Shown here: positions 1 through 53,974 of the stretch, in pieces
Layout: each line of letters opens with the position of its first letter
How positions within the stretch are numbered: the stretch's first letter is position 1
Source of the DNA: Candidatus Woesearchaeota archaeon
GTDB lineage: Archaea; Nanobdellota; Nanobdellia; SCGC-AAA011-G17; JACPIM01
Assembly: GCA_018302125.1 (NCBI GenBank)
Contig: JAGWAC010000004.1
Coordinates: 1 to 53,974 of the forward strand
DNA length: 53,974 bases
Direction: 5' to 3'
The notes under the pieces: model-generated
What the model saw: the letters and a program-made list of their open reading frames with translations, nothing else
Databases searched by the model: none
Told to the model about the DNA's origin: nothing
Made by a program: the position numbers and the translations under genes

Positions 1-34
1 ATTGGTTTAAGTTTTTAAGAATTTGCATATTTAA

Positions 35-1225
35 TTATAACTTCTTCAGATATTTATCATATCTTTTTAATTGGCCTTTCAAAAATCCTAATTCTCCCTC
101 ATGCTTGATATTCTTGTCAATCATAAAGCAATAAAGGCAGTTGATGCATTTCTGGTCAGAAGGATTGCTTAATTCAAGAGGGCAGAACTCCTCGCATTTT
201 TCAGACTTGCTTCCATTTTCTAAATATAATCTTGTAATGTTGTCGTCTTTAAAATCATAAACATCCTGCCTTACTCCCAAAAGTGTAAAAAATCCTGGTA
301 CTGGGCCTTTCTTAAATAAAGGATCAATAAATCTATTATACCTTAGTCTGACAAAAAAATTATTCAAAAATATCCTTACAAAGATATTCTCTTTAGCTCT
401 TTTTAATTTTGTAATTTCTTTTATACTTTCTAAATAATCTAAATCTTCTTTTTTAATATGTCCTTTTTCAATGCTTAATTTTAAATAAGGAACATAATTT
501 AAATCAAAACCAAATAATTTCATACATAATAAATCAGTAATAAACGAATTCTCTCCAACAAGTACAAAATTTAATTTTTTTGGAATTCCGGCTGCAGGCC
601 CGTTTCCTTCCATTGCAATTAATCCATCAACAATATTTAAATCTGGTTTCTTTATTTCATTCATCCTTACTATATTTTCAACAAGACTGTCATGAATATT
701 TCTTTTGTCAAGTGCTTGATAGCATCCAACAAAATTCTTCATGCAAATAGTCATTCCTACCTCAATATGTGTCTTAACTTTGGGCAGATTAATCAAGAAA
801 TCATTTTCAAGAATTATTTTTCCTGTCTTGGCTTTTCCAGTTTTTAAATCAACAATATTATAATCTGACTTGTTTAAATTCACTAGTTTTACATTAAACA
901 TTTCTGCAATTTTATCTATTTTTAGTCTCTTGAATACATCAATATTCATATGGTCAATCCCGCAATTAGGGCCGTCGGCAATAGTAATGTCTTTGTATTC
1001 TCTTTTCTGCAAAGCTTTTATCACACCAACTATGACTCTTAAATCAGTAGAATTTCCTATTAGAGCATTCATGTCATTATTCAAATTAGGCTTTAAAACT
1101 ATTCTTGCATTTTTATTTTTAGGTAATTCATAATTATCCAGAGTTTTGTCTATAAAATTAAATACTTCTCCAGCATTATTGCACTTTTCCAGAAATACTT
1201 TGTCCCTAAACTTGTAAGTTTCCAT
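35..1225 (-). CDS. DUF362 family iron-sulfur protein
   Basis: 396 residues. The N-terminal 300 residues match the DUF362 fold: a VLKPNLN strand near residue 45, ADGPNCGID near 85 and LPKVKTH near 150. The C-terminus carries a ferredoxin-like cysteine cluster with C344, C348, C360, C363 and C366, enough for one [4Fe-4S] cluster. The DUF362 family is widespread in archaea and anaerobes, and its reaction is not firmly established. It is the last gene of a three-gene minus-strand operon and overlaps the upstream phosphodiesterase by 20 bases. Family assignment is firm; the substrate is unknown. Confidence 0.85.
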   Translation of the reverse strand: METYKFRDKVFLEKCNNAGEVFNFIDKTLDNYELPKNKNARIVLKPNLNNDMNALIGNSTDLRVIVGVIKALQKREYKDITIADGPNCGIDHMNIDVFKRLKIDKIAEMFNVKLVNLNKSDYNIVDLKTGKAKTGKIILENDFLINLPKVKTHIEVGMTICMKNFVGCYQALDKRNIHDSLVENIVRMNEIKKPDLNIVDGLIAMEGNGPAAGIPKKLNFVLVGENSFITDLLCMKLFGFDLNYVPYLKLSIEKGHIKKEDLDYLESIKEITKLKRAKENIFVRIFLNNFFVRLRYNRFIDPLFKKGPVPGFFTLLGVRQDVYDFKDDNITRLYLENGSKSEKCEEFCPLELSNPSDQKCINCLYCFMIDKNIKHEGELGFLKGQLKRYDKYLKKL

Positions 1226-2318
1226 ATTCTATTAAGCCAAGAACCTCATTCAATTCTATTTCTTTTTTATTTATTTCCTTGTTTATAATAAAAATACCGT
1301 CTAAATCAGCTTTATCAGGCATGTAGCCATGCATTCCCCTGCACCCAATTTTTCCCTGATGAAAGTTTGGCACAAATAAATATCCTGGTTCTAAAACAAA
1401 TATTACTTCTCCAAATTCCTTTCCAAGAGGGATATTATATTTATCCTTGTCTTTTAAATCTAGAATCTTTCCATGCCTGATTCTACTTAAAATTCTAATA
1501 ATCTCTTCTCTGTCTTTTTCACTTTTGAACCAGAACCTTGCTATTGTTGAGTCTAAAAAATAGTCAATATTCTTAAAATTCTTGATCTTTTCCCCTATAT
1601 TTATCTCTTCTTTTATATCTATAAAACCATGGTCGCTCCATATAATTACTCTTGAATCCGGAAACTTAGCCTTAAATTCATTTACAATTATAGAAGCATA
1701 AGAATCTTGCCTTCTCAATTCTTTAATAGTATCCTCATTAACAGTCCCAAATTCATGCATTGTTTTGTCTAGATCTACTAATTGTATAAAATAAATGTCA
1801 GTATTATCATTGAAACTCTTTATGAATTTTTTAACTTTGTATTCGTCATTTCTTTTTATAAAATCTAGCTTAACTTTATTATTTTGGACAAAAAAAGGCC
1901 AGCCATAATAAACAAAGCTTCTCTTCTGGAAGAAATCTTTTTTCCATATTTTATGTTTTGTTCCAGAATTAAATTTTCCGAAAAATTTTCTGGGAATATG
2001 ATATAACTTTGATAAGTAGGTATTCCCGCTTAGATAATAATTCATCAGTGCATAAGGATAAGATAATATGGAATTGGGTAATGGAATAAATCTTAATATT
2101 TTTCCAATATAATTTTTTTTGTAGACAAATCCAGTCCAGATGCCACTCTCGCTTGGGAGCTCTCCCGTAATAAATGTATGCTCTATTCCAGTGTATGCCA
2201 GCAAAGTTTTTAATCTTAATAAAGAATTTTCCTTTCCGTAATTATATAAAAAAGGAGTATTTTCCTTACTAATAAATCTATATCCAAGGGCATCCAGATA
2301 CAAAATTAAAGTTTTCAT
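1206..2318 (-). CDS. alkaline phosphatase-like phosphodiesterase
   Basis: About 370 residues, resembling the type I phosphodiesterase/nucleotide pyrophosphatase branch of the alkaline phosphatase superfamily. Visible elements are an N-terminal metal-site strand LILYLDALGY, a candidate nucleophile region around TYTGIEHTF-like residues 42-50, GELPSESGIWTG, and a late IIWSDHGF motif holding the metal-binding Asp-His. The ATG at 2318 is preferred because it lies 1 base past the previous gene's TAA; an in-frame TTG nine bases upstream is also possible. No signal peptide is seen, so it probably acts in the cytoplasm. It lies between a DUF362 protein and a nucleotidyltransferase-like gene, which suggests a shared nucleotide- or phosphodiester-linked task. 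The substrate is not predicted. Confidence 0.75.
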   Translation of the reverse strand: MKTLILYLDALGYRFISKENTPFLYNYGKENSLLRLKTLLAYTGIEHTFITGELPSESGIWTGFVYKKNYIGKILRFIPLPNSILSYPYALMNYYLSGNTYLSKLYHIPRKFFGKFNSGTKHKIWKKDFFQKRSFVYYGWPFFVQNNKVKLDFIKRNDEYKVKKFIKSFNDNTDIYFIQLVDLDKTMHEFGTVNEDTIKELRRQDSYASIIVNEFKAKFPDSRVIIWSDHGFIDIKEEINIGEKIKNFKNIDYFLDSTIARFWFKSEKDREEIIRILSRIRHGKILDLKDKDKYNIPLGKEFGEVIFVLEPGYLFVPNFHQGKIGCRGMHGYMPDKADLDGIFIINKEINKKEIELNEVLGLIEYGNLQV

Positions 2319-2319
2319 C

Positions 2320-3597
2320 TTAAACAATCTTCATTAAATAAAATAATATATAAGCATTAGCATAATCTTGGCTTAACTCTTCCCATGTTTTAGCTTTAGT
2401 TGGGTATACTTTTCTCAGTGTTTTTAGTCCATTCATAAAATTTTCCTTGTCCAATGTTAAGTCTTCATTTAATCCGAATAAAATATGTGGTGCTGCCCCA
2501 AAAATAACAACATCCGGGCTTCTTTTATTTATCAATATTCTTGGATAAATTTTCTTTTCCTTCAATAATCTTGAGAAATATAATTGCTTGAATCTGAAAG
2601 GAATTAATTTAGAAGTAATAAAAGCTAATGCTCTTGAATTTATATTAAAGGAATTTTTTAAAAAATGCCTGCTATAAGGAAGATAATGTTCTTTTCCTAA
2701 ATTTATTATTGCATCACTTAAGTCGCCTATATTTTTAATCTCTTTATTTGTAAATTCAGACATAAAGTATTTAACAACCTCTAGAAAGTCTTTCCTAGTC
2801 TGCATCCAAAATTTAATTACATCTTTTTCAGGCAAACCATTGTAATTTAATTTCCATAGGGTATATTTTTTCACTTTCTCATGTAAGTCAGGCAATTTCT
2901 TGTATAAATCTGGAAAGTCATTTTCATAGCATTCATAAAATTCTTCCATCCTTTTTTTATAGAAGGGAGAATATTTTTTGTTTAAAAGCAGTAGTGCAGT
3001 ACAGCTGTCAATATAAGCCTTGGCGCAAAAAAAGCTTAAAACAGCGTCATTGTACTTTCCTTCTGTAGAAAAATACTCTATCAAGTGAGTCATCCTGTTC
3101 AATAAAACCCTGAAGCCTTCACCTAAAGGAATGTCGTTTAATTTATAATCTGGAATTAAGTTTCTTACTTCTTCCCCATAAAAAATATTTGAGGAATTTC
3201 TTAATTCATAATACCTTATCATTGGCACTAGTTTTTTTAATTCATCTAAAGTTAAGCACTTTAAATCAAGATAAAAATTATCTTCAAAGCTCCAATTCTT
3301 GTCAAATTTGTTAAATTCTATTCCCTTGCTTCCTAGTCTCTTTGCAACATTTCTCGCAATATTGTCTAATAACTCACCATCTACCTTTTTTTCAGTAATT
3401 ACATAAACATCAAAATCATTTGCAGGATAATATTTATTGTTTGTTTTTTTTACGCTTCCCTCTCCCCTTCCAAAGCCCCCGTAAACAATCATGCTTTTTA
3501 CATTCTTGATTTCTTTGTTTATTTCTTCAGCAACAATATCTAGTTGTTTCTGTACTTCCTTGTCTACTTCTATGCCTAAAGCAGTATATTTGTTCAT
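2320..3597 (-). CDS. nucleotidyltransferase-like protein
   Basis: 425 residues. Residues 37-95 show a polymerase-beta-type nucleotidyltransferase signature: MIVYGGFGRGEGS followed by NDFDVYVIT, the usual G-G-x-G-R-G-E plus D-x-D metal pair. The remaining 300 residues look alpha-helical, as in HEPN- or PAP/OAS1-like helical extensions. It heads the three-gene operon. A TATA-like box on the minus strand (CATATTTATAAA, 3623-3634) lies about 28 bases upstream of the ATG, so the mRNA is probably leaderless. The transferred nucleotide and acceptor cannot be told from sequence. Confidence 0.7.
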   Translation of the reverse strand: MNKYTALGIEVDKEVQKQLDIVAEEINKEIKNVKSMIVYGGFGRGEGSVKKTNNKYYPANDFDVYVITEKKVDGELLDNIARNVAKRLGSKGIEFNKFDKNWSFEDNFYLDLKCLTLDELKKLVPMIRYYELRNSSNIFYGEEVRNLIPDYKLNDIPLGEGFRVLLNRMTHLIEYFSTEGKYNDAVLSFFCAKAYIDSCTALLLLNKKYSPFYKKRMEEFYECYENDFPDLYKKLPDLHEKVKKYTLWKLNYNGLPEKDVIKFWMQTRKDFLEVVKYFMSEFTNKEIKNIGDLSDAIINLGKEHYLPYSRHFLKNSFNINSRALAFITSKLIPFRFKQLYFSRLLKEKKIYPRILINKRSPDVVIFGAAPHILFGLNEDLTLDKENFMNGLKTLRKVYPTKAKTWEELSQDYANAYILFYLMKIV

Positions 3598-3622
3598 TTT
3601 GTCTTTTAGTCTTATCAGAATC

Positions 3623-3634
3623 TTTATAAATATG
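3623..3634 (-). promoter_or_regulatory. TATA-like box for the 3597-35 operon
   Basis: On the minus strand this reads CATATTTATAAA. It is centred about 30 bases before the ATG at 3597, the spacing expected for an archaeal leaderless promoter. Confidence 0.5.
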
Positions 3635-3661
3635 TATTTTATATTATCGAGAACTGTTCCT

Positions 3662-3931
3662 ATAAATCCAAAAAAAGCAAAGGCAATTTACGATTTTTTT
3701 CAAAATCCTAAGAAACTTGACTTTTTAGATAGATATATTTCTGGCAAATACATAGATCTTGAGGATCAGTGTTTACTTCAGTATTATGAAACCGCTTATT
3801 GAAAGGAAAGATTTCAAAAAGCTAGTACTGACTTATATGCTGCTTATAAAAAGGTTCGTTCTCCAAAAAGAGAAATGATTATTAGAGGTCTTGAAAGACT
3901 AACCAAAACTAGTCCTAAGGAAATAATTTAG
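3662..3931 (+). pseudogene. decayed gene fragment with one in-frame TGA
   Basis: A plus-strand frame reads NPKKAKAIYDFFQNP, then LDFLDRYISGKYIDLED, up to a TGA at 3800-3802. It continues in the same frame as KERFQKASTDLYAAYKKV and SPKREMIIRGLERLTK to a TAG at 3929-3931. Both halves have protein-like composition (charged, with aromatics at regular spacing), so they look like one former gene of about 90 residues. The only upstream ATG in frame (3632) falls inside the promoter of the divergent nucleotidyltransferase gene, so the true 5' end seems lost. I do not recognise the family. A sequencing error at the TGA is the main alternative. Confidence 0.5.
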
Positions 3932-4030
3932 GAACAAGAACAATGGAAAGAACCCGGAGATTAGAATCAAAAATAACTTTAAAAATCTTTTAATTGATGA
4001 TAAAAAAAATTAAATAAGAAATAATTATTT

Positions 4031-6028
4031 TTATCTAATTGGTGCTTCTTCAATTTTTGGTGCTGTAGAGGAATTAAAATCCATTAAATGTCCAACTACT
4101 GCTTTAGCACCCCTTATTGTATAAAGGACATCATCAAAATTTTTTATTTTTTTCAAATGCTTAAGAACATATCTTGGATCTAAAAATATGTGATAGATTT
4201 TATTATTTAATTTTATAACTTCTTGTGGAGTCATATCAGGTGTCTTAAATACAGGCTCTCTCATATCAAATCTTTCATAATTTCTTGGATCAAATAAGAA
4301 CCAATTTTTTTCCATACCCTCTTTGTATAATGGGGTTCCTGGATATGGAATAATTACTGTACTTTGTAAAACATCAACGAATCCTTTTAACATCAATTTT
4401 TTTGCTAATTTGTAAGTTTCTAAACCATCTGCCTTAGTTTCCCATGGCGCCCCACACATCATAGTCAGATGTACAGTTAATCCTGCTGCCTTCGCTTCTC
4501 GACAACTTTTTTCTACTTCTTCTATTTTAGTTCCTTTGTCTAATTTATTTATCGTGCTCTGGACTCCAGACTCTAATCCATATTTTAATAATCTGAAACC
4601 AGCTTCTTTCATTAATTTGTAATCTTCTGCTGTCACTGCACCAAATCTCATGTTGCCAGAGTAAATAACTTTTTTATTATAACCTGATTCAATCATTAAA
4701 TTACAGAATTTTTTTAACCAAGGACCAACAATAATTGTTCCAGCATCATCAAAAATTTCTTTTACACCAATTTCATCAACTAAATACTTTACTTCTTTCA
4801 TAACATTTTCAGGAGATCTTCCCCTAAATTGCCCTTTAGGATACAGATTAGTGTCCCAAACACAATTAGCAGCACCAATTAAATTGGCAGTATAAGAATG
4901 TATATTTTCAACTGATAAATTATAAACATCTCCGTAATATTCTTCTTTTTTAATTTCTTTTATTGGAAAAGTTGAAAATTCATTTGCTTTATTTAATTCG
5001 ATTTTAGTTTCTAAAAATAAAACATTAGATTTAATTTGAAGATTAAAAATACACTCTTTTTTTACATGAGAAGTCAATAAATCCCCAATTTCTAATTCTT
5101 GAGATTCAATAAATTTAGGTTTATTTTCTCCTTTTTTAATTACAAAAAGTTTATGGTTCGGAGTGCAGTTAATATCATTTAATTCTGACTTTATTACTAT
5201 TAAATCTCCAGAATAATATCTCTGAAAAATAAAATTATTTTTATGATATTGGCCATTATGGGTTAAAATTTCTTCACCTAATTTTATATCTTTAATCTCT
5301 TTAATACCACTTTTAGTCATAATATTAGTTTCTGGGTGGAAACAGAATGTGCATTTTCCGTACCAGCAATCTCTTCCAGCCATTATATAAGCTAAAGGCC
5401 TTCCAATTAAATTAAATTCATGTTGATACAAATGATTTTTAGTAAATACTCTGTCAATAATTGGGGCATCATCTAAATTTCCAGTAAAATTATATCTTCC
5501 ATTCTCAACAACTTTTCCATTTTCTTTATACCAAATTCCTTGTGGTATTTTATTTCCTTTTTCCAATGCTTCAACTAATTCACAAAATGCAAAATCAAAA
5601 TAACCGCCATTAATTATAAAATCAACTTTGCAGTTTTCCATAAACTCTTTTTGCAGTTCTAATTCTAAATCTAAAGCAGAAACATGATCGCCCATCACGC
5701 ATATTTTCATATCAGGAAATTTTTCTTTTAATCTGTTAATAGTATCCCAATGAATCTTTACAACTGGTGCCTTGGTTTCAAAAAATAGAATTTCTGGTTT
5801 TTTCTCTTCTAGCAATTTGTCAAAATCAGAAGGACTTAATTTTTCAGCTATAGAGTCAACCCAAGTAACTTCATGCCCCTTGTCTCTCAACATTGTGGCT
5901 CCAGTAGCTAAAACAACAGGAAATAAAGTAGTATGAACATGGAAAACTTGATATTGTCTGTTCTGGCTTAATAAGGGAGTGCCTTTAAACCTGGTTACAG
6001 TGGGAGGATAGCCTATAAAAATTCTCAT
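4031..6028 (-). CDS. B12-binding radical SAM protein with intein
   Basis: 665-residue precursor. Residues 1-150 are a cobalamin-binding Rossmann-type domain, and residues 210 onward form the radical SAM barrel. The cluster motif is interrupted: C221 and C226 are followed by a 160-residue intein (229-388), and the third cysteine is C389 after it. Excision would give CWYGKCTFCVWDTNLYP, a normal CX3CX2C site followed by the usual RGRSPENV segment. The mature enzyme would be 505 residues. B12-radical SAM enzymes carry out methylations and rearrangements; this one's substrate is unknown. Its place beside glycosyltransferases suggests lipid or glycan modification. It is probably a single-gene unit starting at 6028. 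Confidence 0.88.
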   Translation of the reverse strand: MRIFIGYPPTVTRFKGTPLLSQNRQYQVFHVHTTLFPVVLATGATMLRDKGHEVTWVDSIAEKLSPSDFDKLLEEKKPEILFFETKAPVVKIHWDTINRLKEKFPDMKICVMGDHVSALDLELELQKEFMENCKVDFIINGGYFDFAFCELVEALEKGNKIPQGIWYKENGKVVENGRYNFTGNLDDAPIIDRVFTKNHLYQHEFNLIGRPLAYIMAGRDCWYGKCTFCFHPETNIMTKSGIKEIKDIKLGEEILTHNGQYHKNNFIFQRYYSGDLIVIKSELNDINCTPNHKLFVIKKGENKPKFIESQELEIGDLLTSHVKKECIFNLQIKSNVLFLETKIELNKANEFSTFPIKEIKKEEYYGDVYNLSVENIHSYTANLIGAANCVWDTNLYPKGQFRGRSPENVMKEVKYLVDEIGVKEIFDDAGTIIVGPWLKKFCNLMIESGYNKKVIYSGNMRFGAVTAEDYKLMKEAGFRLLKYGLESGVQSTINKLDKGTKIEEVEKSCREAKAAGLTVHLTMMCGAPWETKADGLETYKLAKKLMLKGFVDVLQSTVIIPYPGTPLYKEGMEKNWFLFDPRNYERFDMREPVFKTPDMTPQEVIKLNNKIYHIFLDPRYVLKHLKKIKNFDDVLYTIRGAKAVVGHLMDFNSSTAPKIEEAPIR
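4865..5344 (-). other. mini-intein in radical SAM cluster motif
   Basis: Encodes residues 229-388 of the radical SAM precursor. Splicing blocks are visible: block A CFHPETNIMTKSG with Cys1, block B NCTPNHKLFV with the Thr and His, block F DVYNLSVENIHSYTAN, and block G IGAAN followed by Cys+1. At about 160 residues, with only some 65 residues between blocks B and F, there is no room for a LAGLIDADG homing endonuclease. The residue before the terminal Asn is Ala instead of the common His, a known but unusual variant. The +1 nucleophile is itself the third cluster cysteine of the host enzyme. Confidence 0.9.
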
Positions 6029-6069
6029 TTAATCACCTTAAAATTAACTATATTTAAGTTGGGTAGTAT

Positions 6070-6972
6070 TTAAGCTTTTTTACTTTTCATCAATCCTTTA
6101 ATTAACCCAATCCCATAGCTTAAATGAATTAAAGGATAAATAAAAGGCAGAATGATAAGAGCTTCTAGATCTCTGAATTTAATTGCTTGTTTTACACTAG
6201 AAAATAAAACCAGTATAATATAAATTTGTAAAGGTATTAAAAATAATCCAGCACTAATTAAGCTTAACGGCAGTAATAAAATTAAATAAATAATAAATAA
6301 TGAAGGTAACAAATAAAGCAGATTAATTTTATTACCTAATGCTCTTTCTTTCTTAACTCTTGTTAACCCATAATTAAAAAACTGTTTCATTAATCCCTGT
6401 ATATTTGGTCTTCTTCTATGGTAAATAAAAACCTCAGGATAGTAAGCAATTTTATATCCTTCTTTTTTAGCCCTGTAAAAAAACTCAGGATCTTCTCCAG
6501 GAAACAAATCTAAATTAAATCCTTTTAATTTTTCAAAAACATCTTTTTTTACAAAACAAATAGCAGAAGTTAAGTCATTTTCAGAAGCCTCTAAATTTAG
6601 TTTTCCTTTTTTATACCTGTTTGACATGAACGAAGTTCCAAAAAAATCAGCCATAGCATATCCAGATGTCTTTGCAAAATACTTGTCATCTCTGGGTGTT
6701 AATTGTGGCCCGCCCAAAATATCAGCATCATGTTTCTTAAAAAACTCATCAGCTTTTTTTAAAATGTTTTTTTCAATCTTTGCATCATCATCTAAAAAAC
6801 AAAGTATTTCTCCCCTTGCCTTTTCAGCCCCAGTGTTTCTGTTTAAAGATGGATTTTTTCCAGAGATTATAATAACCTCATATTCCTTTTTATTAAAATC
6901 CAAATTCTCTGCACTCTCCTTAACCTCGCATTTACGTTCAGGAGCTAATGGTATTATAATCGAGAACCTCAT
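6070..6972 (-). CDS. GT2 family glycosyltransferase, membrane-anchored
   Basis: 300 residues. A GT-A fold begins with FSIIIPLAPERKCEV and has the nucleotide-sugar motif CFLDDDAKIEK near residue 75 (DDD as the DXD metal site). FPGEDPEFFYRAKKEGY follows near residue 165 as the acceptor-site ED motif. Three hydrophobic segments (about 215-285) anchor it in the membrane. The start overlaps the end of the upstream flippase-like gene by 35 bases, so translation is probably coupled. It likely adds a sugar to a lipid-linked glycan. Donor and acceptor are unknown. Confidence 0.85.
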   Translation of the reverse strand: MRFSIIIPLAPERKCEVKESAENLDFNKKEYEVIIISGKNPSLNRNTGAEKARGEILCFLDDDAKIEKNILKKADEFFKKHDADILGGPQLTPRDDKYFAKTSGYAMADFFGTSFMSNRYKKGKLNLEASENDLTSAICFVKKDVFEKLKGFNLDLFPGEDPEFFYRAKKEGYKIAYYPEVFIYHRRRPNIQGLMKQFFNYGLTRVKKERALGNKINLLYLLPSLFIIYLILLLPLSLISAGLFLIPLQIYIILVLFSSVKQAIKFRDLEALIILPFIYPLIHLSYGIGLIKGLMKSKKA

Positions 6973-7891
6973 CTTCTTTAAAAATAAAAACTAATCCTAT
7001 TAATCCTTCAATTAATCCAATTAAAAAAAACGAACTTAATGACATTGAAACAACAGCTTCTGGCCTAATATTATATAATGAAAATAATGTAATTAATGTT
7101 AATTCCCTTGTTCCTAAACCAGAAACAGAAATTGGTATTGTGGCAATTATTGTTCCTATGGCTGCAAAAGCAACAAAAACATAAAATGGAATATCAATAG
7201 CAAAAGCCCAGGCAAATATATAAGTCTGGAAATAAATCAAAGCCCAAGTTATTAATGAAACAAATAAAACAGGAATTAATTTTCTTAATTTGGGCAGGCT
7301 GTTGTAAAAAATATTTAATGAATTGTCTGTCTTCTCTTTAATGCTTTTGGGCAGTAAATAATTATAAATTAAGCCTAATGCATACATTCCTCTTGATTTC
7401 CTCATAAAAATAAAAATTATTCCTGAAAATACCAGAAAAGAAAAAATTAGAACATAGCGCAAATCAACATTGTTCCTTAAGAAAATTAAGGCCCCTATAA
7501 AGGCAAAAATAAAAATTGCAAACAAGTCCATTATTCTTTCAAGAACAATGCTCGAAGCGCATTCAACCAGCCCTCTTTTAGTTTTCTTCTTTAAGTAAGT
7601 TGCCCGCATTAAACTTCCAACCCTTGATGGAGTTATAAAACCATAAAATGCGCCCATATAATATAATTTCAAAACATAAGGAAAGCTCAAAACAAATTTT
7701 TGTCTTTTCAAGATCATGTGCCACTTAAAAGCTAATGGCAGAATAAAAATTGGTGTGGTTAAAACGCCAATTAGTAAATAAGTTATTTTTGCTCCTTTTA
7801 ATGTTGTAATTAAATCATAAATCCCAATTCTGTATATAAGATAAACAAACAAAACCAACCCTATTAATGGTAAAATATTTTTTATTTTCAT
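6938..7891 (-). CDS. flippase-like membrane protein (LPG synthase TM family)
   Basis: 317 residues with about eight hydrophobic segments. The pattern matches the lysylphosphatidylglycerol synthetase transmembrane/UPF0104 family, with YYMGAFYGFITPSRVGSLMR near residue 88 and IPISVSGLGTRE near 253 as the conserved loops. Archaeal members usually neighbour dolichyl-phosphate glycosyltransferases and are suspected of moving lipid-linked sugars, but this has not been proven. The 4-base overlap with the ALG5-like gene upstream and the 35-base overlap with the GT2 downstream place it in the glycan operon. Confidence 0.8.
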   Translation of the reverse strand: MKIKNILPLIGLVLFVYLIYRIGIYDLITTLKGAKITYLLIGVLTTPIFILPLAFKWHMILKRQKFVLSFPYVLKLYYMGAFYGFITPSRVGSLMRATYLKKKTKRGLVECASSIVLERIMDLFAIFIFAFIGALIFLRNNVDLRYVLIFSFLVFSGIIFIFMRKSRGMYALGLIYNYLLPKSIKEKTDNSLNIFYNSLPKLRKLIPVLFVSLITWALIYFQTYIFAWAFAIDIPFYVFVAFAAIGTIIATIPISVSGLGTRELTLITLFSLYNIRPEAVVSMSLSSFFLIGLIEGLIGLVFIFKEDEVLDYNTISS

Positions 7892-8589
7892 TTCTTTAAC
7901 CTTGTTTTTACTAAAGTCATAAACATATTAGGAATAACTTTTCTTATTCTTAAAGTTGAAAATTCCTTGTCTTCCCATGTGATTGGCTCTTCTTTTATTT
8001 TAAAACCTTCTTTTTTTATATGATATAGCAAAACAGCATCAATAGCAAAATTAGTTGACTCAACTTTATTTTTTATTTTATCAATAACATTTTTCTTAAA
8101 AACCTTGGCAGCACATTGTGTGTCTTTATAATTTAATCCTAAAATAATTCTTACCAGCAAATTAAATCCCCTGCTTGCAATTCTTCTTGATAATGGCTGT
8201 TTTTTTAATATATTTGCTCCTTTAATCCATCTCGATCCTATAATGCCGTCATAATCAGAAATTTTTTTACTTAATTCAAATAAAGTTTCAGGCAAAGTAG
8301 CACCATCAGCATCTGTATATGTAACTAAATCGCCATTTACCAATTTAAAACCCTCTAATAAAGCTCCGCCCTTCCCAATAGCCCCATCAAAATTTACATG
8401 CTTGATTTCTTTATGTTTGTTTTCCAATTCTTTTACAATACTAATTGTATTGTCTTTGCATCCATTTAAAACAACTAAAATCTCAAAATCTTTTCCAGTG
8501 TTTCTGAAAAAATTTACATAATTAATTAAAGTATTTTTAATTCTCTTTTCTTCATTATGGGCTGGTATTATTATTGAATAATCTGTCAT
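7888..8589 (-). CDS. GT2 dolichyl-phosphate glycosyltransferase-like
   Basis: 233 residues of a GT-A domain without membrane segments. Motifs are YSIIIPAHNEEKRI at the N-terminus, VLNGCKDNT, GKGGALLEGF and the metal site TYTDADGATLP. A late stretch, DTQCAAKVFKK, is typical of ALG5/DPM1-type enzymes that load one sugar onto dolichyl phosphate. It starts next to the GlcNAc-1-P transferase gene (stop and start abut) and overlaps the flippase-like gene by 4 bases. The sugar (glucose, mannose or other) cannot be read from sequence. Confidence 0.82.
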   Translation of the reverse strand: MTDYSIIIPAHNEEKRIKNTLINYVNFFRNTGKDFEILVVLNGCKDNTISIVKELENKHKEIKHVNFDGAIGKGGALLEGFKLVNGDLVTYTDADGATLPETLFELSKKISDYDGIIGSRWIKGANILKKQPLSRRIASRGFNLLVRIILGLNYKDTQCAAKVFKKNVIDKIKNKVESTNFAIDAVLLYHIKKEGFKIKEEPITWEDKEFSTLRIRKVIPNMFMTLVKTRLKK

Positions 8590-9576
8590 TTAAATCAACC
8601 ATATCAAACTTGAAAATATTACTTGTACAAATATCATGAAATAAACAACTTGTTTTTCAGTATATTTTCCAGTTCTTGTTAAAATATGTGGTATAGAATA
8701 AATTTTATTACCATAAAGAGATTTTATTTTTCCATTTTCAATTGTTCCAATAGTTTTTTTCTTTAATTTCCCTCTTGCTTTTAATATAAACTCAATAAAA
8801 AATGGTATTGAAACAATTAAAGCGGCCCTTTCAATATTTCCAAGAACTGCAACAGTGACTAAAACCCCGCCTAATAAATATGTTAAACTGTCTCCACCTA
8901 ATATTTTTGCAGGAACTTTATTATAATAATAAAAAGCTAATAAGGCAAATACTGTTATTCCTGCTATTGCAGCAGCGCTATATCTTTGATTAATATAAGC
9001 ATACAGCCCTAAATTTCCTAAATAAATTATACCCATTCCAGCCTCGCTTCCATTAAATCCAGCTAATATATTCACCATATTAGATGCTCCTATAATCCCA
9101 ATAGGAACAAATAACAAAGGATAAAGTAGCCCAACATCAACTCTTCCTAAAAAAGGAATAAGCATTGTGCTTGTTCCTGCTTGAACAACCATTAATGGAA
9201 CAGCAGCAAATAAAGCTAGAACTGGTTTTTGCCACTGCTTTAATCCAGAAGTTTCATTTTTATTCTTTTCAATTATTAAGTCATCTATAAAGCCAATAAA
9301 TGTAATTAACAAAATAGTTGTAATGGCGCTAAATAATAAAAGAAGATTTTTCGGGCTTTCATAATAAAAGGTCTGTATAAATATATACCACATTAACCCC
9401 CCCATTAATCCGCTCAAAACAGCCAAACCGCCAGAAACAGGAATTAAAGGTTTTTCTTCTTTATGAACATCTTTGACAATTAAATCAATTTTTCTTAAAT
9501 ACCTTATCAAATAAGGAGTTGAGATAAATGTAACTAAAAAGCCAAACAATAAACTAATGTATAATAGCCATCTCAT
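8590..9576 (-). CDS. UDP-GlcNAc--dolichyl-phosphate GlcNAc-1-P transferase-like
   Basis: 328 residues with about ten hydrophobic segments, matching the MraY/WecA/ALG7 family. Conserved sites are VSGGLAVLSG near residue 50, FIGFIDDLII near 95 (the Asp pair of the active site), NMVNILAGFNGSEAGMG near 170 and GGDSLTYLLGG near 230. It should transfer a sugar-1-phosphate to the polyprenyl carrier, the first committed step of lipid-linked oligosaccharide assembly. That fits AglB just upstream in the same strand direction. The name AglH would apply by analogy, but the sugar is not shown. Confidence 0.85.
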   Translation of the reverse strand: MRWLLYISLLFGFLVTFISTPYLIRYLRKIDLIVKDVHKEEKPLIPVSGGLAVLSGLMGGLMWYIFIQTFYYESPKNLLLLFSAITTILLITFIGFIDDLIIEKNKNETSGLKQWQKPVLALFAAVPLMVVQAGTSTMLIPFLGRVDVGLLYPLLFVPIGIIGASNMVNILAGFNGSEAGMGIIYLGNLGLYAYINQRYSAAAIAGITVFALLAFYYYNKVPAKILGGDSLTYLLGGVLVTVAVLGNIERAALIVSIPFFIEFILKARGKLKKKTIGTIENGKIKSLYGNKIYSIPHILTRTGKYTEKQVVYFMIFVQVIFSSLIWLI

Positions 9577-9612
9577 GAGCCTTTTCCTTAAAATTCAAAT
9601 TTAAAAACTTAC

Positions 9613-12282
9613 CTAAACTCTTTCTACAGCTGGATTCGGTGGTTCAGTGCTTAAATAAATTGGATTTTCTTTTATATCTTCACCATAATAAATTTTCCAT
9701 ATCTTTATTGGTCCAATTAATCTATTTGCACCAACATGATATAATAAGGAAGCACCAGAATTAGAATCATCATAAATTTTTTCAAAGCCTTCCCATTCTT
9801 TGTGTGTTTTTCCATCCTTATCAAATAAATAAATCTGTGTAAATAATGTGTTTCTCGTATTTGGGCTTAAAAATAATCCAGCCCCAAAATAATTTGCTTT
9901 TCCGTCGTTGTTGATTACCGGAATAATTCTTAAGCATCCATTATAGCCTTCGGGTTTATCAAATACAAATTCTTGCTCATTAAAAAAAATGCAATTTAAA
10001 GGAACATCAAATCTATTATTATTGTAAAACATTATTGCTGTCGGTTGCTTAAATTCCATCTGGCCATCTTCAGTTTGTCTAATAGCTAAAATTACCCCAG
10101 CAACTAATGAATTTGATTTTGGTAATAATTGGTCTTTATAGATAAAGTCTTGGTCCAAAACAAAATTTCCCTTAAATAAATAGGATATAATTTCTTTCCC
10201 ATTTTCATCTCTTTCTTCTAAACTTTCTTCAGGATTCATAAAAAAAGTTGGAATATAGGAATATCTATCATAATTTTCATCAGCACCTATGGATGAAAAA
10301 GCAGTATATTTTCCAATCTCATCAGAGCTAATTAATACATGTGTCGCATTATGTGTTTTTAATAATTCTAAAGCCTCTATTCTGTCTCTCCCTGTTAACA
10401 AATACCTCCCAATAAAATGATTAATTGCCCCCCTGGCATTTCCCCCGTCACTTAATGTAGCTCTTTCACCAAAAGTTTGCACCCAATAGCCATAATCCCA
10501 CCAATGTGCAAAAACGCTATCTTTAGATGTATTTTCTCTTACCCAATTCATTGCAATTTGCCATTGTTGGTCAAAACTAGGCCCAGAATATTTTGCAGTA
10601 TTAAATGTGATTTTTCCCCTTTCAACTAAACTTCCTTCAATAAATGGCGCAAAAATTAAAATACCAACTATAAATGCAGAAGTGACTTTTATTAAATTAT
10701 TTTTATTATAAAGTCCAAAATCCAGTCCTTTTATTAAAATATAAGCAACAAGTACAATTGTTGCTGGAACAAACATAAAAAATAATCTTATAGCGCTTCT
10801 TGCACCAATTGCAGTAATTAGGAACCATATTAAAATAAAAATATATGTCTTGTCTATTTTTTTAAAAGCTTCATAAATTTCTTTATTTTTATAAAATCCA
10901 TAGATAAAATATCCTAAAATAAATAAAGTAAAAAAGATTAAAGATCCAATATAAAGACTTAATGAAAATGTACTCCGTCCATCTAAAAATGAATTACTAG
11001 AATATCTGCTAAATATAAAAGATAGGATAAATAAGCTGAAAAAAGAAGATAAAATCCATTTATCTCTTTTTAAATTCTTGAAACATTCATAAAATAAAAA
11101 AACTGCCCCAATTAAAGTTAAGTAAATGAAATAATCTCCGAATTGCCCAAACCAGGAATTTACATAAGGCTGCTGGCTTTCAGCAACTGTCAAAGCCCAT
11201 CTGTTTCTGCTGAAAGGTCTTGTTAAATCAATATAAACATTTAATATCTTGTCATAAATAAATATTGGTTTATAAATTATAATTAAAATTATTAAACTAA
11301 ACATGCTGACAGCTAAAAAACTTATTAATCCCAGAGGATATTTGTTTGGATCTATTCTGTTTCTTAAATAAAAGATATTTTTTTCTTTAATCATATAATA
11401 AATAAAACCGCTTATGAGTGCAAGAGTAGTTATTTGTGCAGTTGTAGCGACTAAAATGCTCTGAAAACCGTAATAATAATTATAAAATCTGTTTAATAAA
11501 ATAAAGCTGGTAAACCACCATAGAGCATATGAATAAAAATAATTTTTTTCTAAATTGTCTGTAATTATTTTTACAATGACTGTTCCGCCAATTATTAAAA
11601 ATACAAAATTTACTCCGCCCCAGACGCTCCCTAATAAAGCAGTGAAAAATCCAGAAGTTATTCCATGTAAATATCCATATTTATATTCGGATTTAATAGA
11701 AAGAATATAAAAATATAATGCTGCAAAAAATAAAACTATACCTAATGCTTCTTTGTCTCCAACACCAGAAATTGTTCTATATAAAAATGGAGGCATAAAA
11801 GTTAGGAAAGCAGAAGCTAGCAGCGCAACCCTAAAATCAAATAACTTTCTTATAAGAAGATAAAAAAATATTAATGCTGCGCCAAATGTAATTGCAGGAA
11901 AAATAACATCAACATATTCTAAAGTTATATTATTATTAAAAAAATGTAAAAATTTATACAGATAAACAATAAAATGCGATAAAAAATTAAATTCATCTAA
12001 GTTGCTGTATCCTAATGGGTAATATCTCATCATGTCTATGTCCATTAATTTTCCATGTTCTAAAATATATTTTGCATATCTTAGGAAAGCCGCAGCATCA
12101 GGATCCCCGGGAATAAATTTTCCTGTTGTAATATCTTTTAAATGTACTAAATTGCTGATTCTTATCTTAAATCCAATAAAAATTAATAAAATTAATCCGA
12201 GAAATCCAAAATCATCTTTATAATTTCTGATAAAATTAAAAATTTTCTCCTTTCTTTTTTCTAATGGATTGGATTCAGACAT
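9613..12282 (-). CDS. aglB: AglB/STT3 oligosaccharyltransferase
   Basis: 889 residues from ATG 12282. A longer open frame reaching 12504 runs into the divergent ferredoxin gene and has no coding character, so the shorter start is chosen. The protein has an N-terminal hydrophobic segment, an external loop GDPDAAAFLRYAKY with the acidic metal ligand, about a dozen membrane helices, and a soluble C-terminal domain with the catalytic WWDYG at about residues 594-598. It transfers the lipid-linked glycan to Asn in N-X-S/T sequons on the outer face of the membrane. It likely shares a divergent promoter with the ferredoxin gene. Confidence 0.93.
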   Translation of the reverse strand: MSESNPLEKRKEKIFNFIRNYKDDFGFLGLILLIFIGFKIRISNLVHLKDITTGKFIPGDPDAAAFLRYAKYILEHGKLMDIDMMRYYPLGYSNLDEFNFLSHFIVYLYKFLHFFNNNITLEYVDVIFPAITFGAALIFFYLLIRKLFDFRVALLASAFLTFMPPFLYRTISGVGDKEALGIVLFFAALYFYILSIKSEYKYGYLHGITSGFFTALLGSVWGGVNFVFLIIGGTVIVKIITDNLEKNYFYSYALWWFTSFILLNRFYNYYYGFQSILVATTAQITTLALISGFIYYMIKEKNIFYLRNRIDPNKYPLGLISFLAVSMFSLIILIIIYKPIFIYDKILNVYIDLTRPFSRNRWALTVAESQQPYVNSWFGQFGDYFIYLTLIGAVFLFYECFKNLKRDKWILSSFFSLFILSFIFSRYSSNSFLDGRSTFSLSLYIGSLIFFTLFILGYFIYGFYKNKEIYEAFKKIDKTYIFILIWFLITAIGARSAIRLFFMFVPATIVLVAYILIKGLDFGLYNKNNLIKVTSAFIVGILIFAPFIEGSLVERGKITFNTAKYSGPSFDQQWQIAMNWVRENTSKDSVFAHWWDYGYWVQTFGERATLSDGGNARGAINHFIGRYLLTGRDRIEALELLKTHNATHVLISSDEIGKYTAFSSIGADENYDRYSYIPTFFMNPEESLEERDENGKEIISYLFKGNFVLDQDFIYKDQLLPKSNSLVAGVILAIRQTEDGQMEFKQPTAIMFYNNNRFDVPLNCIFFNEQEFVFDKPEGYNGCLRIIPVINNDGKANYFGAGLFLSPNTRNTLFTQIYLFDKDGKTHKEWEGFEKIYDDSNSGASLLYHVGANRLIGPIKIWKIYYGEDIKENPIYLSTEPPNPAVERV

Positions 12283-12334
12283 TTCATTTACAAAAAAATC
12301 TTTACTTTTAAGCTTTTGTATTGAAAAACAATAA

Positions 12335-12344
12335 TATATAAATA
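12335..12344 (+). promoter_or_regulatory. TATA box of ferredoxin gene, divergent with aglB
   Basis: TATATAAATA, centred about 27 bases before the ATG at 12367, implies a leaderless ferredoxin mRNA. Read on the other strand, the same stretch (TATTTATATA) is about 55 bases upstream of the aglB start and may serve it with a short leader. Confidence 0.6.
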
Positions 12345-12366
12345 TAAGATATTTTTCCAAATCTTT

Positions 12367-12630
12367 ATGGCAAAGAAGTACAAGGTGGTTTATGATAGGA
12401 AAGATTGCATTGGTGCAGCTGCATGTACAGCAGTTAGTAAAATGTGGGTTATAAAAGATGGTGGGGATGGAAAAGCAGATCTTGAAAACTCCGAAAGCAA
12501 ACAAAATAATGATGTGCAGGAAAGAATAATAGGCGAGATTCAGTTAGAAGAAATGATGGAAACTGCCCGTGTTTGCCCTGTAAATATTATACATATTTAT
12601 GATCTTGAAACAGGAGAAAAAATAATATGA
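12367..12630 (+). CDS. single-cluster ferredoxin, three cysteines
   Basis: 87 residues. The cluster loop is CIGAAAC (C14, C20) and the distal ligand is C70 in CPVNIIHI. The second cysteine of the usual CXXCXXC is Ala17, so only three ligands remain. This pattern favours a [3Fe-4S] cluster or a labile fourth iron site, as in archaeal ferredoxins where that position is Asp. It acts as a cytoplasmic electron carrier. Its stop overlaps the start of the next gene (ATGA). Compare the four-cysteine ferredoxin at 53239. Confidence 0.88.
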   Translation: MAKKYKVVYDRKDCIGAAACTAVSKMWVIKDGGDGKADLENSESKQNNDVQERIIGEIQLEEMMETARVCPVNIIHIYDLETGEKII

Positions 12631-12974
12631 TCGACTATAATTACCCAATAATTGCAGAGATGAAAAAACTTTATAGACATTCTCGTTATTTGCAAGAAAT
12701 GGCTTGGCAAGATACTAGAAGTAGGGGATTTACTAATCAAGATTTAGCAGATATATTTGAAAGGGCTTTATCGAAAATGGATGATTTTAAATTGCAAATA
12801 TCTGGATTAAGGAAAAAAATAAAAGAAGCTCCAGACATTTCTGAAGAAGATAAAAATTCTTATGAGGTCTGTATTAATAATCATATTGAAAATATTAAAA
12901 ATTGGATGAAAAGAGCAGCCGAAGGCAGAGAGCAAAATAGACTTTTGGCAGAAAATGTGGCTAAAAGAAAATAG
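12627..12974 (+). CDS. hypothetical helical protein
   Basis: 115 residues, mostly charged and helical, without cysteines or membrane segments. The run around MKKLYRHSRYLQEMAWQD and the segment near residues 55-75 suggest a short coiled coil. It overlaps the ferredoxin stop by 4 bases, so the two are cotranslated; a partner role is inference only. The 3' end overlaps the end of the convergent SpoIIM-like gene by 14 bases. No family recognised. Confidence 0.65.
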   Translation: MIDYNYPIIAEMKKLYRHSRYLQEMAWQDTRSRGFTNQDLADIFERALSKMDDFKLQISGLRKKIKEAPDISEEDKNSYEVCINNHIENIKNWMKRAAEGREQNRLLAENVAKRK

Positions 12975-13833
12975 GGGTAACATAAACTTCTAATAAAGCA
13001 GCAACAATTAACAAACCAACAGCAATAACAATTAAATCCAAAGAATCTAAAAGAACCTTTCTAAATTCTTTTGTACCCACATCATGTCTTGTAATTGCAA
13101 TTGAAATAATTCCTCCAGCCAAGCCACCAATAAAATAAGCTAAAATTTCTGGTAAACCATGTATAAAATATCTCATCAAGCTTAAGGAATAAATATGAAA
13201 ATATCCGCCAATTTTTATTAAGCCAAAGCTTGCAGCATACTCAGCTATATTTACTCTGAAAAAATTTCCAATTGCTGCGCTTATTACAGATGCATTCCAG
13301 ATTAAAATAAATAATGCTCCAGCACCAAAGAAAAAACTGAAAAACAATGAAAAAATTAAAACTTTTAAATTATTTGATAAAATCTGTCCAAATAATTTTA
13401 TTCCTGTTACAGAACCTGTTGTCAAAAAAGAATCTACGCCAAAAATATTGCTGTTGATATTTTTAATAGTGCTGATTTGTGTATTGAAAACATTTCCAAC
13501 AATATCTTCTGGCAAGAGAATATACCATAATGAATAAGAAACTACAGCACCCAAAAACAAATACATAAAAAAAGTCAGAGCCTTGCTATGTTCTTTCAAA
13601 ATCTTGCTTTCTTTTTCAAATTGAATGTCCTTTTTCTCTTCAAATTTGATTGTATCATAAACTAATGGTAAAGCAGCCATAACAGTTAGAAAAACCATTA
13701 CTAAACTTGTCTGGTCTCTAAAAATCCATAAACTTAGGAACATTGCAACAGAAGCATACAAAAAACCAAGGAAAAACATGCTTAATGGTCTTTTTTCAGC
13801 TCTTTTTGGTCTTACTAAACTTTCCAACACCAT
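12961..13833 (-). CDS. stage II sporulation protein M-like (SpoIIM/DUF95) membrane protein
   Basis: 290 residues with six hydrophobic segments. The layout matches the SpoIIM/DUF95 family, with ALIWNASVISAAIG-like residues near 180 and YFIHGLPEILAYFIGGLAGG near 225, the family's most conserved stretch. Archaeal members are common and uncharacterised; the sporulation name is historical. It is probably monocistronic, with an AT-rich promoter stretch after 13833. Confidence 0.82.
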   Translation of the reverse strand: MVLESLVRPKRAEKRPLSMFFLGFLYASVAMFLSLWIFRDQTSLVMVFLTVMAALPLVYDTIKFEEKKDIQFEKESKILKEHSKALTFFMYLFLGAVVSYSLWYILLPEDIVGNVFNTQISTIKNINSNIFGVDSFLTTGSVTGIKLFGQILSNNLKVLIFSLFFSFFFGAGALFILIWNASVISAAIGNFFRVNIAEYAASFGLIKIGGYFHIYSLSLMRYFIHGLPEILAYFIGGLAGGIISIAITRHDVGTKEFRKVLLDSLDLIVIAVGLLIVAALLEVYVTPIFF

Positions 13834-13892
13834 TAATATTCTAATTATATTTTTATTTATATATCTTTCTTACCAATTATTAAGAAGTATTT

Positions 13893-14576
13893 TTAGTCGA
13901 AAAACCTGTATTTTAATAAATAATAAAAATGCATAACTCCATCTTTCCATGTAATCTTTTTACCTTGTTCAAAATCTCTTGGATTTTTGAAATCAATTGG
14001 AACTTCCTTTATTTTATATCCTTTTTTTAATATTTTTGCAGTTATTTCTGGTTCAAAATCAAATTTTTCAGATTTTAAGCTAATCCCTTCAAGAACTTCT
14101 TTTTTAAAAACCTTATAACAAGTTTCCATGTCACTGATCTTACAATTAAATAAAAAATTAGTAGCTATTGTTAAGAAATTATTTCCAAAATAATGCAAAG
14201 AATACATATCTTTATGTTCTCCCAACATTCTAGATCCATAAACAACCTTTGTTTCATTATTTAAGATTGGTTTTAATAAATCATTGTAAAATTTAGGATC
14301 ATATTCTAAATCAGCATCTTGAAATAAAACTATATCACCAGTAAAATACTTTAATCCAGTTCTTATTGCACCACCCTTTCCAATGTTTTTTTCATGAAAA
14401 AAAATTTTATGCTTCTCTAAACTTTTTAAAATATCCCTTGTTCCATCAGTGGAAAAATCATCAACAATTATGATTTCTTTTTCAATATATTTTAGTTCTA
14501 TATCCTCAACTTTTTTCAGAATTTTCAAAATAGTCTCTTTTTCATTGTAAACTGGAATAATAATGGATAATTTCAT
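13893..14576 (-). CDS. GT2 family glycosyltransferase (DPM1-like)
   Basis: 227 residues, a soluble GT-A domain. Motifs are LSIIIPVYNEKETI, IIVDDFSTDGT, GKGGAIRTGLKY and FQDADLEYDP as the DXD site, followed by METCYKVFKK and EPEITAKILKKGY. The set is typical of polyprenyl-phosphate mannose or glucose synthases. There is no C-terminal membrane segment. It lies between SpoIIM-like and GNAT genes with short gaps and may be transcribed with the latter. The donor sugar is unknown. Confidence 0.83.
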   Translation of the reverse strand: MKLSIIIPVYNEKETILKILKKVEDIELKYIEKEIIIVDDFSTDGTRDILKSLEKHKIFFHEKNIGKGGAIRTGLKYFTGDIVLFQDADLEYDPKFYNDLLKPILNNETKVVYGSRMLGEHKDMYSLHYFGNNFLTIATNFLFNCKISDMETCYKVFKKEVLEGISLKSEKFDFEPEITAKILKKGYKIKEVPIDFKNPRDFEQGKKITWKDGVMHFYYLLKYRFFD

Positions 14577-14603
14577 AAAAACCTAAGCCATAATAAAAAT
14601 ATA

Positions 14604-15236
14604 TTAAGCTTTCCATTCCATCATAACCCCATAATTTCTGCTTTCAGCATCATCCATAGTATTAGGACAGATTTTTACTTGTTTTAATCCAGCTCTTTCA
14701 TAGAATCTTAATTCAATGTCTTCTGGCAATCCATCATTTCTTCTTAAATTTACATAAACTTCAATAGGGATATTTCCTCTTGTTTTACAAAAACTATCAT
14801 AACTAGGAACTCTCGCACTTAAAACCAGATACTCTTTTCCTAATTCTTTCGTTAATTGTTTTTGCCTTTCTAATAAAGCTGTTCCCACCCCAATTCCTTT
14901 TCCTTCTGGTCTTCCTTTCGGACTAACACCCAAAGAAACAACATAAACTGCCTTTCCATTTGGATTATGGCTTTCTGAAATATGCCCATCACCAGTTATT
15001 TCTGTCCAGGAATTTGGTGGGTTTTTAGGATTATATTTTATTATTTGGGATGTTGTTACTCCAACTATTTCATCATTTAAAACAGCAATAAAAAAGCCAT
15101 TTGGAAAAACTTTTAATCTTTCTTCAAATTTTTCTTTTGGAGCCCTAGCTTCTATGGGCCAGGCTTCATTTTCAACCCGCATAATAGCATCCAAATCATT
15201 TGATTTCACATTCCTTATTTCTAATCCATATATCAT
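14604..15236 (-). CDS. GNAT family N-acetyltransferase
   Basis: 210 residues. The GNAT core shows IRNVKSNDLDAIMRVENEAW at the N-terminus, VVSLGVSPKGRPEGKGIGVG near residues 95-115 (the acetyl-CoA pyrophosphate loop, R/Q-x-x-G-x-G/A type) and LRFYERAGLKQV near the end. The substrate is unknown. The first 45 residues are duplicated as a fragment at 17382-17519 on the same strand, which shows that this locus underwent a tandem duplication. Confidence 0.85.
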   Translation of the reverse strand: MIYGLEIRNVKSNDLDAIMRVENEAWPIEARAPKEKFEERLKVFPNGFFIAVLNDEIVGVTTSQIIKYNPKNPPNSWTEITGDGHISESHNPNGKAVYVVSLGVSPKGRPEGKGIGVGTALLERQKQLTKELGKEYLVLSARVPSYDSFCKTRGNIPIEVYVNLRRNDGLPEDIELRFYERAGLKQVKICPNTMDDAESRNYGVMMEWKA

Positions 15237-15357
15237 ACAATTTTAAAATTTTTAACTCTTTTTAATCCTTTCCACCACAACCAACCTTTAAGGTAGCAAA
15301 GAACCTATTCAAGCCCTGCATGAAAATTAAGCTTATTTCCTAATTATCACATAAACT

Positions 15358-15576
15358 TCTTTTCCCAAAAATTATTTTGGGCATCTATTTTCGCCCCATT
15401 CCCAAATTATTCCTAGTTCAAAGCTTTATGAATTAAGGAAAAAGCTTGAAGATTCCAAGGGTAATTTTAACTCTGAAACTCCAGACAGAAGATCTGAAGG
15501 GGGGGTTTTAGAAGAGTATATTGCGAGAAAAAGATTTGAAAATGCTTCTATATTAAGAGCAAGAGATAATGATTAA
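15358..15576 (+). pseudogene. 5'-truncated remnant of an unknown gene
   Basis: The 336 bases between the GNAT and FAD genes contain an open frame without any ATG. It follows a TAA and ends at 15574-15576. Its second half is clearly protein-like: SSKLYELRKKLEDSKGNF, SETPDRRSEGGVLEEY and IARKRFENASILRARDND. The 3' end overlaps the stop codon of the convergent FAD gene by two bases. It looks like the C-terminus of a lost gene; family not recognised. Nothing else is evident in 15237-15357. Confidence 0.45.
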
Positions 15577-16700
15577 TTTCTCATTGAATTAAGAACTAGT
15601 TTCGCAGTGTGCATTCCATTGATATAAGCATCTTCCATTCCTGGAACGTCATGATCTGTCGCTAAAAATATATTCTTCTCTGGATTTAACTTAACATATT
15701 CATCTCCGATGAAGTAAAATGCCGGTTTCCAAGTGTCATGGGTTATAACCTCATACTTTTTAAAATACTTTTTTATCTTATCCTTGCCGTTATAAAAATA
15801 AAGATACGTTCCATCTCTCTCACAAGAGATAGCAGTAGCTTCTTTTATTGAAAAGAAATTATACCACTTCTTATCATAGGTTTTTTTTATTTCTCCGCGA
15901 AGGTGATAATAATAGACGTTTATTTCTCCTTTGATCTTTTGAGGCTTGATCAGTTTATTAGTAATTTTCATTGGGGTGGCTAGAACGAGTTTTTTGCAAT
16001 TGTAACTTCTGCCTGACTTCGTTTTTAGGGTAAAATGGTTGCCTTCGCTCTTAATCTTTATTATAGAATCATAAAATATGCTATTTTCAAATCCTTTTAT
16101 CATCTCATTGAATTTCATTTTGAAAGTGTAACTTGAAACTAACAATGGTTGTAAAGATCCTAAAAATAGAGCTGTCGAGACTTTTCTTGGGTCTATAAAG
16201 AATGAAGCCCAAAGGAATTCTTCAAGATATTCTTTGTTTAATTTTTCCAAACCTCTTTTTTTGATATATTTCCCTGCTTTTTGGTGATAATATTTTTTGA
16301 GCAAAGGATCAGCTTCTATTAATTCTTCTCTTGAAAATTCTATTGACCTTCTTCTTAGTTTTAGCAAATGTCTTCGGAATATAATTAAATCTTTTATTAA
16401 TCTTAGTCCTGCAGGAATATGTTTTAGCAATCGCGGCGAAAAAACATGATAATGCTCATTTCCTTTATGGAGGTGTGAATGACTGAATCTCATTTTTCCA
16501 GTAATCTCAGCATATGGTAAAACGTTTTTGCAATCTGCAGTGATATAATAAGCTCCGTAATTAACTTCTCCATCAGGGGAAGTTCTTACTCTCCCCCCGA
16601 TATCTTCTGTAATAATCTTAAACTTTTTCTTATTTTTATATAGGTGTCTAGCGCAGCCTAATCCGGACATTCCAGCACCAATGATGATTATTTCTTCCAT
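15573..16700 (-). CDS. FAD-dependent amine oxidase-like oxidoreductase
   Basis: 375 residues. The N-terminal dinucleotide-binding motif is IIIGAGMSGLGCARHL, and the fold follows the protoporphyrinogen oxidase/UDP-galactopyranose mutase-like group, with IGGRVRTSPDGEVNYG near residue 35. A C-terminal NIFLATDHDVPGMEDAYING segment is the second FAD-contact region seen in this group. It is followed, upstream in transcription, by a small membrane protein 6 bases away, so the two form one operon. The pair sits between a complete GNAT gene and a truncated GNAT copy. The substrate is unknown; sugar, isoprenoid or phytoene-type chemistry are all possible. Confidence 0.8.
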   Translation of the reverse strand: MEEIIIIGAGMSGLGCARHLYKNKKKFKIITEDIGGRVRTSPDGEVNYGAYYITADCKNVLPYAEITGKMRFSHSHLHKGNEHYHVFSPRLLKHIPAGLRLIKDLIIFRRHLLKLRRRSIEFSREELIEADPLLKKYYHQKAGKYIKKRGLEKLNKEYLEEFLWASFFIDPRKVSTALFLGSLQPLLVSSYTFKMKFNEMIKGFENSIFYDSIIKIKSEGNHFTLKTKSGRSYNCKKLVLATPMKITNKLIKPQKIKGEINVYYYHLRGEIKKTYDKKWYNFFSIKEATAISCERDGTYLYFYNGKDKIKKYFKKYEVITHDTWKPAFYFIGDEYVKLNPEKNIFLATDHDVPGMEDAYINGMHTAKLVLNSMRN

Positions 16701-16706
16701 TTTATT

Positions 16707-17180
16707 TCAAGTGAACTTATCAATGAGTTTGAAGAAGCTTATAATTTTGAATATGAATAAAGGCAGTACGAGCATTTGAAGAATTGGCGTAAGACCCACG
16801 TTAAGCCAAGGTATTATCGGCATAAAGTCTGTGTAGGACCATCTTCCTAGTAATTGGACATTTAATTTTTCTATTAGTACTGAGATTATCAATCCCAAAA
16901 ATATTATCAGTAAATAATCGCTTATTTTAATTTTTGAGATCCAGTTTATTTTCCTGTTTTTTAGTATTCCAAGACCATAGATTCCTATCATTATCAGTCC
17001 GTCTCCAGCTGAAGCTCGTAATATTTTTGGTACGTAAAAGAAGATATCGTTTTGTAGGGGAAAAGCGCTCCAATCGTAAAGGGCGCTATGAGCTACTTCC
17101 CAGAATAAGTTTATTAGGAAACTGACTGCGAAAATAAGAAAAACTATTTGCAAAAACCTTGCTATTTTGGATTTAACCAT
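16707..17180 (-). CDS. small integral membrane protein
   Basis: 157 residues with four or five hydrophobic segments (about 9-30, 50-75, 85-105, 115-150). A Trp-rich motif, NLFWEVAHSALYDW, lies near residue 25, and LLGRWSYTDFMPIIPWLN is near 110. I do not recognise a named family. It is the first gene of a two-gene operon with the FAD oxidoreductase, which suggests a membrane partner for that enzyme. A TATA-like box (17252-17260) flanked by an inverted repeat precedes it. Confidence 0.7.
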   Translation of the reverse strand: MVKSKIARFLQIVFLIFAVSFLINLFWEVAHSALYDWSAFPLQNDIFFYVPKILRASAGDGLIMIGIYGLGILKNRKINWISKIKISDYLLIIFLGLIISVLIEKLNVQLLGRWSYTDFMPIIPWLNVGLTPILQMLVLPLFIFKIISFFKLIDKFT

Positions 17181-17229
17181 CTTTTATTTTTGTTCTAGGA
17201 CTGCATAGCTGAAAAGTTCTTTAAATGTT

Positions 17230-17269
17230 CTAGACATACTAAAATGTGGTTGTATTTAAAAGTGTCTAG
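17230..17269 (-). promoter_or_regulatory. TATA box flanked by CTAGACA/TGTCTAG inverted repeat
   Basis: CTAGACA at 17230-17236 and TGTCTAG at 17263-17269 are exact inverted copies. Between them the minus strand carries TTTAAATAC (17252-17260), a TATA-like box about 75 bases before the start of the 17180-15573 operon. Repeats framing the TATA box are well placed for a repressor. Binding is inferred. Confidence 0.45.
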
Positions 17270-17381
17270 TCATGCACGACAACACAACACATATCCTGCT
17301 TTGCACAATAAGTACTAATCTGCACAAAAAGTCCTAACTATCTTTTTTTCGCAATCTTCAAAATTAATAATAGTCTTAGTC

Positions 17382-17519
17382 TCAAAAAACTCTTGATCTT
17401 TCTCCAAATTTGTCTTTTGGAGCCCTAGTTTCAGCTGGCCAAGCTTTTTCTTCAACTTGCATAATTGCATCTAAATCTGCAGAATTTACATTTCTTATTT
17501 TCAAATCATAGATTAACAC
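17382..17519 (-). pseudogene. truncated duplicate of the GNAT gene
   Basis: From a GTG at 17519 the frame reads LIYDLKIRNVNSADLDAIM, then QVEEKAWPAETRAPKDKF, and stops at 17382 after 45 residues. It aligns without gaps to residues 1-44 of the intact GNAT at 14604-15236, at roughly 70 percent identity. The remaining 165 residues are absent. The rest of the 17181-17595 gap has only the operator/TATA site and two spaced TTTGTGCA/ATTGTGCA-like repeats near 17310-17345. No other gene is seen there. Confidence 0.8.
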
Positions 17520-17595
17520 AAAAACTCACATCAAAAATCTCTTTTTAAATCTTTCCAGAAAAACTTTAAAAAGCAAATAATAACAAAAAAAGAAA

Positions 17596-19095
17596 ATGAA
17601 CTTTCTTCAAAATAATAAATTAAAGACTTCTTTAATAATTAGCAATATAATTTTATTTGTCTATTTAATTTATAGATTAATAAATCAGTCAAAAATATTA
17701 ACTTTTTTCCCCTTGGATATTACAAATGATATTAGTTCCCACATAGCACAATTATATTTTTTAAAAGTTTGTGGTTTTCATAATTTATGTCAGTATTGGT
17801 ATAATGGTTATGAATTATTCAAATTCTACCCGCCAGGATGGTTTTTCTTTTCTTATCCAATATTATTAATATTCAAAAAACCAGAATTAGCATCTTATAT
17901 TTCAATAATTTTAATGTTATTATTATCATTTATAGCAATTTATAAGATAATAAGTCTAAAAGAAAAGTCTTGGTTATTATCTGTTTCATTTTTTCTATTT
18001 TTATTTGCCTCACCTGCATCAATTAGTGGTTTCTTTAGATTAGGAAGAGTAACGGAATTATTTGCTTGGGTAATTTTTCTTTTTTTAACTTATTTAATCT
18101 TAAAATATAAGGATAAAAAATTTGATTTTAATTTTATTTATTTTATCCCGCTCTATACAATTTTAATCTTCTCTCATCCAACAGTAACTATAATCTTTCA
18201 TTTTTTCTTATTATCATTATTTTTAGTTAAGTTCAAAGATACAAAACAATTGCTGGCATTAACGATTTATGTATTATTGGGAATTTTATTTTCAGCCTTC
18301 TGGTGGTACCCATTTGTAACAGATCTAGGAGAAAGCAGAACAGAAGAATTCTTGCCAGAATTAAGAAACAGGTTTTTTGACATTCAGGGCCAATGGACAT
18401 CAACAGTAATTCTAATCACAATTCTTCCATTATTAACTTTGATTTTATTTTATTTGTATTATAATTCAAAAAATAAAGATAAAGAAGAGCTTCTGTTTTA
18501 TTCTCCAATTTTATTATTGGCTGTTTTAGTTATAACAAGAATAGTAACTTTTATTCCTTATTTAAATTTTGTATATCCAGAGCCTTATTTCACTTTTTTC
18601 CTAATTTTCTCATTAATTTTATTTTTCAACACAAATTATTCAGAAAAAATCCAGAAAATTCTCCCATCTATATTGGTTTTTTTAATAGTAATTTCAACTT
18701 TAGTATCAATAAATGAAACATCTCTTTATCCAAATCATACAGAACTAGAAATCACAACTCTTGAATTATTGTCAAAAACACAAGGATCATTCATAATTAT
18801 AGATCCCCCAAACCCAACATCTTACGTCAAAGCATATTATTCCTATGCACCAATTTACCTAAACCTGACAACCCCTAGTGGCTGGTCAACATCAGAATTA
18901 TCAGAAGCCCATAATAAATTATTAATTAAAATAACAGATGAATTTAAAAATAGAAAATGTGCAGATTTTAAGCAGACTTCAGAAATTTTAGAATTAAAGA
19001 ATATAATTGCTTATAATGGGTTTTGTAGTATAAAAGAAAAGTGTAATTTAAAAGAAATAATAATAAAGAATAATGCTTGTTTGATAAAAATATGA
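17596..19095 (+). CDS. multi-pass GT-C-like membrane protein
   Basis: 499 residues with about eleven hydrophobic segments. The first external loop holds DITNDISSHIAQLYF near residue 40, an acidic/His pair of the kind used by GT-C glycosyltransferases, followed by QYWYNGYELFKFYPPGW. A soluble C-terminal part begins near residue 395. It is probably a lipid-linked sugar transferase or glycan-handling protein, but no specific family is recognised. It heads a four-gene operon in which each stop overlaps the next start as ATGA. Confidence 0.65.
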   Translation: MNFLQNNKLKTSLIISNIILFVYLIYRLINQSKILTFFPLDITNDISSHIAQLYFLKVCGFHNLCQYWYNGYELFKFYPPGWFFFSYPILLIFKKPELASYISIILMLLLSFIAIYKIISLKEKSWLLSVSFFLFLFASPASISGFFRLGRVTELFAWVIFLFLTYLILKYKDKKFDFNFIYFIPLYTILIFSHPTVTIIFHFFLLSLFLVKFKDTKQLLALTIYVLLGILFSAFWWYPFVTDLGESRTEEFLPELRNRFFDIQGQWTSTVILITILPLLTLILFYLYYNSKNKDKEELLFYSPILLLAVLVITRIVTFIPYLNFVYPEPYFTFFLIFSLILFFNTNYSEKIQKILPSILVFLIVISTLVSINETSLYPNHTELEITTLELLSKTQGSFIIIDPPNPTSYVKAYYSYAPIYLNLTTPSGWSTSELSEAHNKLLIKITDEFKNRKCADFKQTSEILELKNIIAYNGFCSIKEKCNLKEIIIKNNACLIKI

Positions 19096-20708
19096 TAAGA
19101 AAAATATTTATTGAAGATATTGATGATGAAAGAACAAATGCTATAAAACTAATATTAGATACAGAAAAAATTCCTTATTCTTTTACAAAAAATGCAACTG
19201 ACAGGGATTTTAAAGAATCTTTATTCTTGTTTACAAACACATTTAATTCAAAAGCTAGTTTTTACTTAATTTTAAATCCCGAAATGCTCGAGAGACCATT
19301 GCAAGTTAATCAATCAGAGCCATTAAAGTTAAAAACAAATATCGAAAAAATTTCAGAAGTTCTGAAAGAGTTTAATCTGCCTGAAGAAATAGGCATTCCA
19401 AGTATACCAGTATTCAAGTTATTGGATTATCAAGGAGCTCAAATGGCAAAAATATTTGTTGATAATGTTGAATATCCAGCAGTTATAAAGCAGGAAAATG
19501 CAATTATTTTCCTATTTGACATATTGACTCTATTCATTAGTTTAATTTCAGAGAATTATTTCGAAAAAACAAAAGAAAAAAATGTTCTTTCTAATTCTTT
19601 AATAGAAAAAATCTACAAAAAAATACCATACTCATTAAGAATACCAATATATAGAAAATATTATAAAAAAGTTCATAAAAATCTAAATAAATTAAATGAA
19701 TTTAAAACAAATTTTCCAATAGAACCAGCAGGTTATGTTCTATTTGAATTAATAAAAAATTCAATTCTTCATTTTACTAATATAATTAGAATCAGCAGAT
19801 GGCCGACAAATTATAATTATTCAGTTTTAATAACCCATGATACAGAGCCAACAAAATACGCTTATAAAAAAGGTTTAAAATTATTGTTAAATAAATTGGC
19901 AGAAAACAATCTAAAGTCAACAATAACTCTGGTAAGCAATTATGTAAGATATATTCCTAAGCAGGAAATTGAAAGAATAAAAATTCATGAATTAGGGTGC
20001 CATGATTTATATCATGATAGAAAATTCTTGTTAATCCCTCCTTATGAGAGAAAAGAAAGGTTAAAAACAGCTAAAGAAATTTTGGAAAAAACATTTGATA
20101 GGGAAATTACATTTTTTCGGGCTCCAACCTTGCAAAGACCCCCTGATTTATTAGATTCTTTAGAAGAAACAGGCTATAAATACGATTCTTCAATAATAGA
20201 TTCTCAAAGAGAACAGCCATATTGTGGAAAAGGAAATTCCTTTTTCCTTCCTTTTTATCCAATTATAAACAATAAAAAATCAAATATTCTTGAATTGCCT
20301 ATTTCAGCGCCAGATTGTATTTCACCTTACTTTTTCGGGTATTCTATGCAGGAGACACTAAATTTATTTGAAACCAAGATAAAATTTATTGAAAAAGTGA
20401 ATGGTCTTGCTGTATTTATAGTTCACACGCCAGCATGGGGAAAAAAAGACGCACAAAACAGGTTGTTGTTATTAGATACAATTTTAGAAAGCTCAAAAAA
20501 TTCTTTTCTTACAAACATAAAGGAATTAACAGATTGGTGGGAGAGCAGGAGCAATTTGTTTTTGGAAATAACAGGCAATAAAATAATATTAAACAACAAC
20601 AATAAAAAAGAAATCCATAATATTTCAGTAAAAATAGAAACAATAGAAAAAATAGCAGAAATAAAAGTGCCAAAAATAACGCCTGAAGAAAAGTTAATTA
20701 TAGCATGA
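19092..20708 (+). CDS. NodB-type polysaccharide deacetylase protein
   Basis: About 538 residues. The start at 19092 (ATGA overlap with the previous stop) is preferred over an in-frame TTG at 19077. The first 230 residues are an unrecognised domain. From about 240 a NodB deacetylase domain follows, with the metal Asp in SVLITHDTEPT, His ligands in LGCHDLYHDRKF, FFRAPTLQRPPD as motif 3, and FIVHTPAW near the end. It should remove N-acetyl groups from an amino sugar or glycan. No signal peptide is seen, so it may act on cytoplasmic lipid-linked intermediates. Confidence 0.8.
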   Translation: MIRKIFIEDIDDERTNAIKLILDTEKIPYSFTKNATDRDFKESLFLFTNTFNSKASFYLILNPEMLERPLQVNQSEPLKLKTNIEKISEVLKEFNLPEEIGIPSIPVFKLLDYQGAQMAKIFVDNVEYPAVIKQENAIIFLFDILTLFISLISENYFEKTKEKNVLSNSLIEKIYKKIPYSLRIPIYRKYYKKVHKNLNKLNEFKTNFPIEPAGYVLFELIKNSILHFTNIIRISRWPTNYNYSVLITHDTEPTKYAYKKGLKLLLNKLAENNLKSTITLVSNYVRYIPKQEIERIKIHELGCHDLYHDRKFLLIPPYERKERLKTAKEILEKTFDREITFFRAPTLQRPPDLLDSLEETGYKYDSSIIDSQREQPYCGKGNSFFLPFYPIINNKKSNILELPISAPDCISPYFFGYSMQETLNLFETKIKFIEKVNGLAVFIVHTPAWGKKDAQNRLLLLDTILESSKNSFLTNIKELTDWWESRSNLFLEITGNKIILNNNNKKEIHNISVKIETIEKIAEIKVPKITPEEKLIIA

Positions 20709-21322
20709 TCCAGTATAAAGAAAAAGTAAAGGAAAGATTTGATGAATTATCAGATTCTTACTCAAATAATGCAGTTTCTTATATAAGAAACAAAAGATTA
20801 AAATCTATAAATAAATATATAAAAAAAGAAGATAAAATTCTAGAAATTGGTTGTGGTTCTGGTAATATTCTAAAATTTGTTAATTCAAAAAATATTTATG
20901 GCCTTGATATTAGCCCAAAAATGATTGAATTTTGCAAAAAAACAATTCCAAATGGAGATTTTACAACAGGAGATGCTGAAAACCTTCCGTATGAAGATAA
21001 TTTCTTTGATAAAGTAATTATTAGTGAAGTTCTTTATTATTTGCCAAATATAGAAAAAGCATTAAAAGAAGCCCATAGAGTATTAAAAAAAGACGGGTTA
21101 TTGTTGATCACCTCTTTAAATAAAAGATATAATTTTGTTAAATCAGTTGTAAATACTCTAAAAATAGGTGTTCATGACAATGTTTCAATGTCTTACTTGT
21201 CATTGAAAAATCTGAAAAATCTTCTAGAGAAAGACTTTAAAATAAAAGAAATCTCCTCAATTCCGTTAAAAATAATACCATCAGATTATTCATTGATATT
21301 TTTCATATCAGCTGAAAAATGA
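20705..21322 (+). CDS. class I SAM-dependent methyltransferase
   Basis: 205 residues. SAM-binding motif I is ILEIGCGSGNILKFV near residue 45, then YGLDISPKMIEFCKK (motif II acidic loop), GDFTTGDAENLPY and HRVLKKDGLLLITS. This is the UbiE/Methyltransf_11 pattern. The gene overlaps both neighbours by 4 bases in the deacetylase-GT2 operon, so a glycan or its lipid carrier is a plausible substrate. The target is not predictable from sequence. Confidence 0.82.
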   Translation: MIQYKEKVKERFDELSDSYSNNAVSYIRNKRLKSINKYIKKEDKILEIGCGSGNILKFVNSKNIYGLDISPKMIEFCKKTIPNGDFTTGDAENLPYEDNFFDKVIISEVLYYLPNIEKALKEAHRVLKKDGLLLITSLNKRYNFVKSVVNTLKIGVHDNVSMSYLSLKNLKNLLEKDFKIKEISSIPLKIIPSDYSLIFFISAEK

Positions 21323-22284
21323 GTCCGAAACTATCAGTAATAATTCCAATGTATAATGAGCAGGAAAATGTAGTTAATACTTTAAAAAAAGTTTCAGATG
21401 TTTTGTATTCAATGAATATTGATTATGAACTAATTATAGTTAATGACGGATCTACTGATAATACATTAGATTTGTTAAAAAAAGAGGCTGAAAAATACAA
21501 GAGATTAAGAATTATTACTTATGAAAAAAATAGAAATCTGGGCGGTGCCTTAAAGATAGGATTTGAAAAAGCAAAAGGAGATCACATAATTACAATAGAT
21601 TCTGATCTAAGTTATGATGCAAAATTTATAGCTGATTTATATCATGAAGCAGAAAGATCAAATTACGATATTATTCAGGGTTCTCCATATATGAAAGGAG
21701 GGAGTGCTTTAGGGATTCCCCCATTAAGATTAATTATAAGTAAAGCATCAAACAGATTTTTTAGTTACCTTATTGGTGTAAATATCCACACAGTAACAGG
21801 AATGCTAAGATGTTATAAAAAAGAAGTAATTGATTCTTTAGTTTTGGAATCAAATGGCCCGGAAATTATGTTTGAAATCTTGTCAAAATCAGTTTTATTA
21901 GGATTTAAAATAAAAGAAATTCCAGCCATATTAAAAGGAAGAGAAAGAGGAATATCAAAATTTCAGCATCAGTTAAAAAAAGTATTTTCAGAATATTTCT
22001 CTTTATTATATTCAGAAAAACCAATTGTATTTTTCAAAATGCTTGGTATTTTTTTAATTATTTTAGCTTTGATTTATTCAGGAATTAAAATATCTTGGTA
22101 TGCTCTAGGTCGTGTTTCTTTATCAGAACCAGTAATAACTAACCCAGTTATAATTCTAGTATTATTAGGTTTTCTAATATTCTTTTTTGCAATAATAATA
22201 AACCAGTTCACTCAATTACAAAAAAATTTACTGATTATTCAAAAACAAAATAAGGAATTGCAGATCAAATTAAAAGAAAAATAA
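21319..22284 (+). CDS. GT2 glycosyltransferase with two C-terminal TM helices
   Basis: 321 residues. The GT-A domain begins LSVIIPMYNEQENV, with IVNDGSTDNTLDLL, NLGGALKIGFEKAKGD and TIDSDLSYDAK as the DXD site. Two hydrophobic segments at about 238-258 and 275-297 and a short coiled tail follow, the layout of DPM/GtrB-like polyprenyl-phosphate glycosyltransferases. It is the last intact gene of the 17596-22284 operon. The sugar is unknown. Confidence 0.84.
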   Translation: MSPKLSVIIPMYNEQENVVNTLKKVSDVLYSMNIDYELIIVNDGSTDNTLDLLKKEAEKYKRLRIITYEKNRNLGGALKIGFEKAKGDHIITIDSDLSYDAKFIADLYHEAERSNYDIIQGSPYMKGGSALGIPPLRLIISKASNRFFSYLIGVNIHTVTGMLRCYKKEVIDSLVLESNGPEIMFEILSKSVLLGFKIKEIPAILKGRERGISKFQHQLKKVFSEYFSLLYSEKPIVFFKMLGIFLIILALIYSGIKISWYALGRVSLSEPVITNPVIILVLLGFLIFFFAIIINQFTQLQKNLLIIQKQNKELQIKLKEK

Positions 22285-22286
22285 AG

Positions 22287-22456
22287 ATGAAAATGGGTTG
22301 GTTTTTATATGTTTTTTTTGGGATGGTTCTTTTCTCAGATATGGTTTAATTTTCAAAAAGCTAACTTCGGACTTAAGGCCAAACATTCTTCTGTTGTTTA
22401 TATTTAGTTTTGGAATGATTTTTTATTTAATTTTAATAAAATATTTATATCCTTGA
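22287..22456 (+). pseudogene. small two-helix membrane protein gene, apparently frameshifted
   Basis: An ATG two bases after the GT2 stop opens MKMGWFLYVFF, then enters a run of eight T (22312-22319). In the given frame it ends after 20 residues. With one extra T the frame continues as WDGSFLRYGLIFKKLTSDL and RPNILLLFIFSFGMIF to LIKYLYP and a TGA at 22454-22456, giving 56 residues with two membrane helices. The fit to a small membrane protein cotranslated with the GT2 is good. The T8 run could be a sequencing error or a real slippage site. Weak alone. Confidence 0.4.
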
Positions 22457-22470
22457 AAATTAATAAAATT

Positions 22471-22608
22471 ATGATCAAAAAAATAAGGGGTGGATATAAG
22501 GTGCTTTCTGAATCTGGCAGAAATATGGGTACTTATAAGACCTTAAAAGAAGCAAAAAACAGGCTAAGGCAAATTGAATATTTTAAACATGAAAATAAAA
22601 ACAAATAA
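22471..22608 (+). CDS. small basic protein, 45 aa
   Basis: MIKKIRGGYKVLSESGRNMG is followed by TYKTLKEAKNRLRQIEYFK. Short proteins of this form (a GGYKV-S--G-NLGTYKT-KEA--RLRQIE core) recur in archaeal and candidate-phylum genomes and viruses. The function is unknown. The compact beta-beta-alpha pattern and many Lys/Arg would suit nucleic-acid binding, which is inference. It lies alone between the GT2 operon and the 2-epimerase gene. Confidence 0.65.
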   Translation: MIKKIRGGYKVLSESGRNMGTYKTLKEAKNRLRQIEYFKHENKNK

Positions 22609-22636
22609 AAACCCTTTCTAATTGAATTTGGCTAAT

Positions 22637-23728
22637 ATGAAAAAAGTAGTAACTGTTTGTGGTACTAGGCCAGAATGGACTAAATTGTCTGCTCTAATTC
22701 CAATGCTAGACAAAGAATTTAATCATATTTTAGTTCATACAGGACAGCATTATTCTTACAATATGGACAAAATCTTCTTTGAAGAACTTCAGTTAAGACA
22801 GCCAAATTACACATTAGAAGTTGGCTCAGGAACTCAGGCAGAGCAAGTGGGAAAAGGAATGATTGAATTTGAGAAAATATTGTTAAAAGAAAAGCCGGAT
22901 GTGGTAATTACTTTTGCAGATACAAATGCCCCGATTACTGGTTCTTTAGTAGCATCTAAGTTGCACATTCCTGTTGTACACATTGAAGCTGGCGCACGAT
23001 CTTTTAATAGAATAATGCCAGAAGAAATAAACAGAATAGTAACAGATCATTGTTCAGATTTATTGTTTCCAGCAGATAAATCAGCATATAAAAATCTAGT
23101 AAAAGAAAATATTCCGAAAAATAAAATATTTTTAGTGGGGAGAACAGTTTATGAAGCCTGTTTGAGAACAAAAAAATTAGCCTTAAAATTAAATTTGCCT
23201 GAAAAATACAATCTGCAAAAAGAAAATTATGTTCTCTTAACAATGCATAGGGCAGAAAATACAAATGATTTGGAAAGACTAAAAGGTTTGATTTATGCAA
23301 TTAATGAAATCTCAAATTTGGTAAAGATAGTTTACCCAATGCATCCAAGAACCAAGAGAATAATAGGAGAAAATAATCTAAAGATAAACGATAATGTAAT
23401 AATTATAGAGCCACAGGGTTATTTGGAATTTACAAGTTTGTTAATTAATTCAAAGTTTGTAATGTCAGATTCAGGGACAGTTCAGGAAGAAGCTGTAATT
23501 TATAATATTCCTTGCGTAATTTTAAGAAATGAAACAGAATGGACAGAATTTGTTGAAAAGGGAAAGAATATACTTGCAACAACAGACCCCAATAAAATAA
23601 TCCCAATAGCAAAAGAATTATTAATTAATCCAAATAAAATTTCAGAGTTAAAATCAATAAAAATCAATCAAAAAAAGAACACATGTAAAAAAATAATTGA
23701 AATAATAAAAAATGAGCTTATCAAATAA
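22637..23728 (+). CDS. wecB: UDP-GlcNAc 2-epimerase (non-hydrolysing), WecB/WbpI-like
   Basis: 363 residues from ATG 22637; an in-frame TTG at 22622 is less likely. Motifs are VCGTRPEWTKLSALIPML, HTGQHYSYNMDKIFFEEL, HIEAGARSFNRIMPEEINR and MSDSGTVQEEA, all typical of the GT-B-like non-hydrolysing epimerases. The family interconverts UDP-GlcNAc with UDP-ManNAc or the diacetamido uronic acid pair (WbpI). The nearby Gfo/Idh, DegT and hexapeptide acetyltransferase genes favour the latter. Its end overlaps the next gene by 17 bases. Confidence 0.88.
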   Translation: MKKVVTVCGTRPEWTKLSALIPMLDKEFNHILVHTGQHYSYNMDKIFFEELQLRQPNYTLEVGSGTQAEQVGKGMIEFEKILLKEKPDVVITFADTNAPITGSLVASKLHIPVVHIEAGARSFNRIMPEEINRIVTDHCSDLLFPADKSAYKNLVKENIPKNKIFLVGRTVYEACLRTKKLALKLNLPEKYNLQKENYVLLTMHRAENTNDLERLKGLIYAINEISNLVKIVYPMHPRTKRIIGENNLKINDNVIIIEPQGYLEFTSLLINSKFVMSDSGTVQEEAVIYNIPCVILRNETEWTEFVEKGKNILATTDPNKIIPIAKELLINPNKISELKSIKINQKKNTCKKIIEIIKNELIK

Positions 23729-24686
23729 ATCAATTTTAGTGACAGGCGGAGCCGGCTTTATAGGAAGTCATTTAGTTGATGCTTTAACAGAAGAAAATCC
23801 CGAAAATTTAGTTTTATTGTCAAATTTCTTTTTGGGAAAAGAAGAAAATATTAAAGAAGCAAAAGAAAAATTCCCCAAACTAAAAGTTTGCAATGGCAGT
23901 GCTGCTGATTATAATGTAGTCAGAAAGATTTTGGAAGATAATAAAATTGACATTGTTTATAATTTGGCTGTTATTCCATTGCCAGCATCTTTGAAAGACC
24001 CCTTATGGAGCACTTTAGAAAACATAAACATTGCATTAAATATCTGTGAATTATTAAGAATAGATTGTTTTAAAAAATTGATTCATTTTTCCTCTTCAGA
24101 AGCATATGGAAGTGCATTAAAAGTCCCGATGAATGAAAAGCACGAATTAAATCCTGAAACTCCTTATGCAGCAAGCAAAGCCTCTGGAGATTTGATTGTT
24201 GATTCTTATTATAGGACTTTTAAATTAGACACTTCAATCTTAAGGCCATTTAATAACTATGGCCCTAGGCAAAATGCAGGCAAATTTGCAGCTATAATAC
24301 CTCTTTTTATCAAGAAAATGATGAATAAAGAAAATACATTGACAATAAATGGTGATGGTGAGCAGACAAGGGATTTTATTTATGTAACAGACACAGCTAA
24401 CGCTGCTGTTGAGTTTTCTAAAAACAAAAATGTAGTAGGCAAGACAATAAATATTGCTAGCGGAAGAGAAATTTCCATGAATTATTTGGCTGAATTGCTC
24501 TGCAGGGAAATGGATTTTAAAGGAAAAATAAACCACGGTCCTGGAAGGCCTGGTGATGTCAGAAGGCATTTTGCTGATATATCATTGGCTAAAAAATTAC
24601 TAAATTTTGAGCCAAAAGTTAAATTTGAAGAGGGTATAAAATTAACCTGTGATTGGTATAAAAAAAATTTAAATAAGAATAAATAG
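23712..24686 (+). CDS. NAD-dependent nucleotide-sugar epimerase/dehydratase (SDR)
   Basis: 324 residues of the extended short-chain dehydrogenase family. The N-terminus has ILVTGGAGFIGSHLVDAL, the catalytic YAASKASGD (Y-x-x-x-K) follows near residue 152, and RPFNNYGPRQNAG is the usual substrate-binding stretch. It resembles UDP-glucose 4-epimerases and dTDP-glucose dehydratases; NQDTRDFIYV-like residues near 220 fit 4-epimerases. It overlaps the epimerase gene upstream by 17 bases. The sugar is uncertain. Confidence 0.85.
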   Translation: MSLSNKSILVTGGAGFIGSHLVDALTEENPENLVLLSNFFLGKEENIKEAKEKFPKLKVCNGSAADYNVVRKILEDNKIDIVYNLAVIPLPASLKDPLWSTLENINIALNICELLRIDCFKKLIHFSSSEAYGSALKVPMNEKHELNPETPYAASKASGDLIVDSYYRTFKLDTSILRPFNNYGPRQNAGKFAAIIPLFIKKMMNKENTLTINGDGEQTRDFIYVTDTANAAVEFSKNKNVVGKTINIASGREISMNYLAELLCREMDFKGKINHGPGRPGDVRRHFADISLAKKLLNFEPKVKFEEGIKLTCDWYKKNLNKNK

Positions 24687-24698
24687 CGCTTTTAAACA

Positions 24699-25013
24699 AT
24701 GAAACTTGAGTATAGGGTAAGAATAAACGCAGAAAATCTAACTAGTAAGGCTCTTAAAGAAATAGAAAAAAACATTAAAAAGATACTAGAACTTCCAAAG
24801 GTTTTTTCTAATGAAGAAGAATATGAAGAAAATTTATTGCTTTTTAGTTTTAAAAAACCTGCAAGAAGAGATATCAACATATCAGGAAAATATCCTGATT
24901 TAGATTATTTGGTAAAAGATCTGGTAAAGCCATTTGGCCAAGAGCGATTTGTTGATATTGGTTATGAAATCTTTAAGCATAATCAATTAAGTTTTTCTAA
25001 AATAAATTATTAA
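24699..25013 (+). CDS. hypothetical protein, 104 aa
   Basis: A 104-residue alpha/beta protein with no cysteines or membrane segments. It contains a long charged helix (about residues 15-35) and a segment GKYPDLDYLVKDLVKPFG. It lies 12 bases after the SDR gene and overlaps the convergent acetyltransferase stop by 4 bases, so it is probably cotranscribed with the sugar genes. No family recognised. Confidence 0.6.
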   Translation: MKLEYRVRINAENLTSKALKEIEKNIKKILELPKVFSNEEEYEENLLLFSFKKPARRDINISGKYPDLDYLVKDLVKPFGQERFVDIGYEIFKHNQLSFSKINY

Positions 25014-25576
25014 ATAATTATTTCGCTTTTGCAAAAACCACATTTAACTTTTCCTTTTAAATAAATGTCGCCCAATTTCTTGCCGCATTTGCAGACATAA
25101 CCAATTAACTTTGCAGGTACACCATAAACTAAACCATATGCAGGAACTTCTTTGGTAACTACGCTACCAGCTCCAACCATAGCAAATTCTCCTATTGTTA
25201 AATTACATAATACGACAGAACCCGCCCCAATTGAAGCTCCTTTTTTTACTAAAGTTTTGCTTAACTTCCAGTCTAAACCTTTCTTTAAAGATCCGTCGAT
25301 ATTTATTGCCCTGGGTTGAACATCATTTGTAAAAGTAGTATGAGGGCCGACAAAAACGCCGTCTTCTAAAGTTACTCCCTCGTAAACAGAAACATTATTC
25401 TGGATTTTTACATTATTTCCTAAAATTGCCCCAGAATCAACAAAAACATTTTTTCCTAAAATACAATTTTCCCCTATTTTAGCTCCCTTTCTAACATGGC
25501 ACTGGTGCCAAATATTTGTATTATTCCCAATAGAGGCTCCTTCTTCCACATCAGCTGTTTTATGTATCATCCCCAA
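25010..25576 (-). CDS. hexapeptide acetyltransferase with zinc ribbon, WbpD-like
   Basis: 188 residues. Repeated hexapeptide turns (IGENCI, LGKNVF, SGAILGNNV, GASIGAGSVV and others) form a left-handed beta helix. The sequence pattern ADVEEGASIGNNTNIWHQCH is typical of the UDP-2-acetamido-3-amino-glucuronate N-acetyltransferases (WbpD/WlbB). The last 30 residues add four cysteines, CKCGKK and CGFC, forming a zinc ribbon seen in some archaeal relatives. It should acetylate the 3-amino group using acetyl-CoA. It has its own promoter, divergent from the radical SAM gene at 25658. Confidence 0.85.
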   Translation of the reverse strand: MGMIHKTADVEEGASIGNNTNIWHQCHVRKGAKIGENCILGKNVFVDSGAILGNNVKIQNNVSVYEGVTLEDGVFVGPHTTFTNDVQPRAINIDGSLKKGLDWKLSKTLVKKGASIGAGSVVLCNLTIGEFAMVGAGSVVTKEVPAYGLVYGVPAKLIGYVCKCGKKLGDIYLKGKVKCGFCKSEIII

Positions 25577-25657
25577 GAATTATAGGAAAAAACTTATAAA
25601 ACTTTTTAATTATCAAAAAACTTAAATATATTTAATTTTAAAGAAAAGGTAAAGACT

Positions 25658-27064
25658 ATGTTTGATGTTTTGTTGATTAATCCTCCTTATTTTAAAAAGG
25701 GAGGTAACATATGGAAGACTGTTTCTAGTTGCATGCCCCCATACGGTTTAGCTGTTTTAGCAGCTTGTATAGAGCAAGCAGGATTTAAAGTAAAAATTTT
25801 AGATACTTACGCAGAACAATTGGCAGTAGATGATGTTGAAGAATATCTAAAAAATAATTATGATGAACCCAGGTTTATTGGATTGACATCTAGTACAGTA
25901 AATGTAAAACAAGCTTATGCAGTATCTGATATTTGCAAAAAACTTTGGCCAAATGCAAAAATGATTTTTGGTGGTGTCCATGCAACATCAAAACCAGAAG
26001 AACCATTAAAAAACAATGCAGCACATTTTGTAGTTCGGGGTGAAGCAGAATACACTTTTGTAGATTTAATTAAAGGTCATTCATTAAAAGAAATTAAAGG
26101 CCTGACTTACTTTAATGAAAATAAAGAAATTGTTCATAATCAAGAAGGGGAATTTGTTGATTTGGATAAATTGCCAATGCCAGCATATCATTTGATTCCA
26201 ATGCATAAATATTTTCCTGCAGTTGGTTCTTACAAAAGGCTTCCTGCAATGAATGTTGTTACATCAAGAGGCTGTCCAGGTAAATGCACATTTTGTTATC
26301 AGCCTTTTGGAAATGCATTAAGGCAAAGGTCCCCAAGAAAAATAGTTGATGAAATAAAAATATTAGTTGAAAAATATGGAACAAAAGAAATCTGTTTTTA
26401 TGATGATAATTTTACTACTTTTAAGCACAAAACAAGAGAATTCTGTAATATATTATTAGAGGAAAAAATTGATATAAGTTGGATATGTTTTGCAAGGGTA
26501 GATTGGATAGATATTGATTTATTAAAATTAATGAAAAAAGCTGGATGTCACCAGATATTGTTTGGGGCAGAATCAGGAAATCAGCAGATATTAAACAATA
26601 TAAGAAAAAATATTACTCCCGAAAAAATAAAGAATGCAGTCAGGGCTGCTCAAGAAGCAGATATTGATTGTAGGGTTACTTTCTTATTTGGTTGTCCAGG
26701 TGAAACAGAAGAAACAATGGAAGAAACAATAAAATTCGCTTTGGAATTAAATCCAGATATTGCTTTATTTAACATAGTCTCTCCTAATCCCGGAACTCAA
26801 ATGTATGATTGGGCAGTTAAAAATAATTATTTAAAAACAGAACAATGGGATGAATATGATTGGGGGGAAGTTCTTCTTAACTTGCCAACAGTATCTCCAG
26901 ATAAAGTAAAACATTATTATAAAATGGCTTATAGAAGATTCTACTTAAGGCCAAGATATATTGTCAGAAGATTGATGAAAATTAGGGATAAAAATGATAT
27001 TGTAAATATTATGTATGGCGCAAAGGCAATTTTGAATGTTTTAAGAATGTACAACAGCCATTAG
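25658..27064 (+). CDS. B12-binding radical SAM protein
   Basis: 468 residues. The N-terminal 140 residues form a cobalamin-binding domain (VLLINPPYFKKGG, then LGLTSSTVNVKQAY-like segments). The radical SAM motif is TSRGCPGKCTFCYQPFG near residue 205, followed by QRSPRKIVDEI, as in the intein-bearing protein at 4031 but uninterrupted. The C-terminal RPRYIVRRLMKIRDKND tail also resembles that paralogue. It is probably expressed alone or with the membrane protein 31 bases downstream. Methyl transfer or ring rearrangement on a lipid or glycan is a guess from the setting. Confidence 0.88.
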   Translation: MFDVLLINPPYFKKGGNIWKTVSSCMPPYGLAVLAACIEQAGFKVKILDTYAEQLAVDDVEEYLKNNYDEPRFIGLTSSTVNVKQAYAVSDICKKLWPNAKMIFGGVHATSKPEEPLKNNAAHFVVRGEAEYTFVDLIKGHSLKEIKGLTYFNENKEIVHNQEGEFVDLDKLPMPAYHLIPMHKYFPAVGSYKRLPAMNVVTSRGCPGKCTFCYQPFGNALRQRSPRKIVDEIKILVEKYGTKEICFYDDNFTTFKHKTREFCNILLEEKIDISWICFARVDWIDIDLLKLMKKAGCHQILFGAESGNQQILNNIRKNITPEKIKNAVRAAQEADIDCRVTFLFGCPGETEETMEETIKFALELNPDIALFNIVSPNPGTQMYDWAVKNNYLKTEQWDEYDWGEVLLNLPTVSPDKVKHYYKMAYRRFYLRPRYIVRRLMKIRDKNDIVNIMYGAKAILNVLRMYNSH

Positions 27065-27095
27065 TTTTTTAAATCTAATTCTTTAAACAAAAACA

Positions 27096-28535
27096 ATGAA
27101 ATTAAGAAATCTTTTGGAAAAAAGAGAAGCAAAAATATTTCTTACAATTTACATAGTTTACCTGATTTTTATGACAAATTTTGGTGGGAATTTTATGGCT
27201 GATTCTATGTTATCAGCAACAATCTCATTGGTAGAAAAGCAAACATTTGTAATTAATGACTATGTTTCTGAAGTATGTAAAGAAACTGGTTGTGATCATG
27301 CCGTTTACAATGGAAATTATTATTCCGGATTTGCTCCAGGATTAAGTATAATAGCAATTCCTCTCTACTTAATATCATTTCCATTCTTAAATTATTTCTT
27401 GGAAGACGGATTATTTAGAAATACAAAAACAGAATTAAAGTTAATAGCCATTAATATCATAGTAACAATTTTTATTTCTTCACTGTTATCAGCATTAACT
27501 TCTGTTTTAATTTATAAGATATCTTCAAATTTTACAAACAATGAGAAAACAAGATTGTTAGTTACATTTTTGCTAGCTTTTTCAACAATTTATTTTTTAT
27601 ATTCAACAGGTTATTATGCTAGGATAATAGCTGGTTTTTTCAGCATTTTTGCTTTTTACAAATTAATTAATATTAAAAAAGAACTTTTAGAGAATAAAAA
27701 ACCAAAAACCAAAAACCTGCTCATTGCTGGTTTGTCTTCTTCAATAGCTATAACAATGGATTATCCTCATGTCCTGATTTCTTTTGTCTTATTTATATAT
27801 TTGCTGAGTTTTTTAAGAGAAAAAAGAATTTTATATTATATTATAGCCTCAATAATTCCAGTTGCTTTAATTTTATTATACCATTATACTATTTTTGAAA
27901 ATCCGTTTGCAACACCAGAACATTTGAGAGCAAATCAAGCAAATTACGAAGCCCTGGTAAAAGGGATAGGTGGTTTTTCCTATCCTTCCTTAGAGAAATT
28001 ATATTTATACTCATTTAGCCCAGAAAGAGGAATCTTCTTTTATGCACCAATTTTTCTATTGTCTTTATATGGGATTTATTTAGGTTTTAAAAAACATAAA
28101 GCAGAATTTTTAACAATAATATTTATATTTCTATCAACTTATTTGCTATATTCATCAAATATTTGGCCGTGGTTTTTCGATGGTAGCTTCGGCCCGAGAT
28201 ATTTGTTAGTGGCTTTTCCTTATTTAATCCTGCCATTAAGCATAGTACTGGAAAAATCGAAAAATATATTGGCTTATTTTTTAATATTGGTTTCTTCTAT
28301 TATAAGTTTGTTAGGAGCTATGTTTGATAGGACAGCTTTATGGACATATTCTTATGACATTAAAAATCCGTTGGTAAATTCTTACATTCCTTTATTTTTA
28401 GAAAGAGGTTTTTCAAATTACACCTTAAATATAATTAACTACAAGATATTTAACATTCCAGTCTATTTAATTAACATAATATTCTTTGCAGAGCTGATAG
28501 TTTTGTTCTTAATAATTAAGAAAATCTGGAAATAA
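27096..28535 (+). CDS. multi-pass membrane protein, possible GT-C type
   Basis: 479 residues with about eleven hydrophobic segments. The first external loop contains NDYVSEVCKETGCDHAVYNG followed by YYSGFAPGLS, and a later loop FDGSFGPRYLL sits near residue 355. The overall layout resembles dolichyl-phosphate-dependent GT-C transferases and related proteins of surface-glycan clusters, but no diagnostic family is recognised. Two cysteines in the first loop could form an external disulfide. Its end faces the convergent radical SAM gene, with 2 bases between stops. Confidence 0.65.
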   Translation: MKLRNLLEKREAKIFLTIYIVYLIFMTNFGGNFMADSMLSATISLVEKQTFVINDYVSEVCKETGCDHAVYNGNYYSGFAPGLSIIAIPLYLISFPFLNYFLEDGLFRNTKTELKLIAINIIVTIFISSLLSALTSVLIYKISSNFTNNEKTRLLVTFLLAFSTIYFLYSTGYYARIIAGFFSIFAFYKLINIKKELLENKKPKTKNLLIAGLSSSIAITMDYPHVLISFVLFIYLLSFLREKRILYYIIASIIPVALILLYHYTIFENPFATPEHLRANQANYEALVKGIGGFSYPSLEKLYLYSFSPERGIFFYAPIFLLSLYGIYLGFKKHKAEFLTIIFIFLSTYLLYSSNIWPWFFDGSFGPRYLLVAFPYLILPLSIVLEKSKNILAYFLILVSSIISLLGAMFDRTALWTYSYDIKNPLVNSYIPLFLERGFSNYTLNIINYKIFNIPVYLINIIFFAELIVLFLIIKKIWK

Positions 28536-28537
28536 TA

Positions 28538-29938
28538 TTAAAAGAGCCATTTTATTTTCAATTTTAACATGCTTAAAAAATAACTTGGTCTAAAATAATA
28601 TTTTCTAAGTGCCTCTTCAAGTAAGTCCTTTACTTCTTCCTGGCTCAAATTCTTATGCCTGTAAACCAAATTAAACTGGGTGTATTTTTCATAATCATCA
28701 GTCAATATTCTTCCTTCTTTTTTTAATTGTTCATAAAAGCCAGTTCCAGGATATGGGGTGGAAATGGCAAATCTAGCCAAAGGAGTGTTTAATTTTATAG
28801 CATAATTTATTGTGTTTCTTACAGTTTCTTTTGTATCTCCTTCGTAGCCTAGTATATAAAAAGCGCTGACTTTAATGCCTAATTCTTTGCAGATTTTTAT
28901 TATTTTTTCCTGATGGTTTTCTTCTATTAATCCTCTTTTGTTTAATTTTGCAATTTCAGGATCAGATGTTTCTATTCCGACATTAATATTTCTTAATCCT
29001 GCATCAAACATCTTTTTTAAGTTATTTTCATTCAATAAATCAAGCCTTGTTTCCATTCCCCAGACAATGTTCACATTTCTTTTTTTTAATTCCTCACAAA
29101 ATTCATCTATAAATTTAGGAAATAAACCAAAAACAGGATCTCTAAACTGTATTCCTTTAACTCCATATTTTTGTTGTAAATTTAAAATATCATCCACAAC
29201 CTTTTTTGCGCTTCTCTGCCTTATTTTAGGTCCTTGGTATTCTCCGTAAGTGCAGTAAAACCTGCAGCTATATGGGCATCCTTTGCTAGCCTGTAAAACC
29301 AAAAATGGTTTCTCAGAAATAGCTGGGCTATATCCATATTTTTTCAGTGGAAAGCTAGTAAAGTCAGGACTTGGTAATTTTTCCATGTCTGTTAAAGAAC
29401 TTACAAAGACATTGCCTTTTAGTTGTTCCAAATTTTTAAAATCGTTCATGAAAAAGCTTTCAGATTCCCCAAGCAAGACAAAATCTCCTGAATTGAATAT
29501 CTCGGGATTTCTGGAAGGAAAAGGCCCGAAAAATCCTACTTTTGCTTTTGGGAATTTTTCTTTTAACAATTTACAGATTTTGTTTTCATTTTTAAAATCA
29601 ACAACAGTTCCATAAACTAAAATTAAATCATAATACCAATTCTCATCAGGCAAATTTTCTTCAAAATATTTTACATAATGTCCTTGTTCTTTAAACAAAC
29701 CTTGTAAAAAAGCGAAGCTAATTATTGGTAGTCTGATTGATCTCTTTTTGATCAATCTTATAATTCTAGATGTAAAAGAATTTCCATAATCATCAGCAGT
29801 TCCAAAGCCGCCATTAAGATCCTTGTTCATTGCATAATTTTTCTCTTTGTTTACTGGATGAACTAATGCAATGTTTAATTTTTTAGTAATAAAATTATCT
29901 TTTTTTCCTATTGTCATATTTGAAACTAATTGCTCCAT
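28538..29938 (-). CDS. B12-binding radical SAM protein with CX3CX3C motif
   Basis: 466 residues. A cobalamin-binding-like domain occupies about 20-180, and the radical SAM core starts near 225. The cluster motif reads GCPYSCRFYCTYGEYQG: the last two cysteines are separated by three residues, not two, which the codons at 29247-29280 confirm. The following KIRQRSAKKVVDDI and ATPYPGTGFY-like stretch near residue 400 are otherwise typical. This variant is known to me only in a subset of the family. The substrate is unknown. It overlaps nothing and probably has its own promoter before 29938. Confidence 0.85.
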   Translation of the reverse strand: MEQLVSNMTIGKKDNFITKKLNIALVHPVNKEKNYAMNKDLNGGFGTADDYGNSFTSRIIRLIKKRSIRLPIISFAFLQGLFKEQGHYVKYFEENLPDENWYYDLILVYGTVVDFKNENKICKLLKEKFPKAKVGFFGPFPSRNPEIFNSGDFVLLGESESFFMNDFKNLEQLKGNVFVSSLTDMEKLPSPDFTSFPLKKYGYSPAISEKPFLVLQASKGCPYSCRFYCTYGEYQGPKIRQRSAKKVVDDILNLQQKYGVKGIQFRDPVFGLFPKFIDEFCEELKKRNVNIVWGMETRLDLLNENNLKKMFDAGLRNINVGIETSDPEIAKLNKRGLIEENHQEKIIKICKELGIKVSAFYILGYEGDTKETVRNTINYAIKLNTPLARFAISTPYPGTGFYEQLKKEGRILTDDYEKYTQFNLVYRHKNLSQEEVKDLLEEALRKYYFRPSYFLSMLKLKIKWLF

Positions 29939-29983
29939 TTTATCACGTTTTTAGATAAACTTTCTATTTAAATTTTTTCTTGC

Positions 29984-30322
29984 TTAATTATCCTTGGGAT
30001 TATAAGGGTCTTTATTATCTATAAGTTCTAAAGTATATTTTAAAATAGCAACTATCTCAGATTTGCTATATTTATCAACATTTCTTTCAAATTCTTCTCT
30101 TGCAAATTTTAATGGGTTTTTGCCTGTAGTTCTTACTTTATCTTCTTTTGTTGTGTTCGGTTTACCAATTCTATTTTTATTCCCATTAAATAATAAATTG
30201 CTTATTAAAAAATCCATTTGCTTTTCAATATCTATTGAAACACTAATTGCATTTCCTCTAATTGCTCTTAAAATACTTTCTTGTCTATCCTTTTCTAATA
30301 GGTCTTTTTCATCATAATCCAA
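29984..30322 (-). CDS. hypothetical protein, start unclear
   Basis: 112 residues if started at TTG 30322. The same frame stays open back to 30388, immediately after the TAA of the Gfo/Idh gene, and the extra 22 codons (KHAKIFECDAKVLEEIRKYL) look coding, but no ATG exists. The start is therefore either TTG or a rare ATT/ATA. The protein is charged and helical with no cysteine past the N-terminal extension and no membrane segment. It is probably translated by coupling to the upstream gene. No family recognised. Confidence 0.55.
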   Translation of the reverse strand: MDYDEKDLLEKDRQESILRAIRGNAISVSIDIEKQMDFLISNLLFNGNKNRIGKPNTTKEDKVRTTGKNPLKFAREEFERNVDKYSKSEIVAILKYTLELIDNKDPYNPKDN

Positions 30323-30388
30323 ATATTTCCTTATTTCTTCCAGAACTTTTGCATCACATTCAAATATTTTCGCGTGCTTGTCTATAAT

Positions 30389-31342
30389 TTATTTATTATT
30401 TGAAAACTCCAATGCAATTCTTAAAGCTTCAAAAGCATCTTCTCCCTTTATTGGAAATTCTTTGCCTTCTTTAATGCAATTCAAAAAAGATTGTAACTCT
30501 ACTTTTAACGGCTCTTCTTTTTTGATTTCCATATTAACCTTTGTTGGTTTTCCAAATTTAATTATAAAATCTCCAAAGTCATCATAATCTTTTGCATAAT
30601 TGCTTTTGTAAACATCTAATTCTTGAGTAATATAATTTAGTTCAGCATATCCTCTTGAGCCAGTAACATTAAGCAATCTTATTTTAATTGGTGTTACCCA
30701 ATTTACTTGAATAAATGCATTTGTGTTTCCATATTTTAGCAACAAATCAGCATAATCCCCATTTGATATCAAGGAATTTCCTAGTAACCCGAACAATTTT
30801 GATGGTTTTTTATTCAATAAGTAATTAAAAATATCAATATCATGCACAGCCAAGTCAATTATGACATTTGTGTCTTTAACTTTTGGGGGAATAACGCCGA
30901 CTCTTCTACACATAATAGAATTAATTTCACCTAATTCAAAATTATCTAGTAACTCTTTTAGTTTTATTATTGCTGGATTAAATCTTTCAATATGCCCGAC
31001 CATGAATTTTATATTTTTTTCTCTTGCTTTTCTTATAATTTCATTTGCATTTTCCAATGTATCAGCTATTGGTTTTTCAAGCAGAAAAGGAACTCTATTT
31101 TCAATAACGTCCAGAGCTACCATCTTGTGAAAAGAAGTTGGAACAACAATAGAAACAGCATCTAACTTTTCTTTAGAAAGCATTTCTTTGTAATCTTTAT
31201 AATAATTGCATCTGAATTTTTCGCTGACTTTTTTTCCTAGTTCCTTATTAATGTCGCTGACAGCAGCAAGGCAACCAGCCTCACAATAGACTCTGGCATG
31301 ATTGCTTCCCATGTTTCCAATACCAATAACGCCTACCTTCAT
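30389..31342 (-). CDS. Gfo/Idh/MocA oxidoreductase, WbpB-like
   Basis: 317 residues. The Rossmann start is KVGVIGIGNMGSNHARVY, followed by FLLEKPIADTLENA near residue 92 (the E-K-P motif with catalytic Lys) and DLAVHDIDIFNYLL near 168. The arrangement matches dehydrogenases acting on UDP-sugar 3-OH groups (WbpB/WlbA). The start overlaps the DegT aminotransferase stop by 4 bases. The pair oxidises and then transaminates C3 of a UDP-GlcNAc uronic acid in known pathways. Specificity is inferred from context. Confidence 0.85.
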   Translation of the reverse strand: MKVGVIGIGNMGSNHARVYCEAGCLAAVSDINKELGKKVSEKFRCNYYKDYKEMLSKEKLDAVSIVVPTSFHKMVALDVIENRVPFLLEKPIADTLENANEIIRKAREKNIKFMVGHIERFNPAIIKLKELLDNFELGEINSIMCRRVGVIPPKVKDTNVIIDLAVHDIDIFNYLLNKKPSKLFGLLGNSLISNGDYADLLLKYGNTNAFIQVNWVTPIKIRLLNVTGSRGYAELNYITQELDVYKSNYAKDYDDFGDFIIKFGKPTKVNMEIKKEEPLKVELQSFLNCIKEGKEFPIKGEDAFEALRIALEFSNNK

Positions 31343-32412
31343 GTTATTTCCTTTAATATTTTTATTATATAATCTAGTTCATCTCTAGTCAAGCTTGGAT
31401 GAACGGGCAAAGATAAAACTTTCTTGCATAATTCATTAACAACTTTAAATTCTTTTCCATCATACCCCAATTTCTTGTATATTGGCTGCTCAAAAACAGG
31501 TTTGGGATAAAATATGTCTCCTTTAATTCCATTGTCAAGCAATTTCTTCAATACTTCATCCCTGTTCTCAGTCAAAATAGTAAACTGGTGAAATACATGT
31601 TTATATCCTTCTTTTACTTTTGGAAGAACTATATTAGAATCTTTTAAATTTTTTATTAAGTAATTAGCATTCTCAATTCTTTTATTATTAAAAAAATCCA
31701 ATTTCTTTAATTGTTCTATACCAATTGCTCCGGCAATATTAGTCATTCTAAAATTTAATCCAAATATTTCATGATAATATCTTGTTTTGCTTCCATGATT
31801 TATTATCATCCTACATTTCTCGGCAAATTGTTCATCATTGGTTGTAATTAATCCGCCTTCTGAAGTTGTCATGTTCTTTGTTGGATAAAAAGAAAAGCAC
31901 CCAGCCCCAAAACTTCCTGCTTTTCTTTGTTTAAATTCTGCACCATGTGCTTGTGCAGCATCCTCAATTAAAATTAAATTATTATTTTTGCAAATCTCAG
32001 AAATCTTGTCCATATCAGGCATCAATCCAAAAAGAGAAACTGCAATTATTGCTTTTGTTTTTTTGGTAATTTTTTCTTGAATTAAATCTGGATTTATATT
32101 AAAATTGTCTTCATGAATATCAACAAAAACAGGTTTTGCATTTACGCTTAAAATAGAGTTTGCAGTTGCGGCAAAAGTAAAAGAAGTTGTAATTACTTCA
32201 TCTCCTTCCTTGATATCGTATCCCATTAAAGCAGTTTGCAAAGCAGTTGTTCCAGAAGAAGTGGCAATTCCGTATTTAACTCCAATATATTTTGCAAAAT
32301 TTTTCTCAAACTCCCTGACTTTTTCACCCTGAGCCAAAATACCCGACTTTAGAACATCTGAAACAGCCTTAATTTCCTCTTCCCCAATTACTGGTTTTGC
32401 AATATTTATCAT
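31339..32412 (-). CDS. DegT/DnrJ/EryC1/StrS aminotransferase, WbpE-like
   Basis: 357 residues of the PLP-dependent sugar aminotransferase family. Visible sites are GTTALQTALMGYDIKEGDEV, LIEDAAQAHGAEF near residue 160 (Asp binding the PLP nitrogen) and FSFYPTKNMTTSEGG near 185 with the Schiff-base Lys. It should aminate the 3-keto sugar produced by the Gfo/Idh enzyme encoded next in the operon. The promoter region is the short divergent gap before 32412, shared with the HAD gene at 32465. Confidence 0.87.
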   Translation of the reverse strand: MINIAKPVIGEEEIKAVSDVLKSGILAQGEKVREFEKNFAKYIGVKYGIATSSGTTALQTALMGYDIKEGDEVITTSFTFAATANSILSVNAKPVFVDIHEDNFNINPDLIQEKITKKTKAIIAVSLFGLMPDMDKISEICKNNNLILIEDAAQAHGAEFKQRKAGSFGAGCFSFYPTKNMTTSEGGLITTNDEQFAEKCRMIINHGSKTRYYHEIFGLNFRMTNIAGAIGIEQLKKLDFFNNKRIENANYLIKNLKDSNIVLPKVKEGYKHVFHQFTILTENRDEVLKKLLDNGIKGDIFYPKPVFEQPIYKKLGYDGKEFKVVNELCKKVLSLPVHPSLTRDELDYIIKILKEIT

Positions 32413-32464
32413 CTTTTTTCTACCATAAAAATGTATTTAAAGTTATTTATTAACTAAATTTCTA

Positions 32465-33097
32465 ATGGATCTAATATGCATAGATATGGATAATACCTTG
32501 ATAGATTCTGATAAAACCCATATCATAGGTTATCTTTACGCTTTTAAAAAGAACAAGCTTCCAAAAGTTTCTATAAAAAAAATAAAAAAATACTTCGGAC
32601 TGGTAAGTTCTGAAATTGTAAAAAATTTATTTCCAGAAATATCTGGGCAAAAACTTCAGAAAATATTGGAAGATAATTATAAATACTTTTTTAAGCAAAG
32701 GCACCACCTAAAAGCTTTCAGAGGAATAAAAAAAACATTATCAATCTTAAACAAAAAATATAATTTGGTTTTAATTTCAAATTGCTCAAAAAAAGAAGTT
32801 ATAGCTTCTATTAAAAAAACAAAAATTAATCCTAAATTATTTAAATTAATGATAGGAAGTAATGAAGTAAAAAGGCCAAAACCATACCCAGATGAAATTT
32901 TGTTGGCTGAAAAAAAATTAAGGCAAAAAGTAAAGTTTGTAATTGGTGATTCTCCTTATGATATAATAGCTGGAAAAAAGGCAAAGGCAAAAACAATAGC
33001 TGTGTTAACAGGCAATCACTCAAAAAAAGATTTAGAAAAAGAACACCCAGATTTTATCTTAAAGGATTTTAATAAAATCTTAAAAATTCTAAAATAA
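32465..33097 (+). CDS. HAD-superfamily hydrolase
   Basis: 210 residues. All four HAD motifs are present: CIDMDNTLIDSD (nucleophile Asp), VLISNCSKKEV, KRPKPYP with the Lys, and GDSPYDIIAGKKAKAKTIAV. This is the phosphoglycolate phosphatase-like subgroup with a helical cap at residues 20-85. It is probably a small-molecule phosphatase. The context gives no substrate. It is divergent from the aminotransferase gene. Confidence 0.82.
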   Translation: MDLICIDMDNTLIDSDKTHIIGYLYAFKKNKLPKVSIKKIKKYFGLVSSEIVKNLFPEISGQKLQKILEDNYKYFFKQRHHLKAFRGIKKTLSILNKKYNLVLISNCSKKEVIASIKKTKINPKLFKLMIGSNEVKRPKPYPDEILLAEKKLRQKVKFVIGDSPYDIIAGKKAKAKTIAVLTGNHSKKDLEKEHPDFILKDFNKILKILK

Positions 33098-33169
33098 AAT
33101 TATATACTCTAATATAAGAATATTTAAAAAGAAACTATTATTCTACAGTGATAAGAGGGGGAATTGTTA

Positions 33170-33370
33170 ATGCAATATGCTTTACATAATAAAAAAACAG
33201 GTGAAGTAAAAACTTATGAAGTATCTTACTCACAAGTACTTCAGGAAAAAACAAACAGACTATTGACAACATTAATTATTCTTATATTCGTTCTATTATT
33301 GGTAATTGGATATACCTTAATTAAAGTTGACACCCTGAATATACCAACTAGATTAATCTATGGCTGGTAA
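33170..33370 (+). CDS. small single-pass membrane protein
   Basis: 66 residues from ATG 33170, or 68 from a TTG at 33164. A GAGGGGGA stretch at 33150-33160 could act as a Shine-Dalgarno site for either. The N-terminal 30 residues are polar, and one hydrophobic helix follows (LITTLIILIFVLLLVIGYTL type, residues 34-53), then a short tail DTLNIPTRLIYGW. No family recognised. It appears to be monocistronic. Confidence 0.6.
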   Translation: MQYALHNKKTGEVKTYEVSYSQVLQEKTNRLLTTLIILIFVLLLVIGYTLIKVDTLNIPTRLIYGW

Positions 33371-33395
33371 ATTCAGAGATAAAAAATAAAAAGAA

Positions 33396-33617
33396 TTAAT
33401 TGTAACTATTAAGATACAAAGCTAATATCTGGATATTAAGGTTTTTATATTGTCTCTTAAAGTGATTATATCTGATTTTTCTCTCTTTTAATGCCCAGAT
33501 CTTCACCCACAAGTCTTTCTGAGATTTTAATGGTAACTCCTTATTCTCAGAAATCATGTAAATATGGTTGTATGCTAATAGCTGTTTATGCACCTTTAAA
33601 AGCTGTTCTTGTAACAT
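33396..33617 (-). CDS. small hypothetical basic protein
   Basis: 73 residues, rich in Lys, Leu and Tyr, with a central LKSQKDLWVKIWALKERKI helix. A minus-strand TATA-like stretch (CTATAAATATC, about 33638-33648) lies some 25-30 bases before the ATG at 33617, and an inverted repeat overlaps it. The promoter placement supports a real gene; the protein has no recognised relatives. Confidence 0.5.
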   Translation of the reverse strand: MLQEQLLKVHKQLLAYNHIYMISENKELPLKSQKDLWVKIWALKERKIRYNHFKRQYKNLNIQILALYLNSYN

Positions 33618-33643
33618 TTTTATTCTTTTTCCTATAAGATATT

Positions 33644-33668
33644 TATAGTAGTAGTCCTAACTACTATA
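33644..33668. promoter_or_regulatory. inverted repeat TATAGTAGT-N7-ACTACTATA
   Basis: Perfect 9-base arms at 33644-33652 and 33660-33668 flank a 7-base spacer. The repeat overlaps the TATA region of the gene at 33617-33396 and lies about 70 bases before the PIN gene. It could be an operator or part of a divergent promoter. Confidence 0.45.
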
Positions 33669-33736
33669 TAAACATTAGCTAATTAAAAATAGCAAAAACT
33701 TATATAATTCTCTTAAACCAGTTTAATAAGCCAAAA

Positions 33737-34099
33737 ATGTACCATATAATACTTGATACTGATTTTATTCTGCATTCAATAGAAAATAAAGTAGATTTTT
33801 TTGAAGAAATAAAACGAATATCTCAGTTTAAATATAAAATTTGTATAATAGACAGAACTTTAGAAGAATTAAAAAATAAAAAAAATGAAAAATTAGCTCT
33901 AAGTCTATTAAAAAATAAAGTTGATATAATACAAACCAAAAAAGACAAGCCTGTAGATGACCTTATTTTAAGCCTGGGGAGTAAGAATATTGTGGTTTGT
34001 ACTTCTGACAAAGAACTTAAGGAAAAGCTTAAAAAGAGGAATATTCCGGTTATTCATTTAAGAAAAAGAAAATATCTTGTGATAGAGAATGTATTATAA
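33737..34099 (+). CDS. PIN domain protein (Fcf1/Utp24-like)
   Basis: 120 residues. A PIN nuclease fold is suggested by ILDTDFILHSIEN at the N-terminus (first acidic residues), IDRTLEELKN near residue 42 and CTSDKELKEKLKKRNIPVI near 90, which give the acidic metal-binding set. Archaeal relatives next to rpo7 are usually assigned to rRNA processing (Fcf1/Utp24-like). The stop overlaps the rpo7 start by 11 bases, so it belongs to the informational operon. A TATA-like box lies near 33697-33709. Confidence 0.78.
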   Translation: MYHIILDTDFILHSIENKVDFFEEIKRISQFKYKICIIDRTLEELKNKKNEKLALSLLKNKVDIIQTKKDKPVDDLILSLGSKNIVVCTSDKELKEKLKKRNIPVIHLRKRKYLVIENVL

Positions 34100-34664
34100 A
34101 ATTAATGTCAAAACCTTCATCAGAGTACCGCCTTCAAATTTTGGAAAGGACACTAGAAATATAATTTTAAATATATTAAATGAACAATTTCAAAACTATA
34201 TCTCAGAAAGATTAGGCATAGTTATTGGTGTTCTTGATGTTCAAGAGACAGGCGAAGGAGTAATAATTCCTGGTGATGGAGCAGCATATCATGAAACCAA
34301 ATTTACCTTGCTTACATTCAAGCCAGAAGTTCAGGAGATTGTTCTTGGAAATGTATCAGAAATCACAGATTTTGGTGCATTCTTGGATTTAGGTGCTATC
34401 GAAGGTATGATTCATGTTTCACAAACAATGGATGATTTCGTAAGCTTCTCTAAATCAAATGTTTTGACAGGAAAAGAATCGAAAAAAGTTTTAAAAGTTA
34501 ATGATAAATGCAGAGCAAGAATAATTGCAGTTTCATTCAAAGATTTAGCCAATCCAAAAGTTGGTCTTACAATGAGGCAGCCTTTTTTAGGGGCAATCAA
34601 TTGGATTGAAGAGGAAATTAAATCAAATTCAAAAGTAATTGAAGAGAAACAAAGTAAAAAATAA
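34089..34664 (+). CDS. rpo7: RNA polymerase subunit Rpo7 (E')
   Basis: 191 residues. The N-terminal RNP-like domain (MYYKINVKTFIRVPPSNFGK to about 80) and the S1 domain (EIVLGNVSEITDFGAFLDLG, IEGMIHVSQ) match archaeal Rpo7/RpoE', which forms the stalk with Rpo4 and helps open DNA and bind RNA. The position before spt4, rps24e and rps27ae is the conserved archaeal order. A short C-terminal Lys/Ser tail extends past the S1 fold. A hairpin with a T run follows the stop. Confidence 0.95.
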   Translation: MYYKINVKTFIRVPPSNFGKDTRNIILNILNEQFQNYISERLGIVIGVLDVQETGEGVIIPGDGAAYHETKFTLLTFKPEVQEIVLGNVSEITDFGAFLDLGAIEGMIHVSQTMDDFVSFSKSNVLTGKESKKVLKVNDKCRARIIAVSFKDLANPKVGLTMRQPFLGAINWIEEEIKSNSKVIEEKQSKK

Positions 34665-34666
34665 TT

Positions 34667-34696
34667 AAGCTTCCAGTTTTTTGATGAAGCTTTTTT
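34667..34696 (+). terminator. hairpin plus T run after rpo7
   Basis: AAGCTTC at 34667-34673 and GAAGCTT at 34686-34692 are perfect inverted copies, followed directly by TTTT. It looks like an intrinsic or attenuating terminator between rpo7 and spt4, although the two are commonly cotranscribed. Confidence 0.55.
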
Positions 34697-34711
34697 CAAA
34701 AAATTAGAAAA

Positions 34712-34897
34712 ATGGTAAAAAAAGTTTGTAGAAAAGACAAATTATTGTTCGAAGGATCAGTATGCCCATTATGCAAGTCAGATTCATTTGGTCAGAACTG
34801 GAAAGGAAGAATATTCATAATAGATGCAAATAAATCAGAAATAGCAAAAAAAATAGGTATAACGGCAAAAGGCGAGTACGCAATTAAGGTAAAATAA
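34712..34897 (+). CDS. spt4: transcription elongation factor Spt4 (RpoE'')
   Basis: 61 residues. The zinc site is formed by VCRKDKLLF and VCPLCKSDSF (C6, C18, C21; the fourth ligand position is not a Cys), followed by NWKGRIFIIDANKSEIAKK, the Spt5-binding core. With Spt5 it forms the processivity clamp on RNA polymerase. It is followed 2 bases later by rps24e. The missing fourth cysteine is seen in other archaeal Spt4 proteins. Confidence 0.92.
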   Translation: MVKKVCRKDKLLFEGSVCPLCKSDSFGQNWKGRIFIIDANKSEIAKKIGITAKGEYAIKVK

Positions 34898-34899
34898 AA

Positions 34900-35184
34900 A
34901 TGCAAATTCTAGAACAAAAAGAAGAAAAATTATTGCATAGAAAAGAAATTAAATTTAAAGTAAATTTTGAAAAAGTTACTCCAACTAAAGAAACCTTAAA
35001 AAAACAAATTTCTGAAAAATTAAAAGTAGAGCCCGAATTAATTGTAATTGAAAAAGCCAGCCAATGTTTTGGAGAAAGAACAGTAGAAGTTTCTGTATTA
35101 ATTTATTCTGACAAAGATTCAATGAAAAAAGTAGAAGTAAGGAATAAAAAAATAAAGAAAAAGCAGGAAGCTAAAAAAGAATAA
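34900..35184 (+). CDS. rps24e: 30S ribosomal protein S24e
   Basis: 94 residues matching S24e: [40 protein letters not shown] and a Lys-rich tail KKKQEAKKE. It shares one base with the start of rps27ae. It is part of the small subunit, and the rpo7-spt4-rps24e-rps27ae order is standard for archaea. Confidence 0.94.
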
Positions 35185-35369
35185 TGGCAAAACAAAAAGT
35201 AAAAAATAAAAAACCAAGTGAAAGATGGAAAAAATACAAAGTAGATCCATCAGGCAAATTAATTAAATCAAAATCCTGCCCTAAATGTAGTGAAGGAATT
35301 TTCATGGCAGAGCACAAGGACAGATCTTATTGTGGTAACTGCAAATATACAGAATTCAAAGCTAAATAA
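35184..35369 (+). CDS. rps27ae: 30S ribosomal protein S27ae
   Basis: 61 residues. A basic N-terminus is followed by a zinc ribbon [23 protein letters not shown] with four cysteines (two CXXC knuckles). This is the archaeal stand-alone form of the ubiquitin-fused eukaryotic S27a. It is the last gene of the cluster. After it, 255 bases are AT-rich and hold the TATA box (near 35573-35582) of the next gene. Confidence 0.95.
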
Positions 35370-35624
35370 AAAATTTTTAAATACTTTTATCCCATTTATA
35401 ATCAGTATAAAGGATAAATATTTAAAATTAATTTAGAACCATCTGGTAAAGTTCTAAAGTTCTTTCCTCTTTTTCAGTTTTTTCCTCTAAATTTTCACCC
35501 ATATTAAAAAATTCTAAAAAAACAGATTTTAATAAACTAATATATTCATTATTAGGTAGTAACAAATAGAAAGATTTATAAATTAAAAAAATCAAAAAAT
35601 AATAAGGAAAAACCATAAAAAAAT

Positions 35625-35915
35625 ATGGAAATACATTCAAGCAACTATAGCGCAAGAGCAGAAAGTATTGTTGAAAGAGCTAAAAAAAGTGGAGTAGCTT
35701 CATTTTTTAAGAACTCATCTAGTCGTGATAAATTAGATATCTCTCTTGAAGATCTTTGTGCTTTAATTGGAGTTGGTGCCAGGATAATTAATTTAAATGA
35801 TAGCTACAAAAGCGAAGAATTTTCATATAAACATGAAGTAGAATATGAATATTTCAGATTTATTGCATTTAGCGAAGAATTAATTTCCCCAGTTATTATG
35901 CAAGCTCACCGCTAA
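35625..35915 (+). CDS. hypothetical protein, 96 aa
   Basis: 96 residues, acidic, rich in Ser and Glu, without Cys clusters or membrane segments. IVERAKKSGVASFFKNSSS and ISLEDLCALIGVGARIINL are the most structured stretches. A TATA-like TTTATAAAT at about 35574-35582 precedes the ATG by about 45 bases. It lies between rps27ae and the EF-1 alpha gene. No family recognised. Confidence 0.65.
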   Translation: MEIHSSNYSARAESIVERAKKSGVASFFKNSSSRDKLDISLEDLCALIGVGARIINLNDSYKSEEFSYKHEVEYEYFRFIAFSEELISPVIMQAHR

Positions 35916-35927
35916 AAAAACATAACC

Positions 35928-35937
35928 TTTATAAATA
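35928..35937 (+). promoter_or_regulatory. TATA box of the EF-1 alpha gene
   Basis: TTTATAAATA lies about 45 bases before the ATG at 35977, leaving a leader of roughly 20 bases that contains AGGAG at 35960-35964, a Shine-Dalgarno-like site. Confidence 0.65.
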
Positions 35938-35976
35938 AATATTTTAATCAAAAAAGAACAGGAGTTAAGATCAAAT

Positions 35977-37263
35977 ATGGCAAAACAAAAACCCCACTTA
36001 AATGTTATCTTTGTAGGTCATGTAGACCATGGTAAAAGTACAACTGTAGGTAGATTATTCTATGATGCTGGTGTTGTAGATGAACAAACTATGAGAAAGT
36101 TAAAAGAGAAAGCCCAGGAATTAGGTAAAGTTGGATTTGAATTTGCTTTTATTATGGATACTTTAAAAGAAGAAAGAGAAAGAGGAGTTACAATTGATTT
36201 AAACTATAAAAAATTTATAACTGATAAAAGAGAAATTACAATTATTGACGCTCCAGGTCACAGGGATTTTGTTAAAAATATGATTACTGGTTCTTCACAA
36301 GCAGATGTAGCTTTCTTAGTTGTTTCTGCTGTTGATGGAATTCAAGCACAAACAAAAGAGCACGCTTTATTGACAAAAACATTAGGAGTTGGTCAAATAG
36401 CAGTAGCTGTAAATAAAATGGATGTAGCTAATTTTGATGAAGCTAAATATAAGAAAATTAAAGATGAAGTTACTGTTTTATTAAAACAGTCTGGTTATAA
36501 AACAGAAGGTGTTGCTTTTATACCAATATCAGCATTTAAAGGAGATAATGTAGCAAAGAAATCTGAAAATATGTCTTGGTATAAAGGACCAACAATAAAA
36601 GAACAATTAGATTTATTCAAGGAACCTGAGAAACCAACAAACTTACCATTAAGACTTCCAATTCAGGATGTTTACAACATTACTGGTATTGGTGTAGTTC
36701 CAGTTGGTAAAGTTGAAACAGGAGTTATGAAAATTGGGGACAAAGTAATTATTGTTCCAGCAAGAGAAGGCAAAGGTATTTCTGGCGAAGTAAAAACAAT
36801 CGAAATGCATCATGAACAAGTTCAAGTAGCAGAGCCCGGTGACAACATTGGTTTTAACATAAGAGGTGTTGCTAAAAAAGATATTGCAAGAGGAGATGTT
36901 CTTGGTCATTTAGACAAACCACCTCACGTCTTGCCTAAAGACGCAGAATTCACTGCCCAAATTATTGTAATAAATCATCCCACAGTTATGACAGCAGGAT
37001 ATACACCAGTATTCCACATACATACAGCACAAGTTGCTTGTCAAATAGTGAAAATTGAAAAGAAATTAGACCCAGCAACAGGTGTAGTAATTCAGGAAAA
37101 TCCTGATTTTTTGAAAAATGGGGAAGCTGCAATTGTAAAGGTTAAACCAACAAAACCTTTGGTAATTGAAAAACAGAAAGATATTCCTCATATGGCGAAA
37201 TTTGCTATAAGAGATGCAGGATCAACAGTAGCAGTTGGTATATGCACTGACTACTCCCAATAA
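35977..37263 (+). CDS. tuf: translation elongation factor EF-1 alpha
   Basis: 428 residues, the full length for archaeal EF-1 alpha. G1 is [10 protein letters not shown]2 lies around RGVTIDL, G3 is DAPGH, G4 is NKMD and G5 lies near PISAFKGD; domains 2 and 3 follow. It delivers aminoacyl-tRNA to the ribosome in a GTP-dependent way. In many archaea rps10 follows this gene directly; here rps10 is 13 kb away at 50008 on the other strand. Confidence 0.98.
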
Positions 37264-37343
37264 TTTTTTATTAAACTTTTTCAGATTTACCTTGTTCACT
37301 TTCCTATAATTAATTTACTTTCGGATCTACTTCTTTTAAGAAA

Positions 37344-38057
37344 TCACTTTTGTGCTGTTATAATAGCTTCTAAATGTTTACGGAAAATTCTTTTTATTTT
37401 TTTAAAACCTATTTCCTGCATTAATTTCTTTTGTTCAGGTTCTGTCATTTTTCTATAGGGCTTTTCATCCTCTAAATAATGATTAACCCATTCTTTCTTT
37501 AAATCTGGACGTCCAATTTCTTCAAATTTATCAAATTGCTTTAATTGCCAGTCTGAATGAATTTTATCTTTCTTTTCATTTCCGAAATAATATTTATCTG
37601 AATTAATAAAAAATCCTCTGTTTTTCAAACACCTGTAAATTTCTCTTAAAACTTCTTCTCTATAATTTCTTTCAAAATTATGTAAAGTAAAAGCAGAAGC
37701 AAAAGCATCAAAAGTTTCATCCTCTACAGATTTAAGATATTTTATAGCATTATTTAGAACAAATTTAACTCTCGGGCTTTCAAAATTAAATAATCCTAAA
37801 GAAATTCTTGCTTGTTCTATCATTATTTTTTCATTATCTACTGCAGTAACTGAAATTTTCTGACTTGCTCTTAAAATTCTGCCAGTTGTATGGCCTGTTC
37901 CACAGCCTATTTCTAAAACTTCAATTATCCCATTATTTTTTATAGAATACTCAAATAATTTTTGTTCAATTATGTTTTGTAAATCTTCATAATAGGGACA
38001 AATTGATTTAAACAAGTCATAATCTTCTCCGATTCTTCCTGAAAATCTTTTATTCAT
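37344..38057 (-). CDS. class I SAM-dependent methyltransferase
   Basis: 237 residues. Motif I is VLEIGCGTGHTTGRIL near residue 48, then TAVDNEKIMIEQARISL and FDAFASAFTLHNF with HNF at the catalytic-side loop. The region before its ATG is a decayed recombinase reading in the same frame, so the first residues (MNKRF) may be a junction product. The substrate is unknown. It lies immediately inside a probable tRNA integration site and may have arrived by transfer. Confidence 0.8.
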   Translation of the reverse strand: MNKRFSGRIGEDYDLFKSICPYYEDLQNIIEQKLFEYSIKNNGIIEVLEIGCGTGHTTGRILRASQKISVTAVDNEKIMIEQARISLGLFNFESPRVKFVLNNAIKYLKSVEDETFDAFASAFTLHNFERNYREEVLREIYRCLKNRGFFINSDKYYFGNEKKDKIHSDWQLKQFDKFEEIGRPDLKKEWVNHYLEDEKPYRKMTEPEQKKLMQEIGFKKIKRIFRKHLEAIITAQK

Positions 38058-38090
38058 TCTTCTTGGAATACTTAATTTTTCTAAAACACA

Positions 38091-38225
38091 CTAGTCATCA
38101 AATTTCTTGATCAATTTTTTGTTATTAATAGAAATTTCAGACCTTTCTAATCTGGCTACTATTCCTTTGTAACTTGTTTCATAACTATGAATATCCAGTT
38201 TGTCTTTTTTTATTTTCTGAACCAT
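38091..38225 (-). pseudogene. N-terminal fragment of an archaeal tyrosine recombinase
   Basis: The minus-strand frame reads MVQKIKKDKLDIHSYETSY, then KGIVARLERSEISINNKKLI and KKFDD, and ends at TAG 38091-38093. Past the stop the same frame gives CVLEKLSIPRR and runs into the methyltransferase start. The DIHSYE...LERSEIS..NKKLI.KF..C...LSIPRR pattern matches the N-terminal SAM-like domain of XerA/SSV-type integrases. The catalytic domain is absent. It starts 58 bases beyond the 3' end of the tRNA-Ser gene, the usual location for an integrase. Confidence 0.6.
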
Positions 38226-38283
38226 ACAATATGCATAGTTCTTCCTTCTATTTAAATAAAATGGAACTACGCAAGTAGTATAA

Positions 38284-38402
38284 CGCCGCGACCCGGATTT
38301 GAACCGGGATGCCTTTGCAGGCCAGGCTAACTAGATTTTTTTCCAGGCCTGTGCAATCTCCTGAATTTTTTCAAAGAGTTTACCAGGTTATGCGATCGCG
38401 GC
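38284..38402 (-). tRNA. tRNA-Ser (anticodon GGA) with two probable introns
   Basis: Acceptor arms GCCGCGA/TCGCGGC pair perfectly, with discriminator G73 as in archaeal tRNA-Ser. The T arm is CCCGG-TTCAAAT-CCGGG, and a class II variable arm GCCT-GCAA-AGGC lies at 38311-38322. The anticodon stem is CAGGC/GCCTG (38347-38351 and 38323-38327). Its loop is 19 bases, CTGGAA plus 12 extra, giving anticodon GGA with an intron after position 37. The D arm has a typical AACCTGGTAA loop but contains an extra 21-base hairpin (38358-38378, CTC...GAG). Removing both insertions leaves about 86 bases, normal for tRNA-Ser. Confidence 0.65.
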
Positions 38403-38441
38403 ATAATAAAAATTTTAAAAAAATATTACTTATAAAGATAG

Positions 38442-39044
38442 CTATTTTTCTCCTAAAGTTAAAATGGCAAATAAGCCAATTCTTTTTTGTTTTATCACTT
38501 TTAATTTGTTTTTCTCAAAAGCTTTTTGAAATTCTTTTTCATTATAGATTTTTACATGTCCTGGCTCTATTTTTTTAAATAACCAATGAATAAAATTAGA
38601 GTAAAAATTTATGTCTGTAATAATTAATTTTCCTTTCTTTTTTAAAACTCTTGACATCTCTTTTATAGCTTTATTGGGATTTGGAAAATGGTGGAAAGCT
38701 TCTGTATTTATTACATAATCAAAAAAGTTATTCTCAAATTGGATTTTTTCAACATCACTGAATTTTAATATTGCTTTATTTCCTAGCTTTTTCCTAGCTA
38801 TTTTTAACATATTTTTAGAAATATCTATGCCAAATAATTTCAATTTTTGATTTTTATTATATAAATAAATTAAGCTGTCACCAGTTCCACAACCAACATC
38901 TAAGATTTTAATATTATCTTTTAATTTTATCTCAACAACAGTTTTCTTCTGTATATATAATAGCCAGGGCTTTACAAAAAAAGAATAATCATAGAATCTA
39001 GCCCATAAATCAAAAAATCTTCTATTGATCTCTTTTATTTCCAT
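38442..39044 (-). CDS. class I SAM-dependent methyltransferase (UbiE-like)
   Basis: 200 residues. Motif I is ILDVGCGTGDSLIYL near residue 48, followed by GIDISKNMLKIARKKLG and FDYVINTEAFHHFPNP, the Methyltransf_11 pattern. The start shares one base with the stop of the SHOCT gene (TAATG), so the two are translated together. That places the enzyme in the metal island; a role such as metalloid methylation is possible, but the three-cysteine set of ArsM is absent. Confidence 0.78.
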   Translation of the reverse strand: MEIKEINRRFFDLWARFYDYSFFVKPWLLYIQKKTVVEIKLKDNIKILDVGCGTGDSLIYLYNKNQKLKLFGIDISKNMLKIARKKLGNKAILKFSDVEKIQFENNFFDYVINTEAFHHFPNPNKAIKEMSRVLKKKGKLIITDINFYSNFIHWLFKKIEPGHVKIYNEKEFQKAFEKNKLKVIKQKRIGLFAILTLGEK

Positions 39045-39604
39045 TATTCTCTTAAATCTTTCTTCATTTGCTCAAACTCTTTTTTTGTTATTTCTCCTTT
39101 AGCATATCTTTTTTTTAAAATTTCTAAAGAATCTGAACCTAAATTCAGATTTCCATCTTTGAAATATTTAATAAAGAAATATGCCAAAATTAAAATAACT
39201 ATTATCCAGAACAAAATATTCCACCCTCCGAATGGCCAATAAGACATCATTCCAAAACCAGGACCATAAGAACCCATCATGCCTTGAAAACCTCCACGAT
39301 TCATCATATTTTGGGATATTGCATTTCTATTTCCACAATACATCATTTGCGCGATATTTATATGGGTTTGCTTCAAAGATTCTGAGCCTTCTCCACCCAT
39401 TCTTTGATCCATTATTTCATGAATTTCTCCTGGATGCATCAGCTCCATGTAATACTCTCCAATACTTTCCAATTGATCTTCAGTTAAAAGGGAACAAGAA
39501 GTTTTGCTTTGAACAAGTTTTTCGCCTTCAATTATTTTCTCCTCATCTGCGTAAACAATGCCAGACAGCAAAAGTATTAACAAAATAAACATAAGCTTTT
39601 TCAT
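39044..39604 (-). CDS. secreted/anchored SHOCT-domain protein, Met-rich
   Basis: 186 residues from ATG 39604; a GTG at 39613 is the alternative. A signal-peptide-like helix (KKLMFILLILLLSGIVYA) is followed by an external region with TSCSLLTEDQ, MYCGNRNA and a Met/Gly stretch NMMNRGGFQGMMGSYGPG suited to binding Cu(I). Next come one membrane helix (about 125-145) and a cytoplasmic SHOCT motif, LEILKKRYAKGEITKKEFEQ. The gene is divergent from the PadR-like regulator and has the shared dyad at 39620-39634 over its TATA box. A metal-related envelope function is inferred. Confidence 0.75.
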   Translation of the reverse strand: MKKLMFILLILLLSGIVYADEEKIIEGEKLVQSKTSCSLLTEDQLESIGEYYMELMHPGEIHEIMDQRMGGEGSESLKQTHINIAQMMYCGNRNAISQNMMNRGGFQGMMGSYGPGFGMMSYWPFGGWNILFWIIVILILAYFFIKYFKDGNLNLGSDSLEILKKRYAKGEITKKEFEQMKKDLRE

Positions 39605-39619
39605 ATTTTTCACTAAGTA

Positions 39620-39634
39620 TATCTATTTTTGATA
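39620..39634. promoter_or_regulatory. TATC-N7-GATA dyad, metal-island operator (site 1)
   Basis: TATCTATTTTTGATA; extended arms TATATC/GATATA. It lies between the divergent SHOCT and PadR-like genes, overlapping the minus-strand TATA-like GATATATC. The same 15-base dyad occurs at 42504 and 45874. Confidence 0.55.
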
Positions 39635-39682
39635 TATCAGAACAAAGGAAAGTATATAAATATTTCCAATATTAATTTTAAG

Positions 39683-40090
39683 ATGAAGAAAATAAAAATA
39701 ATAAATTTAGTAAAATTTTACACTCTTTTGTTTTTATACAAGCAGCCAATGTGCGGCTATGAACTAATTAAACAGCTTGAGAAATGCACTGGAAAGAAAA
39801 TAAGCGCTAGCCATGTTTATCCATTTTTAAGTCTTTTAAAGAAAAACAAGATAATCTTGATTAAGAAAAAAGGAGAAAGGGGGAAAAAAGACTATGCTTT
39901 AACAAAAGAAGGAAGGTACTTTACCAAAAGATTGATTGACAAATTTGCACAATTAATTGAGTTTGACAAAAAAATCAAAATATGTGTAAGCTGCGGATGT
40001 AAATTACTCAATGGGGAATACAAAGAGAAAATTGGAAATAAAATTTTGTGTTTTTGCTGCAAATACTGCGCCAAAAATTATAGACATTAA
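39683..40090 (+). CDS. PadR-like regulator with Cys-rich C-terminal metal site
   Basis: 135 residues from ATG 39683; an ATG-less 18-residue extension in the same frame lacks coding character. A TATA box TATATAAATA (39653-39662) is 26 bases upstream, so the mRNA is leaderless. The winged helix is FLYKQPMCGYELIKQLEKCT with SHVYPFLSLLKKNKII, as in PadR proteins. The last 35 residues carry CVSCGC and CFCCKYC, seven cysteines resembling a TRASH-type soft-metal sensor. It is the best candidate for the protein reading the TATC-N7-GATA sites. Confidence 0.78.
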   Translation: MKKIKIINLVKFYTLLFLYKQPMCGYELIKQLEKCTGKKISASHVYPFLSLLKKNKIILIKKKGERGKKDYALTKEGRYFTKRLIDKFAQLIEFDKKIKICVSCGCKLLNGEYKEKIGNKILCFCCKYCAKNYRH

Positions 40091-40096
40091 TATATT

Positions 40097-42502
40097 TTAT
40101 GGCTTATAGAACTTCATCAATAAGGAATTAGAGACCACTGATACTGAGGAAAAGGCCATTGCAGCTGCGGCTATCATTGGATTTAATAAAAATCCTGAAA
40201 AAGGGTATAAAACTCCGGCAGCTATTGGAATTCCCGCTGTATTATAGAAAAATGCCCAAAATAAATTTTGCTTAATTTTCCTTAGTGTTTTCTCTGATAT
40301 TTTAATTGCTATTGCAACGTCTCTTAAATCGTTCTTCATCAAAACTATGGTGCCTGTCTCCAGTGCAACATCTGTTCCAGAACCTATTGCAACTCCAACA
40401 TCTGCTTGGGCTAACATTGGTGCATCATTTATACCATCACCGACTGTGATTACCTTTCTACCAATGCTTTGCAGTTTTTTAACTTCCAATGCTTTGTTTT
40501 CAGGAAGAACTCCTGCAAGAACCTTGTCTATTCCTGCAATTGAAGCAATTGCTCTTGCTGTTCTTTCATTGTCGCCAGTAATCATTATAACTTCTTTGCC
40601 TAATTTCTTGAATATTTCAACTGCTTCTGTTGAATGTTCTTTTAATGTATCTGCCACAGCAATTATGCCGGCAATTCTTTTGTTTATTGCCAATATCATT
40701 ACAGTCTTTCCATGATCTTCCAGCCCAATAATAATTTCTTCTTCTTTTTTAAAAGAAATATTATTTTCCTCCATTAGTTTTCTGTTTCCCAGGTGAATTT
40801 TTCTAATACCAATATTTCCAATAACACCAAGGCCAGGAACTGCCTTGAAACTTTTGGCATCTTCCAAACTTATTTTCTTTAGCTCGGCTTTATTTAAAAT
40901 AGCTTCTGCAAGCGGGTGTTCTGATTTTTTTTCTAGTGAAGCTGCAGATTTCAACACATCTTCTTCTGAATAATTATTTAACGGAAATACATCTGTTACT
41001 TCTGGATGACCTTTTGTCAGAGTTCCTGTTTTATCCAAAACAATTGTATCTGCTTTATGGACTATCTCCAATACTTCGGCATTTTTAATTAAAATCCCAT
41101 TCTCAGCTCCTTTTCCTGTTCCAACAATGATTGCTGTTGGTGTTGCCAACCCCAATGCACAAGGGCAAGCTATGATTAATACAGCTATGAAATTGGCAAG
41201 AGCAAATGTAAACTCTTTTTCAAATATAAAATACCAAGTGAAAAATGTCAAAAATCCAATAATTAAAACGCCGACTACAAAATATTTGGAGATTATATCA
41301 GCCAACCTCTGGATTGGGGCTTTGCTTCCCTGGGCTTCTTCAACAAAATTAATTATCTGGCTTAAAACTGTATCTTTACCTATCTTAGTCGCCTTAAAAA
41401 CAAAATGGCCGTGCTTATTTATAGTTCCGCCTATAACTTGGGATTTAACTCTTTTTTCCACTGGAATACTCTCTCCAGTGATCATTGACTCATCAACAGA
41501 AGAATCCCCTTTTACTATAACTCCGTCAACAGGAATTTTCTCTCCTGGTTTAATAGAAATTAAATCATTTATTTCAACTTCTTCTATTGATATTGTAATT
41601 TCTTTATTGTTCCTTATTACAGTTGCTGTTTTGGGCTGCAAACCAATTAACTTTTTTATTGCTTCTGATGCTTTCCCCTTTGCTTTTGCTTCAAGCCATT
41701 TACCAAGCATAATAAATGTAATTATAACTGCAGCAATGTCAAAATAAAGATCAGAACCAAATGTTTCTGGTGAGAAAACACCAAGAACACTATAAAAATA
41801 AGCTGCGCTAGTTCCAAGAACTATTAGGGTATCCATGTTTGCGCTTTTTACTTTTAATGTAGTAAATGCACTTTTATAAAATCTGTAACCAATAACAAAT
41901 TGAATTGGCGTTGCCAATATGAAAAGGGCTATTTCTCTATATAAAAAATCTATTTTAAAAAATTCATAGAAAGCAAGGATAGACAAAGGTATTGTCAAGA
42001 TCAAGGAAAATATGAATAGATTTTTCAATTTTCTTATTTCAGCTGCCCTAACTTCCTTTTCTCTGTCCAAAGATGTTTCTTCTACAGCCTCATAACCAGC
42101 TGATTTTATTGTCTTGATTATATCTAAAGAGGACATTTTTTCTGGATTATATCTTATAACTGCTTTTTCATTCTGGCTTAAGTTTGCTTCAATAATTGAA
42201 TCTTTGAATTTTGCCAAAGAATTGCGGACAGACATAATGCAGTGCTCATTATCCATTCCAATTACCTTTAAATGAAGAACCCCCTGCTTGTCTTCAGAAT
42301 CAAGAACTTCATATCCTGCCCGGTTTACTGCCTGGACAAACAAATTTTCATCAGCATTTTCATATTCTATAGATGCTTTTTCTGTTGCAAAGTTAACATT
42401 AGCATTAATTACACCAGAAACTTTTTTAAGCTTTTTTTCTATAATGGTTGCACAACTTGCGCAATGCATTCCCTTTATTTTGAGGACTTTTTTCCTAACC
42501 AT
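40097..42502 (-). CDS. copA: copper-translocating P-type ATPase, CopA
   Basis: 801 residues. Two N-terminal heavy-metal domains are present: KGMHCASC with both cysteines (C14, C17) and a degenerate GMDNEHC with one. Eight membrane helices follow, with CPC in [15 protein letters not shown], the phosphorylation site [11 protein letters not shown], the actuator TGES, the HP motif SEHPLAEAI, and [10 protein letters not shown]. It exports Cu(I) from the cytoplasm using ATP. The promoter has a TATA-like box (42523-42537) and the dyad at 42504-42518 directly before the ATG. It faces the PadR-like gene convergently. Confidence 0.96.
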
Positions 42503-42503
42503 A

Positions 42504-42518
42504 TGTCAAAATCTGATA
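42504..42518. promoter_or_regulatory. TATC-N7-GATA-like dyad, metal-island operator (site 2)
   Basis: TGTCAAAATCTGATA, two bases before the copA ATG and at the expected transcription start. It matches site 3 (TATCAAAATTGGATA) at 12 of 15 positions. Confidence 0.5.
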
Positions 42519-42619
42519 GGTCTTATATATAAATATATCTTTTGCCTTTAATTAACTAATGTTAAGAATTTTTAAATAGATTTATATAAATAAAGCTTTT
42601 TATATTTTTTGGTGAAATC

Positions 42620-43968
42620 ATAAAAAAGAAGAGTTATCATCTTAAAAAAGAACTAGGTTTATTTGAACTTTGTCTTTATGGGGTTGGAATTATTTTAGGC
42701 GCTGGAATTTATTCTTTGATTGGGGTTGGCGCGGGAATTGCAGGAAATGCGATCTGGCTTTCCTTCATTATGGCTGCGGTAAGCTTTCCTTCATTATGGC
42801 TGCGGTAATTGCTTCTTTTTCTGGATTAAGCTATGCTGAATTAAGCTCAATGTATCCGAAAGAGGCTGCAGAATATAATTATGTAAAAAACTCATTTAAG
42901 AGAAGATATTTCTCCTTTATAATAGGATGGCTGATGATTTTTGCAAGCATTGTTGCTGCAGTTACTGTCATCTTTGGTTTCTCAGGTTATTTTACACATA
43001 TTTTTGGCGGCAATTTAACTTTTGTTGCTTTGATTACAGTGCTAGTTCTTTCATTAATAAATTATGTTGGTATAAAAGAGTCTTCAACATTTAATATTAT
43101 TTCAACTATAATAGAAACCATAGGACTATTAATTGTTATTGGCGTCGGAATTTATTTTTATTTAAAAAACGGGCTTGGAATTGATATCTTTGAAACTCCA
43201 GGAAATTCTTTTTTCACCCCGATACTGACTGCAACATCAGTTATATTTTTTGCATATCTTGGCTTTGAGGATATTGTGAATGTTTCTGAGGAAACAAAAA
43301 ATGCAAAAAAAGTTGTGCCAAAAGCATTAGTGTTTGCAATAATAATTTCAACAATACTTTATATCTTGGTTTCTTTTGCTGCTGTCAGCATTGTCGGCTG
43401 GGAAAAACTGGCACAAAGCAAAGCCCCATTAACAGAAGCTGTTGCAGAGGTAATTCCTAATTCTGATTTTCTTTTTTCATTAATAGCAATGTTTGCAACA
43501 GCAAATACAGCCTTGATATTATTAATTGTCGGTTCAAGAATAATGTATGGCATGGCATCTGACAACAGCCTGCCAAAAATATTTTCAAAAGTTGGAGAAA
43601 GAGGAACACCTTATTTTTCTGTTATTTTTATAACAATAGTCTCTCTAATTATAGCTTTAATAGGAAATATAAAATCAGTGGCAATGCTGACTGACATAAG
43701 CCTGTTTATAGTTTATGCATTTGTCAACTCTTCATTAATTTTATTAAGATATAAAAAACCAAACATGAAAAGGAGTTTTATGACTCCGCTTAACATAGGG
43801 AAGTTCCCAATGTTGGCTCTTTTCGGATTATTGTCTTCAATATTCATGCTCTTCTTTTTTGAGAAATCAATCATATTTATAGAATTGGGCTTGATTTTGG
43901 CAGGATATTTATTATATAAAATATTTGTAAAGGAGAAAAACCAAAATAAAAAAAGGAGGAAAAAATGA
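42620..43968 (+). pseudogene. APC-family amino acid permease, frameshifted by a 26-bp duplication
   Basis: An APC permease of about 440 residues with 12 membrane helices. The N-terminal part reads KKELGLFELCLYGVGIILG and AGIYSLIGVGAGIAGNAIW in one frame. The rest, IASFSGLSYAELSSMYPKE onward to 43968, is in another. A 26-base tandem duplication at 42757-42808 separates them; removing one copy joins the halves as IWLSFIMAAVIASFSG. The start has no ATG: a GGTGA Shine-Dalgarno at 42611-42615 precedes an ATA at 42620. A TATA box lies at 42581-42592. Substrate unknown. It overlaps the DUF5676 gene by 4 bases. Confidence 0.8.
42757..42808 (+). repeat. 26-bp exact tandem duplication
   Basis: 42757-42782 and 42783-42808 are identical (GCTTTCCTTC...GCGGTAA). 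Because 26 is not a multiple of three, it shifts the permease reading frame. Confidence 0.95.
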
Positions 43969-44231
43969 AATTAAAAAAACAAAATTTTGCGCTTGCAGCT
44001 GGTGCAACAATGGGAATAATATATGTTGTTTGTGCTATATTTGTTACTTTATGGCCTGATTTTGCGCTTAGGTTATTTGGCTGGCTAGTGCATTTAGTAA
44101 ATCTGGATAAATTTGCAGGTGATGTAAGAATAACATTAACAGGGTTTGTTATTGGGCTTTTGCAGGCAGTGATTTATACTTATGTTGGAGCTCTATTATT
44201 TGGTTGGCTACACAACAAATTTTTAAAGTAA
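43965..44231 (+). CDS. DUF5676 family membrane protein
   Basis: 88 residues with two hydrophobic segments separated by a loop LVNLDKFAGDVRITLTGF. It matches the DUF5676 family of small archaeal and bacterial membrane proteins that often lie near copper ATPases. Function unknown. Its start overlaps the permease stop (ATGA), so they share an operon. A T-rich stretch follows at 44232-44270. Confidence 0.75.
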   Translation: MKLKKQNFALAAGATMGIIYVVCAIFVTLWPDFALRLFGWLVHLVNLDKFAGDVRITLTGFVIGLLQAVIYTYVGALLFGWLHNKFLK

Positions 44232-44294
44232 ATTTATTTTTATTTAATTTTAGACTGATTTAGATAGTCTTTTTTATGCAAAAATAATTTTTAT

Positions 44295-45665
44295 TCATAT
44301 TACTTTAATTATACCTGGACCAGCCATGCCCATTGAGCAACTGAATTTTATCGAGCCTTCTTTTTCAGGAACAAAATTTATTGTTTTTATCTGGTTTCTT
44401 GGCAAGTAGTCATTTATTCCTAAACTAGGCACTAAAAAAGTCTGTGCACATCCTGTTGCCCTCCTTCCATCAATACGCCATTCAACTGGAATTCCCTTTT
44501 TAACTGTAAATTTGGAGGGATAATAATCTAGACCTTCTACTTTCATTTCTATAACTTGTTTTCCTTCAACAAGTTTTGCGCTTGAATCTGTTGTTGGCGA
44601 CTGTGCATTTGCTGAAGGCAGAAATGAATCAAAATTAAACGGGCTGCCAGTTAATGTAAGACCATAACTCATATTTGTAAAACCAAGAATTATTATTAAT
44701 ACAGCAACAAATTTTGTAAAATATCTCTTGAATGTTCCTTGGGAATAGCTTGTTAAATAACCAGTTGACAATAAAGCTGGCAAGGTTCCCAGAGAAAAGG
44801 CAAACATGCTTAAAGAACCAACTAAAAAACTTCCTGTACTTAAAACATATAATTGCAAGGCCTGAGTAAAACCACAAGGTAGAAAAAATGTTGAAGAGCC
44901 AAAAAAGAATGGAGCTGATTTAGAATTTGATACTGACAAATTATGGATTTTGTGCACTACTAATTTGGGCATCTTTATTTTTAATCTATTTGTAAAAGAG
45001 AAAATATTCAGAATCTGAAAACCTAAACTAAGCATGATTATGCTTACAAATATTGTTATGAATCCTGATGCTTTTGGTGATATTTTGAATATTGATCCTA
45101 CTGCCCCCAAAAGCCCGCCTAATAATGTATATGAAAATATTCTTCCAACATTAAAATAAATGTGCGGCTTGAATTTTTGTTTTGGTGTTAAATCCGGATG
45201 TGCTTCATTATATTTTGTTGCTATTCCAAGCAACAGGCCGCCTGAAACTGCCATGCATGTTGAAAAAGCAGCAACCAATCCTATTAAAAAAATAAATCCA
45301 TAACTCATATTTTCAGAAATTCCCAGATTTGGAAGTATATCAAACTGCTTAAACAACAAATAAATTCCAAGAAGAATCAGAAAAATAGCACCAATTTCAA
45401 GATGATCTTTTTTTATTTTTATTATGCTTTTATTTTTATCTTCTACATTCTGTTTTTTTTCAGTAACCATGTATTTTGTATCTTTTAGTGCTTCTTGTAT
45501 CTGTGTTATTGATGGTACTTCAGTACAAGTTAATATTGCTTTTCCAGCTGAGTGATTTACTTCTGCTTTTAAGATTCCATTTATTGTTTTTAATTTTCTT
45601 TCTAAAAGAACTTCGCAACTAGAACAGGTCATACCAGAAATTTTTAATTCTATTTTTTCTGTCAT
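44295..45665 (-). CDS. HMA-SafE/UreH-cupredoxin fusion protein
   Basis: 456 residues in three parts. An N-terminal heavy-metal domain has SGMTCSSC (residues 10-17). A SafE/UreH-2-like six-helix membrane domain occupies about 90-345, with FSTCMAVSGGLLLG and FFLPCGFTQALQLY as the conserved Cys/Pro stretches. A C-terminal cupredoxin-like domain (about 370-456) has candidate copper ligands in RATGCAQTF and SCSMGM. Such fusions are known from copper loci and are thought to handle or relocate Cu at the membrane. The gene overlaps the copper chaperone gene by 4 bases. Confidence 0.85.
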   Translation of the reverse strand: MTEKIELKISGMTCSSCEVLLERKLKTINGILKAEVNHSAGKAILTCTEVPSITQIQEALKDTKYMVTEKKQNVEDKNKSIIKIKKDHLEIGAIFLILLGIYLLFKQFDILPNLGISENMSYGFIFLIGLVAAFSTCMAVSGGLLLGIATKYNEAHPDLTPKQKFKPHIYFNVGRIFSYTLLGGLLGAVGSIFKISPKASGFITIFVSIIMLSLGFQILNIFSFTNRLKIKMPKLVVHKIHNLSVSNSKSAPFFFGSSTFFLPCGFTQALQLYVLSTGSFLVGSLSMFAFSLGTLPALLSTGYLTSYSQGTFKRYFTKFVAVLIIILGFTNMSYGLTLTGSPFNFDSFLPSANAQSPTTDSSAKLVEGKQVIEMKVEGLDYYPSKFTVKKGIPVEWRIDGRRATGCAQTFLVPSLGINDYLPRNQIKTINFVPEKEGSIKFSCSMGMAGPGIIKVI

Positions 45666-45859
45666 TCTAATTTATATCCTAGTTTTTCTATTACTTCCTT
45701 TATTTTATTTAGATTAGTTTGTTTTTCATCAAATTCAATATTTAGTATTCCTGTTCTATAGCTTACTTCTGCTTTTACATTTATGTCCTGAAGGTCTTCT
45801 TTAATTAGTTCTTCACAGCTTTTACAGTGCATTCCTTTTACATTTAATTTTAATTTCAT
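45662..45859 (-). CDS. copZ: CopZ-like heavy-metal chaperone
   Basis: 65 residues from ATG 45859; a longer frame reaching 45931 crosses the promoter and is rejected. A complete HMA domain, LNVKGMHCKSCEELIKEDL, carries the CXXC site and the beta-alpha-beta pattern continues to EKLGYKLE. It probably passes Cu(I) to CopA or to the HMA domain of the fusion protein. It is the first gene of the operon with that fusion, and the dyad at 45874-45888 overlaps its TATA box. Confidence 0.88.
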   Translation of the reverse strand: MKLKLNVKGMHCKSCEELIKEDLQDINVKAEVSYRTGILNIEFDEKQTNLNKIKEVIEKLGYKLE

Positions 45860-45873
45860 AATTCTCAGTGAAA

Positions 45874-45888
45874 TATCAAAATTGGATA
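45874..45888. promoter_or_regulatory. TATC-N7-GATA dyad, metal-island operator (site 3)
   Basis: TATCAAAATTGGATA; extended arms ATATC/GATAT. It begins 15 bases before the chaperone ATG and overlaps the minus-strand TATA-like stretch at 45885-45893. It is also about 95 bases before the divergent regulator at 45979. Confidence 0.55.
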
Positions 45889-45978
45889 TATAATCTTTTT
45901 GGTTGTTGTAAGGGTTACGAGAGAAAAGCATTTAAACTGACATCTATATTAGAAAATAAATTTTATACAAAAAAAACA

Positions 45979-46521
45979 ATGGCAAAAAACATAGCACTTG
46001 GATTAATTTTGGTTGGCATTGCTATAATTTTTTTAATATCAATTTCAATATTTAAATTACAAATAAATAGTTTGACTAATGCATTAATGGTAGAAAGCGG
46101 GGGAACATGCATAATAGAAGGAAAATGTCTTCATGAAAAAAGCAACACACCAGTTTATATTGGGGTTGCCATAACTTTTGTTACTTTATCCCTGGGATTA
46201 TATCTTATCTTTTTTGAAAAAGGCCAAAAATATACTGAAGAAGCTTACAAAGAAATTGCAAATTCTCTGAAAGAATCAAAGAAAAAAGAAAATAAAGACG
46301 AGAAATTTAATTTTTTATTAAAGGCTCTTAATGATGATGAAAAAAATATTATGACTGCAATCAGAGACCAGAATGGAATAGAACAGGCTACTTTAAGAAT
46401 AAGAACTGATTTAAGCAAAACCAAGCTCAGCGTTCTTCTTAGTGAACTTGAGAAAAAAGGCCTTTTAAAGAAAGTAGCTGAAGGCAAAAAGAACAAAGTT
46501 TACCTTAAAATGTATATTTGA
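45979..46521 (+). CDS. membrane-anchored winged-helix regulator
   Basis: 180 residues from ATG 45979; the upstream in-frame extension crosses the chaperone promoter. Two membrane helices (about 5-27 and 58-80) flank an external loop GGTCIIEGKCLHEK with two cysteines. A cytoplasmic part with a Lys-rich linker and a MarR/wHTH-like domain follows: NIMTAIRDQNGIEQATLRI and LSVLLSELEKKGLLKK. The two-cysteine loop could sense external metal or redox state. It sits directly before the GAACAAA operator and the seven-gene operon, which it may control. Confidence 0.75.
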   Translation: MAKNIALGLILVGIAIIFLISISIFKLQINSLTNALMVESGGTCIIEGKCLHEKSNTPVYIGVAITFVTLSLGLYLIFFEKGQKYTEEAYKEIANSLKESKKKENKDEKFNFLLKALNDDEKNIMTAIRDQNGIEQATLRIRTDLSKTKLSVLLSELEKKGLLKKVAEGKKNKVYLKMYI

Positions 46522-46550
46522 ACGATTTGGAACAAGAATTCTGCATTTTT

Positions 46551-46573
46551 GAACAAAAACTGGGTGTTTGTTC
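46551..46573. promoter_or_regulatory. GAACAAA-N9-TTTGTTC operator of the Cys-rich operon
   Basis: Perfect 7-base inverted arms at 46551-46557 and 46567-46573. The TATA-like TTTATATTTA (46587-46596) follows 13 bases later. Further GAAC half-sites occur at 46519-46535. This is well placed for regulation by the gene just upstream. Confidence 0.55.
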
Positions 46574-46638
46574 TGGAAGTAAGATATTTATATTTACTTA
46601 GTTGAATTTTGTTTAAGATTTTATGAGGTGAAATTAAA

Positions 46639-47403
46639 TTGGAAAAAATGGAAGAAAAGCAAAATAAAATAAAATTTGTTAAAATTATGAATATTTTATT
46701 GGTTTTTGGCTTAATTTTTGCTCTTTACAGCCAATTTCAATTACTTTCTATAAGAGCTGTAAATTCAGATGGTTTGGAAAATGCCAATGGCGCAGTTTTT
46801 GCTTCTAGCGAGGTATTACCTGTTGGCGTGCCAAGGATATATGGCCAGAAACTTGGGATTAAATATGATTTTGTAAGCTCAAATAATCAGCAGCTGGCTG
46901 ATCAGACAATAGAAGTCTTAGGAAATCTTGACAGAACTATAAATTTAGAAGGGAAGAACTTAGAAAGATATGTTGATATTGTTTCTGAAATAAGCTGTGA
47001 ATATTGCTGCGGCGCCAAGTCAATAATTGTAAGAAAAGAGGATGTTGCAGAAATGGAGAAGAATATACAAAACGCAATAACTACAGGACAAATAACTGAG
47101 GAAGAAGCAGTCAAGTTCAGAAGAACTGCTGGCGAAGCTGCATGTGGTTGTGCACATTCTTTTGCAATGAGAGGATTAGCAAAATACCTTATTCTAAACA
47201 ATGGAGCTGAATTTACAAATGAAGAGATTTTAAATGAGTTAGGAAAATGGAAGACTTTGTTCTTTCCTGAACAAATGAGTGCCAAAGCAGCAGTAATGAA
47301 AGAAAAGAACATAGAATTTAGTTATGCTAATTTGGGAAGCAACAGATACAGGGGAATAGAACAAGGAGCTACAGCAAGCGGACAAATGGTAGGAGGATGC
47401 TGA
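46639..47403 (+). CDS. membrane-anchored CEYCCG/CGCAHS protein ending QMVGGC
   Basis: 254 residues from TTG 46639. The Shine-Dalgarno GAGGTGA (46625-46631) is 7 bases from the TTG but 16 from the next ATG, which favours TTG. One membrane helix (about 15-37) anchors an external domain with SCEYCCGAKSII and AACGCAHSFAMRGLAKYLI, six cysteines and a His. These motifs recur in a family of archaeal and candidate-phylum proteins without known function. The chain ends ATASGQMVGGC. It is first in a seven-gene operon with a DUF411 protein, so extracytoplasmic copper handling is likely. Confidence 0.78.
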   Translation: MEKMEEKQNKIKFVKIMNILLVFGLIFALYSQFQLLSIRAVNSDGLENANGAVFASSEVLPVGVPRIYGQKLGIKYDFVSSNNQQLADQTIEVLGNLDRTINLEGKNLERYVDIVSEISCEYCCGAKSIIVRKEDVAEMEKNIQNAITTGQITEEEAVKFRRTAGEAACGCAHSFAMRGLAKYLILNNGAEFTNEEILNELGKWKTLFFPEQMSAKAAVMKEKNIEFSYANLGSNRYRGIEQGATASGQMVGGC

Positions 47404-47404
47404 A

Positions 47405-47599
47405 ATGAACAAAAAAATGATAATGCTGATTTTAGCAGTTGTTTTAGTTTTGCTGATTGGAGTACAGGCTTATGAGCTTAATGTACTGAAGAAGAACATT
47501 AATGGCGACTTTGGTTTAGAAACTGGAACATTTTCAAGTGCTACAACAGCAAAACAAAGCAGTCCAGCAGCTGCCTCACAAATGGTAGGGGGATGCTGA
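47405..47599 (+). CDS. small anchored protein ending QMVGGC
   Basis: 64 residues: an N-terminal membrane helix (MIMLILAVVLVLLIGVQAY), a Ser/Ala/Thr-rich linker and the C-terminus AAASQMVGGC. The final six residues equal those of the preceding protein. Apart from its single C-terminal cysteine it has no metal-binding residues. It starts 1 base after the previous stop, with a GGAGG-type Shine-Dalgarno inside the upstream QMVGGC codons. No named family recognised. Confidence 0.7.
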   Translation: MNKKMIMLILAVVLVLLIGVQAYELNVLKKNINGDFGLETGTFSSATTAKQSSPAAASQMVGGC

Positions 47600-47600
47600 A

Positions 47601-48068
47601 ATGAAAAATGCTTATATTTTTTCTTTTTTTATTTTGAGCCTTTTAGGTGTATCTATTTATCTTTTGTCTGATAACCAAAATAAAATAGATGGAAATGTTG
47701 GCGAAGTTATTTTATATAAATCAAATACATGTGGTTGTTGCGGAATTTATTATAATTATCTTAGAAACAATATTGGTAATTCTATAAAGGCAGTGAATTT
47801 AGAAGATATGAATGCAATAAAAGAAAAATATACTATACCATTATTTCTCCAGAGCTGTCATACAACAATAATCAGTGGGTATTTTGTTGAGGGGCATATT
47901 CCTATTGAGGCTATTAACAAATTAATTTCAGAAAAACCAAATATAAAAGGAATAGCAATGCCTGGAATGCCTTCAGGTTCACCTGGAATGCCTGGAAAAA
48001 AGATCGGGTCTTTTGATGTTTTTGCTGTTTCAAATGATGGAAAAAGCGAATTATTTATGAGTTTGTGA
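47601..48068 (+). CDS. DUF411 (CopG-like) copper protein
   Basis: 155 residues. An N-terminal signal or anchor helix precedes the DUF411 domain: YKSNTCGCCGIYYNYL (metal-binding CXCC), LQSCHTTIISGYFVEGHIP and a terminal GIAMPGMPSGSPGMPGKK. The family occurs in bacterial and archaeal copper-resistance loci and is believed to bind Cu outside the cytoplasm. It is the third gene of the operon, preceded by GGGGG inside the upstream QMVGGC codons. The best functional anchor for this operon. Confidence 0.88.
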   Translation: MKNAYIFSFFILSLLGVSIYLLSDNQNKIDGNVGEVILYKSNTCGCCGIYYNYLRNNIGNSIKAVNLEDMNAIKEKYTIPLFLQSCHTTIISGYFVEGHIPIEAINKLISEKPNIKGIAMPGMPSGSPGMPGKKIGSFDVFAVSNDGKSELFMSL

Positions 48069-48075
48069 GGAGAAA

Positions 48076-48594
48076 ATGAAAAAATTTTTTATTTTTACTT
48101 TTTTATTAATATATTTGGATAAAGCGTATGCTCATTGTCCTCTATGCACTGTCGGCGCTGTTGCAGCTGCTGGCGGAGCTGCCTGGTTGGGATTAAGCCA
48201 AATTGTAATTGGCTTATTTATTGGGGCTTTTGCAATTTCTCTTGGATTATGGAGCTCTAGATATCTGAAGAAAAAATATGTTCCAATTCAAAATTTTTTA
48301 ATCGCTCTTTTTTTATTTTTGACAATAGTCTTGCCAGTTTTACCTCTAATGAAAGAGCTTTATCCTTTTTATATAAATATTTCTGGAGATTATGGTTCTT
48401 TGCTAAACAGGACTTATATTATAAATTCTTTTTTAGGTGGGGGCATTATAGGTGGAATTATTGTCTTTTTGTCGCCTTTTGTAAGCATGAAAATTATGAA
48501 ACTGAGAAATAATAAGCTGATCCCTTACCAGGGTGTATTAATCACTTTATTACTCTTAATAATAGCTGGGGTTATATTTCAACTGACATTATGA
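48076..48594 (+). CDS. four-helix membrane protein with HCPLC motif
   Basis: 172 residues. A cleavable or anchoring N-terminal helix ends at AYAHCPLCTVGAVAAAGGAA, so the H-C-X2-C group would lie outside the membrane right after the signal. Four further hydrophobic segments follow. The HCPLCT start is recurrent in archaeal membrane proteins without assigned function. It is followed by the next gene with a 4-base overlap. The cysteine pair may receive or reduce a metal or a disulfide. Confidence 0.7.
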   Translation: MKKFFIFTFLLIYLDKAYAHCPLCTVGAVAAAGGAAWLGLSQIVIGLFIGAFAISLGLWSSRYLKKKYVPIQNFLIALFLFLTIVLPVLPLMKELYPFYINISGDYGSLLNRTYIINSFLGGGIIGGIIVFLSPFVSMKIMKLRNNKLIPYQGVLITLLLLIIAGVIFQLTL

Positions 48595-49016
48595 GCTTTT
48601 TTTATGTCCTTGGGATTATTTCTGTTTTGTTTTTTGTACTACTTTTTATAAAATCTTTTTTCAGACTAAATAATTTCTGTGTTATCTGCGGATCAGTAAG
48701 CTTGACATGGATATTGCTTTTAATTTTATACTGGTCTGGATATTTTAAAAATACATTAATTATTGCCTTACTTGCTGGACAGAGCATTCTTGGATTATTT
48801 TATTTATTTGAAAAAAAACTAGAGATGTTTCGCCTACCTTTTCTGCTTACTTTAACTTTTTTTGGATATTCTTTGTTTGGCGTTTATGATGGAATAAAAG
48901 AAAGTGTAATTTTCCTGCTTATTTTGTGGTTATTGTTTTTTGTTTTATACTATTATCAAGACAAAAATATGAAGTCATTTGTCAAAAAAATAATAGAGTG
49001 CTGCAGAAATTGGTAA
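48591..49016 (+). CDS. multi-helix membrane protein with FCVICG motif
   Basis: 141 residues with about five hydrophobic segments. An early FCVICGSVSLTW motif (cysteines near 30-33) is followed by ILYWSGYF, and the tail is basic with CC near the end. The paired cysteines in a membrane helix entry resemble those of the preceding protein, suggesting both belong to one membrane complex. No named family. Overlaps both neighbours. Confidence 0.65.
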   Translation: MSFFYVLGIISVLFFVLLFIKSFFRLNNFCVICGSVSLTWILLLILYWSGYFKNTLIIALLAGQSILGLFYLFEKKLEMFRLPFLLTLTFFGYSLFGVYDGIKESVIFLLILWLLFFVLYYYQDKNMKSFVKKIIECCRNW

Positions 49017-49591
49017 ACAGTAGGAATGAAAAAAACAGCAGAAGCAAGGAGAGAAAACCATTAATTTATGGTTTTCTTGGCGGAATTCTCTTAATTAGTT
49101 TTTATTTTTTTGTACTTAGTTTTGCAAACAGTTTCCAGCATGCTATGCAGGAATTTCTAAAATTATGGTATTTTATACTTCCAATTGTAGCTGGATTTGG
49201 AACCCAGGTTGGATTGTATTTTTATATAAGATCTTTTACAAATAGGATAAACTTAAATGGGGAAGTTATGGCTACTGGGGGGGTTTCTGGTGGCTCAATG
49301 ATTATCTGCTGTGTTCACCATCTTTTTGATATTCTTCCAATTATTGGGCTAAGTGCATTTTCGTTATTTTTAGTAAATTATCAGACAAGTTTTCTTTTGT
49401 TTGGAATCTTGTCCAATTTTGTTGGATTAAGCATGATTCTAGGAATTATACAAAGAAATAATCTTTATACTAAAAATAATGGCTTCTTAAGAAAGCTGAT
49501 GTTTTTAAATTATGACAGAACAGTTTATTATGTACTAGGAATTTCTGCTCTGATTTTTTTAACTAAATTAATTTCAACGAGGTGGTTTTAA
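48998..49591 (+). CDS. multi-helix membrane protein with CCVHH motif
   Basis: About 197 residues. The likely start is GTG 48998 or TTG 49010, overlapping the previous gene's end; no ATG is near and the frame stays open further upstream. Five hydrophobic segments are seen. A conserved GVSGGSMIICCVHHLFDIL lies near residue 100, a Cys-Cys plus His-His cluster within or beside the membrane that would suit copper or haem. Similar CCXHH membrane proteins occur in archaeal metal loci. Function unassigned. Confidence 0.7.
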   Translation: MLQKLVNSRNEKNSRSKERKPLIYGFLGGILLISFYFFVLSFANSFQHAMQEFLKLWYFILPIVAGFGTQVGLYFYIRSFTNRINLNGEVMATGGVSGGSMIICCVHHLFDILPIIGLSAFSLFLVNYQTSFLLFGILSNFVGLSMILGIIQRNNLYTKNNGFLRKLMFLNYDRTVYYVLGISALIFLTKLISTRWF

Positions 49592-49999
49592 ATGTTTAAA
49601 GAAATATCTTTTGTATTTTTTGTAATTGTTTTAATCAGCGGGTTTTTCTTTATTTTTCTGGATTCTGGTGAAACAGAACTTAATTCATCTTCGAATTTAC
49701 AGACCAAAACAAGTCAAAGCACAGTCAGCATTGATCTTACTCCACAATCATTTAATGGAAAAGAATTTGTTGTCAACATCGGTGTGAATACACATATAAC
49801 TGATTTAAGCAGATTTGATTTAAAAGAACTTGCTGTTTTGGAAATTAATGGAAAGTCTATAAAACCAAAATCTGCACCAAAGCTTAGCGGGCATCATAAC
49901 AAAGGTGCCTTGATTTTTGATGTAAATAAAAAACCAGAAGACTTTAAGATTATAGTAAAAAGTTTTCCAGATTTAGAATTAAGAGAATTTAAATGGTAA
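49592..49999 (+). CDS. secreted/anchored beta-rich protein with GHH motif
   Basis: 135 residues. One N-terminal hydrophobic helix (about 5-25) is followed by a Ser/Thr linker and a beta-rich external domain: VSIDLTPQSFNGKEFVVNI, GVNTHITDLSRFDLKEL and LSGHHNKGALIFDV. The THITDLSRFDLKE...SGHH pattern recurs in archaeal metal-locus proteins. The His pair may bind metal. It begins 1 base after the previous stop and is the last gene of the operon. Confidence 0.68.
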   Translation: MFKEISFVFFVIVLISGFFFIFLDSGETELNSSSNLQTKTSQSTVSIDLTPQSFNGKEFVVNIGVNTHITDLSRFDLKELAVLEINGKSIKPKSAPKLSGHHNKGALIFDVNKKPEDFKIIVKSFPDLELREFKW

Positions 50000-50007
50000 A
50001 AAATTAA

Positions 50008-50316
50008 TTATTCCAACATTTCAATCTGAATCTGGACATCTTCAGGAATATGAACTCTCATTACCAATCTTAAAGCTCTTTCATTTACACCCAAGTCAAT
50101 AACTCTTTTATGGATCCTCATCTCAAAATTATCAAACGAGGCTTTACCGCTGCCACATGGTGTTTTTCTTACTGTATGTTTTAATCTTCTTGTTGGCAAA
50201 GGCACTGGACCAGAAATGTTTACTTTTGTTTTTTCTGCTATGTCTTTAATAGATTCACATATCTGATTAAGTTGATCAATATCAGTACTTGCCAAATTTA
50301 TTCTTGCTTTTGCCAT
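50008..50316 (-). CDS. rps10: 30S ribosomal protein S10
   Basis: 102 residues, a full-length archaeal S10: KARINLASTDIDQLNQICES, ISGPVPLPTRRLKHTVRKTP and FEMRIHKRVIDLGVNERAL. A TATA box TTTATAAAT (50338-50347, minus strand) sits about 25 bases before the ATG, indicating a leaderless mRNA. It is separated from the EF-1 alpha gene, its usual archaeal partner, by the metal island and the tRNA region. Confidence 0.96.
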   Translation of the reverse strand: MAKARINLASTDIDQLNQICESIKDIAEKTKVNISGPVPLPTRRLKHTVRKTPCGSGKASFDNFEMRIHKRVIDLGVNERALRLVMRVHIPEDVQIQIEMLE

Positions 50317-50420
50317 AGAAATGATGGAAAATAAGAAATTTATAAATCTTTGGTTTAATCAGGCTTTGCACAAAAACTCCGGAAATTTTCCGAAAAATTC
50401 CTTGGCTGCTTTTAAGTTAA

Positions 50421-50797
50421 AATAAAAAAGAAAAGGTAGACTATTCTGAATGCCCCACGCAATTTTTACAAATCCACAAATTGCTTCTGTAGGATACACA
50501 GAACAGGAATTAAAAGATAAAAAAATAAATTATGCAGTTGGAAAATACAATTATATTGATACTGGAATGGGTCAAGCAATAGAAGAAAAAGAAGGCTTTG
50601 TAAAAATATTAGTTGAAAAATCAACAGGAAAAATTCTAGGCTGTCATATTATTGGTCATGAAGCAAGTACACTAATCCATGAAGTGATCATAGCAATAAA
50701 GTCAGGTTCTGGAACAATAGACAACATTACAAATTCTGTTCATATTCATCCATCTTTGTCAGAAGTAGTTCAAAGAGCAGCAAATAGCAGCATCTAA
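50421..50797 (+). pseudogene. C-terminal remnant of a flavin disulfide reductase
   Basis: From ATG 50450 the frame gives MPHAIFTNPQIASVGYTEQE through the dimerisation domain to HIHPSLSEVVQRAANSSI. This is the C-terminal interface domain of the dihydrolipoamide dehydrogenase/mercuric reductase family, with the HIHPS-x-x-E active-site His-Glu pair. The FAD/NAD-binding 340 residues are missing. Just upstream, a different frame gives NKKEKVDYS, which normally precedes PHAIF, so one base was lost near 50448. It sits beside the metal island, suggesting a former MerA-like enzyme. Confidence 0.8.
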
Positions 50798-50868
50798 ATA
50801 CATATACTAGGACATATACTTTAAATCTATAAGAAACTTTATAAATAAAAGATAGCAAAAAAAAAACA

Positions 50869-51606
50869 ATGGAAGAACAGAAAGAAGAAACTATAACATT
50901 AAAGAAAACAACAATATGGAAAATTTCAGCTGTTGTATTAGGTATTCTTTTCATAATATCAATTTTTACAGGCGGCTTTGGTTTTAGAGATAACGCTCCT
51001 ACTGGAGGTACAGTATTAGATGACACTGGAAATAATGAACCAACAATAATAGCAAAAGTAAGTGTTGATGACGATCCAGTTTTAGGTAATAAAAATGCGC
51101 CTGTAACAATAATTGAATTTTCAGATTATCAATGTCCTTTCTGTAGAAGATCTTATACCCAAGTTTATTCTTTATTAAAAGAAAATTTCATAAATACAGA
51201 TAAAGCAAAATTAGTTTTTAGAGATTTTCCATTGACAAGCATACATCCAGGAGCATTGCCAGCAGCAGAAGCAGCTGAATGTGCAGATGAACAAGGAAAA
51301 TATTGGGAAATGCATGATAAAATATTCGATGAACAAAATAAATTTGGTCAAGGAACAGTTCCTTTTACAAATGACGATTTAAAAAAATGGGCTTCTGAAA
51401 TAGGATTAAGCACAGGAGACTTTAATTCATGCTTGGATTCTGGAAAATACAAAAGCGAAGTTGAAAAAGATTTTAGCGACGGAAATGCATACGGAGTTTC
51501 AGGAACCCCAACTTACTTTATTGGCAATGATAAAGATGGTTATGTAATAGTTGGTGGAGCTCAGCCTTATCAAGTATTTGAACAAGCAATTAACCAATAT
51601 TTATAA
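50869..51606 (+). CDS. DsbA-family thioredoxin-like oxidoreductase
   Basis: 245 residues. A cytoplasmic start with a membrane helix (about 17-37) precedes an external thioredoxin fold: VTIIEFSDYQCPFCRRSY (active-site CPFC), FRDFPLTSIHPGALPAAEAA and the cis-Pro loop GVSGTPTYFIG. It should oxidise or isomerise disulfides of secreted proteins, which fits the many Cys-rich external proteins nearby. A TATA box TTTATAAATA (50838-50847) is 27 bases before the ATG, so the mRNA is leaderless. Confidence 0.9.
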   Translation: MEEQKEETITLKKTTIWKISAVVLGILFIISIFTGGFGFRDNAPTGGTVLDDTGNNEPTIIAKVSVDDDPVLGNKNAPVTIIEFSDYQCPFCRRSYTQVYSLLKENFINTDKAKLVFRDFPLTSIHPGALPAAEAAECADEQGKYWEMHDKIFDEQNKFGQGTVPFTNDDLKKWASEIGLSTGDFNSCLDSGKYKSEVEKDFSDGNAYGVSGTPTYFIGNDKDGYVIVGGAQPYQVFEQAINQYL

Positions 51607-51625
51607 TTTTTCATTATTTTTTAAG

Positions 51626-51874
51626 ATGTTAACAAAAAACCTAAAGGAACTAGTCAGAGAAAAAGTTTTTCCAGCAGAGATAGGTGTTCCAGAAGATCTT
51701 TTAAATATAACAACTGATGAAATAGCATTAATTTTAAGAAGAAATATTAGACATAACCAGGTATATATTAGGGGTTTTTATGCAGAAAGCATGACAAGAA
51801 TGGGTCTTCTTATACCAGTGTCAGGTTCAGAAGATAAATATGTATTTACAGAACTTGCAAGGCAATATCCTTAA
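51626..51874 (+). CDS. hypothetical protein, 82 aa
   Basis: 82 residues from ATG 51626; the frame extends back into the DsbA gene but that part is not credible. It contains LVREKVFPAEIGVPEDLLNI and IALILRRNIRHNQVYIRGFY, a compact alpha/beta protein with no Cys. It follows DsbA by 20 bases and may share its transcript. No family recognised. Confidence 0.6.
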   Translation: MLTKNLKELVREKVFPAEIGVPEDLLNITTDEIALILRRNIRHNQVYIRGFYAESMTRMGLLIPVSGSEDKYVFTELARQYP

Positions 51875-51880
51875 TAGACT

Positions 51881-52261
51881 CTAAATCTCTAAATCCACAT
51901 TTAAATCTTCTAATATATTTGATTTCCCGCAAAAAGGGCACATTCCTTTATATTCATAATTTCTAGAAAATTTATACTTGCAAGCTGAACATTGATAATT
52001 ATATCTTTTTAAGATTTCCCGCATTATTGGATCTTTCATTTGTTTTTCTGAATTTTGTGTTGCTGGTTGAATTTTTTGGACATTTCGAACTTGAACACTA
52101 ACTTGTTGCTGCATTGTCTGCTTCTTTATGTTTAGGTTTGGATGCTGCAGAAAATAACAAGAAATACAAACCCATCCCTTTCCAGTTTTATCAGCCCTTA
52201 GATCATTTAAAGGAACTTTACCCTTGCATTTAGAACATGCAATTAAATTTATATTTATCAT
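51881..52261 (-). CDS. double zinc-ribbon protein
   Basis: 126 residues with two zinc-binding sites: ACSKCKGKVPL paired with WVCISCYF at the N-terminus, and QCSACKYKFSRNY paired with GMCPFCGKSN at the C-terminus. A Gln-rich linker (about 48-75) joins them. Such small archaeal proteins often bind nucleic acid or protein partners. It ends with a Gly-poor acidic tail DLNVDLEI. Function unassigned. Confidence 0.72.
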   Translation of the reverse strand: MININLIACSKCKGKVPLNDLRADKTGKGWVCISCYFLQHPNLNIKKQTMQQQVSVQVRNVQKIQPATQNSEKQMKDPIMREILKRYNYQCSACKYKFSRNYEYKGMCPFCGKSNILEDLNVDLEI

Positions 52262-52345
52262 TAATATTAAATTAGTTTTTTGGATTTTTAAGCTTTTTTA
52301 TGATAAAAAATAAAGATTTAAATAAGTTCAATCATCCTCATTAAT

Positions 52346-53173
52346 ATGGACAAATTAAGATTCGGAACTTCTGGAATTCCTTTAAGTTCTTCTAAAAAAG
52401 GAACAGCTGCCGGCATAAAAAAAGTCCGCGAATTAAATTTAGATGCAATGGAATTGGAATTTGTTAGGGCAATTTATATTAAAAAAGATAAGACGCCAGA
52501 GATAAAACAGGTGGCTGAAAAAGAAGATATTGTATTGACTTGCCACGCTCCTTATTTTATTAATCTGAATTCAGAGGATAAAAAAAAGTTTTATGCTAGC
52601 ATTGGTTACATAAAAAACTCAGCAGCAATTACTTCTTTATGTGGCGGATATTCAGTTTGCTTTCATGCAGGTTATTACCAAAAACAAAATCCAAAAAAGG
52701 TTTACGACAAAATAAAGGAAGCAGTAAAGATAATTACAAAAGATGTTAAAGAATTTGATAAAAAAATATGGATAAGGCCTGAAACAACAGGAAAAATTGC
52801 TCAGTTTGGGACAATTCATGAAATTCTGGATCTAAGTGTTGAATTTGACAATGTTCTTCCTTGTATCGACTGGTCTCATCTGCATGCTTGGTCAAATGGA
52901 AAATATAATACAAAGGAGGAATTTACAGATGTTCTTACTTTAATGGAGTCTAAATTGGGAAGAAAAGCCTTGGATAATGTACATTTCCACTGCCAGGGTG
53001 TTGAGTATAGTGAAAGAGGAGAGAAATATCATACAAATTTGAAGGATTCAGATTTAAAATATCAGGAGCTTTTAAAAGTATGGAAAGATTTTAAATTAAA
53101 AGGCGTGGTAATAGCAGAAAGCCCGAATGTCGAAGATGACGCCCAGTTAATGAATAAATTTTATTGTAAGTAA
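52346..53173 (+). CDS. nfo: endonuclease IV-like TIM-barrel protein
   Basis: 275 residues of the xylose isomerase-like TIM barrel family. It has the pattern of archaeal endonuclease IV/AP endonucleases: RFGTSGIPLSS at the start, TCHAPYFINLNS near residue 70, VCFHAGYYQKQNP near 105, RPETTGKIAQFG, PCIDWSHLHAW and FHCQGVEYSERGEKYH, which supply the His/Glu/Asp metal ligands. It probably cuts DNA at abasic sites. It has an AT-rich promoter before 52346 and no cotranscribed neighbour. Confidence 0.85.
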   Translation: MDKLRFGTSGIPLSSSKKGTAAGIKKVRELNLDAMELEFVRAIYIKKDKTPEIKQVAEKEDIVLTCHAPYFINLNSEDKKKFYASIGYIKNSAAITSLCGGYSVCFHAGYYQKQNPKKVYDKIKEAVKIITKDVKEFDKKIWIRPETTGKIAQFGTIHEILDLSVEFDNVLPCIDWSHLHAWSNGKYNTKEEFTDVLTLMESKLGRKALDNVHFHCQGVEYSERGEKYHTNLKDSDLKYQELLKVWKDFKLKGVVIAESPNVEDDAQLMNKFYCK

Positions 53174-53238
53174 AGTTTTTAAATCAGTTTTTGTTAAGAT
53201 TTTTAAGTTTCTCGGTTTTTCCGTGAATGCTTTTTTAA

Positions 53239-53529
53239 ATGGTTCAAATGACAATAAAAAAAGAAATTCAGCTTGACAGACCAAATTGTATTGGTTGTGC
53301 AGCTTGTGCAGCAATAGATCCAAAAACCTGGATAATGCATGAAGATGGCAAATCAGATATAATTAATGGTAAAAACATTGAAAACGGCTGGCAAAGAAAA
53401 GAAATAAAAGAAGATGAATTTAAGGATTCTATGGATTGTGCAGATGCCTGCCCTGTAAATGTTATTCACATCGTTGAAAAAGAAGTTGATGATTCTGGAA
53501 AAGTTGTTAATGAAAAGAAATTAAAGTGA
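53239..53529 (+). CDS. [4Fe-4S] ferredoxin
   Basis: 96 residues. Cluster ligands are C17, C20 and C23 in CIGCAAC and C71 in CADACPVNVIHI; C67 is an extra cysteine. It carries one [4Fe-4S] cluster and resembles the three-cysteine ferredoxin at 12367 over its whole length. The stop codon at 53527-53529 is followed within 5 bases by the right-end hairpin of a transposon remnant, so its terminator region has been replaced. Confidence 0.9.
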   Translation: MVQMTIKKEIQLDRPNCIGCAACAAIDPKTWIMHEDGKSDIINGKNIENGWQRKEIKEDEFKDSMDCADACPVNVIHIVEKEVDDSGKVVNEKKLK

Positions 53530-53533
53530 AGCT

Positions 53534-53556
53534 CCCAATCGCAGCAAGCTGCGGGG
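53534..53556 (-). mobile_element. IS605-type right-end hairpin
   Basis: CCC-AAT-CGCAGC-AA-GCTGCG-GGG forms a stable hairpin with 6-bp inner and 3-bp outer stems and an AAT bulge. It lies 33 bases past the stop of the tnpB remnant on the minus strand, where IS200/IS605 elements keep their right-end stem-loop and the 3' part of the guide RNA. Confidence 0.6.
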
Positions 53557-53588
53557 CATCTAAGTTTTAAATACCCAAGATTTTTTGT

Positions 53589-53790
53589 TCATTGGGCCTG
53601 AATAAGTCTCGTTTTTTCTCGAGGCTTTTTCATAAAAAGGATCTTCCAAAGCGTTACTTCCTGTCCTTCCGACAGTAGCTTTTTCCGTGAACTCTTTTCG
53701 CAAAATGGTTCCAGTAGCTTTTTTTAATATTTTTAAAGCGGAATTATAATCTCTATTTACATGTAATCCACAATCACAATTGTAAACTAC
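53589..53790 (-). pseudogene. C-terminal remnant of TnpB (IS200/IS605)
   Basis: The minus-strand frame reads VYNCDCGLHVNRDYNSALKI, then LKKATGTILRKEFTEKA and TVGRTGSNALEDPFMKK, and ends at TGA 53589-53591. The CDCG plus NRDYNSALKIL pattern is the end of the TnpB zinc finger and the last RuvC acidic motif, and GRTG is the usual tail. The first 300 or so residues, with the other RuvC motifs, are gone; homology stops at 53790 beside a second hairpin. It is inactive. Confidence 0.78.
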
Positions 53791-53811
53791 TCAGGTCTAA
53801 AGGCGCCTGAG
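53790..53811. repeat. hairpin at the tnpB breakpoint
   Basis: CTCAGG (53790-53795) and CCTGAG (53806-53811) are exact inverted copies around a 10-base loop. The tnpB homology ends exactly here, so it may be another element's end or the deletion point. Confidence 0.4.
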
Positions 53812-53874
53812 CGTTGACGAACGGTGCTAGTTTTACTATTTAAGTAAAAATCTTATTCATAGAAATTTGGCGTC

Positions 53875-53974
53875 TTACTCTACATCTTCTTTGTCATCAG
53901 AACCAGATTTACTCTCTTTGCCAGATTTATCTTCATCTCCCTTCTCATCGTCTGAGTCTGGTTTGTCATCTTTA
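53875..53974 (-). CDS. acidic C-terminus of a gene running off the window
   Basis: Partial minus-strand frame entering from the right edge and ending at TAA 53875-53877: DDKPDSDDEKGDEDKSGKE, then SKSGSDDKEDVE. It is a low-complexity Asp/Glu/Lys/Ser tail; the folded part lies outside the window, so no family can be given. The gap 53812-53874 shows no feature. Confidence 0.5.
   Translation of the reverse strand, partial: KDDKPDSDDEKGDEDKSGKESKSGSDDKEDVE

Follow-up and report, generated by a model that had tools for sequence, protein, structure and literature searches.

The open reading frame at 4031–6028 on the minus strand of the window (the whole 53,974-nucleotide stretch of DNA analyzed here) encodes a 665-residue cobalamin-type radical SAM enzyme interrupted by a 160-residue mini-intein, which sits immediately N-terminal to the third cysteine of the [4Fe-4S] cluster motif. 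The intein itself belongs to an already known kind of object, the class 1 mini-intein. The more interesting result is the recurrence of its site, by which a single oddity becomes a natural experiment with replicates: inteins have entered the same position in six or more radical SAM families of archaea, from more than one origin, and it is also occupied by split inteins in contigs from a phage collection. It has long been asked whether inteins are ever of use to their hosts, and redox control has been proposed for only a few, among them the P. abyssi MoaA intein. With the window, the same cysteine geometry is now seen in a second host family that is unrelated to the first, and the existence of natural intein-bearing and intein-free relatives within one genus makes a fair comparison possible.

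Intein Architecture and Identity

The sequence across the two junctions reads ...RDCWYGKCTF/CFHPET...LIGAAN/CVWDTNLYP, with slashes marking the points of insertion. The N-extein (residues 1–228; 5345–6028, minus strand as for all features of this gene), delimited by homologue alignment, comprises a B12-binding-like domain and the start of the radical SAM domain and ends in CWYGKCTF. The intein (residues 229–388; 4865–5344) is of class 1 type and has no endonuclease domain, and the C-extein (residues 389–665 plus the stop codon; 4031–4864) starts with Cys+1 and contains the remainder of the radical SAM domain, as recognized by PF04055. A preliminary description of this DNA had placed a mini-intein at 4865–5344, before the third cluster cysteine, and this placement proved exact, corresponding to 160 intein codons, with profiles and AlphaFold/Foldseek in agreement.

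The excised 160 residues match Pfam Intein_splicing (PF14890) with 41.1 bits (cut-off 35.8, E 2e-10) and TIGR01445 (intein_Nterm) with 32.2 bits (cut-off 24.5), and the score for TIGR01443 (intein_Cterm), 15.4, falls slightly below its cut-off of 15.6. The AlphaFold model of the intein has a mean pLDDT of 81 (six alleles were modelled) and gave 44 Foldseek matches in the PDB at E ≤ 1e-3, to Hint/intein structures, the best E-value for inteins being 2.5e-6. The model of the 665-residue precursor resembles the B12-type radical SAM enzymes AprD4, TsrM, and MgmA, with inteins further down the Foldseek list; its confidence is below 50 at the junction residues 224–228 and 386–395, and thus the geometry of Cys221, Cys226, Cys229, and Cys389 cannot be taken from it. 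The presence of an 81% identical, intein-containing homologue in a second genome (G002, locus L112; Woesearchaeota) shows that the insertion is not an assembly artefact, and intein-free homologues show the product sequence expected from splicing. The identity of residues 229–388 as an intein is secure and, judged from sequence, excision of the intein and ligation of the exteins are very likely.

The class 1 motifs are present, namely Cys1 (Cys229; 5342–5344), found by sequence reading and in the alignment of six same-site alleles, the block B TxxH motif (Thr289-Pro-Asn-His292; 5153–5164), the block F histidine (His377; 4898–4900), the terminal asparagine (Asn388; 4865–4867), and Cys+1 (Cys389; 4862–4864). 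In intein numbering C1, C60, T61, H64, and N160 are invariant in all six alleles. Two positions are non-canonical, with Asn370 at the block F aspartate and Ala387 at the penultimate histidine, both of these being residues that are common in class 1 inteins without defining them. Cys288 (5165–5167), an extra intein cysteine directly N-terminal to TxxH, corresponds to C60; the Tes and SPASM inteins that were read lack it, and it may serve as an additional thiol or metal ligand.

Cys389 forms an invariant alignment column and, as had been proposed, becomes the third cluster ligand once the protein is spliced, the host motif CWYGKCTF being followed directly by this residue. It had also been claimed that no cluster could form before splicing. 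However, Cys1 of the intein fills the third-ligand position, such that Cys221 (5366–5368), Cys226 (5351–5353), and Cys229, the first two of which are invariant in the homologue alignments, make up an intact CX4CX2C motif in the precursor, and the sequence therefore does not require cluster binding to wait for splicing. What the sequence does show is competition of the step 1 nucleophile and the third ligand for one position, and capture of a cluster by the precursor would block Cys1.

Same-site Alleles, Mobility, and Selection

Inteins at the same junction were found in five further archaeal genomes (G002, G018, G033, G049, and G214), and the Tes inteins of NCBIfam NF045703 occupy the same motif position. 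An intein-profile search of 103 genomes from the order of the window gave matches only in G002, G018, G033, G049, and the genome of the window itself (G000). Five of the six alleles are mini-inteins of 156–170 residues, and that of G049 has 432 residues and includes a LAGLIDADG domain (PF14528, LAGLIDADG_3, 51.6 bits). Because G049 retains this domain at the same site, the mini forms are taken to be derived.

On the extein tree, the presence and absence of the intein requires four changes rather than one, and G214, which has the intein, and G365, which lacks it, belong to one genus and are sisters with a support of 100/100. Between the distant carriers G000 and G018 the intein and extein have diverged to a similar extent (51 and 53% identity, respectively). 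Estimates of dN/dS (NG86), for which dS is near saturation, are 0.27 (G000/G002) and 0.12 (G018/G033) for the intein and 0.075 and 0.071 for the extein of the same pairs. The intein values argue that selection still maintains splicing in the mini forms, which are unable to home. This pattern is that of an old homing intein whose mini descendants must still splice, and the window's allele is the remnant of a mobile intein under purifying selection. Purifying selection on splicing carries no information on regulation.

The Ala387-Asn388 end of block G (4865–4870) had been taken to suggest slowed splicing. The penultimate histidine is, however, missing from all six alleles (Ala in the window, Ser in the other five), including the endonuclease-bearing G049, and likewise from DnaE inteins. 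As the five other alleles and the MoaA/Tes inteins end in Ser-Asn, the Ala-Asn end is no sign of a crippled intein. Asn replaces the block F aspartate throughout the six alleles, and in place of the block F histidine G049 has Gln and G214 has Arg; consequently, splicing efficiency is not readable from the sequence. In the Npu DnaE intein the penultimate residue is not histidine. Its splicing half-life is given in a review as 1 min or less, with the rate of Ssp DnaE similar to that of standard inteins. Functional inteins without a penultimate histidine are known (PMC3922620).

The 829-kb genome of the window contains 26 Intein_splicing matches in ∼13 open reading frames (on contigs C5, C7, C9, C17, C18, C22, C28, and C32), with hosts that include EF-2-like, TFB-like, and topoisomerase I-like proteins and, each with several inteins, a CDC48-like AAA ATPase and a secretion-ATPase-like protein. 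One of its loci (C18:69968-70600) has four stops and is decayed in appearance.

A Recurrent Insertion Site in Radical SAM Enzymes

Searching three archaeal phyla with profiles of these inteins, and collecting those at the junction before the third cysteine, gave ∼20 archaeal alleles in six radical SAM families, including the six alleles of the window's family. The other hosts are a MoaA/AhbD-like SPASM protein (L178; CNFHCQH/C), Tes together with a Tes-family member (L197, L198, L229, L230, L253, L256, and L236; same junction), NrdG2 (L212; TIGR02495, 225 bits; CNFRCPY/C), NrdG2-like proteins (L234, L235, and L245; same junction), and BchE/HpnJ-like B12 proteins (L231 and L232; CPFCCDF/C). Among the CX3CX2C hosts within 60 loci, no intein was found at any other position, and none before the first or second cysteine, in a search that was not designed to count these. 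A single clade of all the radical SAM motif inteins, although allowed on small trees, was rejected on a 37-sequence tree (AU p 5.3e-6) that has long branches and in which these inteins take several placements. The position ahead of the third radical SAM cysteine is thus a recurrent intein hot spot that has been invaded more than once.

In two phage-type contigs, recovered by a scan of viral contigs, a split intein divides a radical SAM gene (PHROG Fe-S oxidoreductase) at this junction. In L263:1797-4162 the N half reads ...CAQGCSF/CFHAG and the C half ...LVSN/CHENS, with an HNH-like fragment between the halves; in L268:1839-4127 the corresponding sequences are ...CDMNCKF/CFVDG and ...LVHN/CHENS, with an HNH-type endonuclease open reading frame in between. 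These inteins share the radical SAM motif position with that of the window but are not close to it in sequence, and they are split over two genes in contigs from a virus collection, whereas the window intein is uninterrupted. A viral source for the window's allele was considered and set aside, the scan having given only partial matches of 27–42% identity.

The penultimate histidine is absent in 16 of 18 archaeal alleles at the site (five of the six host families) and present in 16 of 16 first-round comparison inteins. Its loss was rejected as a signature of the site, as the BchE/HpnJ-like inteins L231 and L232 have it and DNA polymerase II-like inteins lack it; moreover, its state changes only four times on the tree, with which an independent-pairs test cannot reach significance. 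The idea that the loss is a safety catch tied to Cys-3 is weakened by thioredoxin-reductase-like (CAT/C) and PorB-like (CPG/C) inteins, which have both Cys-3 and the histidine.

Many related archaeal inteins were seen directly before a cysteine of iron-sulfur or redox proteins, named here from motif reading: IscU/NifU-like (L172, L181, L237, and L243), SufB-like (L180, L185, and L189), thioredoxin-reductase-like (L182 and L183), and PorB-like (L191 and L241). In L251 (CVFCGFC), the intein precedes the first of the cysteines in a ferredoxin-type motif.

Comparison with the MoaA/Tes and DnaE Inteins

In the P. abyssi MoaA intein, according to two reviews (PMC10663303, PMC3922620), a disulfide between Cys-3 of the N-extein and Cys1 stops the first step of splicing and reduction releases it. 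The NCBIfam model NF045703 describes the Thermococcales tetraether lipid synthase Tes with its intein and, as its annotation and MoaA-like profile matches suggest, would cover the protein formerly named P. abyssi MoaA. Its cut-off was exceeded in two genomes, both of which read CNLSCWY/C...SN/CFFYAKEG, with the same junction and the same Cys-3. Alignment of an intein-free Tes to the model picks up again exactly at the third cysteine, which confirms the junction independently. Among the intein-bearing NCBIfam models, NF045703 also gave the top match to each of the five same-site alleles scanned, reaching 97.6 bits over 389 residues in the full-length allele of G049.

The MoaA/Tes inteins and that of the window both lie directly before the third radical SAM cysteine, with the second cluster cysteine as Cys-3 and with Cys1 and Cys+1; the penultimate Ser of the MoaA/Tes inteins is shared with the five other same-site alleles. 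The MoaA/Tes inteins, in contrast, keep the LAGLIDADG domain and reside in a MoaA/SPASM-like host (Tes) with CX3CX2C, whereas the window's is a mini-intein in another radical SAM family. A 19-sequence tree is compatible with common descent of the two groups (AU p 0.4), but in the 37-sequence tree they are separated by well supported branches. They therefore share the site but probably arrived separately, as far as the trees indicate. The geometry of the redox trap is present in the window intein as Cys226-Thr-Phe-Cys229, and the preliminary description's proposal of thiol-sensitive splicing is accordingly plausible, by analogy with the P. abyssi protein. The Ssp and Npu DnaE inteins are also of class 1, with Cys1, Cys+1, TxxH, Asn, and an Ala-Asn or Ser-Asn end without penultimate histidine, but they are split and interrupt a DNA polymerase, whereas the window's intein is in cis and interrupts a radical SAM enzyme.

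Proposed Mechanism and Alternatives

We consider it likely that the window's class 1-type mini-intein derives from a LAGLIDADG-bearing mobile intein that homed into the radical SAM [4Fe-4S] motif, at the codons immediately preceding its third cysteine, that it splices spontaneously, that it survives chiefly as a genetic parasite, domesticated or in decay, at a site that would not tolerate imprecise loss, and that its splicing is probably sensitive to oxidation. Self-removal would most likely proceed spontaneously by an N–S shift at Cys229, transfer to Cys389, and cyclization of Asn388, and the joined CWYGKCTFC would then bind the cluster. Because Cys226 is at -3 to Cys1, a Cys226–Cys229 disulfide would probably hamper splicing under oxidation, as in the homologously placed P. 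abyssi intein. We infer both the splicing activity and its redox sensitivity; a physiological switch remains a hypothesis.

The intein could instead be a plain genetic parasite that splices constitutively and efficiently with no meaningful redox sensitivity, a reading that we regard as doubtful but a serious contender. The sporadic distribution, the endonuclease-bearing allele, and the empty site within the same genus all speak for it, as does insertion into a highly conserved catalytic motif, the usual habit of inteins; yet the chemistry of a CXXC pair that includes the splicing nucleophile makes thiol sensitivity likely, and the MoaA intein is a precedent. It seems unlikely that the intein is retained for its benefit as a redox checkpoint, in which the oxidized Cys226–Cys229 pair stops step 1 and an oxygen-labile enzyme is finished only in a reduced cell. 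The Cys-3/Cys1 pair occurs in every radical SAM motif intein read, but the CXXC spacing of the host motif is enough to produce it, so its conservation is no evidence of regulation. Endonuclease-free mini-inteins persist in several lineages and disulfide control has been reported for P. abyssi MoaA (PMC10663303, PMC3922620), but close homologues live without the intein and, according to one review, there was as of 2014 no demonstrated case of conditional splicing with physiological relevance. Recurrence of the site alone cannot separate these two readings, because a parasite that targets conserved, indispensable codons with Cys as the +1 residue and a redox gate both predict it. A broader proposal is improbable, namely that the site is a hot spot because the nucleophile sits inside the cluster motif, with splicing gated by a Cys-3/Cys1 disulfide or by cluster or metal capture at an intact CX3–4CX2C, such that checkpoints for oxygen or iron-sulfur status were gained independently by several anaerobic archaea and phages.

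Highly improbable, in our view, is a checkpoint by cluster capture, in which the precursor binds [4Fe-4S] or Zn(II) through Cys221, Cys226, and Cys229 and hides the nucleophile, making splicing and loading mutually exclusive. The precursor does retain CX4CX2C with Cys1 as the third ligand, the invariant Cys288 adjoins TxxH, and inhibition of inteins by zinc and copper is known (from titles cited in PMC3922620), but the junction is modelled with low pLDDT, and cysteines beside a folded Hint domain may miss cluster geometry. A splicing-defective remnant, with a dead host enzyme or a decaying gene, is barely credible. The non-canonical penultimate histidine, block F aspartate, and (in some alleles) block F histidine would fit it, but the frame is uninterrupted in six genomes, dN/dS is well below 1 in intein and extein, and a non-His block G is also found in the endonuclease-bearing allele and in the MoaA/Tes inteins.

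The Host Enzyme and Its Gene Neighborhood

PF04055 (Radical_SAM) matches the host with 43.5 bits over residues 398–541, compared with 55.3 bits in an intein-free homologue, and the B12-binding match at the N terminus is weak. The best named matches of the extein are HpnJ (152.8 bits, cut-off 577.6) and BchE (102.7 bits, cut-off 481.35), both far under the curated cut-offs for membership. The host thus resembles HpnJ/BchE-like cobalamin-binding radical SAM enzymes in these matches and in its AprD4/TsrM/MgmA-like model but differs from them in its scores and in its CX4CX2C motif. Close homologues without the intein occur in 14 genomes of the window's own phylum (371 searched). The best 80 homologous loci in a bacterial and archaeal genome collection included 69 that were readable across the motif, and all 69 have CX4CX2C (68 intein-free and one, that of G002, with the intein); this spacing, one residue longer than the canonical CX3CX2C, is therefore a family trait. 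The homologue in G163 (L060; G163:C25:5749-7197) contains one in-frame TGA.

The same minus-strand run as the gene includes two family 2 glycosyltransferases, an LPG-synthase-like membrane protein, a Glycos_transf_4 protein, and an STT3-like oligosaccharyltransferase, a context from which a role of the host enzyme in glycan or lipid modification might be guessed. A second B12-type radical SAM open reading frame in the window (25610–27064) has the canonical motif CPGKCTFC, is intein-free, and shares 31% identity with the C-extein.

Follow-up and report, generated by a model that had tools for sequence, protein, structure and literature searches.

Can a serine tRNA gene that is interrupted twice, in the anticodon loop and also in the D-arm, still give rise to a working tRNA? 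This question is raised by a class II tRNA-Ser(GGA) gene on the minus strand (38402-38284) of a 53,974-nt stretch of DNA from a Woesearchaeota archaeon; the whole stretch is called the window below. We consider it very likely (probability about 0.9) that this is a functional gene of a Woesearchaeota (DPANN) archaeon, whose transcript would carry two introns of the type removed by the splicing endonuclease EndA.

Structure and recognition of the tRNA-Ser(GGA) gene

The precursor gene (38284-38402; minus strand, as are its exons and introns below) is 119 nt long including the discriminator G73. It has the acceptor stem GCCGCGA/UCGCGGC, U8, a D-arm, a perfect T-arm, a 5-bp anticodon stem, the anticodon GGA (38342-38344) and a class II variable arm with 4 bp. 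Exon 1 (38382-38402, tRNA positions 1-20) contains the 5' strands of the acceptor and D-stems and the D-loop to U20, and is identical in uninterrupted relatives. It is followed at position 20/21 by a D-arm intron of 24 nt (38358-38381), AAACUCUUUGAAAAAAUUCAGGAG, which is absent as a unit from the orthologues. Exon 2 (38341-38357) runs from A21 to A37 with the D-stem 3' strand, the anticodon stem 5' strand and the anticodon. A second intron of 12 nt (38329-38340), AAAAAUCUAGUU, is found at position 37/38, and exon 3 (38284-38328) continues from A38 to G73 with the anticodon stem 3' strand, variable arm, T-arm, acceptor 3' strand and discriminator. Exact matches to the 5' 21 nt in named genomes were nearly all labelled Candidatus Woesearchaeota.

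ARAGORN reported no tRNA in the raw window, nor did Rfam at its gathering score. By E-value, the sole Rfam match in the window was a weak one to the SpF41 sRNA (E 0.81), a resemblance in the T-arm. The 119-nt precursor also gave no call by ARAGORN; the form spliced in the D-arm was found as tRNA-Ser(gga) only with introns allowed, and the 83-nt product was called tRNA-Ser(gga) directly. A solver that excises bulge-helix-bulge (BHB) introns and scores the resulting cloverleaf gave, as its top solution, removal of the 24-nt D-arm and 12-nt anticodon-loop introns to leave an 83-nt tRNA-Ser(GGA). This product is a canonical tRNA by ARAGORN and matches the uninterrupted relatives; the exon borders and the anticodon are those of the solver and ARAGORN. 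The two insertions that the sequence-only reading had seen in a tRNA-Ser(GGA) are confirmed as real by the stems, the anticodon and the ARAGORN call after their removal. They are not group I introns: the window has no Rfam match to one, and at 12 and 24 nt they could not accommodate a ribozyme.

Splice motifs of the two introns

With 24-nt borders, the D-arm site forms an exact 3-4-3 BHB. The central helix has 4/4 Watson-Crick pairs between CCUG in exon 1 (38384-38387) and CAGG at the 3' end of the intron (38360-38363), flanked by an outer helix of 3 pairs and an inner helix of 2 pairs. The predicted cut points are GU^A and AG^A, and A14, GG and A21 are all in place in the spliced D-loop. Position 20/21 is noncanonical for an intron. 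An uninterrupted relative (G017, L021) reads GCATAACCTGGT/ATTGCAC (the slash marks the junction) and is exactly 24 nt shorter at this point. Two further introns at the same D-arm site also end in CAGGAG/A and are otherwise different in sequence: a 78-nt intron in the Ser(TGA) gene of the same genome and a 33-nt Ser intron in a woesearchaeon of another isolate (L081). Of their first two bases the second varies (AA in Ser(GGA) vs. AG and AC in the Ser(TGA) and L081 introns), whereas CAGG is kept. Descent or conversion may link the Ser(GGA) and Ser(TGA) D introns, which belong to one genome; the L081 intron is the more independent case. A search of 103 genomes of the order for inserts of 14-44 nt between AACCTGGT and TTGCRC yielded the window locus as the only D-arm intron on reading, the other matches, taken as a set, being read as coding or other tRNA regions. 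L081 is absent from this search and came from the separate exact matching of the 5' 21 nt. Scanning viral sequences with the D-intron pattern gave unrelated sequence only.

The 12-nt anticodon-loop intron, already proposed in the sequence-only reading, occupies the canonical position 37/38. Its central helix CUGG/CUAG has 4/4 pairs including one G-U, its outer helix 5 pairs; the inner helix has 1 pair and closes in a loop, which makes the site a relaxed bulge-helix-loop (BHL) type, with predicted cut points AA^A and UU^A. The missing full second bulge and inner helix count against splicing of this intron by EndA. Several relatives likewise have introns at 37/38 of tRNA-Ser, and introns of 13-14 nt were solved in other tRNAs of the same genome.

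A central helix of 4 bp, flanked by 3-nt bulges and reaching across both splice sites, was taken as the mark of a BHB intron, and both introns possess it. Shuffled D inserts formed a 4-bp BHB at the exact site in 0.7% of cases, all Watson-Crick in 0.17%, and with an inner helix in addition in 0.03%. For shuffled anticodon inserts the exact-site 4-bp BHB appeared in 1.0%, and none of 600 double shuffles equalled the observed spliced-tRNA score. The minimum-free-energy fold of the precursor (-48.9 kcal/mol) contains a different D-arm hairpin, in which the first two intron bases are paired. The BHB form reached -35.0 kcal/mol as the written-out structure and -44.5 kcal/mol in a constrained fold, 4 to 14 kcal/mol weaker than the minimum. 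Because the free-energy minimum favours the other hairpin, the predicted D-arm BHB would need protein or cotranscriptional help.

Interrupted tRNA genes in the same genome and its relatives

The genome that contains the window (G000; 829 kb, 33 contigs, 97% complete) has D-arm introns in at least 12 tRNA genes, detected by the solver or by a direct BHB scan: Ser(GGA), Ser(TGA), Ala(GGC), Ala(TGC), Glu(CTC), Glu(TTC), Ile(GAT), Val(TAC), Arg(CCT), Arg(GCG) and two Leu genes. The D-arm introns of the Ala, Glu, Ile, Val, Arg and two Leu genes have 4-bp central helices. Arg(GCG) allows two alternative D-arm borders, and the two Leu D introns were checked by hand; apart from these Leu introns, some long precursors for which the solver gave ambiguous results (Leu, Tyr-like C9 and C20) were left uncounted. 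The Ser(GGA) D-arm intron is one among many near the same D-loop site in this genome. T-loop introns were found in Ser(TGA), Glu(TTC) and Ala(TGC), a variable-region intron in Ile(GAT), and two anticodon-arm introns each in Lys(CTT), Lys(TTT) and Ile(TAT). The Ser(TGA) gene (L035; G000:C13:23295-23547, minus strand) has three introns, of 78 nt in the D-arm, 42 nt at 37/38 and 50 nt in the T-loop. All three have a 4-bp BHB central helix, and the spliced form is tRNA-Ser(tga) by ARAGORN.

About 30 of 39 listed Ser genes or gene fragments of this and related genomes are interrupted, in the anticodon stem, anticodon loop or T-loop; D-arm introns of the Ser(GGA) type were seen only in the present genome and in L081. 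In many tRNA-Ser genes of other Woesearchaeota (L070, L075, L077, L079, L089 and L093), additional sequence is inserted close to the anticodon stem on its 5' side, following GCGCAG, GCGCTG or GCACAG, which is a second frequent noncanonical position in the order.

Standard tools miss the Ser(GGA) gene and probably many others in Woesearchaeota. Since interrupted genes escape them, the tRNA sets of Woesearchaeota genomes may be reported as incomplete.

Functional gene or alternative explanations

For a functional gene we propose the following route. BHB-type sites with a 4-bp central helix and 3-nt bulges in register would be recognized at both introns by the EndA of the same genome, which is full-length and retains the Y/H/K catalytic residues. 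EndA would cleave each bulge after the second nucleotide and a tRNA ligase would join the exons. Exact excision of both segments gives a canonical class II tRNA-Ser(GGA) in agreement with uninterrupted relatives, and the 83-nt product would decode UCC/UCU.

A decaying or pseudo tRNA-Ser with random insertions would need a working Ser(GGA) gene elsewhere, in an assembly gap or as an interrupted copy that escaped detection. An intact second Ser(GGA), with this copy unexpressed, was named in the sequence-only reading as evidence that would speak against the interrupted gene; no second Ser(GGA) was found in the genome, nor were Ser(GCU) and Ser(CGA). The absence of a second copy is supported rather than proven, because the failure to detect these two shows that the serine search was incomplete. 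Incomplete tRNA detection, in a genome about 97% complete and divided into 33 contigs, leaves some room for a pseudogene. However, all stems and invariant loop bases are intact, both insertions have in-register BHB sites, many other tRNA genes are interrupted alike and no other Ser(GGA) was found, so that we regard decay as unlikely.

We find it very unlikely that the anticodon intron alone is excised and that the D-arm segment is retained, which would give the mature tRNA an enlarged hairpin in its D-loop. Such retention would agree with the stable hairpin that the precursor keeps in its D-arm at the free-energy minimum, but the insert lies exactly at a BHB site, orthologues have a normal D-arm, and two introns of other lengths share the same site and the same 3' end. 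The D insertion had also been drawn in the sequence-only reading as 21 nt (CTC...GAG) forming its own hairpin, with 33 bases removed to leave an 86-nt tRNA. Its suggestion of a BHB site holds, whereas size and helix had to be revised: the intron is 24 nt at 20/21, the helix is CCUG/CAGG, and removal of 24 + 12 nt leaves 83 nt. ARAGORN accepts the 86-nt form as well, but 21-nt borders allow 1/4 central pairs and no outer helix, the orthologues differ by 24 nt, and in the 86-nt form the D-stem is weakened and the D-loop has three A too many. The shorter borders are hardly credible.

A dispersed palindromic repeat in tRNA introns

A palindrome-plus-tail repeat of ~28 nt (consensus AAACTTTTnnnAAAAGTTTAATCAAAA) is dispersed in the genome. 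Exact matches to the pattern CTTTTnnnAAAAGYTTnAnCAAA numbered 51 in this genome, 61 in G002 and 14 in G004, with 0 or 1 in each of eight other genomes and 0 for reversed controls. At least eight copies (8/51 exact matches) lie within tRNA introns of the own genome, where ~1 would be expected if introns make up ~1.2 kb of perhaps 80 kb noncoding DNA (a rough estimate, the 80 kb being assumed). The introns concerned are the D introns of Arg(GCG), Ala(TGC) (antisense), Ile(GAT) and Ala(GGC), the D and T-loop introns of Glu(TTC), the T-loop intron of Ser(TGA) and the anticodon intron of Gly(GCC). An antisense copy is also present in the Ser anticodon intron of a Woesearchaeota-like genome (L073). 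The Glu(TTC) D intron is common to G000 and G002, whereas the T-loop intron is present in G000 and absent in G002. Outside tRNAs, many copies immediately follow a stop codon or precede a start codon, as judged by eye. The repeat also occurs in G002 in tandem arrays with a 34-nt period; occurrences include several contigs of G000 (e.g., L170, L179, L126 and L225), G002, G004, L073, L077 and L093. The 24-nt D intron of the window starts with AAACTCTTTGAAAAAA and consists of AAACTCTTTGAAAAAATT + CAGGAG. By this likeness it may be an eroded copy of the repeat, but it is too short to say.

We tentatively suggest that tRNA introns of this Woesearchaeota family arise by insertion of the ~28-nt repeat, in either orientation, at D-, anticodon- and T-loop sites, and that even BHL introns are excised by a single EndA of alpha type, which lacks the known specificity loops. 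It is possible, though doubtful, that repeat-driven intron gain is, as part of this joint reading, an archaeal tRNA analogue of introner elements. If the repeat seeds introns, it would provide a concrete DNA-level route of tRNA intron gain, and insertion differences between related genomes could be examined.

The splicing endonuclease

The same genome as the BHB introns encodes a splicing endonuclease: one detectable alpha-type EndA of about 190 aa with N-terminal and catalytic domains (PF01974, E 1.3e-29; PF02778, E 1.6e-12; TIGR00324 above cutoff). Its best solved match is the Nanoarchaeum equitans EndA chain 3iey_A (E 2.8e-35), and the Methanocaldococcus jannaschii enzyme (1a79) is also close; the alignment to 1a79 is almost gap-free, with the active-site Y, H and K kept. 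Epsilon2 EndA is a three-unit protein of about 395 aa with an ARMAN-specific loop. The present protein is not of this type, having ~190 aa and no counterpart of the 4fz2 insert around Y160-K161 (ARMAN-2). A second EndA subunit was not found in the genome. At the gene level the enzyme therefore fits the alpha4 type, for which one EndA gene of alpha size and the absence of a second subunit are expected, a very divergent partner being possible. Across the order Woesearchaeales (n = 103 genomes), one EndA was found in 95 genomes, two in 1 and none in 7; one of these 7 (G005) is listed as 100% complete.

Published work links relaxed specificity with particular loops of (alpha-beta)2 and epsilon2 enzymes, alpha4 enzymes cutting canonical BHB only (PMC4033280, PMC12397907), and homotetrameric EndA is described as requiring strict BHB sites (PMC4033280). 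The strict D-arm BHB would fit an alpha4-like enzyme; the 12-nt BHL intron has no obvious fit as judged from its predicted site. We infer that the alpha-type EndA may have been relaxed by another route, or that it may have an unrecognised partner. In a published co-evolution model, multiple noncanonical introns go with endonucleases of the heterotetrameric or epsilon2 kind (PMC4033280). A direct test of that model is offered by an order that combines one alpha-type EndA per genome with many D-arm, T-loop and very short introns. This broader context, with its single EndA, its many D-arm introns and its introns that bear a repeat, merits more attention than the single gene.

Sequences flanking the gene

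A 35-bp 3' flank (38249-38283), TATTTAAATAAAATGGAACTACGCAAGTAGTATAA, contains the hairpin ACTAC-GCAA-GTAGT, and an identical flank lies beside Ser(TGA) in G002. Together with the 3' part of the tRNA (to 38313), it has 98% identity over 65 nt to that Ser(TGA) flank (G002:C86; L020, L085). G002 belongs to a different genus and its flank lies at a locus with unrelated neighbours; each genome has one copy. The flank may be a conserved element or may mark an old integration (att) site. A scan of viral sequences with the 3'-flank element gave unrelated sequence only. The tRNA lies between two related methyltransferase genes (37344-38057 and 38442-39044, minus strand; 26% identity over 160 aa, Pfam methyltransferase domains).

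Comparison with known tRNA introns

Multiple introns per tRNA have been described in Crenarchaeota, N. equitans, two Euryarchaeota, Korarchaeum and ARMAN (PMC4033280). The tRNAscan-SE 2.0 survey counted 673 noncanonical introns in 217 archaeal genomes, with Woesearchaeota unmentioned in its text (PMC8450103). By title and abstract, the open-access literature searched gave no work on Woesearchaeota tRNA BHB introns, which allows only a partial view of priority. The BHB introns of Ser(GGA) are of a known kind, in an order not named in the tRNA-intron literature covered.

N. equitans is also a DPANN archaeon, and its EndA (3iey_A) is the best solved match to the present one; its enzyme is of the (alpha-beta)2 type and it has split tRNAs (PMC4033280), whereas no second subunit was found here. 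ARMAN (Micrarchaeum) is likewise an ultrasmall archaeon with noncanonical introns (PMC12397907, PMC4033280), but the EndA described here has about 190 aa and no insert at the place of the ARMAN-specific loop.

The statement in the sequence-only reading that D-arm introns are rare outside some Crenarchaeota was too strong, as they also occur in Caldiarchaeum subterraneum (PMC3293823). That lineage is a different one, and there intron gain is put down to the integration of mobile elements rather than to short palindromic repeats. For the D-arm introns of Sulfolobus tokodaii tRNA-Glu, which have BHB-like borders as here, cleavage at the predicted sites was shown in vitro with the cognate EndA (PMC4307357). 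S. tokodaii is a crenarchaeon; our case is the tRNA-Ser of a woesearchaeon, in which a further predicted intron interrupts the anticodon loop. In Thermoproteales, BHB introns occur at several positions, up to three per gene, and similar introns in different tRNAs were read as intron transposition (PMC4033280, PMC8450103). The genome studied here resembles them in both respects and differs in belonging to a DPANN order with a single detected alpha-type EndA, and in having at least eight introns with a repeat whose copies are likewise scattered outside tRNA genes; in one of these introns the repeat is antisense to the tRNA.

Follow-up and report, generated by a model that had tools for sequence, protein, structure and literature searches.

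A recurrent Cys-rich operon with a shared MVGGC terminus: a candidate system for copper handling outside the membrane in DPANN archaea and certain CPR bacteria

The window analyzed here, a stretch of 53,974 nucleotides from a Candidatus Woesearchaeota archaeon, carries a seven-gene operon in which the products of the first two genes, G1 and G2, are unrelated and yet have identical last five residues, exactly MVGGC. On balance, gene content and context make it rather probable that this operon serves to handle copper outside the cytoplasm, in DPANN archaea as well as in some CPR bacteria, Cu(I) being relayed with the help of tethered terminal thiols. Association alone already gives good support to a role in copper biology; that copper is the metal, that the tail is a transfer arm, and which way the metal would flow are inferences, and the system may collect, store, oxidise or detoxify copper. 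Inspection of the ORFs in the window placed all seven on the + strand at 46639-49999, with spacings of 1-7 nt or short overlaps, and confirmed the operon and the Cys/His signatures quoted in an earlier note on this DNA (CEYCCG/CGCAHS, DUF411 with CGCC, HCPLC, FCVICG, CCVHH, and GHH). These signatures are far above chance, because each is kept across dozens of distant homologues. The operon and its neighborhood comprise the following features:

39044..39613, - strand: Met/His-rich anchored protein, SHOCT domain (PF09851)
39629..40090, + strand: PadR-type regulator, Cys-rich C-terminus (PF03551; family in 10 loci)
40097..42502, - strand: CopA, Cu(I) P1B-1 ATPase (TIGR01511, 5.9e-193; E1-E2 ATPase, two HMA)
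44295..45665, - strand: HMA - DsbD_2 - cupredoxin fusion (domain matches; CxMGM motif)
45662..45931, - strand: CopZ-like HMA chaperone (PF00403, 4e-13)
45979..46521, + strand: REG, two-TM winged-helix regulator, external Cys/His loop (DUF7343/MarR-like)
46639..47403, + strand: G1, membrane-anchored Cys-cluster protein (CxxCC ... CxCxH) ending in MVGGC
47386..47403, + strand: MVGGC-stop tail of G1
47405..47599, + strand: G2, 64-residue tail carrier, N-terminal anchor, sole Cys terminal
47582..47599, + strand: MVGGC-stop tail of G2
47601..48068, + strand: G3, DUF411, predicted CopG-like anchored copper-cluster protein; CGCC, PGMPSGSPGM (PF04214, PDB 6wis/6wje)
48076..48594, + strand: G4, signal-peptide-bearing membrane protein; HCPLCT predicted at the mature N-terminus
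48133..48147, + strand: HCPLC motif of G4
48591..49016, + strand: G5, membrane protein, CxxC and C-terminal CCxxW tail
49010..49591, + strand: G6, membrane protein, SMxxCCxHH; TTG start near 49010, uncertain
49592..49999, + strand: G7, predicted anchored beta-sandwich, TH...GHH

A search for co-occurrence in archaea and CPR bacteria, which the earlier note had proposed, found the families recurring together. Among 236 genomes of the phylum, the HCPLC protein G4 is present in 40 genomes with G1 and in 3 without it, and the CCxHH protein G6 in 21 and 1, respectively (Fisher p for linkage to G1 in these genomes: 1e-55 for the tail, 2e-24 for G4, and 2e-12 for G6). Lack of co-occurrence, or steady association with non-metal genes, had been named as the outcome that would speak against a copper system, and the company observed was of another kind: treating genomes as independent, 25 of 60 CopA copies have an MVGGC gene no more than 12 kb away, while about 1.5 would be expected if they were randomly placed, and a CsoR-family repressor or CopA stands beside the genes in CPR bacteria. 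The full set of seven is not universal, as a helical protein, F13, often replaces G5, and G6 and G7 are optional.

G3 bears out the DUF411 assignment (PF04214, 8.2e-25) and matches the CopG structures 6wis/6wje in the PDB with an E value of 9e-20, its CGCC and PGMPSGSPGM segments aligning with 6wis and thereby carrying both the CxCC and the Met pair. CopG holds a Cu4 cluster via CxCC and two Met (PMC7558416); the CxCC is kept in 48 of the 53 DUF411 homologues. Like CopG, which belongs to Gram-negative cop/cut copper-resistance operons, G3 is near CopA and predicted to be extracytoplasmic. Unlike it, G3 is membrane-anchored, occurs in archaea and CPR bacteria amid G1, G2, and G4-G7, and lacks a neighboring multicopper oxidase or CusCBA; the scan of operon and neighbor proteins found no multicopper oxidase and no CusCBA/CopB.

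The remaining products also retain their signatures. HCxxC is present in all 74 distinct G4 homologues, directly after a signal-peptidase-like AxA site (Ala at −1 and V/A/I/S/L at −3 in 74/74); the motif lies outside any membrane segment and is probably the mature N-terminus of G4 after signal cleavage. CxxC is found in 26/26 G5 homologues, and F13, the stand-in for G5, has the same CCxxW-type ending; against the PDB, F13 gave only weak matches to designed and consensus TPR proteins. CCxH is kept in 45/45 G6 homologues. The CCVHH protein exists as reported, but its listed start at 48926 overlaps G5, and the TTG near 49010 is likelier. GHH occurs in 37 of 38 G7 homologues, and G7 and G6 are fused in 10 other ORFs. 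The predicted beta-sandwich of G7 has its best matches in Ig-like folds, which are not significant (E ~0.04, TM ~0.35). PDB searches gave no convincing relatives of G4, G6, or G7, and a search for plasmid-borne relatives of G6 and G7 found none.

Around the operon, the copper genes are not quite as adjacent as first described: the neighboring genes for CopZ and the HMA-DsbD_2-cupredoxin protein are transcribed divergently and CopA is ~4 kb off, so that none of them shares a transcript with the operon. The window CopA scores above the curated TIGR01511 cut-off (5.9e-193), as a P1B-1 copper ATPase should. Models of MerTP and MerP weakly match HMA parts. REG, upstream of the operon, accompanies G1 at 67 of the 80 named loci, and the SHOCT-domain family is near G1 at 19 of the 80. 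The same genes occur in CPR bacteria, where a CsoR-family repressor (PF02583) adjoins G1 at four loci (L175, L202, L203, and L206) and where DUF411, G4, G5, G1, G2, a thioredoxin, and CopA form a single run at L204 and L205. The bacterial label of L175 (Nealsonbacteria) is credible because 11 of 287 genomes of that group carry G1. We distrust the Bacteroidetes label of L113, since this locus comes from a groundwater MAG and its G1 is 59% identical to that of the window. With CopA/CopZ systems under CsoR-type regulation the loci thus share the Cu(I) ATPase, the HMA chaperone, and, in CPR bacteria, the CsoR family, but the archaeal loci have the membrane-bound winged-helix regulator with its external Cys/His loop.

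Approximately half of the G1/G2 loci are without DUF411 and G4 and have thioredoxin and CcdA genes instead (type B). The commonest partners there are F2, with thioredoxin domains (PF13192; 44 loci), and CcdA (PF02683; 37 loci), type B operons joining CcdA to anchored tandem thioredoxin domains. A copper marker was present at only 17 of 36 type B loci within the stretch covered around each; by context, G1 and G2 are not copper-only. The copper relay put forward in the earlier note thus holds in its association with CopA, CopG, and CsoR, but not as a fixed set of seven genes, nor as the sole setting of G1 and G2. These loci raise the alternative that G1 and G2 primarily form a thiol-disulfide relay, in which CcdA and the tandem thioredoxins would reduce them and they in turn would reduce a client, for instance a cupredoxin of the CuA type, and in which copper genes adjoin since copper damages or needs those thiols. 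CuA-like CxxxCGxGHxxM cupredoxins at 8 loci are consistent with this, as is the frequency of F2 and CcdA. We nevertheless find it doubtful as the primary function: thioredoxin is present at L204/L205, but the window operon, like many type A loci, contains neither F2 nor CcdA, and protein reduction alone leaves the linkage to CopA, CopG, and CsoR unexplained. Known CcdA/DsbD-thioredoxin relays resemble type B loci in their CcdA and anchored thioredoxins, and the window in the DsbD_2 domain of its HMA-DsbD_2-cupredoxin fusion; here, however, the partners are MVGGC-tailed G1 and G2, which match no described families.

G1 has an invariant set of five Cys and one His (C120, C123, C124, C169, C171, and H173, present in 80 of 81 aligned sequences). 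It had no match in Pfam, NCBIfam, or the PDB, and membership in PCYCGC or another Pfam family was rejected (0 matches across 54 members). The AF2 model is confident (pLDDT 91.2), and a fold search with it found no PDB match (best E 1.5, TM below 0.2). G1 is best explained, on this model, as a new-fold Cys-cluster protein with putative metal ligands.

The ending common to G1 and G2 had gone unremarked in the earlier note. MVGGC followed by a stop gave ~150 matches in 63 of the 236 genomes, against 2 in a reversed-pattern control, and all 63 genomes also encode G1. Among distinct G2 proteins, 155 of 156 end in MVGGC and 125 have a single Cys; where G1 is tail-less, the neighboring G2 mostly retains the tail. 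Tail codons differ among the matches and the preceding linkers are variable, while all five residues are strictly conserved, a strictness that exceeds the need of a metal ligand alone and points to recognition by some partner. Among the papers retrieved in a literature search, none was relevant to MVGGC.

Five strict residues behind variable linkers on unrelated proteins would also suit an enzyme recognition site, and VGGC is lipobox-like, so the tail might be a processing signal whose Cys is cleaved, lipidated, or cross-linked, comparable to MYXO-CTERM or the lipobox. Sorting tags of the MYXO-CTERM type and others with a C-terminal Cys likewise combine a short conserved motif and an invariant Cys on surface proteins (PMC11980579). 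In MVGGC, by contrast, the Cys is the last residue, directly before the stop codon, with neither the TM helix nor the basic tail of MYXO-CTERM or sortase-type signals, and the tail is carried by just 2-3 adjacent genes per locus rather than by dozens per genome. No dedicated enzyme family is common to all loci, and we consider processing unlikely. A C-terminal lipobox for Lgt was rejected: Lgt is found in 186 of 236 genomes, yet is undetectable in five that bear the tail (G032, G121, G170, G189, and G226). Service to another soft-metal ion (Ag, Hg, As), or copper uptake instead of efflux or buffering, is very improbable, as the MerTP/MerP matches and a ligand chemistry equally suited to Ag or Hg are set against an adjoining ATPase of the Cu(I) P1B-1 class, a CopG-like DUF411, and CsoR-family repressors adjoining in CPR, although that family has further effectors.

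For the copper relay we propose that CopZ would load CopA, which would export Cu(I), and that outside the membrane Cys/His/Met sites on anchored proteins (G1, the CopG-like DUF411, and, in the membrane, G4, G5, and G6) would bind it and hand it on. G2 would be a flexible membrane tether, chemically active only in its MVGGC end. As a mobile thiol arm, its terminal Cys and that of G1, possibly together with the Met, could dock at one shared site, the simplest candidates being the G1 Cys cluster and DUF411, and deliver Cu(I) or reducing equivalents; the thioredoxin/CcdA module, where present, may keep these thiols reduced. More tentatively, it is possible that MVGGC represents a new class of protein terminus, a membrane-tethered thiol arm that unrelated proteins share and that finds its docking site on a Cys-cluster protein of new fold, with Cu(I) passing throughout the system from one protein end to another (MVGGC of G1 and G2, mature HCPLC of G4, CCxxW of G5 and F13).

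DPANN and CPR genomes are very small and rich in unassigned genes, and copper handling at their surface is little described in the literature searched. A recurrent set of mostly undescribed families with invariant putative metal ligands and copper neighbors makes function directly testable. The exclusive MVGGC tail, finally, poses a precise question, namely what it is bound or modified by, and may point to a hitherto undescribed means of tethering reactive thiols outside the membrane.

The operon at 46639-49999 of the window consists of seven closely packed genes, whose products carry the Cys/His signatures that the earlier note had quoted:

Products of the operon
46639-47403, plus strand: G1, 254 aa, CEYCCG and CGCAHS
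within 46639-49999, plus strand: G2, 64 aa
within 46639-49999, plus strand: G3, DUF411
within 46639-49999, plus strand: G4, HCPLC
within 46639-49999, plus strand: G5, FCVICG
within 46639-49999, plus strand: G6, CCVHH
within 46639-49999, plus strand: G7, GHH

DUF411 alone received an assignment in a Pfam scan of the seven. The host genome measures 829 kb, and the named sequences closest to its G1 come from Woesearchaeota/Pacearchaeota MAGs, which makes the organism a DPANN archaeon. Upstream of the operon lies the gene of a two-TM winged-helix regulator, from which a CopZ-like HMA gene and an HMA-DsbD_2-cupredoxin fusion gene diverge; CopA is located about 4 kb from the operon, and beyond CopA come a regulator of the PadR type and a SHOCT protein rich in Met and His. 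At 50450-50797, a 115-aa piece that stands on its own resembles the dimerisation domain at the C-terminus of pyridine-nucleotide disulfide reductases; a DsbA-like gene (50869-51606) adjoins it.

G1 and G2 of the window are otherwise dissimilar proteins, but both end in QMVGGC. We found the MVGGC ending in 125 of 153 distinct G1 proteins and in 155 of 156 distinct G2 sequences, which had been selected by a [MILQ][VI]GGC ending; 125 of these 156 have no Cys other than the terminal one. A degenerate DNA pattern for MVGGC followed by a stop matched about 150 sites, with varied synonymous codons, in 63 genomes, while the reversed-pattern control gave 2. All 63 of these genomes encode G1, and the same search returned no site in the 171 G1-negative genomes. 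Where G1 is tail-less (e.g., L047, L052, L055, L056, L058), a neighbouring small protein retains MVGGC at most such loci, so the tail appears to be a common functional element, which a separate protein can provide in trans. In cluster 31 (L041:15007-16245, L108 and others), fusion proteins combine a multi-TM domain at the N-terminus, bearing ICPVCQS, with the G1 domain and have no tail; a tailed G2 comes next.

G1 itself has an N-terminal anchor and a largely helical outer domain, with G63, P65, D77, R110, C120, C123, C124, C169, C171, H173 and P210 invariant. Its confident AF2 model (pLDDT 91.2) had no fold match in the PDB, nor did Pfam/PDB comparison yield a sequence family. Mean pLDDT is higher in the tail (75-78) than in the linker at 41-50 (54), a hint that the tail packs on the G1 domain. 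The G1 proteins of the window and of L033, a close relative, carry an insert of ~33 residues (about 132-163) between CxxCC and CxCxH that is missing from most others. Some G1 neighbourhoods also encode a distant G1-like domain with SHEGGPCCCKCWRWYAFEGLAKYLI (L038:15188-15787, L059:14841-15488, L066:5482-6084). In G4, Ala precedes HCxxC at −1 and V/A/I/S/L stands at −3 in 74 of 74 distinct proteins; as these residues fit a signal-peptidase site, His-Cys is probably the N-terminus of the mature protein.

G1 is present in 65 of the 236 genomes of the phylum. The neighbourhood search that the earlier note had called for showed the families recurring together in archaea and CPR bacteria, and clustering the genes of about 77 fetched neighbourhoods revealed two layouts, both present at some loci. 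Type A, of varying completeness, runs regulator, G1, G2, DUF411, G4, G5 or F13, G6 and G7; type B runs G1, G2, F2 (anchored tandem thioredoxin domains) and CcdA. Among 80 named GTDB loci, which are the best 80 matches to the window G1 and thus describe mainly type A, we counted G1 in 80, G2 in 72, the regulator in 67, G4 in 59, F13 in 45, DUF411 in 37, G6 in 33, CopA in 23, G7 in 20 and G5 in 18. G4 occurs in 40 G1-positive versus 3 G1-negative genomes and G6 in 21 versus 1; p-values for the linkage of G4, G6 and the tail to G1 assume independent genomes, which does not hold here, and the associations extend over many families and genera. Ten ORFs are G6-G7 fusions. G5 and F13, interchangeable after G4, have a common ending, KKI-CC-xxW/E (window 48999-49016), despite being an unrelated membrane protein and helical protein, respectively (F13, e.g., L041:7703-8203). 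At type B loci L063-L109, MVGGC-tailed G1/G2 head F2 and CcdA operons without DUF411 or G4. Pairs of a BlaI-type repressor and an M56/M48 membrane peptidase adjoin type B loci in archaea and CPR bacteria (L063, L068, L077, L079, L099, L101; L200, L201, L207, L208).

Several observations connect the system with copper. CopA is present in 57 or more of the 63 genomes that bear the tail, versus at most 93 of 173 others, and of its 60 copies in the former group, 25 have an MVGGC gene within 12 kb (~1.5 expected by random placement). The alignment of DUF411 with solved CopG covers 113 residues and keeps both the CxCC and the GMPxGSPGM segment; CopG holds a tetranuclear copper cluster by CxCC and two Met (PMC7558416). 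In CPR bacteria, where 11 of 287 genomes of the group examined encode G1, a CsoR-family repressor adjoins the system at four loci, and DUF411, G4, G5, G1, G2, F2 and CopA form a single run at L204 and L205. Two kinds of cupredoxin occur nearby. In one, found in the window fusion (44295-45665) and several type A loci (L033, L034, L040, L045, L051, L057), the usual His positions are apparently replaced (GCxxF, CxMGM ending), which suggests an all-sulfur copper site; the other is CuA-like (CxxxCGxGHxxM) and lies near MVGGC genes at 8 loci (L038, L047, L051, L067, L073, L101, L103, L109).

The most economical reading of the observed gene content, linkage, conservation, tail exclusivity and CopG homology is a system outside the cytoplasm that relays or buffers Cu(I), for which we infer the identity of the metal, its transfer by the tail and the direction of flow. 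CopA would export Cu(I) from the cytosol, G1 and the CopG-like G3 (DUF411) would provide cluster sites, G4, G5 and G6 would offer membrane-proximal Cys/His sites, and G2 would act as a tethered thiol arm; at type B and CPR loci, the thioredoxin/CcdA gene products would keep the thiols reduced. One main rival is a thiol-disulfide relay that concerns copper only indirectly. The other takes MVGGC as a C-terminal processing signal, of which the lipobox form is unlikely, since Lgt was undetected in five tail-bearing genomes. Lgt (prolipoprotein diacylglyceryl transferase) was found in 186 of the 236 genomes of the archaeal phylum and listed for none of the archaeal control genomes.

The copper setting and DUF411 are already known, and we found no description of G1, G2, G4, G5, G6, G7, F13 or the MVGGC tail in the family and structure libraries and open-licence papers searched. 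The proposed Cu(I) system may therefore be a variant of extracytoplasmic copper handling with one unusual element, the shared tail, which is possibly categorically new.
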